Positions 1 through 64,000 of a DNA stretch of 64,000 bases are shown in pieces. Every line of letters begins with the position of its first letter. Positions within the stretch are counted from its first letter, which is position 1. The notes under the pieces were generated by a model that worked only from the letters and a program-made list of their open reading frames with translations, did not search any database and was not told the DNA's origin. Both the position numbers and the translations under genes were made by a program. The DNA comes from Acidobacteriota bacterium (GTDB lineage: Bacteria; Acidobacteriota; Terriglobia; Terriglobales; Acidobacteriaceae). The DNA lies in the NCBI GenBank assembly GCA_021803035.1, contig JAJZME010000058.1:19460-83459 (forward strand). The letters run 5' to 3'.

Positions 1-858
1 CACATTGCAATCCAGCGCCGCCGCCTGCGGCTGACCGGGATGGGCCGCGAGTTCGATCATTTGCGCGACTACCGGACCGGCGACGAGATGCGCAACATTT
101 CCTGGCCCGCCACGGCGCGGCGCAGCCGCATCGTTACGCGCGAGTTCACCACGGAACGCAGCCAGCAGGTGTGGATCGTTGTGGACGCTGGGCGGCTTTC
201 CGGAACAGCCTGCGAATTGCGCCGGGGCGGCGTGCCGGCATCGTCCTCGGCCTCTTTTCAGAATGCCGCCGCGGACGAAGAATTTCGCCTCAGCCTGACG
301 CAGCTCGACCAGGCCTGCGGCGCGGCCATTGCACTGGCGCAAACCGTGATGCAGACCGGAGACAAAGCCGGGCTGATGGTTTACGGGCGCGGCATCCAGC
401 AGCAGCTTTTGCCGGCCAGCGGCGCGGGCCACCTGCGCATGTTCGTCGACGCGCTCTCCGCCGTGCGCCCGGAAGCGTCGGAGGCGGATCACCTGCGCGC
501 CGCGGCGCGGCTGGGGCAACTGCAACGGCGGCGCGGCCTGGTGCTGTGGATTACCGAGATGGCCGACAGCGCCCGGCGGCCGGAAGTAGCCGATGCCGCG
601 GCGGACCTGGCGCGGCGTCACCTGGTGCTGCTGGTGGTGCTCGGCCATCCGGAGATCGCGGCTACGGCTGCGCGCGAGCCGTGCACGCCCGCCCAGATGT
701 ATGAGTCCGCTGCCGCGCAGGAACTGCTGGAACGCCACCGCCAGACGCTGGCGGCACTACGTTCCAAAGGCGTGCTGGTGGTGCAGACCTCGCCCGGCGC
801 GCTGCGTGCCGATGCCATCAGCGAATATCTGGAAGTAAAGGCGCGAGGGATGCTCTAG
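1..858 (+). CDS. DUF58 domain-containing protein, 5' end outside window
   Basis: Frame is open from base 1 (HIAIQRRRLRLTGMGREFDHLRDYRTGDEMRNISWPATAR..), typical DUF58 motif; followed by SpoIIM-like and RDD genes, a common neighbourhood. Confidence 0.85.
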   Translation, partial: HIAIQRRRLRLTGMGREFDHLRDYRTGDEMRNISWPATARRSRIVTREFTTERSQQVWIVVDAGRLSGTACELRRGGVPASSSASFQNAAADEEFRLSLTQLDQACGAAIALAQTVMQTGDKAGLMVYGRGIQQQLLPASGAGHLRMFVDALSAVRPEASEADHLRAAARLGQLQRRRGLVLWITEMADSARRPEVADAAADLARRHLVLLVVLGHPEIAATAAREPCTPAQMYESAAAQELLERHRQTLAALRSKGVLVVQTSPGALRADAISEYLEVKARGML

Positions 859-1822
859 GCGCGGCAGCCGCATGCTTTGCACGCGGCTCATGTGTCAGCC
901 ACAGCGCGAGCGCAAGAAACAGCACCGATCCGGTAAGAAATTTGATGGCGATGGGCACGTGCGAGGGCGAGAGAAATGCTTCCAGCGTGCCCGCGATCAT
1001 CAGCAGCGGCACCACGCCCGCTAGCAGGCGGATCGATTCGACTGCGGCACGCTTCAGGGAATCGCCCCGCGAATAAATGCCCGGAAACAGCAGTCCCGCT
1101 GCCAGCCGCAGGCCGGCGCCACCGGAGATGAAGATGCTGGGCAACTCCAGCGATCCGTGCGCGACGGCGAAGCTCCAAAGCTGCAGCGACATGCGCGCCT
1201 GGGCACAAGCCATGCCCACCACGCCCAGCATCAGCCCGTTGAAAAAGAGCAGCCAGATGGTGCCCAGTCCAGCCACAATGCCGCCGGCAAAGGCGGTGAA
1301 GCACACGCTGATGTTGTTGGTCATGATCGAGCTGGAAGCCTGCGGCTTCACACTGACCAGGCTCTGCGTCCACATCTTGTGGTGCTCGATGGATGCAATA
1401 ATCGTGGGGCTCAGGAACAGACGCATGAACGCCGGACGGCTGAAAGTGATCAGCGCTCCCAGCACGCCCCCGAACAGGAAGATGAAAAACGAAGCCGCCA
1501 CCCAGGGAAAGAGCCTGCGAAAGATGCGGGGATATTCGACGGCCAGGAAATGCAGAATTCTCAACGGTTCCAGTTTCTTGCCGGAATAAATGCGATTATG
1601 TGCCCGCGCCAGCAACTGATTCAGGTATTCTTCCTGCGTGCGGGAGCCGCGGTCGGCACGCACTGCGGAAAGATCCTGGGCGGTCTGGCGATAGAGCAGA
1701 CCCAGCTCTCGCAGCTCCTCACCGGAAAGCGACTTCAGGCCGGAGGACTCGACCTGGTACAGCAGCACTTCCAGCCGCTGCCACAGGCCTCGGCGTTGTT
1801 CAATCCAGCGGTTCGAAATCAT
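818..1822 (-). CDS. Stage II sporulation protein M (SpoIIM)-family integral membrane protein
   Basis: 334 aa, multiple TM segments, N-term WIEQRRGLWQRLEVLL.. and YLNQLLARAHNRIY typical of the SpoIIM family. Confidence 0.8.
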   Translation of the reverse strand: MISNRWIEQRRGLWQRLEVLLYQVESSGLKSLSGEELRELGLLYRQTAQDLSAVRADRGSRTQEEYLNQLLARAHNRIYSGKKLEPLRILHFLAVEYPRIFRRLFPWVAASFFIFLFGGVLGALITFSRPAFMRLFLSPTIIASIEHHKMWTQSLVSVKPQASSSIMTNNISVCFTAFAGGIVAGLGTIWLLFFNGLMLGVVGMACAQARMSLQLWSFAVAHGSLELPSIFISGGAGLRLAAGLLFPGIYSRGDSLKRAAVESIRLLAGVVPLLMIAGTLEAFLSPSHVPIAIKFLTGSVLFLALALWLTHEPRAKHAAAAPRASLAPLLPDIR

Positions 1823-2705
1823 GGCAGTATCGGGACCTACGATGATGGCAATGAGCGGCGCATTCTACGGCGGAATGGAGGAAGCTCCCGACCAGCTTAC
1901 CATCGAAACGCCGGAACAGGTTGCCATTCGCTTCCCGGTGGCGGGAATCGGCAGCCGCTTTCTCGCGGTGCTGGCCGACAGTCTGATCCAGACAGCGGGC
2001 GCGATTGTGCTGGGCCTCCTGCTGTTCCTCATCTATGCTTCCGCGCCCAGAACGGCTGACGCTGTAATTCATAAGCTTGGCGACAAGTGGCTGATCGCGG
2101 CCATCATCTTCCTGTACTTCCTGTTGTACTGGGGTTACTTCACGCTGTTTGAGGCCTTCTGGAACGGCCAGACGCCCGGCAAGAAGCTGTGCAAGCTGCG
2201 CGTCATCCGCGATTGCGGGCGGCAGATAACGTTCTTCGAGTCGATGACGCGGAATTTTCTCCGTGGCGTCGACTGGATGCCGGGGATGTATGCCGTCGGC
2301 GTCATCACCATGCTGTGCAACCGGCAGAACAAGCGGCTCGGCGACCTGGCCGCAGGCACCCTGGTCATCCACGAGCGCGCGATGGAAAGCCCCATGTGGA
2401 GCGGTATCGCCGAACGCACCATCACGGCTTCTGTATTTGCTCCCGAGCCCGTGCAGCCGGCGATCGGTCCGCCGCTTGTCGATCTGCCCGCCGATGCGGT
2501 GGCGCGCCTCTCGGCCGACGACCTGAACGTCATCGACCGCTTCTTTGCCCGCGCCATCGACATCGATCTTGAGCGCAGGGCGCAACTGTCTGCGCAGTTG
2601 GCACAGCAGATGACGGCCAAGCTGGGCATGGAAATGCCTGCGGACGTGTCGCCGGAGCGCCTGCTGGAATCGATGGCCCACATTCTGCGCAGCATCCGGC
2701 GGTGA
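1821..2705 (+). CDS. RDD family membrane protein
   Basis: 294 aa; RFLAVLADSLIQTAGAIVLGLLL.. and QTPGKKLCKLRVIRDCGRQITF RDD motifs. Confidence 0.85.
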   Translation: MAVSGPTMMAMSGAFYGGMEEAPDQLTIETPEQVAIRFPVAGIGSRFLAVLADSLIQTAGAIVLGLLLFLIYASAPRTADAVIHKLGDKWLIAAIIFLYFLLYWGYFTLFEAFWNGQTPGKKLCKLRVIRDCGRQITFFESMTRNFLRGVDWMPGMYAVGVITMLCNRQNKRLGDLAAGTLVIHERAMESPMWSGIAERTITASVFAPEPVQPAIGPPLVDLPADAVARLSADDLNVIDRFFARAIDIDLERRAQLSAQLAQQMTAKLGMEMPADVSPERLLESMAHILRSIRR

Positions 2706-2825
2706 GCTGCCTCTGTCGTCTGCCCGCCAGATGGAGCAGGGCCGTGAGCCTCTGGCCGATTTCCAAGCCCCCGTCACCCACAAGCGCGCCATTTCGTTCT
2801 CTCGCGAGGGCCGCTCTGCCGGTTC

Positions 2826-4040
2826 CTATTGAATCCGCTCAAAACGGAAGCTGGCTTCGCGCAGGGCGTGGCTGATTGCCATGATATGCGAGGCGCCGCG
2901 CGTTTCCAGGGTAACGTCAATGACGGTTTCGCCAAGGCTTACGCCGTAGTAGGCGCGGTTGTGGATGGTTTCGACGATGTTGGCTCGTTCGCGCGCCAGA
3001 ATCTGTGTGAGCGCGTGCAGCGCTCCGGGCCGATCCTGGAGGTAGACGCGGATGCGCAGCAGGCGGCCATCCTTGACCAGGCCGCGCTCAATGATCTTGG
3101 CCAACAAGGTGACGTCGATGTTGCCGCCCGAAACCAGCACGGCGGTGCGGCGATGGCGCAGAGCGGCTTTGGATTGCACCACGGCGGCCAGGGCAGCGGC
3201 GCCGGCTCCCTCGGCCAAGGTTTTCTCATGCTCCAGCAGCATAAGAATGGCGCTGGCGATCTCCTCGTCATCCACGGTCACAATTTCGTCGACGTAGCGC
3301 GTGACCAGCGGAAGGGTCAGGTCGCCGGCGCGGCGCACAGCAATGCCGTCAGCGATGGTGGCCTCTGGCGCCAGCGTGACCGGCGCGCCGGCCTCACGGG
3401 CACGCAGCATGGAGGGCAGCTTCTCCGGTTCGACGCCTACGATCCGGATCTTCGGATTCGACTCCTTGAGGGCGCAGGCCACACCGCCGATGAGCCCGCC
3501 ACCGCCCATGGGCACAACCACCGCCTCGATCTCGGGCACCTGGTCCAGCAGTTCCAGGCCGATGGTGCCCTGGCCCGAGATTACGTCGCAATCATCAAAG
3601 GGATGAATAAAGGTGCGGCCTTCTTCTGTACAGCGGCGCAATGCTTCGTCGCACGCTTCATCGTAGTTGGCGCCGTGGAGGATGACTTCAGCGCCATAGG
3701 AACGGGTGGCGGCGGCTTTGACCAGGGGCGTGGCCAGCGGCATCACAATCTGGGCGCCGATCCCGCGCGCCGTGGCGTGAAAGGCGACGCCTTGCGCATG
3801 GTTGCCCGCGCTGGCCGCAATCACGCCGCGCTCGCGCTCCGCTTCGCTGAGCGTCAGCAGCTTGTTAAGCGCGCCCCGTTCCTTGAAGGATCCCGTGCGC
3901 TGCAGATTTTCAAGCTTCAAATAGAGCGGCTGGCCGGTCAGCGCGGAGAGGTAATGCGAGAGATGGCAGGGCGACAACAGAACAGCATTGCCGATGCGGG
4001 CGCGCGCCGCTCGAATCGTCTCCGGAGTAACGGATTTCAA
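2826..4040 (-). CDS. ilvA: Threonine ammonia-lyase (threonine dehydratase) with C-terminal ACT-like region
   Basis: PLP-binding SFKERGALNKLL, GGGGLIGG, C-term ACT-like (LRIRVYLQDRPGALHALTQIL). Start placed at TTG preceded by AAGGAG SD (4046-4051 region) rather than the longer ORF. Confidence 0.9.
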   Translation of the reverse strand: MKSVTPETIRAARARIGNAVLLSPCHLSHYLSALTGQPLYLKLENLQRTGSFKERGALNKLLTLSEAERERGVIAASAGNHAQGVAFHATARGIGAQIVMPLATPLVKAAATRSYGAEVILHGANYDEACDEALRRCTEEGRTFIHPFDDCDVISGQGTIGLELLDQVPEIEAVVVPMGGGGLIGGVACALKESNPKIRIVGVEPEKLPSMLRAREAGAPVTLAPEATIADGIAVRRAGDLTLPLVTRYVDEIVTVDDEEIASAILMLLEHEKTLAEGAGAAALAAVVQSKAALRHRRTAVLVSGGNIDVTLLAKIIERGLVKDGRLLRIRVYLQDRPGALHALTQILARERANIVETIHNRAYYGVSLGETVIDVTLETRGASHIMAISHALREASFRFERIQ

Positions 4041-4079
4041 GAGATTCTCCTTGATCACAGGGTGCATGAAATGCGAAAA

Positions 4080-4109
4080 GCCACCAGCCGCATTTGCGGG
4101 GTGGTGGCC
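4080..4109 (-). promoter_or_regulatory. Terminator-like hairpin in ilvA leader (candidate attenuator)
   Basis: Minus-strand GGCCACCACCCCGCAAATGCGGCTGGTGGC followed by TTTT, just upstream of ilvA SD. Confidence 0.45.
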
Positions 4110-4140
4110 TGGATGATGCTGAACTTTCGGGTGCGCTCGA

Positions 4141-4251
4141 TCAGGCTCCAATTCCCGCAGGCACGTTGTGACGGCTAATTCGCATGGCAGTTATGCGCAT
4201 TGCCCCCGGAACGGCCGGGTGGGAGATCGTGTTGGAGCAGATGAGAGACAT
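4141..4251 (-). CDS. Candidate leader peptide for ilvA (36 aa: MSLICSNTISHPAVPGAMRITAMRISRHNVPAGIGA)
   Basis: ORF between TTGACA-N17-TCTACT promoter-like sequence (4266-4294, minus) and the leader hairpin; five Ile codons. Confidence 0.35.
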   Translation of the reverse strand: MSLICSNTISHPAVPGAMRITAMRISRHNVPAGIGA

Positions 4252-4265
4252 GACGTCGTGCAATG

Positions 4266-4294
4266 AGTAGACCAGAGGCGCAAGAGCGTGTCAA
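4266..4294 (-). promoter_or_regulatory. Putative sigma70-like promoter (TTGACA-N17-TCTACT) for ilvA leader
   Basis: Exact TTGACA at 4289-4294 (revcomp), 17-bp spacer, TCTACT at 4266-4271 (revcomp). Confidence 0.4.
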
Positions 4295-4473
4295 GGAGCC
4301 GGCCGCGGACGCCAGGGAAGCTGAGCAGCTTTCTACGCTGCTCGAACAGGAGGTCATTCAGGAGTTCTGCCAGCGCGACGAAGCTGGTCTGTCTGTCTCG
4401 TGGATCGCCTGTTTCTGCCAGAGCATGGCCCGTCTGACGCCAGCCTCTGCTGCTTCGCGGCCGGGATTCAATC

Positions 4474-5937
4474 TCACGCCGTGCGCTCAATCAGCGCTGC
4501 GAAAAAACCATCCGTCCGAAATACGCCCGGCAGCAACCGCAGCGCGCCCCCGTGCGTGACGCAGCTCCGCAGACGCTCCGCGCCCGACGGCGTCAAAGCT
4601 CCGCAATTCTCCAGCGCCTCAATGAGCGATCCCAGCGGAATCGTGCGCGCCTGCGGGCTGTCTTTGAGCACCGCATCGACCACTTGCTCATTCTCTTCCG
4701 GCTCCAGTGAGCACGTGGAATACACCACGCATCCGCCGGGGCGCACGGCGCGCAATGCGGAGCGCAGAATGGCGCGCTGCCGCTCGGCCTGCCGCGGCAG
4801 GTCCTCGGCATGCACGCGGTGGCGAATCTCCGGGTTGCGCCCCAGCGTGCCGGTGCCGCTGCACGGCGCATCCGCCAGCGCCGCATCAAAACAGGCATCG
4901 TCCTCGATCGCCGCCGCATCCGCCAGCCGGCATTCAATGCGCCCTTCGTATCGAGCCAGCCGCTGGCGCAGTTGCGCCAGCCGCTGCGCATTTGCCTCGC
5001 AGGCCACGATGCGTGCCTGCGGATTGCGCTCGGCCAGAATCAGCGTCTTGCCGCCCGGCGCGGCGCATAGATCCATCAAGTTTCCGGCTCCCCGGCCGGC
5101 GCTTCCGGCTGCGGCAATCTCTCCGATCAGTTGCGAGCCCTCGTCCTGCAGCCGCACGCGCCCCGCATGAAATGCCGCGGCCGACGCCACATCGCCAGAG
5201 ATCACGCTGCGCGCGGCGCTGAGCAGTTCGCCCGGCGCTAGCTTGACGCCGGCGCTCGTCAGCTCCGCCTCAACCGCCGGGCTTTCCAGGCGTACCGTCT
5301 CGGCGGGCTGGCCTTGCCCGTGGCGGCAGATCATGCGCGCAGCCTCAAGGCCATAGAATCCAGCCCATCGCTCCACCATCCAGGCCGGATGAGCTTCGGC
5401 GAGGGCCAGCTCCGTCGCTGGAGATAACGCTCGCGCATCGTCCGCCTGCAGCCTTGGCGCAACGGCAGCCGCGTCCTGATGCAACGCCGTGACCAGCGCG
5501 CGATTTTCCGCGGCCCACGCAGCCAGCTTGCGCAACACGGCGTTCACCATCCGCGCCGCGTAAGAATGGCCGGCGCGCTTGGCCAGTTCCACGCTTTCAT
5601 CGATGGCGGCATGGGCCGGAATGCGATCGAGGAACAAAAGCTGGAACGCGCCCAGGCGCAGCGCGACAAGAATCTCCGCATCCAGCCGCGCGCCCGGCCG
5701 CTTGAGAAAGCTCTTGAGCTGCCAGTCCAGCCGAATCTGCCAGCGAAGCACGCCCAGCACCAGCGCCGTGGCCAGATTGCGGTCGGCGGATGAGAGCGCC
5801 TCGACGCTCTTGCCGCGCAGCAGGTTGTCGGAGTGCGCATGGCCGCGCTCCACGGCCATCAGCACGTCAAAGGCTGCTTTCCGCGCCGGCGAAACAGTCG
5901 CCATTCCAGATTTCCCCAATCGCAATTCGAGCTGCAT
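4474..5937 (-). CDS. rsmB: 16S rRNA (cytosine-C5)-methyltransferase RsmB
   Basis: NusB-like N-term (ARKAAFDVLMAVERG), DLCAAPGGKT, DAPCSGTGTLGRNPEIRH; start uncertain (5937 or 5904), close to fmt stop. Confidence 0.9.
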   Translation of the reverse strand: MQLELRLGKSGMATVSPARKAAFDVLMAVERGHAHSDNLLRGKSVEALSSADRNLATALVLGVLRWQIRLDWQLKSFLKRPGARLDAEILVALRLGAFQLLFLDRIPAHAAIDESVELAKRAGHSYAARMVNAVLRKLAAWAAENRALVTALHQDAAAVAPRLQADDARALSPATELALAEAHPAWMVERWAGFYGLEAARMICRHGQGQPAETVRLESPAVEAELTSAGVKLAPGELLSAARSVISGDVASAAAFHAGRVRLQDEGSQLIGEIAAAGSAGRGAGNLMDLCAAPGGKTLILAERNPQARIVACEANAQRLAQLRQRLARYEGRIECRLADAAAIEDDACFDAALADAPCSGTGTLGRNPEIRHRVHAEDLPRQAERQRAILRSALRAVRPGGCVVYSTCSLEPEENEQVVDAVLKDSPQARTIPLGSLIEALENCGALTPSGAERLRSCVTHGGALRLLPGVFRTDGFFAALIERTA

Positions 5938-5960
5938 CGCCTGCCCGCTGACCCGCGGCG

Positions 5961-6932
5961 TCACCCCAGCCGCGCGCCGGAGGGCTTCGGCATTCCGCGC
6001 AGAAACTCGCCGGCCGCCAGCCGCTTCTTGCCTTCGAGCTGCACTTCGATCAGCTCCAGCCACGTATCTTCCGCGCAGGCCACGAAAAGCCGCTCGCCCG
6101 CAATCCGCATCTCGCCGGGCGCTGCGCTGCCCGCTTCATACAGGCTGGGCTCATGCGCAACCGCCATGCGATGCGCGATGAACTTCTTGCCGTCCAGTTC
6201 CGCGAATGCGCCGGGCCAGGGCTGAAAGCCGCGCCACCGGTTGTACAGTTCGGAGGCAGCGCGCGCGGCAAAATCCATGTGTCCATCTTCGCGCTTCAGC
6301 ATCGGGGCAAATGTTGCATCCGCGTGCTGTTGCGGCCGCGGGTGGAGGGTTCCACCGGCAAGCCCCTCCAGTGTCTCCACGACCATCGGCGCTCCAGCCG
6401 CGGCAAGAACCGGAAACAGATCGGCAGCCGTCTGATCGGGGGCAATCTCCTGCGTGTGCTGCATCAGAATCGGCCCGGTGTCCAGGCCCTCCTCCAGCAG
6501 CATCGTCGTATTTCCGGTCACCGCATCGCCCATCGCCACAGCCCACTGAATCGGCGCCGCGCCGCGGTACCTGGGCAGCAGCGAAGCGTGCAGATTGATG
6601 CAGCCCAGCCGCGGCAGCGCCAGCATCCATGGCGGAATCAGGCGTCCGTAAGCCACCACCACAATCGCGTCTGGCGCAATCGCCTCAAGCTGGGCGCGCA
6701 ATTCGGCATTGTTGCGAACTATTTCCGGCTGCATAACCGGCAATCCGGCGGCCAGTGCGGCCAGCTTCACCGGTGGCGCTGTCATCTGCTTTCCGCGTCC
6801 CGCCGGCCTGTCGGGTTGTGAGACAACCAGCGCCACATCATGGCCAGCCGCCAGCAGCGCTTCCAGCGTGGGCACCGCAAACTGCGGGGTTCCGCAGAAT
6901 GCCAGCCGCAACCGTCGCCCCGCGCTTGTCAT
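5961..6932 (-). CDS. fmt: Methionyl-tRNA formyltransferase
   Basis: RLAFCGTPQFAVPTLEALL, CINLHASLLPRYRGAAPIQWA. Confidence 0.96.
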   Translation of the reverse strand: MTSAGRRLRLAFCGTPQFAVPTLEALLAAGHDVALVVSQPDRPAGRGKQMTAPPVKLAALAAGLPVMQPEIVRNNAELRAQLEAIAPDAIVVVAYGRLIPPWMLALPRLGCINLHASLLPRYRGAAPIQWAVAMGDAVTGNTTMLLEEGLDTGPILMQHTQEIAPDQTAADLFPVLAAAGAPMVVETLEGLAGGTLHPRPQQHADATFAPMLKREDGHMDFAARAASELYNRWRGFQPWPGAFAELDGKKFIAHRMAVAHEPSLYEAGSAAPGEMRIAGERLFVACAEDTWLELIEVQLEGKKRLAAGEFLRGMPKPSGARLG

Positions 6933-6939
6933 GCCCGCC

Positions 6940-7449
6940 TTACCACTTGCCTTCGCTCTGCAGTTTGCGAATTTTGCGCAGGTTCAGATTACGCTTCAGG
7001 GCGCTCATGCGGAAGATGAACAGGATCCCGTCCAGGTGGTCGATTTCGTGCTGGAAGGCGCGCGAGAGCAACTCTTCCCCATCCATCTCGAACCATTTGC
7101 CGTCCTGGTCCTGCGCGCGCACGCGCACCTTGGCCGCCCGCGAAATCCTTTCCCGAATCTCGGGGAAGCTCAGGCAGCCCTCTTCTTCATACTGCTTGCC
7201 CTCGCGGTGAATGACCTCCGGGTTGATGAGCGCGATCTTCTGCGCCGGATCCTGGCCCAGGCTCAGGTCGACCACGGTCACGCGCTTGGCCACGCCCACC
7301 TGCTGCGCCGCCAGCCCGATGCCCTTCGAGGCATACATGGTCTCGAACAGGTCCGCCACAAACTGGCGCAGCTCATCGTTGAATTCGGTTACCGGCTCGC
7401 CCGGTTGCTGCAGCACCGGCTCCGGATATTTCACAATCTTCAGGATCAT
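6940..7449 (-). CDS. def: Peptide deformylase
   Basis: GIGLAAQQVG, EGCLSFPEI, QHEIDHLDGILF motifs. Confidence 0.97.
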   Translation of the reverse strand: MILKIVKYPEPVLQQPGEPVTEFNDELRQFVADLFETMYASKGIGLAAQQVGVAKRVTVVDLSLGQDPAQKIALINPEVIHREGKQYEEEGCLSFPEIRERISRAAKVRVRAQDQDGKWFEMDGEELLSRAFQHEIDHLDGILFIFRMSALKRNLNLRKIRKLQSEGKW

Positions 7450-7458
7450 CTTGGTTGG

Positions 7459-8637
7459 TCAATATCTCCGTATCTGTTCGATGTAACCGTCGAAATTCCG
7501 CTTCAATTCCAACAGCGAATCTCCACCGAACTTCTCCGCCACCACCCGCGCCATGACCAGCGCCACCATCGCCTCGGCGGCCACGCCCGCGGCCGGAACC
7601 ACGCAAATGTCGCTGCGCTCGTAACTTGCGCTGGTGGGCTCCCGCGTGTCGAAACGCACCGACTCCAGCGGCCGCCGCAGCGTCGAGATCGGCTTCAAAT
7701 AGCCGCGCACCACCACGTCTTCGCCGTTCGAGGTGCCGCCTTCCAGGCCGCCGGCGTTGTTGTGCGGCCGGGTAAAGCGCGTCGGCTTGCCCTCGTCCTG
7801 CGCGGCGTAATGGATCGGATCGTGCACCCTGGACCCAAACGATTCCGCCGCCGTCACTCCGCGGCCAATTTCCACCGCCTTGACCGCCTGCAGGCTCATC
7901 ACCGCCCAGGCCAGCAGCCCATCCAGCCGCTCATCCCAGTTGGCATAGGTGCCCAGGCCGGCGGGCACATGGTGCGCCACCACCTCGAAGACGCCGTTCA
8001 CCGTATCCCCGGTGCGCGACGCCTCTTCCACTTCTTCCTTCATGCGCGCTTCGGTTTCCGCGTCGACACAGGCCAACACCACCTCGTCTTTGCCGGCCAG
8101 CGCCACAATCTCATCCCACTCAGCCGTCCGCGCCAGCTCCACGCGCCCCACGCGGATCACGTGGCTCAGCACCTCGATGCCCACCGCGCGCAGCAGCAGC
8201 TTGGCAAAGGCTCCGGCGGCCACGCGCGCCGTCGACTCCCGCGCCGAAGCCCGCTCCAGCACATACCGCGCATCGGCAAAGTTGTACTTGAGAGCACCGG
8301 CCAGATCGGCATGGCCCGGCCGCGGCGAGGCAACTGCCTGATGCTTGGCCGGATCACCCGCCTCAACCGGCAGTCTTTCCTCCCAGTTCTTCCAGTCGCG
8401 GTTCACAATCTCAATGGCAATGGGTGAACCGATGGTCTTGCCGTGCCGCACGCCGCTGAGCACATGCGCCTTGTCCGTTTCAATCTTCATGCGGCCACCG
8501 CGGCCATAGCCCTGCTGCCGCCGCCAAAGCTCGCGGTTCACAAAATCCAGATCGACGGGAACGCCGGCAGGCATGCCCGAGACGAGCGCAATCAGGCTCT
8601 CGCCATGAGATTCGCCGGCCGTGGAGAAGCGGATCAT
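7459..8637 (-). CDS. aroC: Chorismate synthase
   Basis: MIRFSTAGESHGESLIALVSGMPAGVPVD start; RRQQGYGRGGRMKIETD; GGLEGGTSNGEDVVVR. Confidence 0.96.
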   Translation of the reverse strand: MIRFSTAGESHGESLIALVSGMPAGVPVDLDFVNRELWRRQQGYGRGGRMKIETDKAHVLSGVRHGKTIGSPIAIEIVNRDWKNWEERLPVEAGDPAKHQAVASPRPGHADLAGALKYNFADARYVLERASARESTARVAAGAFAKLLLRAVGIEVLSHVIRVGRVELARTAEWDEIVALAGKDEVVLACVDAETEARMKEEVEEASRTGDTVNGVFEVVAHHVPAGLGTYANWDERLDGLLAWAVMSLQAVKAVEIGRGVTAAESFGSRVHDPIHYAAQDEGKPTRFTRPHNNAGGLEGGTSNGEDVVVRGYLKPISTLRRPLESVRFDTREPTSASYERSDICVVPAAGVAAEAMVALVMARVVAEKFGGDSLLELKRNFDGYIEQIRRY

Positions 8638-8751
8638 ATTGATTCCATTGTAACGGAGCGGCAAGTCTGCAAGTCAGCGGGCTGGCAGCCAACCCGCTAA
8701 CTTGCTGACCCGCCAACGCGCTATTCCCATGCTTCCGGCCCCTCGCATAGG

Positions 8752-9141
8752 ATGAACGTCATGCCCTGCTTCCTCTTCAAAACCGAGCCCGGCGTTTACT
8801 CCTTCGACGATTTCCTCCGCGACCAGGAGACCATCTGGGATGGCGTAACCAACCCATCCGCCGTCAAGCACTTGCGCGAGATGAAACCTGGCGCGAAGTG
8901 GATCTTCTACCATACCGGCGACGAGCGCACCGCCGTCGGCACCGGAACGGTGGTCAGCGTCGACGCCGCCGATCCCAAAGTCCCCATCGTCAAGGTGAAG
9001 GTGGGCAAACGCCTCAAGAACCCCAAGACCCTGGCCGCCATCAAGGCCCAGAAGCTCTTTGCCGACTCGCCCCTGGTCAAAATCGGCCGCCTCTCGGTCG
9101 TTCCGCTGACTGAGGAGCAATGGGACTGGTTTTTGAGCTAA
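8752..9141 (+). CDS. EVE domain-containing protein
   Basis: CFLFKTEPGVYSFDDFLRDQETIWDGVTNPSAVKHLREMKPGAKWIFYHTGDER typical EVE-domain sequence. Confidence 0.85.
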   Translation: MNVMPCFLFKTEPGVYSFDDFLRDQETIWDGVTNPSAVKHLREMKPGAKWIFYHTGDERTAVGTGTVVSVDAADPKVPIVKVKVGKRLKNPKTLAAIKAQKLFADSPLVKIGRLSVVPLTEEQWDWFLS

Positions 9142-9166
9142 TTCTCCTTGCCTTACACCCTTATTT

Positions 9167-9187
9167 CAGGATATATTACAGGATATA
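9167..9187 (+). promoter_or_regulatory. Tandem CAGGATATA direct repeats upstream of toxin-antitoxin pair
   Basis: CAGGATATA at 9167-9175 and 9179-9187 (12-bp phase) immediately before antitoxin start. Confidence 0.4.
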
Positions 9188-9197
9188 AGGAGGCGTT

Positions 9198-9494
9198 ATG
9201 CATACTACTTCGCAGGCGCGTGCAGTGAAGAATTACCGCAAACGCCTCAGCAAACGGGGTATGGCGCGGTTCGAGGTAATGGGTCTGGAGGCAGATCGCG
9301 AGCTGATCCGCGCATTCGCGCGCAGGCTGGCTGAAAACGACCCTGAGGCAGCGGAGATCCGGGTATCCGTCCGCAACAAAATCACCCCTGCCACCAGCAG
9401 GAAGGGCGGCGTTCTTGCGGCGCTCCGTCAATGGCCTCTTGCCGAACTGAACCTGACGCGGCCTTACACTGAAGGACGAAAGATCGACCTGTGA
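9198..9494 (+). CDS. Type II antitoxin-like small protein
   Basis: 98 aa, basic N-term DNA-binding-like, stop overlaps the GTG start of the PIN toxin. Confidence 0.6.
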   Translation: MHTTSQARAVKNYRKRLSKRGMARFEVMGLEADRELIRAFARRLAENDPEAAEIRVSVRNKITPATSRKGGVLAALRQWPLAELNLTRPYTEGRKIDL

Positions 9495-9916
9495 GCCATT
9501 ACCTGCTCGATACCAACATCCTCAGCAATCCCACCAAACCTGAGCCCTCGGCTACCTTGACGGCGTGGCTTGCGGAACAGGCCGATGAAGATCTGTTTAT
9601 TGCCTCGCTCACCGTAGCTGAAATCTGGTGCGGGATACGGGAAACACCAGCGGGCAAAAGGCGCACCGAATTGGAACGTTGGTTCGCGGGGCCAACTGGA
9701 CCGCAATCGCTCTTTGCCGGGCGAATTCTTGCTTTCGATGAATTAGCCGGGGTCATCTGGGGACGTTTGATGGCCGAAGGAAAAATCGCCGGACGCCCCC
9801 GCAGTGCGCTCGATATGATCCTGGCCGCCATCGCTGAAGCCAATGACTGCATCCTTGTCACAGGCAACGAAAAGCACTTTCAGGGTTTGAAATTCATCAA
9901 CCCTATGAGGTCCTAA
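9491..9916 (+). CDS. PIN domain VapC-like toxin (ribonuclease)
   Basis: YLLDTNILSNPTKPEPS.., LTVAEIWCGI.., DMILAAIAEANDCILVTGNEKHF PIN motifs; translationally coupled GTGA. Confidence 0.85.
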   Translation: MSHYLLDTNILSNPTKPEPSATLTAWLAEQADEDLFIASLTVAEIWCGIRETPAGKRRTELERWFAGPTGPQSLFAGRILAFDELAGVIWGRLMAEGKIAGRPRSALDMILAAIAEANDCILVTGNEKHFQGLKFINPMRS

Positions 9917-9933
9917 GTAGACGCGAGATTTTT

Positions 9934-10926
9934 TTACTCGCTCTCTCCCAGCCACCGCTTCGTATTCAGCAGCTGCCGGTTATCCAGCGACCACACCTTG
10001 TTGGTGAGTTCGCCGGCGCCTTTGCCCTCCCGCGCCGACCGCTCGAACTCGCTGGTCACCGCCTGCATCTTGGCGTCCAGGTCATCGATGAAGTTCAGCG
10101 CCAGCGCCTCGGCGGTCATGGGCAGCTTGGGAGAGCCGAACTCCAGCTTGCCGTGGTGCGAAAGGATCATGTGCAGCACCAGCGTCCGCAGCCGGTCCGG
10201 AAACCCGGGCAGCCCGGCGATGGTCTTTTCCACCAGGTCCACGCCCATCTGGATGTGGCCCAGCAGCACGCCCTCCACGGTGTAGTCGAAGCCTGTCGTC
10301 CACATCAGCTCGCGCACTTTGCCAATGTCATGCAGGATTACGCCCGTCACCAGCAGGTCGCGGTCCAGCAGCGGGTAATGCGCAGCCACTTTGTCCGCCA
10401 GCCCCAGCAGACTCACCACGTGCTCCAGCAGCCCGCCCAGCCAGGCGTGATGAAGCTGCCGCGCCGCGGGCGCTTCGCGGTAAGCCTGCGCCAGTTCCGG
10501 ATCGGACAGCAGCGCCACCAGCAACCGCTTCAGGTCGGCGTTCGTCATGCTCTCCATGCTCGCCTGCAACCGGCTCCAAAGCTCGTCCACGTCGTACGCG
10601 GTTGCGGGCAGCATGTCCGCCCTGTCCGCCTCGCCGCCCTGCGTCTTGCGCAGTTGGTCGATCTTCACCTGCAGCCGGTCGTCGAACCGCGAGATGCAGC
10701 CCCGCACCTTCACCATGTCGCCGCGCTCAAAGTCCTTCGCGATGCGCGCATCGCCAGGATCCCATATGCGCCCTTCCACCTGGCCGGTTTTATCGCCCAG
10801 AATCAGGTTCAGATAGGGCTTGTTTGTCTTCGTCATGCGCTGCTGCTTGCTCAGAACCAGAAAATAGCCGTCGAAGACCCTGCCCTCGTCGAAAGAAGCC
10901 AGGTCGGAGATATAGATGTCCTTCAT
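9934..10926 (-). CDS. OB-fold/HD-domain protein (3'-5' exoribonuclease YhaM family)
   Basis: OB-fold N-term (DKTGQVEGRIWD) and HD region (TGVILHDIGKVREL..MILSHHGKLEFGSPKLPMTAEAL). Confidence 0.8.
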   Translation of the reverse strand: MKDIYISDLASFDEGRVFDGYFLVLSKQQRMTKTNKPYLNLILGDKTGQVEGRIWDPGDARIAKDFERGDMVKVRGCISRFDDRLQVKIDQLRKTQGGEADRADMLPATAYDVDELWSRLQASMESMTNADLKRLLVALLSDPELAQAYREAPAARQLHHAWLGGLLEHVVSLLGLADKVAAHYPLLDRDLLVTGVILHDIGKVRELMWTTGFDYTVEGVLLGHIQMGVDLVEKTIAGLPGFPDRLRTLVLHMILSHHGKLEFGSPKLPMTAEALALNFIDDLDAKMQAVTSEFERSAREGKGAGELTNKVWSLDNRQLLNTKRWLGESE

Positions 10927-11070
10927 CAATGCGCCCTCAATTTTAAGAAGCAGGTGCTGAAAAGCGGGGTGGTTCCATCCCGCCGAACAAGTGCCAGGCA
11001 TGCAGGCACCGGCCACCAGACCGCAACGCGGCTCAAGAATACCACGCCGGCGGATGCGGCCCGGCCGGCT

Positions 11071-12555
11071 TCATCTCCGCGTCACGGCAGCGCGCAACTT
11101 GCCCACCGCCGCAGCGGCTGCAATCCCGCCCCACACAAAGAGAATGGGAAAAAACTCCAGCGTATAACGGGTTTCCGGTGCGCCAATGGTGAGCAGCAGG
11201 GCGCAGCGCAGCACAACATAAGCCAGCAACGGCGCCCACACGCGCGGCCGCAGGCAAAGCCCGGCGATCCCCAGCAGCAGATAGAACACGTTCAGCGCCG
11301 CATAGGCCCAACTGAAGCAGGTATCGAAGGGATGGCGCGAGTATGCCCACCAGCGCGTGGCGACAGGCAGGTTCTCCACCCTCGGGCGAAACACCATATC
11401 CATCAGCCGCCCCAGCGGCAGCCAAAGATAGTAGCGCAGCGGATGGGCGCGGATGCGCTCCTGGGCCAGCCGGGCAAAGCGCGCGTCCACCGCCGGGGAA
11501 AGGTCATTATGGTCTCTTCTGTAGTCAGCGGCCAGTGCAATGGTCTCCGCCCTCTGGGCGGGCGAATCGAAGGCCCGGCTGGGCAAATCATTGACGTCGA
11601 ACGGCTCTCCGGGAACGTTCCAATAAATCTGGTAGGTCGAAGCAAAATCCAGGCTCCAGGTCTTGTACCAACGCTGCCAGCCCGGATAACTGGACTCGTC
11701 CGGATCGTTGGCGTAGCGCGGCGCCAGCGGCTGCAAGACGTGGAAAACGCGCCAGTTGCGCCATGTCCAGGCAGCGAAGGGCGCGAGCGCCAGCAACACA
11801 CCGGCCAGCACCATGCGGGCCAGTCTTCTGCGCGGAACCGCCTTTGCCGGCCATCCCATCACCAGCGCGGGCGCAAACGCCACCGCAATCAGCGCTCCGT
11901 CCGGCCGCAGCAGGGCGGCAAAGACAACCGCGAAGGTGAACCAGAGCGCATTGGCCCAGCCAGGCCCGCCGCCCTGCAGGCCGGAACCTGCCGGCGAGGT
12001 CCCAGGCAAATCCCGGAACCGGGCCATCGCCCACATGGCCAGCGCCAGCGCAAACAGCGTAGGAGTCTCGGTCAATAGCGCAATGCTGTAGGAGGCCGTG
12101 AAGGGACAAAGGGCGGCCAGCCAAAGCGTGCCCAGCGCCGCGGCCCGGCTCAGTGCCGGGGGCGCAACCCGCCGCGCAAACTCCGCCAGCAGCACGCACC
12201 CCAGTAACTCCAGCACAATCTGCACATAGACCACCGCCGCGTCGTTTTCCATGCCGAACAGGCGGAAGCAAAGCGCCAGAAACAGCGGGTAGCCGGGCAG
12301 CCGAATCAGCGTGGGGCGCAAGACGCCATGCACAGTGGCAAAGGCATAGACCCCGTGCCGCAGCATGTTTCTGGCCAGCCCGCCATAGACCAGCGTGTCT
12401 CCGCTGGAATAGAAGATCTCCTTGAGCATCCAAAGGCGCAGCGCCAGCCCGGCGGCCAACGCCGGCGCATACCGGAGCACCGTGCGCGCACCTTGGGACA
12501 CACGTACGTCCCGCGCAAAAATCAAGCTCGCCCGGCCTTCCGGAGTGTTTTTCAT
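11071..12555 (-). CDS. Multi-spanning membrane glycosyltransferase-like protein (GT39/ArnT-type superfamily)
   Basis: Many TM segments; RLPGYPLFLALCFRLFG motif typical of GT39/PMT-like proteins. Confidence 0.6.
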   Translation of the reverse strand: MKNTPEGRASLIFARDVRVSQGARTVLRYAPALAAGLALRLWMLKEIFYSSGDTLVYGGLARNMLRHGVYAFATVHGVLRPTLIRLPGYPLFLALCFRLFGMENDAAVVYVQIVLELLGCVLLAEFARRVAPPALSRAAALGTLWLAALCPFTASYSIALLTETPTLFALALAMWAMARFRDLPGTSPAGSGLQGGGPGWANALWFTFAVVFAALLRPDGALIAVAFAPALVMGWPAKAVPRRRLARMVLAGVLLALAPFAAWTWRNWRVFHVLQPLAPRYANDPDESSYPGWQRWYKTWSLDFASTYQIYWNVPGEPFDVNDLPSRAFDSPAQRAETIALAADYRRDHNDLSPAVDARFARLAQERIRAHPLRYYLWLPLGRLMDMVFRPRVENLPVATRWWAYSRHPFDTCFSWAYAALNVFYLLLGIAGLCLRPRVWAPLLAYVVLRCALLLTIGAPETRYTLEFFPILFVWGGIAAAAAVGKLRAAVTRR

Positions 12556-12806
12556 AACCTGCGTTAAGTTGCCAGTAAGTCTACACGGGTTTTTGTTTGC
12601 GTGGTAACAGGATGGACGAGCCATAAGACGCGCCAGGTCCCCGGCGCCGGAGCGGGGCGGGGCGGGAGATTTTTCGCCTTGGGGCGGATTCTGCCGCAAT
12701 TCCAGGCTTCAGGTCTTGGTCGTTACAGGATAAGATGAAAGTAACACCCCCTTTGTACGTTAGTTAGGCCCGGTGAATTCAGGGATACATGCGGCAATAG
12801 CAACGG

Positions 12807-15800
12807 ATGCCCGACCGACAGATTTTCTTCGATCCCCATCGCAAGCGCTGGAGGCGTCTGCGCCGCGTTATTGACATTGCGGCCGTGCTCTTCACACTGG
12901 TCATGGTTGGATTCATCTTCAATGTGCTCCACAACCAGCGCCTGCCCGAGCTTCTGCTGCCTGTTCCCAAACATAACTACAAGGCGCTGCCTGATCGCTC
13001 TCCGTTGCTGCGCATCCGGAGCAGGCGTCTGGATCATCGCAAGACCTCCCGCATGCCTTCCGACATTACCTTGAACACCGGTGAAGGCTTGCGCGCCGCA
13101 TTCTACGCGCCCGATGACGCCGCCAGCTACTCGTCGCTCAAAGAGCACATCCATCAGCTCGACATGGTCTTTCCGGTGTGGCTTCATGTGGACTCGCCCA
13201 ACGCAACGCTTATGGAAATGGGCTACAACAACCTGCACGAGTACCCGGTGATCGAAGGCGGCAAGGTACACGATCCCGACTATCTCAACAAGGTCAAGAA
13301 TGTTGTTGTAGCGGCGCGGGTAGACACCGAAATCTTTCCCCTGATCAACAACTACAATCCGCAGACACAAAACTGGGATACCGGCCTCGGCGCCGTGCTG
13401 CAGAATGACGCAAAGAGCGCCGCGCTGGTCGCCCAGATCATGCGCTTCCTTTCGGCCGATCCGGTCTATCGCGGCATTTCCCTGGACTTCGAGAGCCTGC
13501 CCGGCAACTCCGGCCAGGCTTACCTGAATTTCATTGCGGCGCTCTACGCCCAGATGCATCCCCGCAACCTGCGCCTCTACGTCAATGTGCCTGTGGCCAC
13601 CAGCGCCGGCGATTTGAAAGCCATCGCCGCCAACTCCGACGGCATCATTCTCATGGACTACGACCAGCACGAGGTGGACAGCAATCCCGGCCCCATCGCC
13701 AGCCAGGATTGGTTCGTCTCCAACCTCATGCGCGTGTTGAAGATCGTGCCCAGGCAGAAGCTCATCTGTGGCATCGGCAATTACGGCTACGACTGGACCA
13801 TGTCCATTCCCAACCCCAAAGACCGCAGGCACCACAAGCCCGAGGTCCTCTACACCGCGGATCTTCCCGTCTCCGAAGCCTGGCAGGAGGCTTCCGACGC
13901 CCAGGCCGATATCGACCTCGACGAGTACTCGCTCAATCCCCACTTCGAGTACATCGACGAGGACAACAACCAGCGCCATGTGGTCTGGTTCCTCGACGGC
14001 GTTACGGTCCTCGATGAGATGCGCGCCGCGCGCGAACTGGGCATCCAGACCTTCGCGCTCTGGCGCCTGGGCGAAGAAGACAGCTCGCTGTGGAACATCT
14101 GGGACAAGCCCATGGCGCCCAATGCGGTGAACCAGCTTGCTGTCGTTCAGCCCGGCCACGAAGTTGACACGGAAGGTGTGGGTGACATCATGCGTGTCGT
14201 CGGGCTGCCGCATCCCGGCAAACGCACCGTTACCGTCGACACCAGCGAACCGGATCCGCGCAAGCGGCTCATTGTCGATGAGCACATGGTTGTCTACCCG
14301 CAGACCTACACCATCCAGGAGTACGGCTACCATCCCGGTGAAGTTGCGCTCTCCTTTGACGATGGGCCCGATCCGCGCTGGACTCCCAAGATTCTCGACA
14401 TCCTCAAAGAGAAGCACGTCCCGGGCACGTTCTTCGAGATCGGCGACGAGGCCGCCAACAACATCGGCCTCATGCAGCGCGTCTATCGCGACGGCAACGA
14501 GATCGGCAGCCACACCTGGTCGCACCCTGACATCAGCGAGATTTCGCCGCGCGAGCTCGATCTTCAGGTTGAGCTGACCGAGCGCCTCTTCGAGAGCAAG
14601 CTCGGTGTCCAGCCCCTCTTTATCCGCCCGCCCTACGACATCGACGAAGAGCCCGACACCGACGATCAGGCCGCTCCGGTGGTTCGCATTCAGAAGATGG
14701 GCCTGACCATCATCGGCAACAAGATCGACACCAACGACTGGAACGAGCACCCCCGCAAGACGCCCCAGGACATCATCAATTTGGTGCTCAGCCAGTTGCG
14801 GTCCATGAAGACCAAGCCGCAGTTCCAGGGCTCCATCATCCTCATGCACGATGGCGGCGGCGACCGCTCGGTCACGGTGGAATCGCTGGGTCCGTTAATT
14901 GACGCGCTGCGCGCCCGCGGCTACAAGTTCGTTCCCGTCTCCGCGCTCATGGGCAAGACTCGGGCCCAGGTCATGCCCAGGCTGACCTTCCACCAGTATC
15001 TGCGCACCATTCCCGACTCCATCGCCTTTTCCTGCGTGGCCATCGTCGAGAAGTTCATCGTTTGGGTCTTCTTCCTGGGCGACATCCTCATGAGCCTGCG
15101 CTTCCTCTTCATCGGGATTCTCGCCATCATCGATCGCCTGCGCAAGCCCATGCGCCAGGCCGCGCCCGGCTACTACCCGCGCGTCGCCGTCCTCATTCCC
15201 GCCTACAACGAAGAGGCGGTTATCGTCCGCACCATCCGCTCCGTCCTCAACTCCGACTATCACAATCTCCACGTCATCGTCATCGACGACGGCTCCAGGG
15301 ACCGCACCGCCGCGGTCGCGCGCGAAGCTTACGCCGCCGAGATCGCCGAGGGCCGCGTCGCCGTGCTGAGCAAGCACAATGAAGGCAAGGCCGCCGCGCT
15401 CAACTACGCGCTCAACAACTTTGTCGCCGAAGAGATCTACGTGGGCATCGACGCCGACACCGTGATTGCCGCCGACGCCATCTCCAGGCTCATCCCCCAC
15501 TTCCAGGACCCCAAAATCGGCGCCATGGCCGGCAACGCCAAGGTGGGCAACCGCGTCAATCTCTGGACCCGCTGGCAGGCGCTCGAATACATCACCAGCC
15601 AGAACTTCGAGCGCCGCGCCCTCGACCTGTTCCACATCGTCACCGTAGTTCCCGGCGCCATCGGCGCCTGGCGCACCGCCGCCGTCAAAGCTGTTGGCGG
15701 CTATCCGCAGGAGACTGTTGCCGAAGACGCCGACCTCACCATGCACCTGCTCGAAGAGTGCTACAAGGTCGATTACGAAGACCGCGCCCTGGCTTTCACT

Positions 15801-16337
15801 GAGGCGCCCGTCAATGCCCGCGGCCTCATGCAGCAGCGCTTCCGCTGGTCCTTCGGCACCTTGCAGGCGGTCTGGAAGCATCGCGCCGCCTTTGTCCGCA
15901 ACAAGGCCGTGGGCTTGTTTGCGCTGCCCAACATCATCGTCTTTCAGATGCTGCTGCCGCTGGTTTCGCCCTTCATTGACATCATGTTCGTGGCTGGCGT
16001 CGGCAACTACTTCATCGACCGCTACTATCATCCCGAAGCCACGTCGGCGGCCGGCCTGGAAAAGCTGGTCGCTTACTTCCTCGCCTTCCTGCTCATCGAC
16101 TTCATTACCTCGACGGTGGCCTTCAGCCTCGAGCGCCGTCACCCCGCCAACAAGGGCGACGGCTGGCTGCTCTTCCACATCTGGCTGCAGCGCTTCGCCT
16201 ATCGTCAGCTATTCTCGCTGGTGCTCGCCAAGACGTTGTTGCGCGCCCTTGACGGCAAGCCCTTCAACTGGAACAAGCTCCAGCGCACCGCCCAAATGAG
16301 CAAGCACACCGACGTCCTGACCGAAACCCCGCGCTAG
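12807..16337 (+). CDS. Trifunctional fusion: GH18-like domain + polysaccharide deacetylase (CE4/NodB) + GT2 processive glycosyltransferase
   Basis: 1176 aa; GISLDFESLPG (GH18-like), VALSFDDGPDPRWTPKILDILKEKHVPGTFFEIG (NodB), VAVLIPAYNEEAVIVRTIRSVL..QQRFRWSFGTLQ (GT2). Confidence 0.88.
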   Translation: MPDRQIFFDPHRKRWRRLRRVIDIAAVLFTLVMVGFIFNVLHNQRLPELLLPVPKHNYKALPDRSPLLRIRSRRLDHRKTSRMPSDITLNTGEGLRAAFYAPDDAASYSSLKEHIHQLDMVFPVWLHVDSPNATLMEMGYNNLHEYPVIEGGKVHDPDYLNKVKNVVVAARVDTEIFPLINNYNPQTQNWDTGLGAVLQNDAKSAALVAQIMRFLSADPVYRGISLDFESLPGNSGQAYLNFIAALYAQMHPRNLRLYVNVPVATSAGDLKAIAANSDGIILMDYDQHEVDSNPGPIASQDWFVSNLMRVLKIVPRQKLICGIGNYGYDWTMSIPNPKDRRHHKPEVLYTADLPVSEAWQEASDAQADIDLDEYSLNPHFEYIDEDNNQRHVVWFLDGVTVLDEMRAARELGIQTFALWRLGEEDSSLWNIWDKPMAPNAVNQLAVVQPGHEVDTEGVGDIMRVVGLPHPGKRTVTVDTSEPDPRKRLIVDEHMVVYPQTYTIQEYGYHPGEVALSFDDGPDPRWTPKILDILKEKHVPGTFFEIGDEAANNIGLMQRVYRDGNEIGSHTWSHPDISEISPRELDLQVELTERLFESKLGVQPLFIRPPYDIDEEPDTDDQAAPVVRIQKMGLTIIGNKIDTNDWNEHPRKTPQDIINLVLSQLRSMKTKPQFQGSIILMHDGGGDRSVTVESLGPLIDALRARGYKFVPVSALMGKTRAQVMPRLTFHQYLRTIPDSIAFSCVAIVEKFIVWVFFLGDILMSLRFLFIGILAIIDRLRKPMRQAAPGYYPRVAVLIPAYNEEAVIVRTIRSVLNSDYHNLHVIVIDDGSRDRTAAVAREAYAAEIAEGRVAVLSKHNEGKAAALNYALNNFVAEEIYVGIDADTVIAADAISRLIPHFQDPKIGAMAGNAKVGNRVNLWTRWQALEYITSQNFERRALDLFHIVTVVPGAIGAWRTAAVKAVGGYPQETVAEDADLTMHLLEECYKVDYEDRALAFTEAPVNARGLMQQRFRWSFGTLQAVWKHRAAFVRNKAVGLFALPNIIVFQMLLPLVSPFIDIMFVAGVGNYFIDRYYHPEATSAAGLEKLVAYFLAFLLIDFITSTVAFSLERRHPANKGDGWLLFHIWLQRFAYRQLFSLVLAKTLLRALDGKPFNWNKLQRTAQMSKHTDVLTETPR

Positions 16338-16564
16338 GATCGCGTTCTCAGGATTTCGCAATGAAGCCCACGGATTCGAGGCAATCGCAGGGAGCGCACG
16401 AAGATAGCCCCGGGTAAAAGCCGGCTCATCGGTGCGTTCGCTGTTCTCCGACGCAGTTACTTCGTGAATCCAGCAGGATTAGCCCGCTCATCTGCGGGCC
16501 GGCGGCCCGGGTGCCGGGGAAGCGGGTTCAGTCATTGAACCTGGGTGCCCCGGGACAGCCTCGT

Positions 16565-16620
16565 GTCAAGTGCAAGGACATTCTTTACAGTTTGTCTCCG
16601 GAGATGCTTTACACATTGGG
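16565..16620 (+). repeat. Two spaced CTTTACA-containing repeats, possible IS end remnant
   Basis: ACATTCTTTACAGTTTGT...GATGCTTTACACATTGG. Confidence 0.25.
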
Positions 16621-16689
16621 AGTGCGATGACTGGTTTGCGGACCCTGGCGATCGGGGCAACAATTGGGGCAGCCGGTGAAGCGGAGGCG

Positions 16690-16881
16690 AGCTCTGCTGG
16701 AGAGCAACTCGCCAAGGAATAACCAGCTGCGACTCATCGAGACGGTGAGAGGCTGGGCGGAACATGTCCCGTTTCGCCCAGACGTGAGTTTCACCGGACG
16801 ATAGATCGCTTATGCCTCGGAAAACTCATGCCAACTTTTCCTGCCTGTTGCGGTTGAGATGGAGGTATGGGTAGTTCTCGC
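16690..16881 (-). ncRNA. Candidate bridge/seekRNA-encoding segment of the IS1111-group element
   Basis: Non-coding RE region downstream of tnp; contains hairpin CTGGGCG-N15-CGCCCAG at 16753-16781; inferred by family rule, not demonstrated. Confidence 0.35.
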
Positions 16882-17901
16882 CTAAGCCGCGTACCGGTAC
16901 TCTTGTTCATGGGCAATCAGCGACCAGATGATGCGTGCGTTCTTGTTGGCAAGGGCGACGCAGGCCTTGGTGGTCCCCAGCCGTTGCTGCTTATCAAGAA
17001 TCCATAGGCTCCGTTTGTCTTTTTTGCTTTTGGCTCGGAAGAGGACGGATCGCGCTCCATGAATCAGCAAGATTCGCAGATATGAATCGCCGCGTTTGCT
17101 GATGCCCAGCAGCCTGCTTTTGCCGCCGCTGGAGTTTTGCCTGGGTACAAGTCCCAGCCAGGCCGAGAACTGGCGCCCGTTTTTGAAGGCATGTCCGTTG
17201 CTGATCGCGGCGACAATCGCCGTTGCGATCAGCGGCCCTACACCTTCGACGGCAGCGATGCGCCGGCAATCCGGGGTGTTTCGGAAGGCAATTTTAATCC
17301 GATGATCGGCATCGGCGATCTTCCCGTCCAGCCCAGCCAGTTCCTCATAGAGGCTGCGAAATAGTTCTCTACTGGAACTCGTCAGCTGGTTTTCACCGTC
17401 CTCCAGCACCGTCGGCAGGCTGCGGCGCACCTGCCCTGGATGTTGCGCCAATACGATCCCATACTCGGCTAAAAGCCCGCAGATCGGGTTGATCAACTGC
17501 GTGCGGCAGGTCACCAGGCGGCTGCGTACCCGATGCAGGCACTGGATGTCTTGCTGTTCGATCGACTTCTGCGGCACGAACCGCATGTGGGGTCGGGTCA
17601 CGGCTTCCGAGATCGCTTCGGCATCGTTGGCATCGTTCTTCTGGGACTTCACATATGGCTTCACGAACTGTGGGGCCATCAGACGAACCGTATGGCCCAA
17701 CCCGCCCAGCATCCGCGCCCAGTAGTGCGCGCTTCCACTGGCTTCGATGCCCACCACACAGGGTTCCAGTACGGAGAAAAAACGCCGCACTTCGTTGCGC
17801 TTCAGCTTGCGCCGAAATACGGTCCAGCCTGCCTTATCCGCTCCATGCACCTGAAAAACCTGCTTCGCAATGTCCAGCCCAATGGTCGCTACCTTCATCA
17901 T
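16882..17901 (-). CDS. IS110 family transposase (IS1111 group)
   Basis: MMKVATIGLDIAKQVFQVHGADKAG.., GIEASGSAHYWARML.., KNDANDAEAISEAVTRP, SAWLGLVPRQNSSGGKSRLLGISKRGDSYLRILLIHGAR; SD AAGGAGG before start. Confidence 0.95.
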   Translation of the reverse strand: MMKVATIGLDIAKQVFQVHGADKAGWTVFRRKLKRNEVRRFFSVLEPCVVGIEASGSAHYWARMLGGLGHTVRLMAPQFVKPYVKSQKNDANDAEAISEAVTRPHMRFVPQKSIEQQDIQCLHRVRSRLVTCRTQLINPICGLLAEYGIVLAQHPGQVRRSLPTVLEDGENQLTSSSRELFRSLYEELAGLDGKIADADHRIKIAFRNTPDCRRIAAVEGVGPLIATAIVAAISNGHAFKNGRQFSAWLGLVPRQNSSGGKSRLLGISKRGDSYLRILLIHGARSVLFRAKSKKDKRSLWILDKQQRLGTTKACVALANKNARIIWSLIAHEQEYRYAA

Positions 17902-17970
17902 CCGTCCTCCTTGTGGCGAGCTTAACAACTCGCCTTTACGAGGCGGGTCCATCCCATTACCCCAATGCAA

Positions 17971-18260
17971 TGTCAAGCCTCATGCGCCACAAGTCACTCC
18001 GATTCAACAGCTTACCGCTGCAGATAATTTCGGCCCCATCGCCGACAATAAAACCATCGGCGGTTCCACACGCCTTCCGCGGAGAACACCGGCATGAGCG
18101 AGCCATTCGCTCCTGTATCTCGCTCAGATAGCCCAGAGCGCGCTCCGCGAGCCTAAACAGCCGGCCTGGAAACGCACCCTCCCCCCCTATAAATATTTTC
18201 TTTTCCACAGAATTTTTTGCAGGTTATTTTCTTGCCAACCAGCATGCAGATGCGAATGGC
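17971..18260 (+). repeat. Dispersed element copy A (internally deleted)
   Basis: Shares 5' block (TGTCAAGCCTCATGCGCC..GCAGATAATTTCGGCCCCATCGCC) and 3' block (CCCCCCCTATAAATATTTTCTTTTCCACAGAATTTTTTGCAGGTTATTTTCTTGCCAAC) with copies B and C. Confidence 0.85.
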
Positions 18261-18364
18261 CATCTTGCCGGATCTTGAAAAGGCCGGTATCAGTTTTCCT
18301 CAACAGTTCGTGGTGAAAGTCAGGTGCGCTCCGCGCTGGCTCCGCTAACGCTGCCTGCTCCGCT

Positions 18365-19726
18365 CTACTTCGGCTCCGGCTCCGGATGCGACTTGGCCCA
18401 GGTTGCATACTCCGCCAACATGGGAATGCCCGCCTTGTTGTACCAGGCATAGCCATCGCGGCGCTCGCGGCTGATCTCGTTCACGTTGTTGTTGATGGTC
18501 TTGTTGCGGTCGCCGAAGATGGGAAGGTTGGTGGGAATCTGGTAAAAACGCGACCACATCGGTCCCGCGCCCGGATCCTTTTCCAGCATGATGCCCTGCG
18601 GGCTCCGCCGGTCGGCAAAGAAGTTGCCGGTGCCCCAGCGATAGCCGTCGATCTCCACCTTCTTGAACCATGCCGCCGCATCATGCACGGAGGCAACCTC
18701 GGCCGGCGTCGGATGCTTCAGGCTCATCAGGAAATCGACAATCGAAGCGCTCTCGCTGCTCGTCAGCGCCGGCATCTCGTAGTTGCGCGCCGAGGTCGGC
18801 GTCAGCCGCAGCGCGTCATATTGATCCGCCCACGCGGTCTTCTTGCCGTGCTCCACAATCTGGATCTTCAGCAGGCACGCAATGCCGCGATTGGCCGCCG
18901 GACCTGCGCGCTTCACCAGCGATTCCGGCAGGAACTTGTAGTCCGGCGCGCCGATCGCTACATCGTGCAGAATCTCAACGGCATGAATCATGGCGTCGTC
19001 ATTGAGGGTGATGGCGTCATGGTACGTGCCTTCAAGCGGCCACACCTGCGGCCAGCCGCCATGGGGATACTGCGCGTTCAGCAGATACTCCACGCCACGC
19101 TCCACCGAGGCGCGGAACGGCGCCGCCTCCGCGTCTTTGTGCTCGGCCAGCAGCACCGTGGTCACGTGCGCCAGAAAGCGAATCTGGTTCCAGGTGGCAT
19201 TGTTGTCGAGCGTAGCAATATAGCTCCAGTTCGGATCCAGCGGCTCGTCAAATCCACCCGGCTTGCCATAGCGGTCAAGATTGTTCGTGTCGTAGCGGTT
19301 GCCGGGTTTGCGCGGCCCGGCAGCCATATTGATGTTCTTGCTCCAGCCGCCGTCGGGCACCTGGTAGGTGACGATGTTGTGCGCAATACGCAGGGCTTGG
19401 GGGCTGGAGTACCACGCCGCCGGATGCTTCATGGCCAGGACAAAATCGAATCCGTGCGGCGCATAAGCCGGCGTCTTGATGCCGGCGGCCTTTGCCTGTT
19501 CTTTGAGGGTCTGCTTGTCGATGGCCTGCTGCTTTTCCGAACGGGCCAGATAAGCCAGCCACGCTGCCTGTTCCTTCTTGGGAACGATGGCAAGAATGCG
19601 TTGCCGGGTGACCCACTTGGCCCGCACGTTCATGCCGATCACCTTGGCTGATGCGGTTGACGGAAGAAGGATGCCGGCCAGCGCCGCCCACAATATTGGG
19701 CCCCTGGTGAATCGGTTTATGTGCAT
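18365..19726 (-). CDS. Pectate lyase, PL10 family
   Basis: MHINRFTRGPILWAALAGILLPSTASA signal; WSKNINMA.., TLDNNATWNQIRFLA, YPHGGWPQVWPLEGTYHDAITLNDDAM typical of PL10. Confidence 0.92.
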   Translation of the reverse strand: MHINRFTRGPILWAALAGILLPSTASAKVIGMNVRAKWVTRQRILAIVPKKEQAAWLAYLARSEKQQAIDKQTLKEQAKAAGIKTPAYAPHGFDFVLAMKHPAAWYSSPQALRIAHNIVTYQVPDGGWSKNINMAAGPRKPGNRYDTNNLDRYGKPGGFDEPLDPNWSYIATLDNNATWNQIRFLAHVTTVLLAEHKDAEAAPFRASVERGVEYLLNAQYPHGGWPQVWPLEGTYHDAITLNDDAMIHAVEILHDVAIGAPDYKFLPESLVKRAGPAANRGIACLLKIQIVEHGKKTAWADQYDALRLTPTSARNYEMPALTSSESASIVDFLMSLKHPTPAEVASVHDAAAWFKKVEIDGYRWGTGNFFADRRSPQGIMLEKDPGAGPMWSRFYQIPTNLPIFGDRNKTINNNVNEISRERRDGYAWYNKAGIPMLAEYATWAKSHPEPEPK

Positions 19727-19878
19727 AGGGTGATTCTCACTCCCGGCGGATGAGCATGTCAATAAATGGTCTGACCACACCACGCGATTTTTTGCCGGTC
19801 CATCCGGCCCCCTCAGCCTCCCCCAATCCGGGGCGGATTGATTACACTCATAACTTCAGAAAGAAAGCAGGCTCATCA

Positions 19879-21312
19879 ATGTCCAATTCCGGCGTCAAGT
19901 TTGGTACGGACGGTTGGCGGGGCGTCATCGCCGACGACTTTACCTTCGCCAACGTGCGCATGGCCGCCGACGCCATTGCGGCTTACATTCATGCCAAAGA
20001 AGATCCCGCCAAGGGGCTCTGCATCGCCTACGACACGCGCTTCGGCTCCAGGGCCTTTGCCCGCACCTGCGCCGAGGTGGCCGCCGCCACCGGCATACCC
20101 GTGATGCTGGCCAGGGCCGTCACGCCCACGCCGGCGCTCAGCTTTGGCGTGCGCGAGCGCGGCGCCGCCGGCGGCATCATGATCACCTCCTCGCACAATC
20201 CGGCGCAGTGGAACGGCGTCAAGTACAAGGCCTGGTATGGCGGCTCGGGCAAGCCCTCCATCATGACTGAAATCGAGTCCTGCCTGGGCAAGCCCGCCGC
20301 GCGCCCTGCGCGGCCCGCGCCCATTACCGAGATCGATTTTCTGCCTTCTTATCTGAAAGCCATTGAGAGCTTCGCCGACCTCGATCTCATCGCGCGCTCC
20401 GGCATGAAGTTCTGCATCGACTCCATGTACGGCGCCGGCGGAACGATCCTTTCCGGCATCTTTACCCGCATCGGCGTCCAGCACACGCAGATTCGCTCCA
20501 ATCCCGACCCGCTCTTTCCCGGCATCAACCCCGAGCCCATTGAACCGCACATCAGAGCCTTGGGTGACGCCGTGGTGGCCAGCCACTGCCACGCCGGCCT
20601 CTGCACCGACGGCGACGCCGACCGCATTGGCGCCACCGACGAGCACGGCAACTTTGTCGACCCGCACAAGATCTACTCCGTACTCCTCAGTTGGGTTCTG
20701 CGCCGCAAAGGCTGGCCCGGCGCCGTCACCCGCGCCGTCAACACCACCAAGATGCTCGATCGCATCTGCGCCAAGCATGGCCGCGAGCTGATCGAGCACG
20801 GCATCGGCTTCAAGTTTGTCTGCGACTACATGCTGGAGCGCGAGATCGTCATGGGCGGCGAGGAATCAGGCGGCATCGGCTTCCAGCGCCATCTGCCCGA
20901 GCGCGACGGCCTGCTCAACGCCCTGCTGCTGGCCAACGTGATGGCCGAAGAGGGCAAGACGCTGGGCCAGCTCGTCGCCGACCTGCAGGCCGAATACGGC
21001 GAACACCAGTACGGCCGCATCGATCTCCACATTCCCGACGGCATCAAGAACGCCGCCATCGCCCGCGCCAAACAGCTTCAGCCCGGCGACATCGTATTTG
21101 CCGGCATGCCCGTCCTCCACGCCAACACTATGGACGGCGTCAAGCTCTATCTCTCGAACCCCGAAGCCAGAAGCAAGCCCAACGCCGCCGAAACCTGGCT
21201 CCTGCTCCGCGCCAGCGGAACGGAACCGCTGTTGCGCATTTACACGGAATCCTGCTCCAAGGAATCAGTGAAGAAGCTGCTGGAATCCGCGCGCGCGTTC
21301 GCCATGGGCTGA
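19879..21312 (+). CDS. Phosphoglucomutase/phosphomannomutase family protein
   Basis: VKFGTDGWRGVIADDFT, MITSSHNPAQWNGVKYK, CTDGDADRIGATDEHG, LLRASGTEPLLRIYTES. Confidence 0.93.
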   Translation: MSNSGVKFGTDGWRGVIADDFTFANVRMAADAIAAYIHAKEDPAKGLCIAYDTRFGSRAFARTCAEVAAATGIPVMLARAVTPTPALSFGVRERGAAGGIMITSSHNPAQWNGVKYKAWYGGSGKPSIMTEIESCLGKPAARPARPAPITEIDFLPSYLKAIESFADLDLIARSGMKFCIDSMYGAGGTILSGIFTRIGVQHTQIRSNPDPLFPGINPEPIEPHIRALGDAVVASHCHAGLCTDGDADRIGATDEHGNFVDPHKIYSVLLSWVLRRKGWPGAVTRAVNTTKMLDRICAKHGRELIEHGIGFKFVCDYMLEREIVMGGEESGGIGFQRHLPERDGLLNALLLANVMAEEGKTLGQLVADLQAEYGEHQYGRIDLHIPDGIKNAAIARAKQLQPGDIVFAGMPVLHANTMDGVKLYLSNPEARSKPNAAETWLLLRASGTEPLLRIYTESCSKESVKKLLESARAFAMG

Positions 21313-21436
21313 TCAAAGAACTACCCAAAGGTGGACTGTCATCCCGAGCGACCGAAGCGTAGCGAAGGAAGCCGAGGGATCCGCGGCTCGGGATGCTGGC
21401 CACTGAACGCGAAATTAGGCGTTGTCGATGCGGTGA

Positions 21437-22696
21437 TTATTGAATTACAGCCGCCTTGGCCCGCTTACCCAGGCGCACCACCAGCCGTTTAGGTATACCA
21501 TCGATGTAAAAAACTGGGCTACTAAACACCCGTCCATCCAGCTTCACCGCTCCTTCGAAGATCTTTCGGTTGGCTTCGGCTCCGGATGCTGCCAGCTTCA
21601 TTTGTACAAGCAACTTGGGAAGGCGAACCTCTAATTCCTTCGAAGTGACCGCCTTGGAAGGACCTGCGATATCATCATAGGCCACCGAAACCTCTTCCAG
21701 ATCCTCTGCCGTCTCCTTCTGCTGGAACATCCGCGTCCAGTTCTCGTCCGCGTCTCTGGCCGCCGCCTCGCCGCAGAATCCGGCGGTAATCGTGCGCGCC
21801 AGCCGCTTCTTCACTTCCATCGGATGCGCGCGGCCAGCCGCCACGGCCTCGCGCAGCGCGTCCACTTCGCTCTGTTTCAGATCGGTCAGCAGCGCCCAGT
21901 ACTTCCACATCAGCTCATCGCTGATCGACATCAGCTTGCCGTACATTTCCCCCGGCGGCTCGTTGATGCCAATGGCATTTCCCAGCGACTTCGACATCTT
22001 TTGCACGCCGTCCAGCCCTTCCAGAATCGGCGTCATCAGCACGATCTGCGGCTTCTGCCCATAATGCCGCTGCAGCTCGCGCCCGCAGCCCAGGTTGAAG
22101 CGCTGATCCGTCCCGCCCAGCTCCACGTCGCACTCCAGCGCCACCGAGTCGTAGCCTTGCATCACCGGATACAGAAGCTCATGCAGGCTGATCGGCTGCT
22201 CCGCCTGGAAGCGCTTGTGAAAATCGTCGCGCTCCAGCATCTGCGAAACCGTAAAGTGCGCCGTCAGCCGGATCGTCTCTTCGTAGCCCAGCTTGCCCAG
22301 CCACTCGCTGTTGTAGCGCACCTCGGTCGCAGCGGGATCGAGAATCCTGAAAACCTGCTCCTTATAGGTCTCCGCATTGGCGTTTACCTGCTCGCGCGTC
22401 AGCGGCTTGCGCGTTACATTGCGCCCCGTCGGGTCCCCGATCAGCGAAGTAAAATCGCCCACCAGGAAGATGACCGTGTGCCCAAGCTGCTGAAAGTGCC
22501 GCAGTTTGCGCATCAGCACGGTGTGCCCCAGGTGCAGGTCCGGCGCCGTCGGGTCGAAGCCCGCCTTCACGCGCAACGGCCGTCCCGTCTTCCGGCTCTC
22601 TTCAAGGCGCTCCCTCAAGTCGCTCACGCGGATGATCTCCGCCGCGCCCTTTTGCAATAAATCCAGTTGTTCGTCTACAGGTAAAAACTTGCTCAT
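21437..22696 (-). CDS. tyrS: Tyrosyl-tRNA synthetase
   Basis: [40 protein letters not shown]. Confidence 0.95.
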
Positions 22697-22806
22697 GCCG
22701 TCTTTCAGTATACGGGGATGGCCATTCCCCGCATTCAGCAACTGCCTTCCATCGCGGCGAGCCGTCTCCTGGTTCGCCGCCCGCGCCTCATTTCCGCCAG
22801 TCACGC

Positions 22807-22812
22807 TATAAT
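22807..22812 (+). promoter_or_regulatory. Consensus -10 (TATAAT) placed for a leaderless start at 22819
   Basis: TATAAT-N6-ATG; no clear -35. Confidence 0.4.
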
Positions 22813-22818
22813 CTTTCT

Positions 22819-22905
22819 ATGCAGTTTTCAGTCCGCAATCGTACCGTGATCCTCTCGCGCTCTCCTCGCGCGCGGGCGGCCCGGGCCGCGGCTGCGGCCG
22901 CCTAG
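22819..22905 (+). CDS. Candidate alanine-rich leader peptide (MQFSVRNRTVILSRSPRARAARAAAAAA)
   Basis: 28 codons ending in RARAARAAAAAA*, between a TATAAT box and alaC; overlaps a very GC-rich inverted repeat. Confidence 0.5.
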   Translation: MQFSVRNRTVILSRSPRARAARAAAAAA

Positions 22906-23030
22906 ACATCTGCATCCCCTCATTCCGAAAAAATCCAAACCAGCAAGCAGCCAGACCAAGAGCTATTAGCACAGTGCCCGCTCCGACGCTGACCGCTAAG
23001 TCCCTACATCCCTAGTACACTGGAGTCACC

Positions 23031-24218
23031 ATGGAAGAGTTTTCCCGAATTCAGCGCCTCCCGCCCTATGTCTTCAACATCACCGGCGAGATGAAGGTCG
23101 CCGCGCGCCGCCGCGGAGAAGACATCATCGACTTCGGCATGGGTAATCCCGACGGCGCCACACCCAAGCACATCGTCGACAAGCTCGTGGAGGCGGCCAT
23201 GAAGCCGACCACGCACCGCTATTCGGTCTCCCGCGGCCTGCCCCGCCTGCGCAAGTCCATTTGCATGTGGTACAAGAGCCGCTACGATGTCGATCTCGAT
23301 CCTGAGTCCGAGGCCATTGTCACCATCGGCTCCAAGGAGGGCATCGCCCACCTCTGCCTCGCCATCCTCGACTCAAATGACACCGTGCTGGTGCCCAACC
23401 CCAGCTATCCCATTCATATCTACGGCCCGGTCATCGCCGGCGCGCACATCGTCAGTGTCCCCGTCCACGACCGCGAGCAATTCCTGGCCCAGCTTGAAGA
23501 GCTGATCCCGCGTATGACGCCGCGGCCCAAGGCGCTGATCGTCAACTTTCCCTCCAACCCCACCACCGAATGCGTGGAACTGCCCTTCCTCGCCCGGCTG
23601 GTCGAGCTGGCCCGCGAGTACGGCTTCCACCTCATTCACGACCTGGCCTACGCCGACATCGCCTTCGACGGCTACAAGCCGCCCAGCGTCCTCCAGGTTC
23701 CCGGCGCCAAAGATGTGGCCGTCGAGTTCTTCACCCTTTCCAAGAGCTACAACATGCCCGGCTGGCGTATCGGCTTCATGGTCGGCAATCCGAAACTGGT
23801 TTCAGCCCTGGCCCGTCTCAAGAGCTACTTCGACTACGGCACCTTTACGCCCATTCAGGTTGCCTCCATTGCCGCGCTGGAAGGCCCGCAGGAGTGCGTT
23901 GCCGAGATCTGCAACATCTACCGCAAGCGCCGTGATGTCCTCGTCGAAGGCCTCAATAAAGCCGGCTGGCAGGTGGCGCTGCCCAAAGCCACCATGTTCG
24001 TCTGGGCACGCATTCCCGAGCCCTACCGCGCTCTCGGCTCGCTGGAGTTCTCCAAGCTGCTGCTGACGGAGGCCAAGGTGGCCGTCTCGCCCGGCATCGG
24101 CTTCGGCGACCACGGCGACAACCATGTCCGCTTCGCGCTGATCGAAAACGAAGAGCGCACCCGTCAGGCGCTGCGCGGCATCCGCCAGATGCTGGCCAAA
24201 GGACTGGTGCTGAGCTAA
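23031..24218 (+). CDS. alaC: Class I/II aminotransferase, AlaC-like (alanine transaminase)
   Basis: [68 protein letters not shown] motif. Confidence 0.85.
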
Positions 24219-24340
24219 GGCGGTTCTCCTGCCACCTTGCGCCATTTTTGGCTTACTTCAAAATAGCTTTTTCCTGAGGAAAGAGCCCTTTCGCGAGTGC
24301 GCCCTGGTATACACCTGCGGGAGAGCCGCTGGAGAACCTC

Positions 24341-27300
24341 TTATGCCTCCGAGGGCGGCAGCGTCTTGTGCACCTTGCGGTTGAGCAACCGGCTCAGAAT
24401 GACGTAGAGCACGGGGATAAAGACCAGGTTGAGCACCGTGGAGAGCAACATGCCGCCGACAATGGTGGTGCCCACGGAGCGGCGGCCGATGGCTCCGACA
24501 CCCGTGGCGAAGACCAGCGGCAAAATGCCCAGAATGAAGGCGAACGAGGTCATGAGAATGGGCCGCAGGCGCAGCTCCGCCGCTTCAATGGCGGCTTCAG
24601 CGATGGATCGGCCTTTTCGTCGCAACTGCTCGGCGAACTCGACGATCAGAATGGAGTTCTTGGCCGACAGGCCGATGAGCATTACCAGGCCGATTTGACA
24701 GTAGACGTCGTTGGACATGCCGCGCAGGGCAACCAGGCCCAGCGCGCCCAGAATGGCCATGGGCACGGCCAGCAGAATGATGAACGGCAAGGCGAAGCTC
24801 TCATACTGGGCCGACAGGGTGAGATAGACGACGAGGATGCCAAGACCAAAGATGATGAGCGTCTTGCCGGCAGACTCGATCTCGTCGAGGGTGATGCCCG
24901 TCCATTGATAGGACATGCCCGGTATCATCTCCTTCTGAGCAAGCTTTTCCATTGCCGTGATCGCCTGGCCGGAGCTATATCCGGGAGCGGGAGAGCCGTC
25001 GATTTCGACCGCGCGGAAGAGGTCGTAGTGGGTGATGACGGGAGGGCCGGACGTATTGACTACGCTGACCAGGTTGTCGAGCGGAACCATTTGACCGGTA
25101 TTCGAGCGCACGTAATAGCTGTGCAGATCGCTGGCCCTCATGCGGAACGGCTGCTCAGCTTGCACGTAAACGCGATACGTGCGGTTGTTGTAATCGAAGT
25201 CGTTGACATACTCCGAGCCCATGAAGACGTTGAGCGTGCTGGAGATTTGCGACAGCGGAATGCCTAGCGCCTTGGCCTTGTTACGGTCGATAGTGACCAG
25301 CACCTGCGGATCGTTTGCAGAGAAGGTGGTGAGGAGGCCAGTGAGCGCCGGCTCACGGCTGCTGGTGTTGACCATCTCATGGGCCACGCGGTCCAGGTCG
25401 GCAAGGGACGCGCCGCCACGATCCTCGAGCATGAACTGGAAACCGCCGAAGCTGCCGATGCCCGGCACCGGCGGTGGTTGGAAAACCTCCACAAGTCCGC
25501 CGTTGGGCGCCATCATGAGACGCGCAAGCTGGGGCTGGAGACGGCTTACGATGTCGGCCGCCGAGTGGCCGCGGCCGTGCCGCTGGCTTGCGGTGCTGGT
25601 GTTGAGGAACATCATGCCCGTGTTGGCGGCGCTGCCGCTGAAGCTGAAACCGATCACCGCAAAGGATCCGGCAATGTCCGGATCTTTGCCGATAATGGCC
25701 TCAGCGCGGTTGGCCAGCGCCGTTGTATACGCCAGCGAGGAGCCCGGAGGCGCCTGAATGACCACGAGCAGATAACCTTGGTCCTCCTGCGGGATAAAAC
25801 CAGTGGGCACATGGCGATACATCCAGACCGTGGCGGCAAGGCCGGCAAAAAAGACCACCAGCAGGAGATAGCGCAAGCGCAGCACACCATGAATGAGACG
25901 GGCGTAGGTGCTGGCGATCCAGCTGATGGTCGCGTCGGCGCCGTGAATGAATGCGGCGAAGGCGCGGGAGACGAAGCCGATGTGGAGAAAATCGAGCTGG
26001 TGGACCCGGGCCTCCTCGCCGCGCAGAAAGATGGCCGAAAGCGCCGGCGAAAGGGTGAGCGCATTGAAGGCGGAGATGGCGATAGAAAAGGCGATGGTGA
26101 GAGAAAACTGCCGGTAAAGGATACCAATGGTGCCCGGGAAGAAAGAGACGGGCACAAAAACGGCAATCAGGACCAGCGATGTGGCGATGACTGCGCTGGT
26201 GACCTCTGCCATGGCGCGGGAGGTGGCTACGTGGGGATTGGAGTGCTCGGCGTGAATATGACGCTGCACATTTTCAATCACCACGATGGCGTCATCGACG
26301 ACCAGGCCCGTGGCCAGCACAATGCCGAAGAGCGTGAGTGTATTGATGGAAAAACCGAAGATTTTGATGAACGCGAAGGTGCCCACCAGCGCGACCGGAA
26401 TGGTGACGGAAGGAATGATGGTGGCGCGCCAGTCGAGCAGAAACAGAAAGATGACCGCGATGACGATGGCGATGGCTTCGCCCAGGGTCACCAGCACCTC
26501 ATGGATGGACTGGCCGACGGCGGTCGTGGAATCGAAGGCGATGGCGTATTCAAGGCCCGGCGGGAAGCTCTTGGAGAGCTGCTGCAAAACCGCCTTGGCG
26601 CGGGCGTCGACCTGGAGAGCGTTGGCGTCGGAGAGCTGCTGAACGCCAATACCCATGGCGGGCTGGCCTTGATATTCGAGAACGGTGCTGTAGTCTTCGG
26701 CGCCGACCTCGGCGTAGCCGATGTCCTTCAGGAGCACCAGGCCGTTAGGCGAGTCCTTGATTACGATGTTGTCGAACTGGGCGGGGCTTGAAAGCCGGCC
26801 TACAACGCGGACCGGAATTTCGAACTGCTGGCGGGGGTTCGCGGGCGGCTGGCCGAGCTGGCCGGCCGGAATTTCTACGTTCTGCTCTTCGAGCGCACTC
26901 AGCACATCCGAGGCCGTGATGCTGCGAGCGGCCATCCGCGCGGGATCGAGCCAGACGCGCATGGCGTAGCGGCGCTCACCGAAGATCATTACGTTGCCCA
27001 CGCCCGGCACGCGCTTGAGCGCGTCCACCACGTAGACGGAGAGGTAGTTGGAGATGAACTCGCTGGAGTAGCGGCCGTCACGGGTGAAAAAGCCGGCGCC
27101 AAAGACAAAGTTGGTGTTGGCCTTGGTAACGGTGATGCCAGTGGCGTTGACTTCCGCGGGCAGCTCGCCCTGCACGCTGGCCACCCGGTTCTGCACATCG
27201 ACGGCGGCGATGTCGAGGTCGTAGCCGGTCTGGAAGGTGATGGTGATGGTGCTAACGCCGCTGTTGGTGCTGGAGGAAGTAATATAGCGCATCCCCTCCA

Positions 27301-27517
27301 CGCCGTTGATCGCCTCTTCCAGGGGAATGGTGACGGCCTTTTCAACGGTCTCGGCATTGGCGCCCACATAGGTGCTTGTCACAGTGATTTCCGGCGGCGC
27401 CAGGGTGGGATACATGGCCACCGGAAGGGTGGGAATGCACACCGCGCCGGCCAGAATGATAAGCAGGGCGCAAACGGTGGCGAAAACTGGCCGGTGAATA
27501 AAGAAATCGACAAACAA
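24341..27517 (-). CDS. RND efflux transporter permease (HAE1/AcrB type)
   Basis: FFIHRPVFATVCALLIILAGAVCIPTLPVAMYPTLAPPEITVTSTYVGANAETVE..; 1058 aa. Confidence 0.95.
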   Translation of the reverse strand: MFVDFFIHRPVFATVCALLIILAGAVCIPTLPVAMYPTLAPPEITVTSTYVGANAETVEKAVTIPLEEAINGVEGMRYITSSSTNSGVSTITITFQTGYDLDIAAVDVQNRVASVQGELPAEVNATGITVTKANTNFVFGAGFFTRDGRYSSEFISNYLSVYVVDALKRVPGVGNVMIFGERRYAMRVWLDPARMAARSITASDVLSALEEQNVEIPAGQLGQPPANPRQQFEIPVRVVGRLSSPAQFDNIVIKDSPNGLVLLKDIGYAEVGAEDYSTVLEYQGQPAMGIGVQQLSDANALQVDARAKAVLQQLSKSFPPGLEYAIAFDSTTAVGQSIHEVLVTLGEAIAIVIAVIFLFLLDWRATIIPSVTIPVALVGTFAFIKIFGFSINTLTLFGIVLATGLVVDDAIVVIENVQRHIHAEHSNPHVATSRAMAEVTSAVIATSLVLIAVFVPVSFFPGTIGILYRQFSLTIAFSIAISAFNALTLSPALSAIFLRGEEARVHQLDFLHIGFVSRAFAAFIHGADATISWIASTYARLIHGVLRLRYLLLVVFFAGLAATVWMYRHVPTGFIPQEDQGYLLVVIQAPPGSSLAYTTALANRAEAIIGKDPDIAGSFAVIGFSFSGSAANTGMMFLNTSTASQRHGRGHSAADIVSRLQPQLARLMMAPNGGLVEVFQPPPVPGIGSFGGFQFMLEDRGGASLADLDRVAHEMVNTSSREPALTGLLTTFSANDPQVLVTIDRNKAKALGIPLSQISSTLNVFMGSEYVNDFDYNNRTYRVYVQAEQPFRMRASDLHSYYVRSNTGQMVPLDNLVSVVNTSGPPVITHYDLFRAVEIDGSPAPGYSSGQAITAMEKLAQKEMIPGMSYQWTGITLDEIESAGKTLIIFGLGILVVYLTLSAQYESFALPFIILLAVPMAILGALGLVALRGMSNDVYCQIGLVMLIGLSAKNSILIVEFAEQLRRKGRSIAEAAIEAAELRLRPILMTSFAFILGILPLVFATGVGAIGRRSVGTTIVGGMLLSTVLNLVFIPVLYVILSRLLNRKVHKTLPPSEA

Positions 27518-27618
27518 GATGAGCTCTCTTTCGTGTTGGCCTTTTCCCGACGCAAGTTATCGAGGCGGGCGGTTCCCAAATCCCGAGACCGCCAGGGTGA
27601 CATCCCGCGCAGAACCGC

Positions 27619-28728
27619 TTAACCGGGTAACGGCATAACCGGCATGCCATTGACCAGGAACTGCGTGCTGGAAACAATGACGTGCTCGCCGGGGCTCAGT
27701 CCAGAGGTGATGGCATAGTCGTTGCCGACGGTCTGCCCCAGCGTTACCCCCGTTTCGCTGGCTATAAAATGTCCATCCATTTTCCTCAGCACGTAAACGA
27801 AGGGCTGCCCGCTGCGCCGCACCACCGCCAGCACGGGCACCACGGGCAACCGCCTGGTGCCCCAGACGACACGCGCTTCGATCATTTCATCGTTACGCAG
27901 CATGGGTGTAGAGGGACGCACCGGCGCCTTGACCAGAATGCCCTGCAGCGTGCTGTCGACTTGCGGGGAGATGAAGTCGATGTTAGTCGTCTCAAGCATC
28001 TTGCCGGTATTGTCGAGCAGATCCACTTCCAGGCCCCGGCGCAACTGGGCCGCACGCACGGTGGGAACGTAAATGTATGCCTCCAAATCCCGGTTTTCAT
28101 CCACGGTGGTCAGCAGGGTGGGCGAAGAACCGGTGGAAACGTAGTCGCCGACGTGGACCGGGATGTCGCCGACGATGCCAGCGTAGGGCGCGCGGACCGT
28201 ATAGTAATCGAGCAATTGCTGCTGCGTATTGCGTGATTCAACCGCGGCCTCGTAACTGGCCTTGGAGCTTGCATAAGTCTGCTGTTCCTGCTGATAGGCC
28301 TGGCGGCTGATGATTCCGGCCTCGAACAGTTTCTTCTGCCGCGCCAGTTCGATCACGTTGTAGTCGTAGAGTGCCTTATCCTCGCGCTCGGCCGCCAGCA
28401 GCGATGCCACGTACGCCTGTTGCTGGCGTGAATCGATCTTCATCAGCGGCTGGCCGGCCTTCACATGATTACCCGAATGCACGAGGATCGCGGTGAGCAC
28501 GCCGCTAACCTGCGGCGAAACTACTGTCGAACGCCGCGACTTGATCGTAGCCATGTACACGCTGCTTTCGGCGACGGGCTGTGCGGTCACGGCCACCGTC
28601 TGCACCGGCATGGCCCGCATTGCCGGACCGGCCGGCGCCGTGGGCTTCTTTGTGCAGCCTGCAATTGCCAGTGCCAGCAGGAAAAGCCCGCCCATCCCCA
28701 CCATGCGTTTCAACGCGTCGTTGCTCAC
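27619..28728 (-). CDS. RND efflux periplasmic adaptor (AcrA type), lipoprotein-like N-term
   Basis: LALAIAGCTKKP lipobox; VSPQVSGVLTAILVHSGNHVKAGQPLMKID; YTVRAPYAGIVGDIPVHVGDYV. Confidence 0.93.
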   Translation of the reverse strand: MSNDALKRMVGMGGLFLLALAIAGCTKKPTAPAGPAMRAMPVQTVAVTAQPVAESSVYMATIKSRRSTVVSPQVSGVLTAILVHSGNHVKAGQPLMKIDSRQQQAYVASLLAAEREDKALYDYNVIELARQKKLFEAGIISRQAYQQEQQTYASSKASYEAAVESRNTQQQLLDYYTVRAPYAGIVGDIPVHVGDYVSTGSSPTLLTTVDENRDLEAYIYVPTVRAAQLRRGLEVDLLDNTGKMLETTNIDFISPQVDSTLQGILVKAPVRPSTPMLRNDEMIEARVVWGTRRLPVVPVLAVVRRSGQPFVYVLRKMDGHFIASETGVTLGQTVGNDYAITSGLSPGEHVIVSSTQFLVNGMPVMPLPG

Positions 28729-29608
28729 TCGCTCTTTCCTTTATTCGGCCCCCCCGCAGAGCTTCCGCTCCACGGGAAGACAAATTCTTCGTCGCAGATA
28801 CAGACTCCCGGATCGTTGTCTGTCTGTCCGCTTATGCGGAGCTTGACAGTGGTGCTGACGCAAAGACCAAGCATCCCCCCACACCCGGATCATTCAGCCC
28901 GCGACGCACCCGGGATCCAGCGTCATCGCAAGGCGATATTGCCTGCCACTCCAGTTGGTTTCCGAAGGTGCGCGCCGCCGGCTGGCACATCCGGCCGCAC
29001 ACGGAAACTCTGCTCTCGAAAGGCATCTGCTGCATGCGGACACACTGCCGTGCGATTATCGTTTCCTGGCAATGCATCTTATCTGACGCCGCACGCCCGG
29101 CGAACGACACAAAATTAAGCAGTACGACTACCTGCGCACCAAAATGTCTTCTACTCATCGAGAATAACGCAGGAAACGGGGCCGTTTGCCGGCCCTGCAT
29201 CCTCGATTCGGCCCGGCGGCCTGTTCTGGCGAAGAGCCGGCGGGATGGCGGTTCATAATCATGATTGGATTGCAGGGATGGGGCGAGACCGGCAAGCGGG
29301 GCGTGATTGGTGATGAAGCGATCGTGCTGTTGCGGAGGAGAAGTTGAGAAGATGCTGGACGCGTAGCTGATTTGGCGGAAAGGAGTTGAGTCTGGCGCCG
29401 CATTTTCTCTCATTTTGAGGTATGTTATCTTAAAATTTAAAATCATGTTGCGGACACATGTGCATGCGCGCATTCTGGCTGGTCTCGGCTCGAATGTTTG
29501 ACCCCATCTTGGAATCTCCGTATCATGAACAAGTTGGCATCTTAAGGTCGGCTTCACGCCGAGAGCTGACCTGATACGGAGCAAGAGCGCCGTATCGGGA
29601 GTAACGGG

Positions 29609-29682
29609 TGCCCCCTCGTTCAACGGCAGGACAGCTGACTCTGGATCAGCATATCGGGGTTCGAATCCCTGGGGGGCAGCCA
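29609..29682 (+). tRNA. tRNA-Gln(CTG) incl. CCA
   Basis: Acceptor TGCCCCC/GGGGGCA, anticodon arm GCTGA-CTCTGGA-TCAGC (CTG), T arm GGGG-TTCGAAT-CCCT, terminal GCCA. Confidence 0.93.
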
Positions 29683-30121
29683 ATTAGAATCAGAAGCTTA
29701 CGCTTCCTCCTCCGCTCGAAAATGCCTCTGTCGTAACATTTTTTCGTAACTTTTCGCTGGGAATTCTGCGGAATTCCGTTCCCTGCCAGGGAACGCCCAG
29801 GAAAAGAGCGATGTCTCAGCGGCATTGCATCAAGAGCCTTTCCCGCGTCAGACCGAACACCTGTTCTGTCTGAAAACACACTCACCATGGAACACGGGAA
29901 ACGGCCTACACTGCCTCGCGGACTTCGTTGGGATCCACGCCCGCTCCACATCTGTTTCAGATGGCGCGATGAGCGCGGACGACAGCATCAGCAATACACT
30001 CATGCCGACGCTCCCGCCAAGGCTCCGGCCTTCAAACAGGATTTTCAGAAAGAGAACCGTAAGGCCATCGAGGAACGACGTGCGCGGGCTGCAGATCAGA
30101 GCCGCCTGTCTCTTGGCGAAG

Positions 30122-30352
30122 CGGCCAGGATGTACTTTAGCTGCAAGGGCGCGACTGCGATCTCCGCGTCGATGTGCGCCTTGATGCCGTGCCGTTTAGC
30201 TTCGGCGTGGAAGCGGGCTGCACCGTACAGTCCGTTGTGGTCAGCCAGCCCGATCGCCGGCATTCCGAGCACCGTTGCCTGCTCGATCAGTATCTCCGGT
30301 TACGAAGCCCCGGCGAGAAAGCTAAAGGTGCTCGACGTTTGCAGCTCGACGT
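30122..30352 (-). pseudogene. Fragment of DNA polymerase III alpha-like/DnaE2 (ImuC) PHP N-terminus with in-frame stop
   Basis: Minus-strand translation YVELQTSSTFSFLAGAS*PEILIEQATVLGMPAIGLADHNGLYGAARFHAEAKRHGIKAHIDAEIAV. Confidence 0.75.
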
Positions 30353-30643
30353 ATTCGCAGTCGCGTTGAACTCACATGCTCGTACGAGCCCGCAGAGACG
30401 GCGCCTGGCCTATCACGCATTGTTCTATACGGACTTCTATTTGTCGGACGATCCGGGGATGTTCCGGGGGAAGAGATTTCCATGTAGATAAAGAAAGCGC
30501 CTCCCCGGCAATGACCGGGAATTCGGTAGGGGCGTCGCCACTCCGAAGAAAGCCTTCACGAGGGCCCAGCTACTTGACTACGAATTGATCCGAACGGTCG
30601 TAACCTGCCAAATCGCGCTTTTGTTTGAGTGGCGCCATTGAAT

Positions 30644-30659
30644 TGTGCTTTAGATCACA
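30644..30659 (+). promoter_or_regulatory. CRP/FNR-family-like palindrome TGTGC-TTTAGA-TCACA
   Basis: 9/10 match to TGTGA-N6-TCACA, ~55 nt upstream of ADOP start. Confidence 0.35.
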
Positions 30660-30713
30660 CCGATGGGAACCGGCCCGGCGCATCCCTCGTATGCAGGTTG
30701 CAAGAGGCATGCC

Positions 30714-33275
30714 ATGCGAACGCTGCGGCAGGATATTGTTTACGCTCTGCGCCAGATGCGGCTGTCACCCGTCTTCACGCTCACCGCCATACTTACGCTG
30801 GCGCTGGGAATCGGCGCCACCACGGCTATCTTTTCGCTCATTCATACGGTCATGCTGAAATCGCTGCCGGTGACGGACCCTGCGACGCTGTATCGCGTCG
30901 GTGAAGGCCGCGATTGCTGTGTGAACATGGGCCCAGAGGGAAGCTGGGGGCTCTTTCCCTATCTGCTGTACCAGCGCTTCCAGGCTGCCGCGCCGGAGTT
31001 TGAGCAGATGGCGGCGTTCCAGGCGGGGCGCGAACTGTTCAGCGTGCGGCGCAGCCGAACTGAAGGATCTGCAAAGCCTTTGCACGCCGAATATGTCTCG
31101 GGAAATTACTTTTCCACGTTCGGCATTCACGCCTATGCAGGGCGCACGCTTACGCCGGCGGACGATCAGCGCGCGGCCCCGCCGGCCGCGATGCTGACGC
31201 ACCGCGCCTGGCAACAACTGTACGGGGCAGATCCGAAGGTCGTCGGCGCCACCTTTTACCTGAACGGCCATCCGTTCACTCTTGTCGGGATAGCGCCTCC
31301 TGGATTCAACGGAGAGACTCTCCAGAGCGACCCGCCGGAACTGTTCCTGCCCATCCAGCAGGAACCGCTGATCGCAGGCGCAAACACGCTCTTGAACCAG
31401 CCCGTGTCGTGGCTGCGCATCATTGGGCGTTTGCGCCCGGGGACGAACCCGGAATCGCTGGGACCGCGGTTCACCACGCTTTTGCGCAACTGGTTTGTGA
31501 ATGATTTCGGCCCCCTGTTTCCGCAGTTTGCGCCGCAGGTGAAAGAGGTGCTTCCGAAACAGTACGTAAGGGTTATTCCCGGGGGAGCAGGAGTGGGCGT
31601 AATGAAATCCGACTACCAGGCCACTCTGAGCATCCTGCTTGCTGTATGCGGGCTGGTCCTGCTGATCGCCTGCGCGAATATCGCCAACCTGTTGCTGGCG
31701 CGTGGATCGGTGCGCAACACGCAGACCGCAATTCGGCTTGCCCTTGGGGCGCCACGCGGGCGCCTGATGAGGCAGTGGATCACGGAAAGCCTGGTCCTGG
31801 CGGCCGCAGGCGGCGCAGCAGGGCTTGTGGTGGCCTTTGCGGGAGTTAAGCTCATCGTTGCGCTTGCGTTTCGGCATGCTCATTACGTGCCCATCAGCGC
31901 CCTGCCCTCGCTGCCGGTGCTGGGCTTCGCGTTCGGCCTGTCGCTGATTACCGGCTTGCTGTTCGGCACAGCGCCCGCCTGGCTGGCGTCGCGCGCCAAT
32001 CCCGCCGCGGCGCTGCACGGAGCCAATCGCACCACGCGCGATAGCAGTTCGATCTGGCAGAAGTCGCTCGTGGTAGTGCAGGCCACCTTATCAGTGGTGC
32101 TGTTGTGCGGAGCAGGCCTGCTCACCCGCAGCCTGCAAAAGATGCAGAACCAGGATTTTGGCTTCCAGACCGATCACCGCGTAAGCATCAGCTTGTATGC
32201 GCCGTTTACGGGCTACTCGCCGCAGAAGCTCAATGTGACGTACCAGGCACTGCGGCAGCGCCTGGAGCGCATTCCAGGGGTGAAATCGGCGGCGCTGGCG
32301 TTATATACACCCTTCACCAACAACTGGGGCGAGCTGATTTTCCGCCCCGGCTCGCAGCCACCCAATCTGAATGACCCGGAGCACCTCTCTGCATCCTGGG
32401 ATCGCGTGAGCCCCGGATACCTCGAATTGATGGGCCAGACGCTGGTGCAGGGGAGATCCATTACCGGCCAGGACACGGCAGCCACGCGCAACATAGCGGT
32501 GGTGGATGAGGCGTTCGTGAGACGCTACTTCAAACCCGGGGAAAATCCCGTCGGCCAGATATTCGGGATCGACGATCCGCGATACGCGAAGACTTACGAG
32601 ATTGTGGGCGTCCTTCACACCGCCAACTACACCGATCCGAGCGGTCACTGGCGGCCGCCGCTCTTCTTTGTACCCCTCGCCCAACATGCGAAGTACGACA
32701 AGCAAATCGTCCAGATGATCGACGACCGCAGCCACATCATCGAAGCTGCGGTGCTGCAGATTCAGGGAAGCATGGCTGGATTGGAGGAGCAGGTGAAGCG
32801 TGCATTCTCCGACGTCGATCCAAACCTCACCCTGGTCGGTATTCGTCCCTTGGCACAAGTGGTGGCAGACCGCCTGGACCAGGAACGCACCATCGCCCAA
32901 CTCACCGGACTATTCGGATTGCTCGCATTGATCCTGGCAGGTGTTGGACTCTACGGGGTGACAGCCTACAGTGTGGAGCGGCGGACCAGCGAGATCGGAG
33001 TGCGCATTGCGATGGGAGCGAATCGAGCGAGTGTGATGCGGCTGGTGCTGAAAGGCGCATTTCTGCAGGTCGTCGTCGGGCTGCTGATTGGCGTGCCCGC
33101 ATCGATCGCATGTGCGCGCCTGATCGCTTCGAAGCTCTACCATGTGGACGGGGGGGACCCGGTGGTGCTGTGCGGGGCGGTTCTGGCGCTGGGCTTGTGT
33201 GCGTTGGTTGCCAGCCTGGCTCCGGCAGCAAGGGCGGCGACGGTTAATCCGGTCACGGCTTTGCGGATGGAATAG
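30714..33275 (+). CDS. ABC transporter permease, ADOP (Acidobacterial duplicated orphan permease) family
   Basis: MRTLRQDIVYALRQMRLSPVFTLTAILTLALGIGATTAIFSLIHTVMLKSLPV; duplicated FtsX-like domains. Confidence 0.93.
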   Translation: MRTLRQDIVYALRQMRLSPVFTLTAILTLALGIGATTAIFSLIHTVMLKSLPVTDPATLYRVGEGRDCCVNMGPEGSWGLFPYLLYQRFQAAAPEFEQMAAFQAGRELFSVRRSRTEGSAKPLHAEYVSGNYFSTFGIHAYAGRTLTPADDQRAAPPAAMLTHRAWQQLYGADPKVVGATFYLNGHPFTLVGIAPPGFNGETLQSDPPELFLPIQQEPLIAGANTLLNQPVSWLRIIGRLRPGTNPESLGPRFTTLLRNWFVNDFGPLFPQFAPQVKEVLPKQYVRVIPGGAGVGVMKSDYQATLSILLAVCGLVLLIACANIANLLLARGSVRNTQTAIRLALGAPRGRLMRQWITESLVLAAAGGAAGLVVAFAGVKLIVALAFRHAHYVPISALPSLPVLGFAFGLSLITGLLFGTAPAWLASRANPAAALHGANRTTRDSSSIWQKSLVVVQATLSVVLLCGAGLLTRSLQKMQNQDFGFQTDHRVSISLYAPFTGYSPQKLNVTYQALRQRLERIPGVKSAALALYTPFTNNWGELIFRPGSQPPNLNDPEHLSASWDRVSPGYLELMGQTLVQGRSITGQDTAATRNIAVVDEAFVRRYFKPGENPVGQIFGIDDPRYAKTYEIVGVLHTANYTDPSGHWRPPLFFVPLAQHAKYDKQIVQMIDDRSHIIEAAVLQIQGSMAGLEEQVKRAFSDVDPNLTLVGIRPLAQVVADRLDQERTIAQLTGLFGLLALILAGVGLYGVTAYSVERRTSEIGVRIAMGANRASVMRLVLKGAFLQVVVGLLIGVPASIACARLIASKLYHVDGGDPVVLCGAVLALGLCALVASLAPAARAATVNPVTALRME

Positions 33276-33413
33276 ACAATTGACGGGCCATTGTGCTCGC
33301 GCCAACCAGTAACATGGCAGTCAATCGCACATTGTGAGGATGGCCACTTCGCGGCCAGTCTCCGGGTCTTCTCGTCTTGAGAACACATTGCCCGCCAGGC
33401 TTGACATCGTTGC

Positions 33414-33800
33414 TTATAGCTCGCGGAGCGCCGCTACCGGGTCCAGGCGTATGGCTCGATAAGCCGGAACCAAGCAGGCCAGCAGCGACATCGCACCCAG
33501 CACCACCACGACCCCGGCAATGGTCAGCGGATCGTCGGCGCTGACTCCGTACAGCAGCCCGGCGATGACCCGCGTCAGCCCGAAGCAAAGTGCAGGTCCC
33601 AGGGCGATCCCGATCAATGTGAGCCTCAATCCCTGCACATAGACCAGCCGCAAGACACAGGCGTGCGACGCGCCGAGAGCCATGCGAATTCCTGTCCCGT
33701 GCGTACGCAGTTCGGTGCGATAGGCCACCACGCCATAGACACCGGCGGCGGCCAGGAGCAACGCAATGACCGCGGAAAATTCCCGCGAACCTGCTTTCCA
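33414..33800 (-). pseudogene. C-terminal fragment of a second ADOP/MacB-like permease
   Basis: LLLAAAGVYGVVAYRTELRTHGTGIRMALGAS..LDPVAALREL*; no N-terminal part nearby. Confidence 0.8.
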
Positions 33801-33979
33801 TGTACGCAAACGTGCTTGAGATCTGCGTGGTTTCGCGACGTGATCGCACATCCCGGCATGGAAGGCGGCGAACCTGGATCCCATCCAGGCATTGCGCTAC
33901 GAGTAAAGCGGAGCTAGCCGAGTTAGTGGCGAGTTAGCGGGTTGGCGAGCCGGCAAGGTAGCGGCTGCGCGCCTGGTGC

Positions 33980-34072
33980 GCGATCTTGTTTCTATTTTGA
34001 TGGGAATGGCGAAAGTTATCTGCAACGCCAAGTAGTTGAGAAAGCGAACTTTTTGAATGCAGGCACTTGACA
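33980..34072 (-). repeat. Dispersed element 5' block, inverted solo copy D
   Basis: Minus strand TGTCAAG..CAACTACTTGGCGTTGCAGATAACTTTC..AAAATAGAAACAAGATCGC aligns with copy C 5' block. Confidence 0.65.
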
Positions 34073-34079
34073 TGTCAAG
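34066..34079. repeat. 14-bp perfect palindrome CTTGACATGTCAAG at the D/B junction
   Basis: Read directly. Confidence 0.85.
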
Positions 34080-34620
34080 CCCCATGCGCCTCAACTTATG
34101 CAAATTAATCAACTTACGTTTGCAGGTAATTTCCGCTCCATCGCCCACAATAGAACCATTGGCGCTCCCACGCGCCTCCAACGGAGAACATGAGCATGAT
34201 GAAGCCAATTCCGCCTGCATCTCAAGACCCAGCCAACCCGCCCGATCCTGCCGAGCCTGTCGCCACCGGAAACCTGGCCGCTGCCCAGTGTGCGCAGGTC
34301 TATCAGCAGACCTACGAAGACGCCCGCCTTAAGGGCGCCAACACCATCCAGGCCAAAGACAGGGCCGCCCGGAAATACCGCGCCGCCATGCCGGCCCCAT
34401 CCGGCCGCGAAGGCATCCGCGACTTCATCGCCTGTATCGCGTACGGCGTGCTCATCGGCGCCGTCAGTACCAGGGAGTCCACGGCGCTTCTCTACGCCGC
34501 TCAAATCGCCCAGGGCGCGCTCCGCGAGCCCAGGGTTCCGGCCCCGAAGCGCCGCTGACCCACCCCCCCTTAAAATATTTTCTTTTCCACAGAAATCTTT
34601 GCAGTTAATTCTTTTCCGGC
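34071..34620 (+). repeat. Dispersed element copy B (longest interior)
   Basis: 5' block TGTCAAGCCCCATGCGCC..TTTGCAGGTAATTTCCGCTCCATCGCC; 3' block CACCCCCCCTTAAAATATTTTCTTTTCCACAGAAATCTTTGCAG. Confidence 0.85.
34190..34558 (+). CDS. Small hypothetical protein carried by dispersed element B (122 aa)
   Basis: MSMMKPIPPASQDPANPPDPAEP..GIRDFIACIAYGVLIGAVSTRESTALLYAAQIAQGALREPRVPAPKRR; flanked by conserved blocks. Confidence 0.75.
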   Translation: MSMMKPIPPASQDPANPPDPAEPVATGNLAAAQCAQVYQQTYEDARLKGANTIQAKDRAARKYRAAMPAPSGREGIRDFIACIAYGVLIGAVSTRESTALLYAAQIAQGALREPRVPAPKRR

Positions 34621-34861
34621 GAAACATGATGAAATTTGCGATGGACTGGCTGCTGGAATCTTGTTGGTCTTTGCGAACATGAATGGAACGTATCGAAGTT
34701 GCGGGCGGTCGGCTATAACAAAGCACAAGATGCCTGCAGACTCAAAGTAAATGCTTTCCGACTGAAGCTGCAGGCACCAATCTACTAAAGCTCATGGCAT
34801 ATGGGAATGGTGCTCTGAAGAAATGCGGTCGAAACTCCGAGCCGCGGCATCCTGTCAGACC

Positions 34862-37762
34862 TCAGTTCCCGTCATTGGCGAGAAAGCTGTCTACAGGTAA
34901 CTTCCGGCTCTGTGCATAGCGCTGCAGGTAGTCCATTACCTGTGCGTAACTTTTTGCCCCCTTGCTGGCAATCCATTCCTGCCTCATCTGTTCCGGACCT
35001 GGAACCTTGAGTATGGACGTGGGACTGTAGATGTTCTCAGATTGCAACTTCCCCAGACGCCCGCCGTGGGGATCGGTATGTTCCTTGAGCCAGGCAGGAG
35101 TCAGGATCTTTCCCACCGCCCCAGCCTCGCGTCGCAGCAAGAGCTGATTCGAACACTTTCCTGCGTTGAAGCCGACTTGTACCTGCATGGGAAGAAGCTT
35201 CGTAGTCGCATCGTCAGGATGGTTCGCCCAGATGCCGGGGATGACAGTCGCATTCTGATCCCACTGCGACATGGGTGGAAGGCCGAGAATTGCTTCGATG
35301 GTCTTGACGATGTTGACCTGAGACAAAAGGTGCTGATCGAGGGCTCCTTGCCTGACCCACGGACCCACAGCCAGCCCCAGAGTGCGATGGGCGTTGATAT
35401 GATCCGCGCCACTTTGCGCATCGTCCTCGGTCAGAAAAACCACCATATGTTTCCATTCGGGAGTGGTTGAAAGGTAATGAATCAACTTGGCCGTGGCGTA
35501 GTCATTGTTGGCCACGTAGAAATCCGGCGTGTAGTAACATGCCTCCCGCCCGGCCGTGTGGTCATCTGGCAGCCAGATATACACGAAGTGTGGAAACCTG
35601 GCGCCGGAATGAGCCTCCAGCCACTTCTGCGCCTCTTTCTCGCGATAAGTGTCAAGGATCATCCGGTCCCACGAAGGATAGGACCCGGCGACATGCGCCT
35701 TCAGTTGAGCGCGTATGATCCCATCGCGTTCCCGGGTGATATGCTCGCCGAAGTCTTCAAACGAAACGTCATGTTCGAGGAGATCGTTAAAAAGGTAAAG
35801 ACGTTCCGGATAACTGATCCAGGGGTTGGTGAAACTCCCAAGTTTTTCGTAATAATGGTACGCATTTTGTCCATTTAACGCATCTGGCCGCAAAGCACCC
35901 GAACCGCCTGGTCCTGCAGTCCACAGCAGGCCTCGGTTGCTGTAATACTCCGGCCAGAGGCGCTGAACAACATCGGAATCCGACGCTCCGGCAACCCACT
36001 GGTGCCCCTGCGCGGTTACTTCTCCGTCGGCCATGAAGTTAACCAAAAGCGCATTGTTATGGGCCAGGTAATAAAGATTTGGCAATTCCCTGGGACCGTA
36101 GAGATCCAGATGGGGATCGGCCCAGTGCCCCGCGGCCTTATAGTCGCCAAAGTTCTCATCAAAAGTTTTGTTCTCGCGCAGAATAAAGACGACATACTTG
36201 ATATGCTTGCGCAGCTCGGCGGTAGTCGAGGCGTTTTCCGAATCGCGCCGGGCTCGCTGAGCCGTCGTGAACCCGTCGTCGCTAAGCGCCCGTTGCGTCC
36301 AAGCGCGCAAGTGAGCAGAGAGGGCGGATAACTCCACTTTCTGGACGACCCCGTGCATCATGTTGCCGATGTACTGATAATGGACATTAGGACCGGATCC
36401 CAGTCCTTTCGCGGAAACAACATAGAGAGATCTGTTGGCGATTGTCAAAGCCGTCGGATACCAGGCTGTGGGGATAAGGCCGATCTCTTTCCCCGTTTTC
36501 ACATCGATAACATCTATGTCGTTGTTTCCGGCGTTGGCCACAAAGAGCTTTCCTGCGGCCACAGCCAGTCCGTCCGGATAACTTCCCGGCGCTGCACCGG
36601 GATAAGGGCTATCATCAATCGTCCGAACCGGGTGCATGGTTACTACATCCACTTCGACAACCCGATCAACATTGGCGTCGGCTACGAACACGTCTGGACT
36701 ATCAGGAAGCACGGCCAAAGCTGTGGGGTGCACGCCGGCTGCGGCACTGACGGGATTTACTGCCGGTCCAGTGGCGATACGCCCCAACACATGAAAGTCA
36801 GCCCGGTCGACTACTGTAACTCCGTTTGCGCCCCAATCGCTGACCACGAGGCGCTGGCCATGGTCCGCAAGCGCAACTGCAAAGGGATAGGGGCCGACAT
36901 TCAGATAAGTGGTCTGTCCCGTGGCAAGATCGATGCGTGCCAGGCTGTTGGATAACATGCCGGTCACGAAGAGATGCTGATTGCCAGGACCGACTACCAC
37001 CGAGTCGGGATAAAAGAGGTAGGGCTTCTGCTGGTCACCTTGATACTGGTAGGGATACTGGTCCTTGGGAAATGATTGCCATTGCAGGCTGTACTGGCGC
37101 GTTACCTGAAAATGCTTATCCCCTAAGCGGAAGGCCAGGACTTTATCGGAAGCGCCACCGGTCGCATAAAAAAAACTATTGCTTCCCGCAGCGAGGCCTT
37201 GAAAGAGATCGTTGTGAGAAAGAATCGTGGTGTTGACTGGATGCGGGTTGCTCTCCGCTGCAAGCGCGGCTTTCGCATTCGCGATTTTCGCAGAGGCGGT
37301 CTCCTTCGGAACATAAACCACCCCGGCAGCGCCGGCGTGTTTGGGACTGACGACAACGCCAGTGCCTCCTTTAGTCGCTTCAACTGTCAGCGTTTGTGGC
37401 TTTTTCCCGGGGAAGACCGCAAGGCGTGAAAGCCGCTTCAGGGTCTGGCTGTTGTAGAGTGTGATCGTCTGGAAGGGAGTGTCGCCATTTGCAAGTATTG
37501 CCACGCTCTTTCCGCCAGCAGCGATCATGGTCGGGAAGTTGGGAGTGCCATTGATGGTTCCGGCGGGTGACACCTTTCGCCCCGTGGGCAGAGTTGCGCT
37601 ATAAGTCCCCTGATTCGCTGCTGAAATCGTGGCTGGTTCCCAGACGGCTTTCGATGGGCTATGCGTTCCTGCAAAAGCGCGCGGCCCACTCGGGAGAATG
37701 CACAGCGCGATGAGCAGTACGCCTCCCCGCCAATCTTGGGATTGAAGTCCATGCGGTTTCAT
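34862..37762 (-). CDS. YncE-like beta-propeller / phosphoesterase (alkaline phosphatase/phospholipase C superfamily) fusion
   Basis: N-term repeats (GQTTYLNVGPYPFAVALADHGQRLVVSDW) and C-term KHIKYVVFILRENKTFDENFGDYKAAGHWADPHL, LTEDDAQSGADHINAHRT. Confidence 0.85.
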   Translation of the reverse strand: MKPHGLQSQDWRGGVLLIALCILPSGPRAFAGTHSPSKAVWEPATISAANQGTYSATLPTGRKVSPAGTINGTPNFPTMIAAGGKSVAILANGDTPFQTITLYNSQTLKRLSRLAVFPGKKPQTLTVEATKGGTGVVVSPKHAGAAGVVYVPKETASAKIANAKAALAAESNPHPVNTTILSHNDLFQGLAAGSNSFFYATGGASDKVLAFRLGDKHFQVTRQYSLQWQSFPKDQYPYQYQGDQQKPYLFYPDSVVVGPGNQHLFVTGMLSNSLARIDLATGQTTYLNVGPYPFAVALADHGQRLVVSDWGANGVTVVDRADFHVLGRIATGPAVNPVSAAAGVHPTALAVLPDSPDVFVADANVDRVVEVDVVTMHPVRTIDDSPYPGAAPGSYPDGLAVAAGKLFVANAGNNDIDVIDVKTGKEIGLIPTAWYPTALTIANRSLYVVSAKGLGSGPNVHYQYIGNMMHGVVQKVELSALSAHLRAWTQRALSDDGFTTAQRARRDSENASTTAELRKHIKYVVFILRENKTFDENFGDYKAAGHWADPHLDLYGPRELPNLYYLAHNNALLVNFMADGEVTAQGHQWVAGASDSDVVQRLWPEYYSNRGLLWTAGPGGSGALRPDALNGQNAYHYYEKLGSFTNPWISYPERLYLFNDLLEHDVSFEDFGEHITRERDGIIRAQLKAHVAGSYPSWDRMILDTYREKEAQKWLEAHSGARFPHFVYIWLPDDHTAGREACYYTPDFYVANNDYATAKLIHYLSTTPEWKHMVVFLTEDDAQSGADHINAHRTLGLAVGPWVRQGALDQHLLSQVNIVKTIEAILGLPPMSQWDQNATVIPGIWANHPDDATTKLLPMQVQVGFNAGKCSNQLLLRREAGAVGKILTPAWLKEHTDPHGGRLGKLQSENIYSPTSILKVPGPEQMRQEWIASKGAKSYAQVMDYLQRYAQSRKLPVDSFLANDGN

Positions 37763-38031
37763 TCGATACCCCCTTAATCTTTCAGCATTACCGTACCGTG
37801 TTGGGAATAAGGTCACACCATCTGCTTGCTCCGAAGTCGAGGCCGGTCCCGCGCTGAATAGTCGTTCCCGATTTGAGCTACGCATGACTCCGGCAGATTG
37901 ATGGCAGGACGTCGCCTGAGGCTTTCCCACATTCCGCGGGCGCGCCGCACATCTACGGACTGGCGCCAGACTGCGTTGCAGAGAAGTGCAGACGCGATCA
38001 GGCGTCAGACCAGGTTTCGCATCTCGTCGTG

Positions 38032-39453
38032 TCAGATCGAAGTGGACGAGAGATGGGATTCAGTTGCCGCCGAGAACTCCTCCTCGCGAGCGGCCTCTTC
38101 CAGGGATAGCCCCTTGGGTTCCCGGATGCAAATCATGGTGAGCACCAGGCCGACCATGGAGAAGAGGGAGGCGACCATCAGGGTCCGGTTGAGACCAAGG
38201 ATGTGCAGCAGTACCGGGAAGATGAACGCCCCGATGAACGCGCCCACTTTCGCGGTTCCTGCCGAGAAGCCGTGGCCGGTTGTGCGCAGGTTCACCGGAA
38301 ACAGTTCTGCCGACAGCAGGAACGTGGTGGTATTGGGACCGAACTCTGCGAAAAAGTACGAGATGCCATACACCAGCAGAAAAAGCCAGAGCACATTGGA
38401 GATTGCCGGGGCAACACCGATCAGCAGGAATGCAAGCCCCATCATGAAAAATCCGAGAATCTGGAGTGTTTTATGGCCAATGCGATCCACCGTCAGGATG
38501 GCTAGGACATAGCCAGGGAATGCAGCCACGGCAAAAACCAGCAGGCTCATCGCCGTGCTCGCGATCAGATCCGCATGCGGGGCAATGTGCCGCATGATGA
38601 GGGGCGTTGAAATGGTATTGCCGTAGTACGCATAGTCGAAAACAAACCATGTGCCAGCGGTCCCAAGCAGGGTAGTCAGGTAGTGTGCCAGAGGACGCGA
38701 CACTTTGCGATCCTCTCCCTTGGCCATAGCCATGCCCAGGCTGAACGATGCCAGCTCACGGGCGGCCTCCTGTCCTTTGCCCTTGACGCGTGCCAGCCAC
38801 CGGGGGGATTCCGGCAGGGTGCGGCGGATATAGATGACCATGGCGGCGGGCAGCGCGCCCAGTCCGAGCATGATGCGCCAGGCGGCGGCGTGATTGACGC
38901 CGGCGGCAAGCAGGGTCAGAGCCACGATCGGGCCGGCGAGCAAGCCAAGCGCCTGGGCCGAAAACACCAGGCTCACCATGCGTCCACGCGAGTTGGTGTT
39001 GGCGTATTCGCTCATGAGTACCGCAGAGAGGGGATAATCGCCGCCGATACCGAGGCCCAGTATCACCCGGGCAACCAGCAGCGTGGAGACGCCAGGCGCA
39101 AGCGCTGAAAGAATGGCGCCAATGACCATCAAAAGCGCTTCCAGACCGTAAATCGCCTTGCGTCCAAAGATATCTGCGATGCGTCCGAACAGAAAAGCAC
39201 CGACGAAGGTGGCAATGAGGGAAATCGAACCGATCAGGCCGATCTCGGTGCCTGACAGGTGCCATTCATCCTTGATGAGCGTCAATGCCGTGCCGATGAT
39301 GAACAGGTCATAGGCCGAGGTAAAGAACCCCATGCCGGCTGCGAACATCGCGCGCAGGTGAAACATGCTGAATTGTGCCCGGTTCAGGGCATCGGCAACG
39401 GTGTTTTCCACAGGTACCGCAGCGTCCTCACGCTTTGACCATACGTGCTCCAT
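38032..39453 (-). CDS. MFS transporter (phosphate/sugar symporter type)
   Basis: LIATFVGAFLFGRIADIFGRKAIYG, GLGIGGDYPLSAVLMSEYANTNSRGRMVSLVFS, 12-TM pattern. Confidence 0.9.
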   Translation of the reverse strand: MEHVWSKREDAAVPVENTVADALNRAQFSMFHLRAMFAAGMGFFTSAYDLFIIGTALTLIKDEWHLSGTEIGLIGSISLIATFVGAFLFGRIADIFGRKAIYGLEALLMVIGAILSALAPGVSTLLVARVILGLGIGGDYPLSAVLMSEYANTNSRGRMVSLVFSAQALGLLAGPIVALTLLAAGVNHAAAWRIMLGLGALPAAMVIYIRRTLPESPRWLARVKGKGQEAARELASFSLGMAMAKGEDRKVSRPLAHYLTTLLGTAGTWFVFDYAYYGNTISTPLIMRHIAPHADLIASTAMSLLVFAVAAFPGYVLAILTVDRIGHKTLQILGFFMMGLAFLLIGVAPAISNVLWLFLLVYGISYFFAEFGPNTTTFLLSAELFPVNLRTTGHGFSAGTAKVGAFIGAFIFPVLLHILGLNRTLMVASLFSMVGLVLTMICIREPKGLSLEEAAREEEFSAATESHLSSTSI

Positions 39454-40116
39454 GAAGCCTCCGATCTTCGAGAAGCGGCCCGGGGCTGGAGACAGCTGGT
39501 CCGCGTTGATACCCGGGCTGGCAGGAACCCCGGACAAATGGTCAAGTCGACCCGACAGATGCATAATAATTTACTGCCGTCGTGTCCGGATCTGTGCCGG
39601 CAGCCAGTGTCTGCCGCCCGTCATCGCCGGGCACCGGAAGGAGAGGTTTTTCTCCTTCATCAGCCATCCTCCCTCGGGACCGGGTAGGCAAGGACTGCTG
39701 GCAGGCTGCGCGTAGGCAGTCCTAAACGTAGCCCCCCACAACGCTGGCGAGTCCCTTCAGATTTCGGTTCATGGGCCTCTCATTCTTTCTCGGGTTGAGG
39801 GTCTCTCTTTTTTGTGAACAGAAGCGCTATAGTTCTGTTCCCGCATAGGCAGCCCTCGGCCGCGCGAATCCCGGAATCAACCGATTGCCGCCAGCCGCGG
39901 ACAGCATCGCAAGAATATATGAATGCCTGACGAACGAAAGATGAACGTTTGGTTAATGGGCAACCTACTTGCGAAAAGAGCCATGCGGTTGAAGAAAGGG
40001 GAGCATTGGAGGTTGCTCCCAGTGGAGGCGTAGCTTAACGGCAAGGAACACTTATAGAGAATCCGGAATTGGCCTCCTCAAACGGGGTCTGCGCCGCCCA
40101 GCGCGCCAGTTAAGGC

Positions 40117-40560
40117 GGATCGATAGCCCGCACCGCGCTGGAGAAAAGCCCGAATTGCCTGGCTACGCGACAGGTCGCCGCGTTCTCGCAGGTTTGACCC
40201 ACCGCATCCCCGAAGCGCTTGCTAAACGGCGCCTTTGAGAGCAGCAACGGTGCCTTTTCCGCCTCACACCGCGATCCGGGCAACGCACCCGGTACAGCTC
40301 CACGATCATCGTGGTACGGTACTGCGACCAGGGTAGAGCGTGCACCTCGCACTCATCACTCATAGCTGGCGACCTCCTTCTCCACCAGCTTGCCGCAGCC
40401 CGAACAGACCAACTGCTTGTTGGCTCGCCGGCGCCGCACCCAAAGCTTCAGTCGCTTGCTGCGTTCGTCAATTTCAGACCGGTACACCTTGTACCCTTTG
40501 GGGGTCACGGAGTCCAATCCGGACAATGCTTCTGGAATAGGCAGGCATAGAATGCCCCGA
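40117..40560 (-). pseudogene. ISL3-family-like transposase N-terminal remnant (frame-disrupted)
   Basis: Minus frames read CSGCGKLVEKE then LPWSQYRTTMIVELYRVRCPDRGV then EKAPLLLSKAPFSKRFGDAVGQTCENAATCRVARQFGLFSSAVRAID. Confidence 0.65.
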
Positions 40561-40582
40561 CACCCCTGTTCATCAACTCCAA

Positions 40583-41776
40583 TTACCAGGCATAGGTGGC
40601 TTCAATCGTTGGGGGTCCGGTCTTTCCATTGATTACGCTGAGCTTAAGGACGACCTCAATGTTTTTATTCCCTAACTTAGGCCCCAATCGCGCCTGCAAA
40701 GTTTGCATGTATTGAGGGCTTGTGACGAACTGAGTTGCAGCCTGTGTTCCGTTCCGTCCAAGTCCGGCCAGCACCACGGTCCATCCGTCGATAGCACGGT
40801 CATGGAACCGTGCGACTAATGCGTAATCGTTGGCGTTGGAGTAAGGTAGAGATTCGTTACGCTGCCAACGCAGTTGTGGCTGCGATTGGTCGACAATAGC
40901 TTCTTGTGTCCCAGGGAGGAAGTGGAACCTTAAAGGCTGCGTCAACCGTAAGGTCCATGAGGTGTTGTAGGCGCCCAGTAACACGACGGTATGACCGCGC
41001 AGAGCGGCTAAAGTCGTAGAAGCCGACGGTACCACGTGAATCGAGGAGCCGAAGCGTGTGACGGTGTCGCCAATTTGTGCGATCGCACTGGAAATTTGCA
41101 TGGACGTGAATGAGTAGTCAGCATTCTTATCAGCGGTTATTACCCCGGAGTAATTACCACTTTTGAAGACCACTCCTCCCGTGCAAATCAGCATCGAATG
41201 CTGACCCTTCAAAACCGGGGCCCAGAATTCTCGCACGGGATTACGGGATAAGACGGCGGCGTGGCTGCGCCACCAGAAAGCCGCAACGAACACCACGAAA
41301 ATTGAAAGGGTAGCGATCACAGCGCGCGGATTGACCAGGACGGGCTTCGAACGATTACGCAGCTGCTTTTCTTCCTTCGTTTCGCTCACGGCCGTAGCAC
41401 TTAGTTTGCGATGAAACTCGGGAATATAGGATCCGGGAGGCAGGAGAATGCGGACATCGGAGGCGGTTTCCGATTCCGAGTAGTAAAGCAGCAGCCGCTT
41501 GCGAACCTCACTTGCTGTATAGCGAACCACCGTATCGGAGCTTGGTTCGTAAGTCAGCGGGCGGCCGAAGACCTCGGTTCCCAAGGTACGTTCCTTAAGC
41601 TGGTCAACTTTGCCTTCAAGCGTCTTCTCAACAACGTATCTCAGGAGGGCGGGGTAACGCTTGCTATTGCGGAATTGCGGGCTGTTCAGGATCTCTTGCA
41701 ACGCACCGAGAACCGCATCCCGCTCTTCTTGAGATTGTGGATGCCAGATCTCCGCGGCTCCATGATCCTTATCCAT
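40583..41776 (-). CDS. Hypothetical protein with conserved N-terminal domain and one TM helix
   Basis: EEILNSPQFRNSKRYPALLRYVVEKTLEGKVDQLKERTLGTEVFGRPLTYEPSSDTVVRYTASEVRKRLLLYY followed by TM. Confidence 0.7.
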   Translation of the reverse strand: MDKDHGAAEIWHPQSQEERDAVLGALQEILNSPQFRNSKRYPALLRYVVEKTLEGKVDQLKERTLGTEVFGRPLTYEPSSDTVVRYTASEVRKRLLLYYSESETASDVRILLPPGSYIPEFHRKLSATAVSETKEEKQLRNRSKPVLVNPRAVIATLSIFVVFVAAFWWRSHAAVLSRNPVREFWAPVLKGQHSMLICTGGVVFKSGNYSGVITADKNADYSFTSMQISSAIAQIGDTVTRFGSSIHVVPSASTTLAALRGHTVVLLGAYNTSWTLRLTQPLRFHFLPGTQEAIVDQSQPQLRWQRNESLPYSNANDYALVARFHDRAIDGWTVVLAGLGRNGTQAATQFVTSPQYMQTLQARLGPKLGNKNIEVVLKLSVINGKTGPPTIEATYAW

Positions 41777-42280
41777 TGCCGCCAAAGCCCCTCATGAAGT
41801 ATGAAGTATATAGAGATCTTAGCCAGACAGATTGAGAGTACGCAAGGGAAAGTCGCCTGCTGATTTCGGCCTTAGCATTGGGTGATGTCTCCAGCGCCTG
41901 GCTGCGCCGTAATGGGTAGCAGTATGCTCTCCGGGATTGGTGCATGATCGGACAGGCGAAGGCCGCTATTGCAATCATTCGTTTTCCCGGAGATTCCAGC
42001 GGCCGGCCATGGTTCTTCCGGCGGCGCATTGTGGGCGAGTGAGCGCCACCTGCCGTGGCAGAAGCACCCACCGAGCCGGCCCCAAAGCGATTCACCCAGG
42101 GTGGTATCGCGGCCTTGTGCCCGGCAGAAAGGCTATGCCCGGTACTCCTGGTGGCATTGTGCACTCGATGTCTGTCCTTCGCCGGGATTATAGAAGAGCG
42201 ATTCTAGGGAATACAAGATGGTTTGACACCGGGGCCAAAGCCGGCGTGGGGCAGGTGGGATGAGGGCCGGTCGAGTCCTC

Positions 42281-42380
42281 TGACGGTTGCAATCTGTTAG
42301 TCACCGACCTGCCCTATGTCTGTATCGCACTGTTTTTGTAAGCAAATCCAGCCCTTTGACAGTTGCAATCTGTTAGTCAC
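42281..42380. repeat. Two 24-bp direct repeats TGAC(G/A)GTTGCAATCTGTTAGTCAC
   Basis: 42281-42304 and 42357-42380, one mismatch, upstream of GH2 gene. Confidence 0.85.
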
Positions 42381-42429
42381 TTGCCAATTGTGGATGAGTT
42401 TTGCATAAAAAGGTTTGCGAGTGTATGGA

Positions 42430-44937
42430 ATGAGTGCCACTGGGGAAAAGCCGCGCTGGTCGCGCAGGCAATTTTTAAAGTCCATGGCCGCTGGGGCGGC
42501 AGTTGCACAGAACGCCTCGCCATTGCGCGCTTCGGTGGTGCGCTCTCTTCTTGCTGACCCGGAACAATCCGGAGCTGTGCATCCGCTGGATGACGGGTGG
42601 GACTACTACGAGGGGCCGCTGGCCGGGCCATGGGAAGTCTGGCAGGGGCAAATCGCGACATGGGAAGCGGTCTCACTGCCGCATTGCTTTAACCACCACG
42701 ATGGCTGCGACCCCGACAAGCCCTATTACCGCGGTCACGGCTGGTATCGCAAGCAGATGCGCGCGGCAAATCCGCTCACGAACGGGCGTACACTGCTGCA
42801 CTTTGAAGGCTCCGGGCAGACCTCGCACGTTTTTGTGGGCAAGACGCTGGTGGGTACGCACATTGGCGGCTATGATGAGTACGTATTTGACATTACCGAC
42901 GTTCTGGCCGCCGCCGATCCCTACGCCCGCAAGGGCGCCGTCGCTCTTGCTGTTCTCTGCGACAACTCCGAGGATCTCGAACGCCCGCCGTCGGACCTGA
43001 GCGACTTCAGCCTTTACGGCGGACTCTACCGGCACGCGCATCTGGTGTATGTGCCGGCCGTCTCGCTCGAGTGCGTTCACATTGCACCCGCATTTGCGCC
43101 CGGTTCACCGGCTCAAGTTAGCGTGCGCGCGCGGCTTTATAACCCCGCGCAATTCAAAGGCGGCGTTACGCTGGCCATCGCAGTGGCCGATCCCGCGGGC
43201 AAAACTGCTTTTCATGCGGAAAAGACCCTGCCCGCCTGGGCTGGGGAGACGGAGATTGCCTCCTTTCCGATTGCTTCGCCGGCGCTGTGGGCGCCCGCGC
43301 ATCCGCATCTCTACACCTGCCACGTCCGCCTCACGACCGATCATGGCGTAAGCGAATCCAGGGAGCGCTTCGGCATCCGCCACACCGAATTCGTCGTCAA
43401 CGGCCCCTTCAAGCTGAACGGCGAGCGGCTGTTGCTGCGCGGCACCCAGCGCCACATGGACCACGCCAACTTCGCCGCCGCGCAGCCGGACGAGTTGATT
43501 CGCATCGAAATGAGGCTGATGAAGGAGATGGGCGCCAACTTCGTGCGCCTGGCCCATTATCAGCAAACCCGCCTGGTCCTCGATCTGTGCGACGAGCTCG
43601 GCCTTCTGGTTTGGGAAGAAGCGCCCTGGTGCCGCTCCGGCATCGGCGATGAAAAGTGGCAACAAACCACGCTGGGCATGCTCCGCAACATGATCGATCA
43701 GCACTTCAACCACCCCGCCGTGCTCATGTGGAGCCTGGGCAACGAAGACGACTGGCCCGGCGAGTATCCATCGATGGATCACGCCGCCATTCGCGCCTTC
43801 ATGCAGCGCATGAACGGCCTGGCGCACGCGCTCGATCCCTCGCGCTTCACGGCCTTCCGCCGTTGCGACTTCGCCCGCGACATCCCCGACGTCTACTCGC
43901 CCTCCATCTGGGCCGGCTGGTACGGCGGCCTCTACACCGAATATCTGCAAGCGCTGGAGACACAACGCACGCGCGTCAAGCGCTTCATGCACATCGAGTG
44001 GGGCGCCGACAGTCACGCTGGCCGCCACTCCGAGGACCCCGATGCCGCGCTGGCGAAGATCTCCGACACCGCCCGCACCGACGAGCACGGCCTGGCCTAC
44101 CTGCCCACCGGCGGCGCGCCCCGTGTCTCGCGCGACGGCGACTGGTCGGAAACCTATGCCTGCGATCTCTTCGACTGGTACCTGAAAACGCAGGAGACGC
44201 TGCCATGGCTTACCGGCACGGCGCAATGGATCTTCAAGGACTTCACCACGCCCTTGCGCGTGGAAAATCCCGTGCCGCGCATGAACCAGAAGGGCCTGCT
44301 GCAACGCGACATGACCAAGAAGGAAGGCTACTACGTCTTCCAATCTTATTGGGCCGAAGAGCCGATGGCGCATATCTATGGCCACTCGTGGCCGGTGCGC
44401 TGGGGCGCCGCTGGCGAAGCGCGCATGGTCAAGGTCTACTCCAACTGTCCCACCGCCGAGCTTTTCCTCAACGGCAAATTTGCGGGAGTGCGGCAGCGCG
44501 ACAGCCAGAACTTTCCCGCCGCTGGCCTGCGCTGGATGGTGAACTTTTTGCCCGGCAAGAATCACCTGCGCGTGGTGGCCACCAGGAACGGCACTGTGGT
44601 CGAGGACGAAATCGAACTGGAGTATCAGACAACCAGGTGGGGCGCACCGGCCCGGCTGGTTATTGCCGAGGTTGACCGCGACGCCAAAACAGCCACCGTG
44701 GAGGCAACACTCTACGATGCGAACGGCGTGCTCTGTCTCGATGCCATGAATGTGGTGCGTTTTTCGCTGGCCGGCGCCGGCCGGCTTCTCGACAACATGG
44801 GCACCACAACCGGCTCACGCGTGTTGCAGATGTACAACGGCCGCGCGCGCATCTCCATCGAGCGCGGCGCCGGGCCAGCGACGGTCGGCATCACCAGCGA
44901 GGGCATTGCGCCTGCATTTATAACTATCACTGCTTGA
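42430..44937 (+). CDS. Glycoside hydrolase family 2 (beta-galactosidase/glucuronidase-like), Tat signal
   Basis: RRQFLKSMAAGAAVA; HNHDGCDPDKPYYRGHGWYRKQ, RLAHYQQTRLVLDLCDELGLLVWEEAPW, SLGNEDDW. Confidence 0.9.
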   Translation: MSATGEKPRWSRRQFLKSMAAGAAVAQNASPLRASVVRSLLADPEQSGAVHPLDDGWDYYEGPLAGPWEVWQGQIATWEAVSLPHCFNHHDGCDPDKPYYRGHGWYRKQMRAANPLTNGRTLLHFEGSGQTSHVFVGKTLVGTHIGGYDEYVFDITDVLAAADPYARKGAVALAVLCDNSEDLERPPSDLSDFSLYGGLYRHAHLVYVPAVSLECVHIAPAFAPGSPAQVSVRARLYNPAQFKGGVTLAIAVADPAGKTAFHAEKTLPAWAGETEIASFPIASPALWAPAHPHLYTCHVRLTTDHGVSESRERFGIRHTEFVVNGPFKLNGERLLLRGTQRHMDHANFAAAQPDELIRIEMRLMKEMGANFVRLAHYQQTRLVLDLCDELGLLVWEEAPWCRSGIGDEKWQQTTLGMLRNMIDQHFNHPAVLMWSLGNEDDWPGEYPSMDHAAIRAFMQRMNGLAHALDPSRFTAFRRCDFARDIPDVYSPSIWAGWYGGLYTEYLQALETQRTRVKRFMHIEWGADSHAGRHSEDPDAALAKISDTARTDEHGLAYLPTGGAPRVSRDGDWSETYACDLFDWYLKTQETLPWLTGTAQWIFKDFTTPLRVENPVPRMNQKGLLQRDMTKKEGYYVFQSYWAEEPMAHIYGHSWPVRWGAAGEARMVKVYSNCPTAELFLNGKFAGVRQRDSQNFPAAGLRWMVNFLPGKNHLRVVATRNGTVVEDEIELEYQTTRWGAPARLVIAEVDRDAKTATVEATLYDANGVLCLDAMNVVRFSLAGAGRLLDNMGTTTGSRVLQMYNGRARISIERGAGPATVGITSEGIAPAFITITA

Positions 44938-44952
44938 GGAGTTTCCGCGAAG

Positions 44953-46173
44953 ATGAATCGCCGCGATTTTTGCGTGACCGCCGCCGCTGCTGCTGCTGCC
45001 GCATCGGTACCCCTGCACGCACTGACCGGCGCCACAGCGGCCGCGCCCGGGTCGCTGATTACGGCGCATGAGATCGCGGAGATTGACCGTGGATGGGTCT
45101 TGCGCGCGGCCGACAAATACCTCACCGAGCCGCCCATCACCATCACCGCCTACCACTCACCCCGCAGCCACGGAGGCAAGCATGATTACTTCTCCGAGGG
45201 CGATTACTGGTGGCCCAATCCGAAGGATCCCGGCGGCCCGTACATGCGCCGCGACGGCTACTCCAACCCCGACAACTTCAACTCTGACCGCCAGGCGCTG
45301 ATCCGGCTCAGCCTGCAGGTGCCGGCCTTGATGTCCGCCTATTTAATGACGCGCCAGATGCGCTACGCGCGGCACGCCGCTCTCCATCTGCGCGCCTGGT
45401 TTCTCAACCCCACCACCTTGATGAATCCTTCGCTCACATACGCGCAGGCCATCTACGGCAGAACTTACGGGCGCGGCATCGGCATCATCGACACCATACA
45501 CCTGATTGAAGTCACCCGCGCCGCCCGCCATCTCGACAGAACCGGCGCGCTTACCCCTGCCGAAATCGCCGGCGTCAGGAAGTGGTTTGCCGACTACCTG
45601 AACTGGATGCGCACCTCGAAGAACGGCAGGGACGAGGAAGCGGCCAGGAACAACCACGGATCAAGCTGGGTTGCGCAGGCAGCGGCCTACGCGGCTTACA
45701 CCGGCAACCGCGAGGCCGTCGCCATGTGCCGCAACCGCTTCAGGAGCGCGTTGCTGCCCACACAGCTTGCGCCCAACGGCAGCTTTCCACTGGAGCTCGC
45801 CCGCACCAAGCCTTACAGCTACTCGCTCTTCAACCTCGATGTGCTGGCCATGGTCTGCCAGATCGCATCGTCGCGTGACAGCGCCGCCGACGATCTCTGG
45901 CAGTTCGCGCTGCCCGACGGCGACCACTACCGGAAGGCTGTCGATTTCATGTATCCCTACATCAAGGACAAGAGCAAGTGGCCCTACCGGCAGGACGTGG
46001 AGTATTGGAACGACCTGCCCAACCGCCAACCCAGCCTGTTATTCGCCGGCCTCGCGTACCGCCTGCCCAGGTACATCGCTCTGTGGCGCACATTGCGGCC
46101 CATGCCGAAAACTGCCGAGATCATCCGCAACTTCCCCTGCCGCCAGCCGCTGCTCTGGGTGACGCCGGTTTAG
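44953..46173 (+). CDS. Alginate lyase family protein (secreted)
   Basis: MNRRDFCVTAAAAAAAA signal; GDYWWPNPKDPGGPYMRRDGYSNPDNF, NNHGSSWVAQAAAYAAYTG, LARTKPYSYSLFNLDVL. Confidence 0.88.
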   Translation: MNRRDFCVTAAAAAAAASVPLHALTGATAAAPGSLITAHEIAEIDRGWVLRAADKYLTEPPITITAYHSPRSHGGKHDYFSEGDYWWPNPKDPGGPYMRRDGYSNPDNFNSDRQALIRLSLQVPALMSAYLMTRQMRYARHAALHLRAWFLNPTTLMNPSLTYAQAIYGRTYGRGIGIIDTIHLIEVTRAARHLDRTGALTPAEIAGVRKWFADYLNWMRTSKNGRDEEAARNNHGSSWVAQAAAYAAYTGNREAVAMCRNRFRSALLPTQLAPNGSFPLELARTKPYSYSLFNLDVLAMVCQIASSRDSAADDLWQFALPDGDHYRKAVDFMYPYIKDKSKWPYRQDVEYWNDLPNRQPSLLFAGLAYRLPRYIALWRTLRPMPKTAEIIRNFPCRQPLLWVTPV

Positions 46174-46208
46174 CAAGTGTCCTAGAAATTTGTGGAGGGA
46201 AATAATTG

Positions 46209-48194
46209 ATGCGTCTTGCTCTTGTTCGCGCCAGCGTTGTTCTGGGAATCACCGGGGTCGTGCTTTGCAGCCCCTCCATGCTGACTGCGCAGAAGGTCGG
46301 CAAGAAATCGGCCTCGGCCCATCGCAAGCCCACTTACCTGTTGCAGCAGATGCGCACGCTGCGCTATCAGTTGAAGCCCCAATACATGGGGGTTCACCCG
46401 CGTGTCTACTTCACGGATGCGGAACTGAAGGTGCTGCGCACCCGCGCGCACGGCGTGGACAAGGTCTGGTGGCAGCGCCAGTTGGCCTCCCTGCGCGTTC
46501 TGAAGGGACCGCCGCCCGCGCCGCCGGCGCAGGCGCGGCGCAATCAGAATACGGTGGGCCTGGCCATCGCCGAAGCTGCATTTGCCTACCGCATCCAGGG
46601 CACGCCCCGGATTCTCGCCCTGACCAAAGAGTACATGAATGCCGCTTGCAGCTATCCGGTGTGGGGCTACACCTACGACAAGCCCAACGTCGATCTTGCG
46701 GCGGGACATCTGCTCTACGGCGTGGCTGTTGGCTACGATCTGCTCTACCACGACCTGACGCCGCCGGAGCGCGCAAGGTATCGCGCCTGCATCGCGTTCC
46801 ACGGCCACCTGGTGTATGAGTTCTTTCGTCCCAGGCCCGGGCACAAGTGGACATTCAGCCAGAACCACACGTTTATTCCGATTGCCGGCCTGGGCGTGGC
46901 CGCTTACGCCGTCTACGGCGAAGTACCCGAAGCGGCGCAGTGGGCGGCACTAGCCCGCGCCATCTATAAACGCGTTCTTGAAACCTATTCTCAGGACGGC
47001 TATTACTATGAGGGCGTTGAGTATTGGATCTTCGCAACGCCCTGGCTTATTCACTATCTTGACGCCCTCAAGCATGCCGCCGGCGTTGACCTGTTCAACC
47101 AGTCCGGATTACGGAAAGCCGATCTCTATATGGCTTACAGCATGACTCCGGGTGGCCAGTTGCCCTTCGACTTCGGCGACGTCTACGAAGGCGCAATTAC
47201 GCGTGCGCACCAAGGCTCACCTTATCGCCGCAGCCACCCGAACGGCCATTTCCGCACCAACTACAATCTGCTGTACGATCTTGCCGCACAATTTCACAGC
47301 CCGCAGATTCAGGGAGTTGCAGACTGGTTGCGGAGCCTCGGCCAAACCTCGCAGGAGCCGTGGTGGACGCTGGCATGGCGCGATCCCAATCTGCCCTCCG
47401 AGCCCATGACCAGGCTGAAGCCCTGGCACTGGTTCCACGACCATGATGTGGTGTTCTGGCGCAGCGGCTGGGGCCCGAGCGCCACCGCGATTGCGTTCCG
47501 ATGCGGCCCACCGGAGGGCCATTCGGCGACCGGGTTGATACCCAGGCTGCCTGCCTGGCGCCGCTCGGAAGGCCACAATCATCCCGATATCAACAGCTTC
47601 ATCATCTGGGCTCACGACGCATATCTGACGGGGAATTCGGGCTATGCCGGCGTACCCCGGTCCATCAGCGCCAATACGCTGCTGGTCGATGGCAAAGGCC
47701 AGGGTCATACGGGCGGACACGATGCGTGGAAGGGCTTCCCTTACACGCTCCTGAACAAGGTCCGGATTGTCAAAGCGGTCCTCACCAGCAGCGGTTTCGA
47801 TATTGAAGGCGAAGCAGCCGGAGCTTATGATCCGTCGCTGGGGCTCACCGAATATCAACGTGAACTGAAAATGACCAGCCCGGGGCAAATTGTTGTCGAA
47901 GATCACATCGCCAGCACCAGGCCTGACACATACAGTGAGGTGTTGCACGCAGACCGCGGGATCATCGAGCGCCGGCCTGACGACTTCACTCTGGAAGGCT
48001 ACGGAGGCGCTCTTCAGGCCGATCTCAAGCAACCCAGGAATGTAAGTGAATCCATTGAAAAGAACATGGTCGTGGGGCCGGGCAAGCCGGGCTCGGTCCA
48101 AAAGGGCACATTGGAACAGAGAGGCATGCGGGTGGTCGTCAGCACCAAGCACCCTGTTACCTCAGCCGAGTTCCTATGGAAGCTATCTTTTTAG
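46209..48194 (+). CDS. Heparinase II/III-like polysaccharide lyase family protein
   Basis: HPRVYFTDAELKVLRTRA; FSQNHTFIPIAGLGVAAYAVYG; RRSEGHNHPDINSFIIWAHDAYLTGNSGY. Confidence 0.82.
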   Translation: MRLALVRASVVLGITGVVLCSPSMLTAQKVGKKSASAHRKPTYLLQQMRTLRYQLKPQYMGVHPRVYFTDAELKVLRTRAHGVDKVWWQRQLASLRVLKGPPPAPPAQARRNQNTVGLAIAEAAFAYRIQGTPRILALTKEYMNAACSYPVWGYTYDKPNVDLAAGHLLYGVAVGYDLLYHDLTPPERARYRACIAFHGHLVYEFFRPRPGHKWTFSQNHTFIPIAGLGVAAYAVYGEVPEAAQWAALARAIYKRVLETYSQDGYYYEGVEYWIFATPWLIHYLDALKHAAGVDLFNQSGLRKADLYMAYSMTPGGQLPFDFGDVYEGAITRAHQGSPYRRSHPNGHFRTNYNLLYDLAAQFHSPQIQGVADWLRSLGQTSQEPWWTLAWRDPNLPSEPMTRLKPWHWFHDHDVVFWRSGWGPSATAIAFRCGPPEGHSATGLIPRLPAWRRSEGHNHPDINSFIIWAHDAYLTGNSGYAGVPRSISANTLLVDGKGQGHTGGHDAWKGFPYTLLNKVRIVKAVLTSSGFDIEGEAAGAYDPSLGLTEYQRELKMTSPGQIVVEDHIASTRPDTYSEVLHADRGIIERRPDDFTLEGYGGALQADLKQPRNVSESIEKNMVVGPGKPGSVQKGTLEQRGMRVVVSTKHPVTSAEFLWKLSF

Positions 48195-48572
48195 TCAATA
48201 GACAAGCAAATAACAAACTGCGGGAGTTGGGCTGCTTCTGCGCGGCAATTTCCCGGTCCAGGCAGGCCGGCGCAGCAGAGAGCGCCAAAGCCTGGCGGCG
48301 TGACTCGTTGACCTGGCTGAGGTTATATCCAGACATCCTCTTGAAAGCCTTGAGGTTGGAACTGCATCGCAGCCAGGTTTGACACAAGCGGGCCTTGATT
48401 GCAGGCGGGCAAAAACGCAGCGCGGTCCCGAAATACCTCAGAGTCAAACAGTATGACACTTGCCTAAACCCGGCCCATCATTTCACCATCACAACCGAAT
48501 TCAATCAACCACGCGATGGTCTCTCCGTCGTCCGTAGCTTGACCGCGGGCGCGGAAGAATAACCGCGCAGCT

Positions 48573-48619
48573 CTGGCTGTGATAAGGATCGCAACCGGAG
48601 TGATTTGGATCACAGCCAG
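48573..48619. promoter_or_regulatory. 11-bp perfect inverted repeat CTGGCTGTGAT..ATCACAGCCAG with nested AGTGA-N6-TCACA
   Basis: Arms at 48573-48583 and 48609-48619; CRP-like half at 48599-48614; upstream of TonB receptor. Confidence 0.5.
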
Positions 48620-48804
48620 CTTGACAGCGGGCGCGGAAAATGGCGGGCACCAATCGTGTTTTGTCCTTCCCGTTCGCCGTTCAGCCGAGGCTGGCCATGC
48701 GAGGTTGTGGCTCCTGAAGCAGTCCTGTCGGGACGGCCAGGGACCGCAGAAGTCAACAAAGGAGCTCAAAAAGCAGGCAAGCGGAACATTTCAAAGGAGG
48801 AGTG

Positions 48805-51800
48805 ATGAAAGGCCTTGCAATGCATCGGCTGCAGGCGCACCCGTTGTGGAGGTTGCTCGTTTTAACAGTTTCGGTCGCGTTTGCATTGATAGTGTGCACC
48901 TCGGTTGCCGTGGCGCAGAGCGGCGCCGGCTTGATCGAGGGCACCGTGAAGGATCCAACCGGCGCGGTGATTCCCCATGCCACCATTACGGTTGTAAACC
49001 AGGCTACAAATGTAAAGAACACAACCCAATCGAACGGCGACGGCTTCTATCTGGTACCGGGGCTGTTCACCGGCACTTACAGGGTGTCTGTCACTGCGCC
49101 GAATATGGAGACTTATATCCGGACCATCGATCTGCTGGTGTCGCAGACCGCGGTGATCAATCCCGTAATGACCGCTGGGGCGGTGACGCAACAGGTGACG
49201 GTTAAAGCCAATGCGGTCCAGCTTGTCGACACCACGAACGGCGTCATCGGATCCACCCTCGAAAATGCCAGAATCAACCAGCTCCCGATGAACGGCCGCA
49301 ACATCATCAGCGAGGTGAATGAGACAACGCCGGGACTGTCAAGTTGTCCCGAATCCGATTCCTGCGCGGACGGATTAACGGGGCCGGCGATTAAATACGA
49401 AGTGGATGGCGCCTCGCTGGAAAATCGTGAATTCGGCGGTGTGCACATTGGAGCTTCCGAGATGGTCGATCCGGATTCGGTGCAGGAGGTTCATGTGGAC
49501 CTTCTGGGCGCCGGGGCACGATATTCGTCCCCCGCAACCGTGATCCTGCAAACCAAATCCGGCACCAACCAGTTGCACGGCACCGCCTTCTGGACGGCGC
49601 GCAATAACTACATCGGGATCGCGCGCAGCCGCAGCAATCCTTCCAACTTCGTCGCCCCCAAATACATCCGCAACGAGTTCGGCGTCTCCGCCGGCGGCCC
49701 CATTGTCATCCCCCATATCTACAATGGCAAGAACAAGTCCTTCTGGTTCTTTGCCTATGAGCGGTACTCGCTATCGCAAATCAAAATACAGAACGAAACC
49801 ACGCCAACGGTTGCCATGCGCAATGGTGACTTCAGCGGCCTGGTCAGCAAATCGGGCATCCTGCAGCAGCTCTATAACCCGTACACCACCGCGTCATCTT
49901 CCGCCTGCGCGGCGCCGGCAGCCGACGGCGGCGGCACGGTATCCGACCAGTGGTGCCGCACCCCGTTTACCAACAACAAGATTCCCACCAACCTCGAATC
50001 TCCGACCGCCAAGATCTTCAACGAAATGACGCCGTTGCCCACAAACAATGAAAATCCGCTGGCCGGCACCAACCTTACCGGAATGGATCCTGAGCTCCAG
50101 GTCGAACCGCAGATCACCTTCCGCCTCGATCACACCTTCAACGAAAGCAATCACGCCTATCTGCGCTACACGCAGAACCTGACCGTCAGCACCACCCCGC
50201 GCAATGACCCGAAAAACGAGTCGTATACTCTGCCGGTCACCCTTTCGAACGGGACCAAGATTCCCTATGGAGCCAGCGGCATTGCCAAGAACGAGGACGC
50301 GGTCTTTGCCGCCTCGATCGGCTTCACACACATCTTTTCGCCCACGTTCTTTTCTGACACCCTGCTGGCCCAGAGCTGGCAGGGCGAACAGAACCTTGCT
50401 GGCGGCAACCCGTTTATGGATTATGAATCCGCGTTGGGATTACCCAACAACTTCGGCGAAATCGGCTTCCCCTATGTGGAAAGCATCTTCCAGCCGATGG
50501 ACGGCACGCAATTCCAGTACGGAATGACCTATATCTTCTCTGAGATTGAAGAGAACCTGACGAAAATAGCCGGCAGGCACCAGTTGGAATTCGGGGTCAT
50601 CTTCCACCATGCCCGCTTCGGCAACCGGCCCGACGAAATCAAAGATGAACTCAATTTCGGTGGCGAAGACACCGGCCTGCTGAACCCGAAGACCGGCACG
50701 AGTTACAACGGCTTTTCGAATACCGGGCAGCTCAACGCCGACGAGTTCCTGGGCGGCGCCCAGCAGTACCTCGTCAACCTTGAGCCGCCATATCAGAATA
50801 TGCGCCAGTTCTCCTACGCGTCATACCTGGAGGACCACTACCACGTTCGCAACAACTTGACCCTGGACCTCGGGCTTCGCTGGGAGGCGCACCCGGCCAT
50901 CCACGAGTCGCAAGGGGCGATGATGAGCTTCGACCTGAAACACGACGCCATTGTTACCACCGCTCCGGTTTCTCAACTGATTAGAGAGGGCCTGACCACC
51001 CAGGCCATCATCACCAACGACGAGCTGGATGGGGCGAAGTTCGAAACTCCCAACCAGGCAGGATTGCCTTCGATGCTGGTCGACAACTTCGATTTCACCT
51101 GGGGTCCGCGCTTGGGCGTTGCCTGGCAGCCCTTCAGCCGCTGGAAGACCGTACTCCGCGGCGGCTTGGGCCGTTACATTTACCCGGTGCCCATTCGCGA
51201 GGGCTACCGCGAGGTGCAACGCAACAATCCCTTCGTTGCCGGCTACGAAGTCAACTACACCAGCTCCGAGTATGCGCCCGACAGCAAGCCCCATTACATG
51301 CTGCGCTCCTCACCAAACTCTTCATCGGACTTTAGTCCCACCTCCACCGGCACGCCGATTATGGGCTTCAACAGTGCAAATACCGTCAACTCCAACACCA
51401 CCACGTCAATCAAGCCTGGCTTCAGCATTATCAGCATCGACCCGGATTATGCGCCGAGCTATGTTACCCAGGGCGACTTTACCATCGAGCAGCCGTTAAA
51501 ATGGAACTCCGCGTTGCGCATCAGCTATGTCTACACACACGGAACTAATCTGAATAACTACTTCTACTACAACAATCACCCGTCGGAGTACAGTTGGGAA
51601 ATCCAAACTGGAACCGAAACGCCACGCAGCCAGGCTATCGGGCCGGAAAATGCCAATACCGGCGAAGGGCCCTATGACAACGTGACTTATGGCGGCGGCA
51701 GCTACCAGATTCAGAAGAGCGGCTGGTCCAACTACAATGCCCTCCAGGCCAACTACCAGCGGCTCTTTCATAATGGCTCCGCCTGGCAGATCATGTATGT

Positions 51801-52788
51801 CTGGTCCAACTCCTTCCGCACCGGCGGCGATTACGGCGGCACGTTCGCTGACGACGTCGACCCCTATATCAATTACGTCAACTCCGGACCCGGCCAGGTA
51901 AGTTTCCCGTATGGGCAGGCCGCTGCGCCTGTTCTTCCGCCACCGCCGCCGGCCGGCGTTTCAAAGGACGGCTACTACAAGGCCCTCAATCGCTTCGAGA
52001 ACTACATGGTCGACACGAGCAACCCGCGGCAGCACCTGCAGTTCAACGGCATTATCGACCTTCCCTTCGGGCGCCACCAGATGTTCTTCACCCATGTAAA
52101 CAAGGGCCTGAATGAGCTGGTCGGCGGATGGCAGCTTGCCGCGGCCGGCAACCTCGTTTCGCAGGATTTTCCCATCAACACCAAGAACTGGGGCCCCACC
52201 AGCAAACTGCATGTTTACAAGCGGCACACCATCACCGATTGCCGCAGCGGCGAGTGCCTGAAGGGGATCATGTGGTTTAACGGCTACATCCCGCCCACGG
52301 CGCTGCCCAACAATTCTTGTTCGGCCGGCTCCGGCAAGGTGGTGAACGATGTTCCCGGCGGCTATGTGCCCTATCAGACCCCGATCGATACCACTTGCGG
52401 ATCGACATACTATGACGACAATGAAGTGGCCATCAGCAACGTAGCTGGCCAGGCGGACAACACGGCGATTGGATACGATCCATACCCGACCAGCAATGCC
52501 AACAATGGTCCATCCCAAGGGTCGATCGCTGTCACCAACCCGTTTGCCCGCACGGTTCTGAACGGGCCGATGAACTTCTCTGCCGATGCCTCGATCTTCA
52601 AGGTCTTTCCCATCACTGAGCGCATGGCGTTGCGCGTCAACCTGGATGCCTTCAATGTCTTCAACATCCAGGGCACGAACGACCCCAGCGGCAGCGATGG
52701 AACAGAGATCATCCAGGCGGGCGGCGTAGGAGGCAGCTCCCACAACACACCGCGCCAGCTCCAATTTACCGCGCGGCTCACCTTCTAA
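48805..52788 (+). CDS. TonB-dependent receptor with carboxypeptidase-regulatory-like N-terminal domain (Oar-like)
   Basis: GAGLIEGTVKDPTGAVIPHATITVVNQATN; MNGRNIISEVNETTPG; ends in aromatic ..QLQFTARLTF. Confidence 0.93.
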   Translation: MKGLAMHRLQAHPLWRLLVLTVSVAFALIVCTSVAVAQSGAGLIEGTVKDPTGAVIPHATITVVNQATNVKNTTQSNGDGFYLVPGLFTGTYRVSVTAPNMETYIRTIDLLVSQTAVINPVMTAGAVTQQVTVKANAVQLVDTTNGVIGSTLENARINQLPMNGRNIISEVNETTPGLSSCPESDSCADGLTGPAIKYEVDGASLENREFGGVHIGASEMVDPDSVQEVHVDLLGAGARYSSPATVILQTKSGTNQLHGTAFWTARNNYIGIARSRSNPSNFVAPKYIRNEFGVSAGGPIVIPHIYNGKNKSFWFFAYERYSLSQIKIQNETTPTVAMRNGDFSGLVSKSGILQQLYNPYTTASSSACAAPAADGGGTVSDQWCRTPFTNNKIPTNLESPTAKIFNEMTPLPTNNENPLAGTNLTGMDPELQVEPQITFRLDHTFNESNHAYLRYTQNLTVSTTPRNDPKNESYTLPVTLSNGTKIPYGASGIAKNEDAVFAASIGFTHIFSPTFFSDTLLAQSWQGEQNLAGGNPFMDYESALGLPNNFGEIGFPYVESIFQPMDGTQFQYGMTYIFSEIEENLTKIAGRHQLEFGVIFHHARFGNRPDEIKDELNFGGEDTGLLNPKTGTSYNGFSNTGQLNADEFLGGAQQYLVNLEPPYQNMRQFSYASYLEDHYHVRNNLTLDLGLRWEAHPAIHESQGAMMSFDLKHDAIVTTAPVSQLIREGLTTQAIITNDELDGAKFETPNQAGLPSMLVDNFDFTWGPRLGVAWQPFSRWKTVLRGGLGRYIYPVPIREGYREVQRNNPFVAGYEVNYTSSEYAPDSKPHYMLRSSPNSSSDFSPTSTGTPIMGFNSANTVNSNTTTSIKPGFSIISIDPDYAPSYVTQGDFTIEQPLKWNSALRISYVYTHGTNLNNYFYYNNHPSEYSWEIQTGTETPRSQAIGPENANTGEGPYDNVTYGGGSYQIQKSGWSNYNALQANYQRLFHNGSAWQIMYVWSNSFRTGGDYGGTFADDVDPYINYVNSGPGQVSFPYGQAAAPVLPPPPPAGVSKDGYYKALNRFENYMVDTSNPRQHLQFNGIIDLPFGRHQMFFTHVNKGLNELVGGWQLAAAGNLVSQDFPINTKNWGPTSKLHVYKRHTITDCRSGECLKGIMWFNGYIPPTALPNNSCSAGSGKVVNDVPGGYVPYQTPIDTTCGSTYYDDNEVAISNVAGQADNTAIGYDPYPTSNANNGPSQGSIAVTNPFARTVLNGPMNFSADASIFKVFPITERMALRVNLDAFNVFNIQGTNDPSGSDGTEIIQAGGVGGSSHNTPRQLQFTARLTF

Positions 52789-52809
52789 CTGAATTCTTCC
52801 GGCATTCTT

Positions 52810-52839
52810 GCAGCCCGTTCAAGCAATCGACCGGGCTGC
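52810..52839 (+). terminator. 8-bp hairpin after TonB receptor (GCAGCCCG..CGGGCTGC), no strong T tract
   Basis: Read directly, 21 nt after stop. Confidence 0.35.
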
Positions 52840-53098
52840 GGGAATGAAGCTTGGTGTCCTGACAACCTGGGGCAAAGTTCAATTTCCAGAAAACCTGCCC
52901 CTCAGCGGCGGTTGATGACTGTAACTCAAATGTCCTGTCATCCTGGGGCGAAGCCGAAGGATCTGCGGTTGTTCCAGTTTTTCCGCGGAGGACATTTCTT
53001 CCGCAGGCCTCAATCAAGCCGCCCTGATAGGAAGCAACAGACGGCAAGACCAAAATCGCGCCATATCAAAACCAAACTTTCACCACGGACTGGTCATC

Positions 53099-54697
53099 AT
53101 GAAAAGAATCCCTGATGCTTCTTCTGCTGTCTATCCATCCAGGTTCTCCAGCCAACTGACCCGCCGCCGGGCGCTTCAGGGCGCCCTGGCCTTCGCCGCC
53201 ACATCCCTTGTTGCCGGTTGCGGATCTTCCTCTTCTTCGCCTCCGCCCTCCGCGCCATCTTCACCCTCTACGCCGTCTTCGCCCAGCGGCAATCAGCAGC
53301 CTGTGCCCTCCGGTCCCACCACCAGCGCCACACTGACCGTTACCGCAACGGTTGCAGGCGCCATTCCCTCTGCCTTTGCCGGACTCTCCTATGAAAAAAG
53401 CACGCTTTATGAGAATCCCTATCTCTTTACCGGTTCGAACAACAATCTCATCGGCATGTTCAAACGTCTCGGCGCCAGTGTCCTGCGCATCGGCGGAAAC
53501 TCCGTGGACCGCAATGTCTGGACTGCCAGCGGCGCCGGGCAAACCGAGGGGCAGATTGCTCCCGCCGACGTAGATGCGCTGGCAGCCTTTGTGCAGGCCA
53601 CCGGATGGCAATGCCTCTATGGCATCAACCTCGGCGGCGCCGGCCCCAATCCATATACCAGCGGTTCCATCACCGCGGTCACCACACCGGCATTGGCAGC
53701 CGCCGAAGTGGCCTACGCCGCCTCAAAGTTCGGGTCCTCTCTGCTCGGCATCGAGATCGGCAACGAGTGCGACCTCTATGGCAACTCGTACTTCGCCGGC
53801 GCGGACTGGTCGCTCTCCCAGTTCGAGTCGCTCTGGGCCACTTACCGAGCCGCGATCGTGGCGCAAACTCCGGACGTCAGCGTCACCGGTCCCGCCGATG
53901 CGAGCAACGAGGGCACCTGGACTGTGCCCTTCGGCGAATGGGCCACAAGCAAGAACATCACCCTGCTTACCCAGCACTACTACCGGGCCAACGGAGGCCT
54001 CTCCACCTCCACCGCGGAGTTCCTCATTAGCCCTGACACCAGCCTCGTAAAGGATCTTTCCACTCTCCGCGCTGGGGCAAAGACCGTTGGCGTGCCCTAT
54101 CGCATGTCGGAGTGCAACTCCTTCTATAACGGCGGTTCCAGCGGCGTCAGCGATTCCTACGCCTCCTCCCTGTGGGTCATCGACTTCCTCTTCGACTGCG
54201 CCCTGGGCGGGTCGGTCGGGACCAACTTGCACGGCGGCGGCAATGGCACTGGATATACCCCTATCGCCGACGCGAACGGCGCGGTCGTCGAGGCCCGGCC
54301 CGAGTACTACGGCATGCTTCTCTTCACCCTTGCTGGAAGCGGGTCGCTCTACACCACCAGCCTCTCCGCCGATGGGCTCAATGCCACCGCCTACGCCGTG
54401 AAAACCTCCTCGGGCCTCAATCTGATCATCGTCAACAAGGACTCGACCCAGAACCTGCAACTCACCGCCCAGTTGCCGGACAACGCCACCTCCGCTGCGC
54501 TGCTTGAAATGACGCAGCTCTCCAGCGGCGCCAGCGGCCCCAACCTGTCCGCCACCAGCGGAGTTACCATCCAGGGCGCGAGCGTGAACCTCGACGGCTC
54601 ATTTACTCCGGGCACGGCCTATGCGCTAAACCCAAGCGGCATGACGCTCACCTGCTACGTTCCGGCACTGAGCGCCGTCTTGATTCAAATTACGTAA
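53099..54697 (+). CDS. GH79-like glycoside hydrolase (beta-glucuronidase/heparanase clan), exported
   Basis: LTRRRALQGALAFAATSLVAGCGSSSSS signal; GLSYEKSTLYENP, LGIEIGNECDLYGNSYF, LTQHYYRANG, RMSECNSFYNGG. Confidence 0.83.
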   Translation: MKRIPDASSAVYPSRFSSQLTRRRALQGALAFAATSLVAGCGSSSSSPPPSAPSSPSTPSSPSGNQQPVPSGPTTSATLTVTATVAGAIPSAFAGLSYEKSTLYENPYLFTGSNNNLIGMFKRLGASVLRIGGNSVDRNVWTASGAGQTEGQIAPADVDALAAFVQATGWQCLYGINLGGAGPNPYTSGSITAVTTPALAAAEVAYAASKFGSSLLGIEIGNECDLYGNSYFAGADWSLSQFESLWATYRAAIVAQTPDVSVTGPADASNEGTWTVPFGEWATSKNITLLTQHYYRANGGLSTSTAEFLISPDTSLVKDLSTLRAGAKTVGVPYRMSECNSFYNGGSSGVSDSYASSLWVIDFLFDCALGGSVGTNLHGGGNGTGYTPIADANGAVVEARPEYYGMLLFTLAGSGSLYTTSLSADGLNATAYAVKTSSGLNLIIVNKDSTQNLQLTAQLPDNATSAALLEMTQLSSGASGPNLSATSGVTIQGASVNLDGSFTPGTAYALNPSGMTLTCYVPALSAVLIQIT

Positions 54698-54788
54698 CAC
54701 CAGCGCGCCATTTGCGGCTTTACAGGACGGAGCCTCCCGGCGATGACCGCGAGGCTGCGGCGCATACTGGACATAGGAGACCGCGGCC

Positions 54789-56333
54789 ATGAAAGAGCGG
54801 AACTTCATTGATACTGCCGGCATCCAATCGCCCGCCCCTCAATTCTTTTCGGCCACACGCCGCCAGGCGCTGGCAGGCATAGCCGCAGTGGCGGCATCGT
54901 CGGTTCTGCCGCGCTTCGAGCGAGTTGCATTTGCCCAGCCTGCCAAAGGCGGTCACCCGCAACCTCGGCCGGCCGGCCCTGTCACGCATGCCTCGCTTAC
55001 GGTCACAGATGCGAGCGCCGGTTCCATTGATCCCTACTTCCCCGGACTTTCCTACGAAAAGAACACTCTTTGGGAGCCGCTGTTTACTCCTGCAAACGCC
55101 GATCTTATCGGCCTCTTCAGGCGGCTGGGCCGGGGAGTGCTGCGTGTTGGCGGAAATTCGGTGGAACGAAACACCTGGACTCCACGCGGCGCAGGCCAGA
55201 CGCGCGGCCAGATTGCGCCCAGCGACGTGAACGCGCTGGCCGCCTTCGTTAAAGCCACTGGCTGGAAGTGTCTCTACGGGGTCAATCTGGAAGGCATTGC
55301 GCGTGGCACAACCACTCCCGAACTTGCCGCCGAGGAAGTTGCTTACACCTCCAGGCAACTCGGCGCATCGCTGCTCGGCATCGAGATCGGGAACGAGTGC
55401 GACCTCTATGGCCACCCGCAAAACGCCTTTGCCGGGCACTGGTCGCTCAATCAATTCATTGCACTCTGGGAGCGCTTCCGCAGAGCGATATTGGCTAAGA
55501 CTCCGGGCGTGCCTATCACTGGTCCCGCCTCGGCCAGCAACTACGAAAAGTGGACCATCCCCTTCGGCGAAACTGTAACCAGCAAGCAGATTACGCTGCT
55601 CACGCAGCACTACTACCGCGGCAACGGCCAGCTTCCTGCCTCGACGGCACAGTTCCTCATCACCCCCGATCCCAGACTTGTGAGGGAACTGGCGGCGCTC
55701 AAGGCGGCATCTGCAAAGATCGGCGTGCCTTACCGTATGGCCGAGTGCAACTCCTACTACCACGGCGGCGCCAACGGTGTCAGCGATTCCTATGCCTCGT
55801 CGCTCTGGATGATCGACTTTCTCTTCGACTGTGTCTTGGGCGGGGCCAGTGGCATCAATCTGCACGGCGGCGGCAACGGCGGCGGCTATACCCCCATCGC
55901 TGACCAGCACGGCCGCGTTGTTGAGGCCAGGCCGGAATATTACGGCCTGCTGCTCTTTACCATGGCCGGGCAGGGTGAACTTTACACGGCAAATCTCGCG
56001 GCGGGCGGGTTGAACGCCACGGCTTACGCGGTCAAACTCGCCGCCGGCGGCCTGAATCTGGTCATTGTCAACAAGGATCTCGGGCAGAATCTGGAGCTCA
56101 CCGCGCAGCTACCGCAAAGAGCGCGGTCGGCAAGCTTGCTCGAGCTGACGCAATTGAGCGTTGGCGCCAAAGCGCCTGAACTGCTCACTCACTCCGGCGT
56201 CACCATTCAAGGCTCGCCCATCCGCCGGGATGGAGGATTTTCGCCCTCGCCCGCATACGACCTGAGCGCGCATGGCTCCCGGCTCAAGTGCTACGTCCCG
56301 GCGCTGAGTGCAGCGCTGATTCGCGTGCTTTGA
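54789..56333 (+). CDS. GH79-like glycoside hydrolase, tandem paralogue
   Basis: Colinear similarity to 53099..54697 (GLSYEKNTLWEP, LGIEIGNECDLYG, LTQHYYRGNGQL, RMAECNSYYHGGANGVSDSYASSLWMIDFLFDC). Confidence 0.85.
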   Translation: MKERNFIDTAGIQSPAPQFFSATRRQALAGIAAVAASSVLPRFERVAFAQPAKGGHPQPRPAGPVTHASLTVTDASAGSIDPYFPGLSYEKNTLWEPLFTPANADLIGLFRRLGRGVLRVGGNSVERNTWTPRGAGQTRGQIAPSDVNALAAFVKATGWKCLYGVNLEGIARGTTTPELAAEEVAYTSRQLGASLLGIEIGNECDLYGHPQNAFAGHWSLNQFIALWERFRRAILAKTPGVPITGPASASNYEKWTIPFGETVTSKQITLLTQHYYRGNGQLPASTAQFLITPDPRLVRELAALKAASAKIGVPYRMAECNSYYHGGANGVSDSYASSLWMIDFLFDCVLGGASGINLHGGGNGGGYTPIADQHGRVVEARPEYYGLLLFTMAGQGELYTANLAAGGLNATAYAVKLAAGGLNLVIVNKDLGQNLELTAQLPQRARSASLLELTQLSVGAKAPELLTHSGVTIQGSPIRRDGGFSPSPAYDLSAHGSRLKCYVPALSAALIRVL

Positions 56334-56523
56334 GCCGATGGCATTCAGGAGGAATTGATTTTCGTGGGCGCCGCTCTTACGGTACCCGTAACAACGGTAT
56401 GCAAGATCGCCGCTGAACAGATTGCGCAGTAAATAGCCCCAGTCAAGCTGGGCTTTGCGTTGTGAGCCGCTTCGAGCGGCTTGAGCAGGGCCGCTAACGC
56501 GGCCCTGACGTGATTGAGGGCAC

Positions 56524-56780
56524 CTCATGGTGGCTGGTTCCACATATGCAAGTGCTCCGGCCGCTTATCCTCGGCTTTCTGGTTGCGGATGTATGCCCGT
56601 ATCTGTGCATCATCTCGCCCCAGGTCGATACAAAGAAACCGCGCGCCCAGAAATGCTGTCCGGTGAAGCTCCGGGCGGAAGCCCTCGCCAGGATACGGTT
56701 GCGGTTGCGTTTACAGTGCCTTGCGCTGGCACTTGATGATAAAGGCTACGTGGTATTTGCACTCCCATACGGAGTGGCTT
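56524..56780 (-). pseudogene. IS200/IS605-type TnpA (Y1) remnant with internal deletion/stop
   Basis: Minus strand LSHSVWECKYHVAFIIKCQRKAL*..FLGARFLCIDLGRDDAQIRAYIRNQKAEDKRPEHLHMWNQ. Confidence 0.8.
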
Positions 56781-56959
56781 AGACTCTCAATTCGGCCCCT
56801 CCAGCTTCTCCTTGACGTGCGCTTTGGTCGGCTCACGACTGGAGCTTCCTGGATGGACTATCGAAACTGTCAAACTCCTGCCACCACTCCCGGCAAAGCC
56901 GGGGGAGGTCCCCTTGTCTTTAGAATGGATTCGAAGCGTCGCGCTATGCTGATCGCAAC

Positions 56960-58146
56960 TCGTCTTGTCTCTCCCTTCAGCACGTCTACTCGGAACGCGG
57001 TGACCAGTACTTCCGCCGGAATTTGGTCCGCATCGAACATGGGACATCGTCGGAGCTGAAGGCGAAGGTGCGCGGTGGCGACAACTATGAGGTCATTCTG
57101 ACCTGGACGGCAAGGTCGCGGTCTTCTGCGATTGCATGTATTTCATCGACCAGGGAAAACCCTGCAAGCATCTTTGGGCAGCCGTTCTGGCCGCGGACGC
57201 AGGTGGCTATCTGAGCGACGTTGCCACGGCCGTGACGGATCCCCCCTGGATCTCGATGAGTTTCTGGACGAATTCAGCGATCAGGATCAAAAGGCCAATT
57301 GTTTCCTGCCTCACGCAGAGCGCGCGACTCTTCCGCCGCCTGAACCAAGTTGGAAGAAGGAACTCGCGGGGCTCTTCCGAGACCATCTTGCGCCGGACCA
57401 AGGAACAGGTTGCCAGCGAATTGCCGCCCAAGGTGGAACAGACAATCTATTGCGAGTTGGAAGCCCGCCAGCGTGCTCTCTACAACGAACTGCGCCGGCA
57501 TTATCGCGATTCGCTCCTGCCACGGGTCGGCAGCGAAGGCCTGGCCAAGACGAAGATTCAGGTTTTGGAGGCCCTCCTGCGACTGCGCCAGGCTGCGTGC
57601 CATCCGGGACTGATCGATCGCAAGCTGGCAAGCGGCTCCAGCGCCAAACTTGACGTCCTGCTCGAACAGCTTGGAGCGGTCCTGGAGGAGGGACACAAGG
57701 CGCTGGTCTTCTCGCAGTTTACGAGCCTGCTGGCCATCGTGCGCCAGCGTCTGGACGGCAAAGGTATCACCCATGAATATCTGGATGGCAAAACTAAGAA
57801 CCGGCAGCAGCGTGTGGATGACTTCCAAAACAACCCTGATTGCGGAGTGTTTCTGATCAGCCTCAAAGCAGGTGGTGTCGGATTGAATCCGACCGCAGCC
57901 GACTATGTTTTCATCCTCGATCCGTGGTGGAATCCCGCTGTCGAGGCCCAGGCCATCGATCGCACCCATCGCATCGGCCACAACCGGCGGGTGTTTGCGT
58001 ATCGGCTGATCGCACGCGATACGGTGGAAGAGAAGATCCTGGCGCTGCAAGCGGCCAAGCGTAATCTTGCCGACGGAATCCTCGGGAATAATGGCAGCCT
58101 GATTCGCGATCTCCGCCGCGAGGACCTCGAAATATTGCTCTCGTGA
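56960..58146 (+). pseudogene. SNF2-family helicase remnant: SWIM zinc-finger part joined to C-terminal helicase
   Basis: Frame-broken [51 protein letters not shown] then [64 protein letters not shown].. Confidence 0.82.
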
Positions 58147-58377
58147 AGAGGATTGGCTATTCTCTGCTTCGAGTTTGCCGGCGAATCAATTCCAGTAACC
58201 GCGGCAGGTAAGCCATTCGGCGGCTTCCTTGCGCCAAGCCGCACTGGCTTATTGGGGATGGACTGCCGGATCAACCGGAGATTAGCGATCGGCTTCCTGC
58301 GAATGGACGAGTCCGCGCTGCCGCGCCGTGACGACCGCGCCATCGCGATTAAAATGAAGACAATCTCCGAGTAAGCA

Positions 58378-58394
58378 GATAATCGGAGATTATC
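58378..58394. promoter_or_regulatory. Palindromic operator GATAATCGGAGATTATC upstream of TetR gene
   Basis: 6-bp arms, 5-bp centre; related half-site ACAATCTCCGA just upstream. Confidence 0.5.
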
Positions 58395-58418
58395 TCCGGT
58401 TACAAGAATTTTTGGGAG

Positions 58419-59000
58419 ATGGCGAAGAAGCGTTCACAACCCGCCCGAAAGCCGCGAACAGACGCGCTGCGCAACCGCGAGCGTATTCTCGAAGTCGCGA
58501 AGAAAGCCTTCACCCGCCACGGCGCCGAGGCCAGTCTGGACGAAATCGCAAAGCAGGCGGGCGTTGGAGCCGGTACCTTGTATCGCCATTTCCCCGCGCG
58601 GGACGCGCTGATCGAAGCGGTCTACCGGAGTGAGGTGGAAAAGCTGGCCGCGGCAGAGCACAGCTTCGCCGCGGCGATGCCACCGATTGAAGCCCTGCAA
58701 GCCTGGATGCTGCTCCTCGTCGATCACATCGCGGCGAAGCACATCATTGCTCCGGCCCTCAACAGCATCGTCGGAGGCCCTTCCAGGCTCTATGAAGGCT
58801 CGCGCGGCTTGATTCAGGGAGCGTTCGATGAGCTGGTGAAGCGCGCGAAAAAGAGCGGCGATCTACGAAAGGATCTGGACGCCTCCGATCTGCTTCGTGC
58901 GGTAATCGGTGTCTCTCATGTGGGCTTTGGTCCTGATTGGCAGCAAAGCGCCAGGAGGCTGGTAGACATTCTCATCGCAGGCTCACGGGCAGCCAAATGA
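58419..59000 (+). CDS. TetR/AcrR family transcriptional regulator
   Basis: RERILEVAKKAFTRHGAEASLDEIAKQAGVGAGTLYRHFPARDALIEAVY. Confidence 0.95.
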   Translation: MAKKRSQPARKPRTDALRNRERILEVAKKAFTRHGAEASLDEIAKQAGVGAGTLYRHFPARDALIEAVYRSEVEKLAAAEHSFAAAMPPIEALQAWMLLLVDHIAAKHIIAPALNSIVGGPSRLYEGSRGLIQGAFDELVKRAKKSGDLRKDLDASDLLRAVIGVSHVGFGPDWQQSARRLVDILIAGSRAAK

Positions 59001-59196
59001 CCCTGCTGTCGCAAACCGGGACCTGACAAGCCGGGGATTCGCGCCCTGGGATCGCCTCTGCCGGGAGCGCGGCTCGCGAGACTTCACCGATGCGATCGCA
59101 GAACCCTCCACTTGGGCTACTCCTCGCCAATTTGGAAATCATCGCCGGCCGTGCTGGTTTTCACCTGCCGGCCAGGAAGCTTTCACGCCAACAATG

Positions 59197-60501
59197 CTAT
59201 TTCACATATCGGTTACAGAACCGCATGTACTGTTCCCAATCGAAATCCGTCACGCCATGCCCGCCGGAACGCACGTGATAGCTGACCCGGCCGATGACCG
59301 GGTGGTTCACCGGCGGCCAGACGGTCGTAGGAAGTCCTGTCTTGCCTAACAACCGGTAAACCGGGGTGACAGCCCTGGCGGCAAGAAATTCGCCCACGGG
59401 AGAAGACACGTGGTCGTCGATCGCGCTGGCCACATAGAGGGGCCGCGGAGCGATCAACGCGAGCACTTCGTTCTGATCAAAGGGTAGATGCGCGTCATCG
59501 CCGTTGTAGCGGTGGAAGTTCCGGCAGAACCAGTAGGGAAATTCCGTGTTCAGCGAGGCGATGGTCTGTCCATGCGGATAGTGAAAGAGCTTGGCGCCCC
59601 CCGCGCCGGATTCATTGCTGATGACCGCCGCAAAGCGCTGATCGGTTGCGCCTGCCCAGATGGCCGCTTTGCCGAGGCGCGACCAGCCGAAGGCGACCAC
59701 GCGGCGCCCATTGACCGCGGGATCGTTTTGCAGAAAATCCAGCGCGCGGCTCATCCCCCATGCCCAGGCGCCGATGGTGGCAAAGTCGTCGCCGCCTTTG
59801 TGCAGCCCGGGGTAGTCGCTGCGAATACTCTTTGCATATTCGTGCTTGCGGTCGCGGTCCAGGTCGCGGCGGTAGAAAGTGGCCAGCGCGTACCCGTTGC
59901 GGAGGATCATTTTTACCGGCCACTGCGAAGCGTTGATGCCGCGGCAGGCCGCCGTGGCGCGATGATTCCTGACGCAGGAGAGATTGACCCAGGGATTTGA
60001 ATGCGCGCCGATCCACCGCTTCGAAATGCGAATCCCCGGATCGGCGTTGATGGTTTCATTGCCCCAGAAGTTCATGCCCAGGATGACAGGCGGCCGCTTC
60101 ACTCCGTTGGGCGTGTAGAGCAGCAGGTCGATCCGTGAGCCGTTCCTGTGCCCATTGAGCAGGATGAAGGCCTGGGTTCGCGTGGCCAGCCCGCCAAGCG
60201 CGTGCGGGTCCCGGCTGTACACCTCAAACTGTTCGTGCGGCGGGCGTGGCGGCATGCGCCCATACATCTGCCGGGTGAACAACCGCAGCAGTTGTGCCCG
60301 GCGGCGTGGCCACTGCCGGGCGCTCTTAACCGGCTTGCCATTCGCAAACCGCAGAGGATTCGGGAGGTCGGCCGGCAGCTTGCTCTCCTGGCGGCGTGCG
60401 GACAGCGGCAATGCGGCCGCGCAGGTAAGGGTGACGCACAGCATAGCCCCGGGAAGCCACTTCATCCGCTGCTTCCACAAAAAACATCCTCCACGCACCA
60501 T
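59197..60501 (-). CDS. CE15-like glucuronoyl esterase
   Basis: VVAFGWSRLGKAAIWAGATDQRFAAVISNESGAGGAKLF; GWGMSRALDFL-type context; secreted N-term (LPGAMLCVTLTCAAALPLSA). Confidence 0.83.
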   Translation of the reverse strand: MVRGGCFLWKQRMKWLPGAMLCVTLTCAAALPLSARRQESKLPADLPNPLRFANGKPVKSARQWPRRRAQLLRLFTRQMYGRMPPRPPHEQFEVYSRDPHALGGLATRTQAFILLNGHRNGSRIDLLLYTPNGVKRPPVILGMNFWGNETINADPGIRISKRWIGAHSNPWVNLSCVRNHRATAACRGINASQWPVKMILRNGYALATFYRRDLDRDRKHEYAKSIRSDYPGLHKGGDDFATIGAWAWGMSRALDFLQNDPAVNGRRVVAFGWSRLGKAAIWAGATDQRFAAVISNESGAGGAKLFHYPHGQTIASLNTEFPYWFCRNFHRYNGDDAHLPFDQNEVLALIAPRPLYVASAIDDHVSSPVGEFLAARAVTPVYRLLGKTGLPTTVWPPVNHPVIGRVSYHVRSGGHGVTDFDWEQYMRFCNRYVK

Positions 60502-60592
60502 CCCGCCTCCCATGCCTTCAGATCCAGTGTAGGCTGCCGCAAATCTCATCTCTTGCGCGCTGTGACAGCGGAGCCAGGACCGCACCTGAATT

Positions 60593-60823
60593 TCACCACG
60601 GGCTGATGAGGCAAAGTGGGATTGCCTGCTTGCCCACATCCGGAAATGAGGACCGTTTGCATCTGCATATAGGGTTGGCGAGAAAATAACCTGCAAAAAA
60701 TCTGCGGAAAAAAATATTTTGAGGGGGGATGTAGCGCTTCGGCGGTGCGGGTTCGCGATGCGCGTTCTGCGCCGCCTGAGGATTGGGATCCTCGGATGAA
60801 GCTGGCGCGATTGGCTCAGTCAT
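60593..60823 (-). CDS. Small ORF of dispersed element copy C (MTEPIAPASSEDPNPQ..), likely non-functional read-through
   Basis: Start aligns with copy A/B starts; runs through the 3' block. Confidence 0.35.
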   Translation of the reverse strand: MTEPIAPASSEDPNPQAAQNAHREPAPPKRYIPPQNIFFRRFFAGYFLANPICRCKRSSFPDVGKQAIPLCLISPW

Positions 60824-60948
60824 GGATGTAGTCTCCGCGCAGAGGCGTGCAGAGGCGGTCATGTTTCTATTCTGCGCGGCGGAGCGGAAATGATCTGCAA
60901 AGGTAAGCTGATGAATCCGCAGAAGTTGCGACGCGCGAGGCTTGACCA
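60640..60948 (-). repeat. Dispersed element copy C (internally deleted)
   Basis: Minus strand GTCAAGCCTCGCGCGTCGCAAC..CTTACCTTTGCAGATCATTTCCGCTCC .. CCCCCCTCAAAATATTTTTTTCCGCAGATTTTTTGCAGGTTATTTTCTCGCCAAC. Confidence 0.85.
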
Positions 60949-60993
60949 CTTTTGGGTTGAACCCCTCGGGTGAGAGCGTTTGTAATTTGGCAC

Positions 60994-61800
60994 TTACGAC
61001 GGCGTAACCGCTATTCTCACCGGCCGCGCGGCCAGCACCGGGCGCACCAACTCCGCGGGCCAGATATACACCGCCAGCCGCCGCGAGTAGTGCAACACGG
61101 GCTTTTCATTCGGCAGCTCAATGCCGATGGCGGCGGCCAGATCGTTTTGTTCGATCTCCGCTTCGGCGTCCTCCAGAGGCGACGGAACATGATGAATATG
61201 CGCCCGTATGGACTGACCCTCGTGGTTGCGCGTAAACAGCGAGTAGCGCTCGGTCAGGAAATATTCGAGCGTGCCGCCGTGGATCTCTGCCAGCCGCCGC
61301 GTAGGCCCCAGGCCGCGATAGCGCACCTTGAAAACCACGGGCCGCAGTGAGAACCGCCGGCGGCTGTAAAAATAAAATTCGCGCTCGGAGCACTGCTCCA
61401 TGCGCATCTGCGACCAGTAGTACGGCAGGTGGAAAAACACCCGCGCTGCCGCCACAGCAAGCAGATTGCTCGCATCGAGCGAAAAGCAATAAATGCCTGC
61501 CTCTCCGCTGCCGCGGTCGCGGACATAGGTGCGCAGATTCAGGTCGGGAAAGCCGCCCATCCCGGGCAGCGGAGGCGTACCGCGCAGCTTGACGCGATCG
61601 AGCCAGAAAGGAACCATGCCGACCCACGCCGAGCCTTCAAATGTATCCGCCTCAAGCCCTGCGGGCAAGAGCGCCGTGATTGCCGCCACCGGAACCGGCC
61701 AATGCGCCAGCAGCAGATCGTTCCAGTGCTGAGATGCCAACCACCGGCCACCCGGCAAAGGCCGTGGCTTGTGTGACGTGCGTATCAGGTACTCGCGCAT
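60994..61800 (-). CDS. DUF2071 (YqjF-like) domain protein
   Basis: SQHWNDLLLAHWPVPVAAITALLPAGLEADTFEGSAWVGMVPFWL. Confidence 0.9.
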   Translation of the reverse strand: MREYLIRTSHKPRPLPGGRWLASQHWNDLLLAHWPVPVAAITALLPAGLEADTFEGSAWVGMVPFWLDRVKLRGTPPLPGMGGFPDLNLRTYVRDRGSGEAGIYCFSLDASNLLAVAAARVFFHLPYYWSQMRMEQCSEREFYFYSRRRFSLRPVVFKVRYRGLGPTRRLAEIHGGTLEYFLTERYSLFTRNHEGQSIRAHIHHVPSPLEDAEAEIEQNDLAAAIGIELPNEKPVLHYSRRLAVYIWPAELVRPVLAARPVRIAVTPS

Positions 61801-61895
61801 GGCCTACTCCTGCGTCCAAGGCCACTCAAAAAAATCTCGGGAATTGGTTCGCCGGACGTGTTGTTTGGTGTCAAAAAATCTGCGCCAGCTTCCCC

Positions 61896-63533
61896 ATGCC
61901 GTATTCTGGTCGCGAGACCACGTCCATGTCCAGTGAATCTTCTTTCATCCCTGCCGCCCGGAACCAAACCGACGTCTACGCCGTTCACGGCGCCGATCCG
62001 GAAGTGCTGGCTTATGCCATGGCCAAATACTCGCGCTCGGCGCTCTCCATGCGCGAATCGCTGGCCGAAATCGGCGCCCAGCGCGCCGAACAGTTCCTGA
62101 ATACATTTTATTTTCAGTACGGCCATCGTTCCATCGCCGACCTGGCGCATGTGGCCTTTGCCGTCGAGCGCCTGAGCCTGCTGGCCGCCATTGTGCTGGT
62201 CGACGAGCAGCGATGGGATGGTCAGGAACGCTCCACACGCTACCAGAACTTTCTCAAATCCGGCTGGTATCTTCCTGATTTTGCGCAGGATGCTGATTCC
62301 TCCCGGCTTTATGCGGCGACCGTCGAACGGTTGTTTACCGCCTATCAGAGCACCTCGGCGGCGGTTCTGGACCTGCTGCGCCGGCGCATCGCCCGGCCAG
62401 AGAGCCTGAAGCCGGAGACCTACGAGCGGACGCTCAAGGCCCGCGCCTTCGATGTGGCCCGCTACCTGTTGCCCTTGGCTACCAACACCTCGCTCGGGCA
62501 GATCGTGAATGCGCGCACGCTGGAGACACAGATTTCCCGGCTGCTCTCGCACCCCGCCGCCGAGGTGCGCGACCTGGGGATGAAGCTGCGCGAGGCTGCC
62601 TCCGGACCGGCATGGAATGCGAACGGCCAGGCCGGCCGGGCCTTTGTGGAGATGCTCGCCGCGCTGGATATGGATGTCGCCGCCAGCCTTTCGGCCGAGG
62701 CGGCGCACCTGCTCACGCGCGAGGTCCATACCGCGCCCACGCTGGTGAAGTATGCCCAGCCCAACGAATACCTGCTGCGCAGCCGCGAGGAGCTTACGCA
62801 GGCCGCGGCGGAGATCCTGGGCAAGATCCCGCGCAATGAGCCACCCGACGCAGTGGTCGACCTGGTGGAACGCTCCGAGACGCTGGAAGTGGAGCTGGCT
62901 GCGACCCTGCTTTACTCCGTCAGCCACGATTCCTACCGGCAAATCAGGGATCTGGTGGCAGGATTGCCGGAGAGCCGCATCGCCGAGATCATCGAACTGG
63001 GCTTGCGCCATCGCGGCAAGCACGATGAGGCGCTGCGGGCTTTTCACGCCGGCGCGGAGCTGCGCTTCGACATCCTGATGGATATCGGCGGCTTCCGCGA
63101 CATGCACCGCCATCGCCGCTGCGTGCAGATGATTCAGCCCTTTACCGCGCAACACGGCTACGAGACACCTGGCGCTGGCGATCTGGGCGAAGGCGTCGAC
63201 ATTCTGGCCGAAGCGGGAATTCTGGCCGGGTACCGCGATGCCATTGAATCCGCGCACCGGGCCAGCGCGGAGATCGCCTCCGGCCCGGCGCCGGAGGCAG
63301 CGCAATCGGCGCTCTATCTGTTGCCACTGGCCACGCGCGTGCGGGCACTGTTCAAGATGGACTTTGCCGAGGCGCAATACATCTCCGAGTTGCGCTCCGC
63401 GCCTGCCGGCCATTTCAGCTACCGCCGCGTGGCCTGGGAGATGTATCGGGCGCTCGAACGGCAGCATCCGTCGCTGGCAAAGTATATCCGCGTGACCGAT
63501 TTCACCCAGCCGATCGACCTGCTGCAACGGTAG
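61896..63533 (+). CDS. Double-domain FAD-dependent thymidylate synthase (ThyX)-like protein
   Basis: RSALSMRESL..FQYGHRSIADLAHVAFAVERLS..QERSTRYQ and second half DMHRHRRCVQMIQPFTAQHGYETP..AGHFSYRRVAWEMYRAL; start 61896 or 61926. Confidence 0.8.
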   Translation: MPYSGRETTSMSSESSFIPAARNQTDVYAVHGADPEVLAYAMAKYSRSALSMRESLAEIGAQRAEQFLNTFYFQYGHRSIADLAHVAFAVERLSLLAAIVLVDEQRWDGQERSTRYQNFLKSGWYLPDFAQDADSSRLYAATVERLFTAYQSTSAAVLDLLRRRIARPESLKPETYERTLKARAFDVARYLLPLATNTSLGQIVNARTLETQISRLLSHPAAEVRDLGMKLREAASGPAWNANGQAGRAFVEMLAALDMDVAASLSAEAAHLLTREVHTAPTLVKYAQPNEYLLRSREELTQAAAEILGKIPRNEPPDAVVDLVERSETLEVELAATLLYSVSHDSYRQIRDLVAGLPESRIAEIIELGLRHRGKHDEALRAFHAGAELRFDILMDIGGFRDMHRHRRCVQMIQPFTAQHGYETPGAGDLGEGVDILAEAGILAGYRDAIESAHRASAEIASGPAPEAAQSALYLLPLATRVRALFKMDFAEAQYISELRSAPAGHFSYRRVAWEMYRALERQHPSLAKYIRVTDFTQPIDLLQR

Positions 63534-63634
63534 GTGCGTGCGGCCGCCGCAGTCAGGAATTGCGGTCCTTCGGCCTGGCGCCGGACATGCCGCATTCTGG
63601 GCATGAAGGTCCTTATTTGCGGAGTGGATGAGAG

Positions 63635-64000
63635 ATGCCACCCCTGTGCGAAAATCAAAGCTTGCACACGCAATCCAACTTTCGCCTGCTCGTGGTGCGC
63701 CTGGGCGCTATGGGCGATATCCTGCACGCACTGCCGGCCGTGACCGCGCTGCGTCGGGCTCACCCGGACTGGACCATCGACTGGGTGGTCGATCCGCGCT
63801 GGCGGGCGCTGCTGACAGTGGAGAGCAGAGATCCGGGGTCGGGAACCCAGGGTCAGGGATCGTATGGCAGCGCCGGGCGCGAGCCGGCACAGCCGCTCGT
63901 GGACCATATCCACTTTGCCGCGGCAAAAAAGTGGGGGCGAAGCCCACTGAGCCATGCAACCATCAGTGAAATCAATGCCTTGCGGCGCTCGCTCCGCGCC
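63635..64000 (+). CDS. Glycosyltransferase family 9 / LPS heptosyltransferase I-like, 3' truncated by window
   Basis: FRLLVVRLGAMGDILHALPAVTALRRAHPDWTIDWVVDPRWRALL. Confidence 0.85.
   Translation, partial: MPPLCENQSLHTQSNFRLLVVRLGAMGDILHALPAVTALRRAHPDWTIDWVVDPRWRALLTVESRDPGSGTQGQGSYGSAGREPAQPLVDHIHFAAAKKWGRSPLSHATISEINALRRSLRA

What the first reader, a model, noticed from the sequence alone, without database searches (positions are those of the whole stretch)
34071..34620. Copy B: candidate full-length member carrying an unknown 122-aa protein
Same ends as A and C but with the longest interior, an ORF with a Pro-rich N-terminus (PIPPASQDPANPPDPAEP) and a conserved-looking C-terminus (RDFIACIAYGVLIGAVSTRESTALLYAAQIAQGALREP). 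The motif TTTGCAGGTAATTTC in the 5' block recurs as TTTGCAGTTAATTC / TTTGCAGGTTATTTTC in 3' blocks in the same orientation, so each element is bracketed by related direct motifs. Too small for a known transposase; it could be a passenger, a regulator binding the ends, or a factor acting in trans.
Basis: partly seen in the sequence, partly recalled or inferred. Interest (0 to 1): 0.7.

Follow-up and report, generated by a model that had tools for sequence, protein, structure and literature searches.

The report
Direct-repeat-bounded repeat carrying its parent gene
Copy B is one of only two full-length members of a roughly 95-copy family of small interspersed DNA repeats in an acidobacterium; the unit that gets copied runs exactly from one short direct repeat to the other, and its small helical protein is related to one found next to a phage-type integrase, so it looks like an undescribed miniature mobile-DNA system whose copying machinery is still unknown.

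Summary
Copy B (about 34074-34610; direct repeats 34119-34131 and 34598-34610) is a full-length member of a repeat family with 96 3'-block matches in its 3.86-Mb genome (Acidobacteriaceae). Only B and one other copy keep the whole ORF; the other copies read are internally deleted. Closely related copies match at about 94% from the first base of the left TTTGCAGNTAATT motif through the right one and fall to background outside, so the direct repeats bound the copied unit. They are not target duplications. In one related species both motifs, in the parent gene and in the short copies, changed together to GTGCGAANNATT. The protein is an undescribed, constrained four-helix family with no library match, found only in this bacterial family in a 396-genome phylum sample. 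Relatives without the solo-gene leader sit directly downstream of a tyrosine integrase; in one genome that module is a 3.5-kb integrative element. That integrase was not found in genomes with the repeats and its att core differs, so the mobiliser is unknown. Best reading: a REPIN/RAYT-like two-tier system built from unrelated parts (0.5). Main rival: gene conversion among old repeats with an ordinary promoter and Rho-type 3' end.

The parts
34074..34118 (+). Left arm (GTCAAGCCCC...ACTTACG), conserved at family level but not copied together with the interior
   Evidence: 10/45 mismatches to the second full-length copy against 11/442 inside, p=3e-6; step in identity at the core
34119..34131 (+). 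Left direct repeat (core) TTTGCAGGTAATT
34132..34189 (+). 5' leader with conserved CACAATAGAA (possible -10 region) and GGAGAACA ribosome-binding site
34559..34610 (+). 3' block: C-run, T-rich stretch, TTTTCCACAG and right direct repeat; 96 copies in the genome
34598..34610 (+). Right direct repeat (core) TTTGCAGTTAATT
17969..18230 (+). Copy A: internally deleted copy with both blocks, ORF remnant MSEPFAPVSRSDSPERAPRA
60680..60960 (-). Copy C: internally deleted copy with both blocks

Best explanation
Copy B is a full-length, parental-type copy of a lineage-specific family of short mobile repeats. SHOWN: the unit that is copied runs from the left direct repeat to the right one; the other copies read are internal-deletion derivatives that keep both ends; the ends are carried by the element and are not target duplications; the ends change genome-wide together with those of the parent gene; the protein is under selection and belongs to a family that also sits next to a tyrosine integrase. 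INFERRED: a trans-acting factor recognises the two direct repeats and copies or exchanges the unit between sites; the orfA product, inherited from an integrase-orfA-orfB integrative element, is a DNA-binding or partner component of that machinery. The strand-exchange enzyme is not identified. It works like REPIN/RAYT (one gene, many short non-coding derivatives) but with direct rather than inverted ends and without an HUH transposase.
For: 96 copies of the 3' block but 2 intact ORFs. In 14 close pairs from four genomes identity steps from 64-68% beside the left core (one bin 85%) to 94% at its first base and falls from 87% at the right core to 31%. B and the C82 copy show the same step. Left and right cores of one element are not correlated in G000, G034 and G079. 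In G079 the short copies and the single full-length gene all carry GTGCGAA-type cores at both ends. The full-length gene is syntenic in G033, G034, G078 and G079, dN/dS 0.26-0.54 among the closer orthologues. Sites are empty in relatives outside the clade. Nine relatives read are integrase-linked, one of them in a tandem 3.5-kb integrative element.
Against: No transposition or excision event was observed; no binding data. The enzyme is unknown and the related integrase is missing from the five amplified genomes tested. Many elements sit at orthologous sites in several species, so present activity may be exchange or conversion rather than new insertion. Outside this clade most orfA genes lack the 3' core.
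Confidence: 0.5

Rival explanations
1. Old dispersed gene remnants kept alike by RecA-dependent gene conversion. The 5' block is the gene's promoter and leader and the C-rich 3' block a Rho-type terminator; nothing specific acts at the direct repeats.
For: Orthologous positions with species-typical content. In G005 the leader has a sigma70-like promoter and an intrinsic terminator. A C-rich, G-poor stretch follows the stop codon in most relatives read, as expected of Rho sites (own knowledge).
Against: Identity steps at the cores in independent pairs although the left arm is homologous. It does not explain the original spread to about 96 places, nor why both cores change together. Conversion among many tracts of about 150 bp would be unusual.
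Confidence: 0.22
2. The unit is moved in trans by an unrelated transposase or recombinase of the host (for example IS110-type, HUH-type or Xer), and OrfA is only a passenger.
For: Non-autonomous elements of this size are common in bacteria. An IS110-type transposase gene lies just upstream of copy A. One gene with many short copies resembles REPIN/RAYT (PMC3116915).
Against: No conserved hairpin at the ends, no inverted ends, no Rfam hit in the element. OrfA is intact and constrained and its own ends track those of the short copies. No recombinase inventory was made.
Confidence: 0.14
3. The repeats are functional regulatory or architectural sites: paired binding sites of a regulator (perhaps OrfA itself), kept by selection at fixed places.
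For: Ends better conserved than interior and flanks at orthologous sites. The left core lies about 20 bp upstream of a conserved -10-like CACAAT. Genome-wide change of the motif in G079 fits a binder whose specificity changed.
Against: Non-motif sequence of interior and 3' block is homogenised within each genome as well, which selection on a binding site does not explain. Copy numbers differ widely between related genomes.
Confidence: 0.11
4. The elements are moved by the integrase of the int-orfA module acting on the TTTGCAG cores.
For: Shared gene family and operon context. A short direct-repeat core is usual for tyrosine integrases (own knowledge).
Against: The integrase is absent from the five amplified genomes. 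Its one mapped att core (trpG, 21 bp) is different.
Confidence: 0.03

Closest known systems
REPIN/RAYT systems (PMC3116915, PMC8049555)
   Same: One vertically inherited gene flanked by the repeat ends; a population of short non-coding derivatives dispersed between genes; ends track the gene
   Different: Ends are direct, not inverted palindromes; protein is a four-helix bundle without HUH/Y1 signature; genome has two gene copies; interior derives from the ORF itself
MITEs and other internally deleted non-autonomous elements
   Same: Short, many copies, internal deletion derivatives of a coding parent, both ends kept
   Different: No terminal inverted repeats, no target-site duplication, no recognisable transposase in the parent
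Xer/pdif modules of Acinetobacter (PMC11705084, PMC12907356)
   Same: Small gene modules bounded by short site-specific motifs and exchanged as units (analogy only)
   Different: No 28-bp XerC/XerD site recognised; chromosomal dispersal to about 96 places; Xer involvement not tested
Tyrosine-integrase integrative elements (the int-orfA-orfB module, e.g. G302, L404)
   Same: Carry a homologue of orfA; bounded by a direct-repeat att core
   Different: The solo element lacks integrase and orfB and has a different core; copy number near 100 instead of one or two

Membership tests
REPIN/RAYT | Short copies made of two inverted palindromic REP sequences | tested here: not met
   Ends are direct and without conserved hairpin
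REPIN/RAYT | Gene encodes an HUH/Y1 (RAYT) transposase | tested here: not met
   No Pfam, NCBIfam or PHROG hit; four-helix model; no fold match
REPIN/RAYT | Gene is single-copy, vertically inherited and flanked by the ends of the short copies | tested here: met
   One copy, syntenic in G034, G078, G079 and G033; genome-specific ends. G000 has two copies
MITE of a DDE transposon | Terminal inverted repeats and target-site duplication | tested here: not met
   Ends direct; left and right cores uncorrelated per element
Non-autonomous repeat element in the general sense | Discrete unit dispersed at unrelated places with common ends | tested here: met
Tyrosine-integrase integrative element | Encodes an integrase and is bounded by its att core | tested here: not met
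   No integrase in the unit or detected in the genome; core differs from the G302 module
Xer/pdif module | Movement depends on XerC/XerD acting on dif-like sites | not tested
   dif of this genus was not located
IS110/IS1111-type element | DEDD transposase and bridge RNA in the unit | tested here: inconclusive
   No transposase in the unit and no Rfam hit in the element; action in trans by an IS110 not excluded

The most novel reading that the evidence does not exclude
OrfA is the founding member of a new kind of DNA-mobility factor: a small four-helix protein derived from an integrase operon that specifically recognises paired direct repeats and drives copying or exchange of core-bounded units among about 100 chromosomal sites, a two-tier system unrelated to HUH, DDE or known site-specific recombinase elements.
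Probability: 0.18. Interest if true: 0.88.

Novelty: new variant of a known kind. Interest (0 to 1): 0.62.

Why it matters
Few two-tier repeat systems (one gene, many short derivatives) are known in bacteria, and the well-studied one depends on an HUH transposase. A second, independent case with direct-repeat ends, end-gene coevolution that can be read from genomes, and an integrase-linked ancestor would show that such systems arise more than once. It gives a defined, testable pair (OrfA with TTTGCAGNTAATT or GTGCGAANNATT) for asking how small repeats persist and stay alike for long times.

Tried and rejected
Named protein family: none in Pfam, NCBIfam, PHROGs, PADLOC or PDB sequences; the fold search of the AF2 model gave no match at E<=0.001 in PDB or viral models. 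Phage, plasmid and IMG/VR searches were empty. Rfam: only a tRNA in the window. Intrinsic terminator or forward sigma70 promoter in the blocks of B: not found. RNA structure of the blocks: near shuffles (copy A's 5' block z=-1.9 only). Target-site duplication: rejected by permutation. Pre-existing single-core target sites: not supported. Clean empty versus filled sites: right-flank genes were found without an element in distant relatives, but left flanks were not conserved, so no exact junction could be read. Mobilisation by the integrase of the int-orfA module: not supported.

Full report
1. What is there. The ORF 34190-34558 (122 aa; the alignment of copies points to ATG 34196, 120 aa) lies between two blocks. 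TTTGCAGGTAATT at 34119-34131 and TTTGCAGTTAATT at 34598-34610 are in direct orientation. Copies A and C in the window have the same blocks with a shortened interior. The window is G000:C52:19460-83459 of a 3.86-Mb, 98.5% complete genome. Related loci by name are Acidobacteriaceae/Terracidiphilus MAGs, several named after bog and fen samples.

2. Copy number. A sequence profile of the 3' block (23 copies) finds 96 copies in the genome at E<=1e-3, nearly all above 40 bits, on both strands (43 plus, 53 minus). TTTGCAGNTAATT occurs 63 times, the reversed control 0 times. Of the 63, 37 are left cores, 21 right cores, and 5 have no 3' block nearby (one of these at a contig end). The full-length protein occurs only twice. 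Among about 40 copies read in full, the interior is a deletion remnant that keeps the start region (MTEPI...) and often the C-terminal ALREP codons, with deletion ends near the repeated words encoding AAQ.

3. The copied unit is bounded by the direct repeats. In 14 close pairs from four genomes, identity left of the core is 64% and 68% in the bins at -30 and -10 (the bin at -20 is 85%). It is 94% from the first base of the left core, stays high inside, is 87% at the right core and falls to 69, 52, 43, 34 and 31% after it. B and the second full-length copy (C82) differ at 10 of 45 positions in the arm and at 11 of 442 inside, p=3e-6. So the recent copying of the interior did not include the arm, although the arm is homologous at family level. 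Left and right cores of one element are no more alike than cores of different elements in G000, G034 and G079, and only slightly so in G033. They are therefore element-borne ends, not target duplications. Nearly all cores lie in elements, so no pool of vacant single-core sites is seen.

4. Other genomes. The 3' block is multi-copy in a few genomes of the genus: G033 (37 matches), G034 (35), G079 (32), G078 (20), with fewer in G080, G083 and G091. Some G083 and G091 loci are identical or nearly so to G033 and G034 loci, so contamination of those bins is likely. Elements in G033, G034 and G079 are mostly 135-280 bp core to core. Each genome has its own version. Most strikingly, G079 has GTGCGAANNATT in place of TTTGCAGNTAATT at both ends of its short copies and of its single full-length gene (L374). 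The full-length gene is syntenic in G034, G078, G079 and G033 and under constraint (dN/dS 0.26-0.54 among the closer orthologues; up to 0.85 in distant pairs). Many short elements sit at orthologous sites, with ends conserved and interiors species-typical. In more distant relatives the same genes lack the element. Together this means concerted evolution: exchange or conversion of content at old sites, or repeated insertion at the same sites.

5. The protein family. The alignment of 30 members has invariant C34, P68, C82 and A104. AlphaFold2 gives a four-helix bundle with mean pLDDT 84.5 and a disordered Pro-rich N-terminus. No library or fold match was found. It occurs in 49 of 80 genus genomes, with 19 matches in the complete genome G060, and in only 5 of 396 genomes sampled across the phylum, all in the same family. 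In the solo genes elsewhere in the genus the upstream leader is conserved; in G005 it contains TTGTCA-N17-TATTTT and an intrinsic terminator hairpin before the ribosome-binding site. A C-run closely follows the stop codon in most relatives read, including those without the 3' core. Members without that leader (L049, L050, L052, L060, L051, G005 L284, G060 L356, and G163 and G302 of another genus) lie directly downstream of a tyrosine recombinase (PF00589, E=1.5e-12 for the one tested), and in several the orfA stop codon overlaps the start of a third small gene beginning MTTPTP or similar. In G302 the module is a 3,527-bp unit in perfect tandem with a 21-bp direct repeat at both ends and at the junction, inside the 5' end of trpG: a tyrosine-integrase integrative element.

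6. Mechanism. Shown: dispersal in this clade, core-bounded copying, joint change of ends and gene, constraint on the gene, integrase-linked relatives. Inferred: a factor acting in trans on the cores. Its enzyme is unknown: the related integrase is not detected in G000, G033, G034, G079 or G078, and its mapped core differs. OrfA is the only protein seen to track the ends, which makes it the first candidate for the end-binding component. The strongest rival is gene conversion among old repeats with an ordinary promoter and Rho-type termination. It predicts tract ends that scatter within the homologous arm; the present pairs do not show this, but independent pairs are few.

7. Comparison. It works like REPIN/RAYT (PMC3116915, PMC8049555: a single-copy, vertically inherited gene with a population of short copies), but membership fails on the transposase and on inverted palindromic ends. 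It shares internal deletion with MITEs but fails on terminal inverted repeats and target duplication. No description of this family turned up in three literature searches, which cover open-licence papers only.

Noticed in passing
L049, L050, L052, L404, L405, L407 (also L060 and L406, without the heptamer): The integrase of the int-orfA module is split into two reading frames in all 8 loci read; 6 of 8 have CCCAAAA, a classical X_XXY_YYZ slippery heptamer, where the reading moves to the -1 frame. Candidate programmed -1 ribosomal frameshift in a tyrosine integrase.
   Followed up: partly
L404:5201-12275 (G302): A 3,527-bp int-orfA integrative element in perfect tandem duplicate in the 5' end of trpG, with 21-bp core TTGTCGAGGACGAAGACCATG at both ends and at the junction.
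   Followed up: partly
L279, L282, L283, L285 (G005) and L358-L363 (G060): Solo orfA genes have an intrinsic terminator hairpin with T-run between promoter region and ribosome-binding site, as in an attenuator.
   Followed up: no
window 17530-17900 (-): An IS110-type transposase gene (own reading of the translation) lies just upstream of copy A.
   Followed up: no
Left flanks of many elements, e.g. L152, L173, L109: A second dispersed repeat (GGGTGCCCCATCCATGGCGTCCGC...GGTGGGAAACCAC) often lies directly upstream of the elements in several related genomes.
   Followed up: no
L153/L103 (bins G033/G083) and L174/L112 (bins G034/G091): Contigs identical or 99.5% identical between bins of different species: probable cross-contamination of public MAGs.
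   Followed up: no
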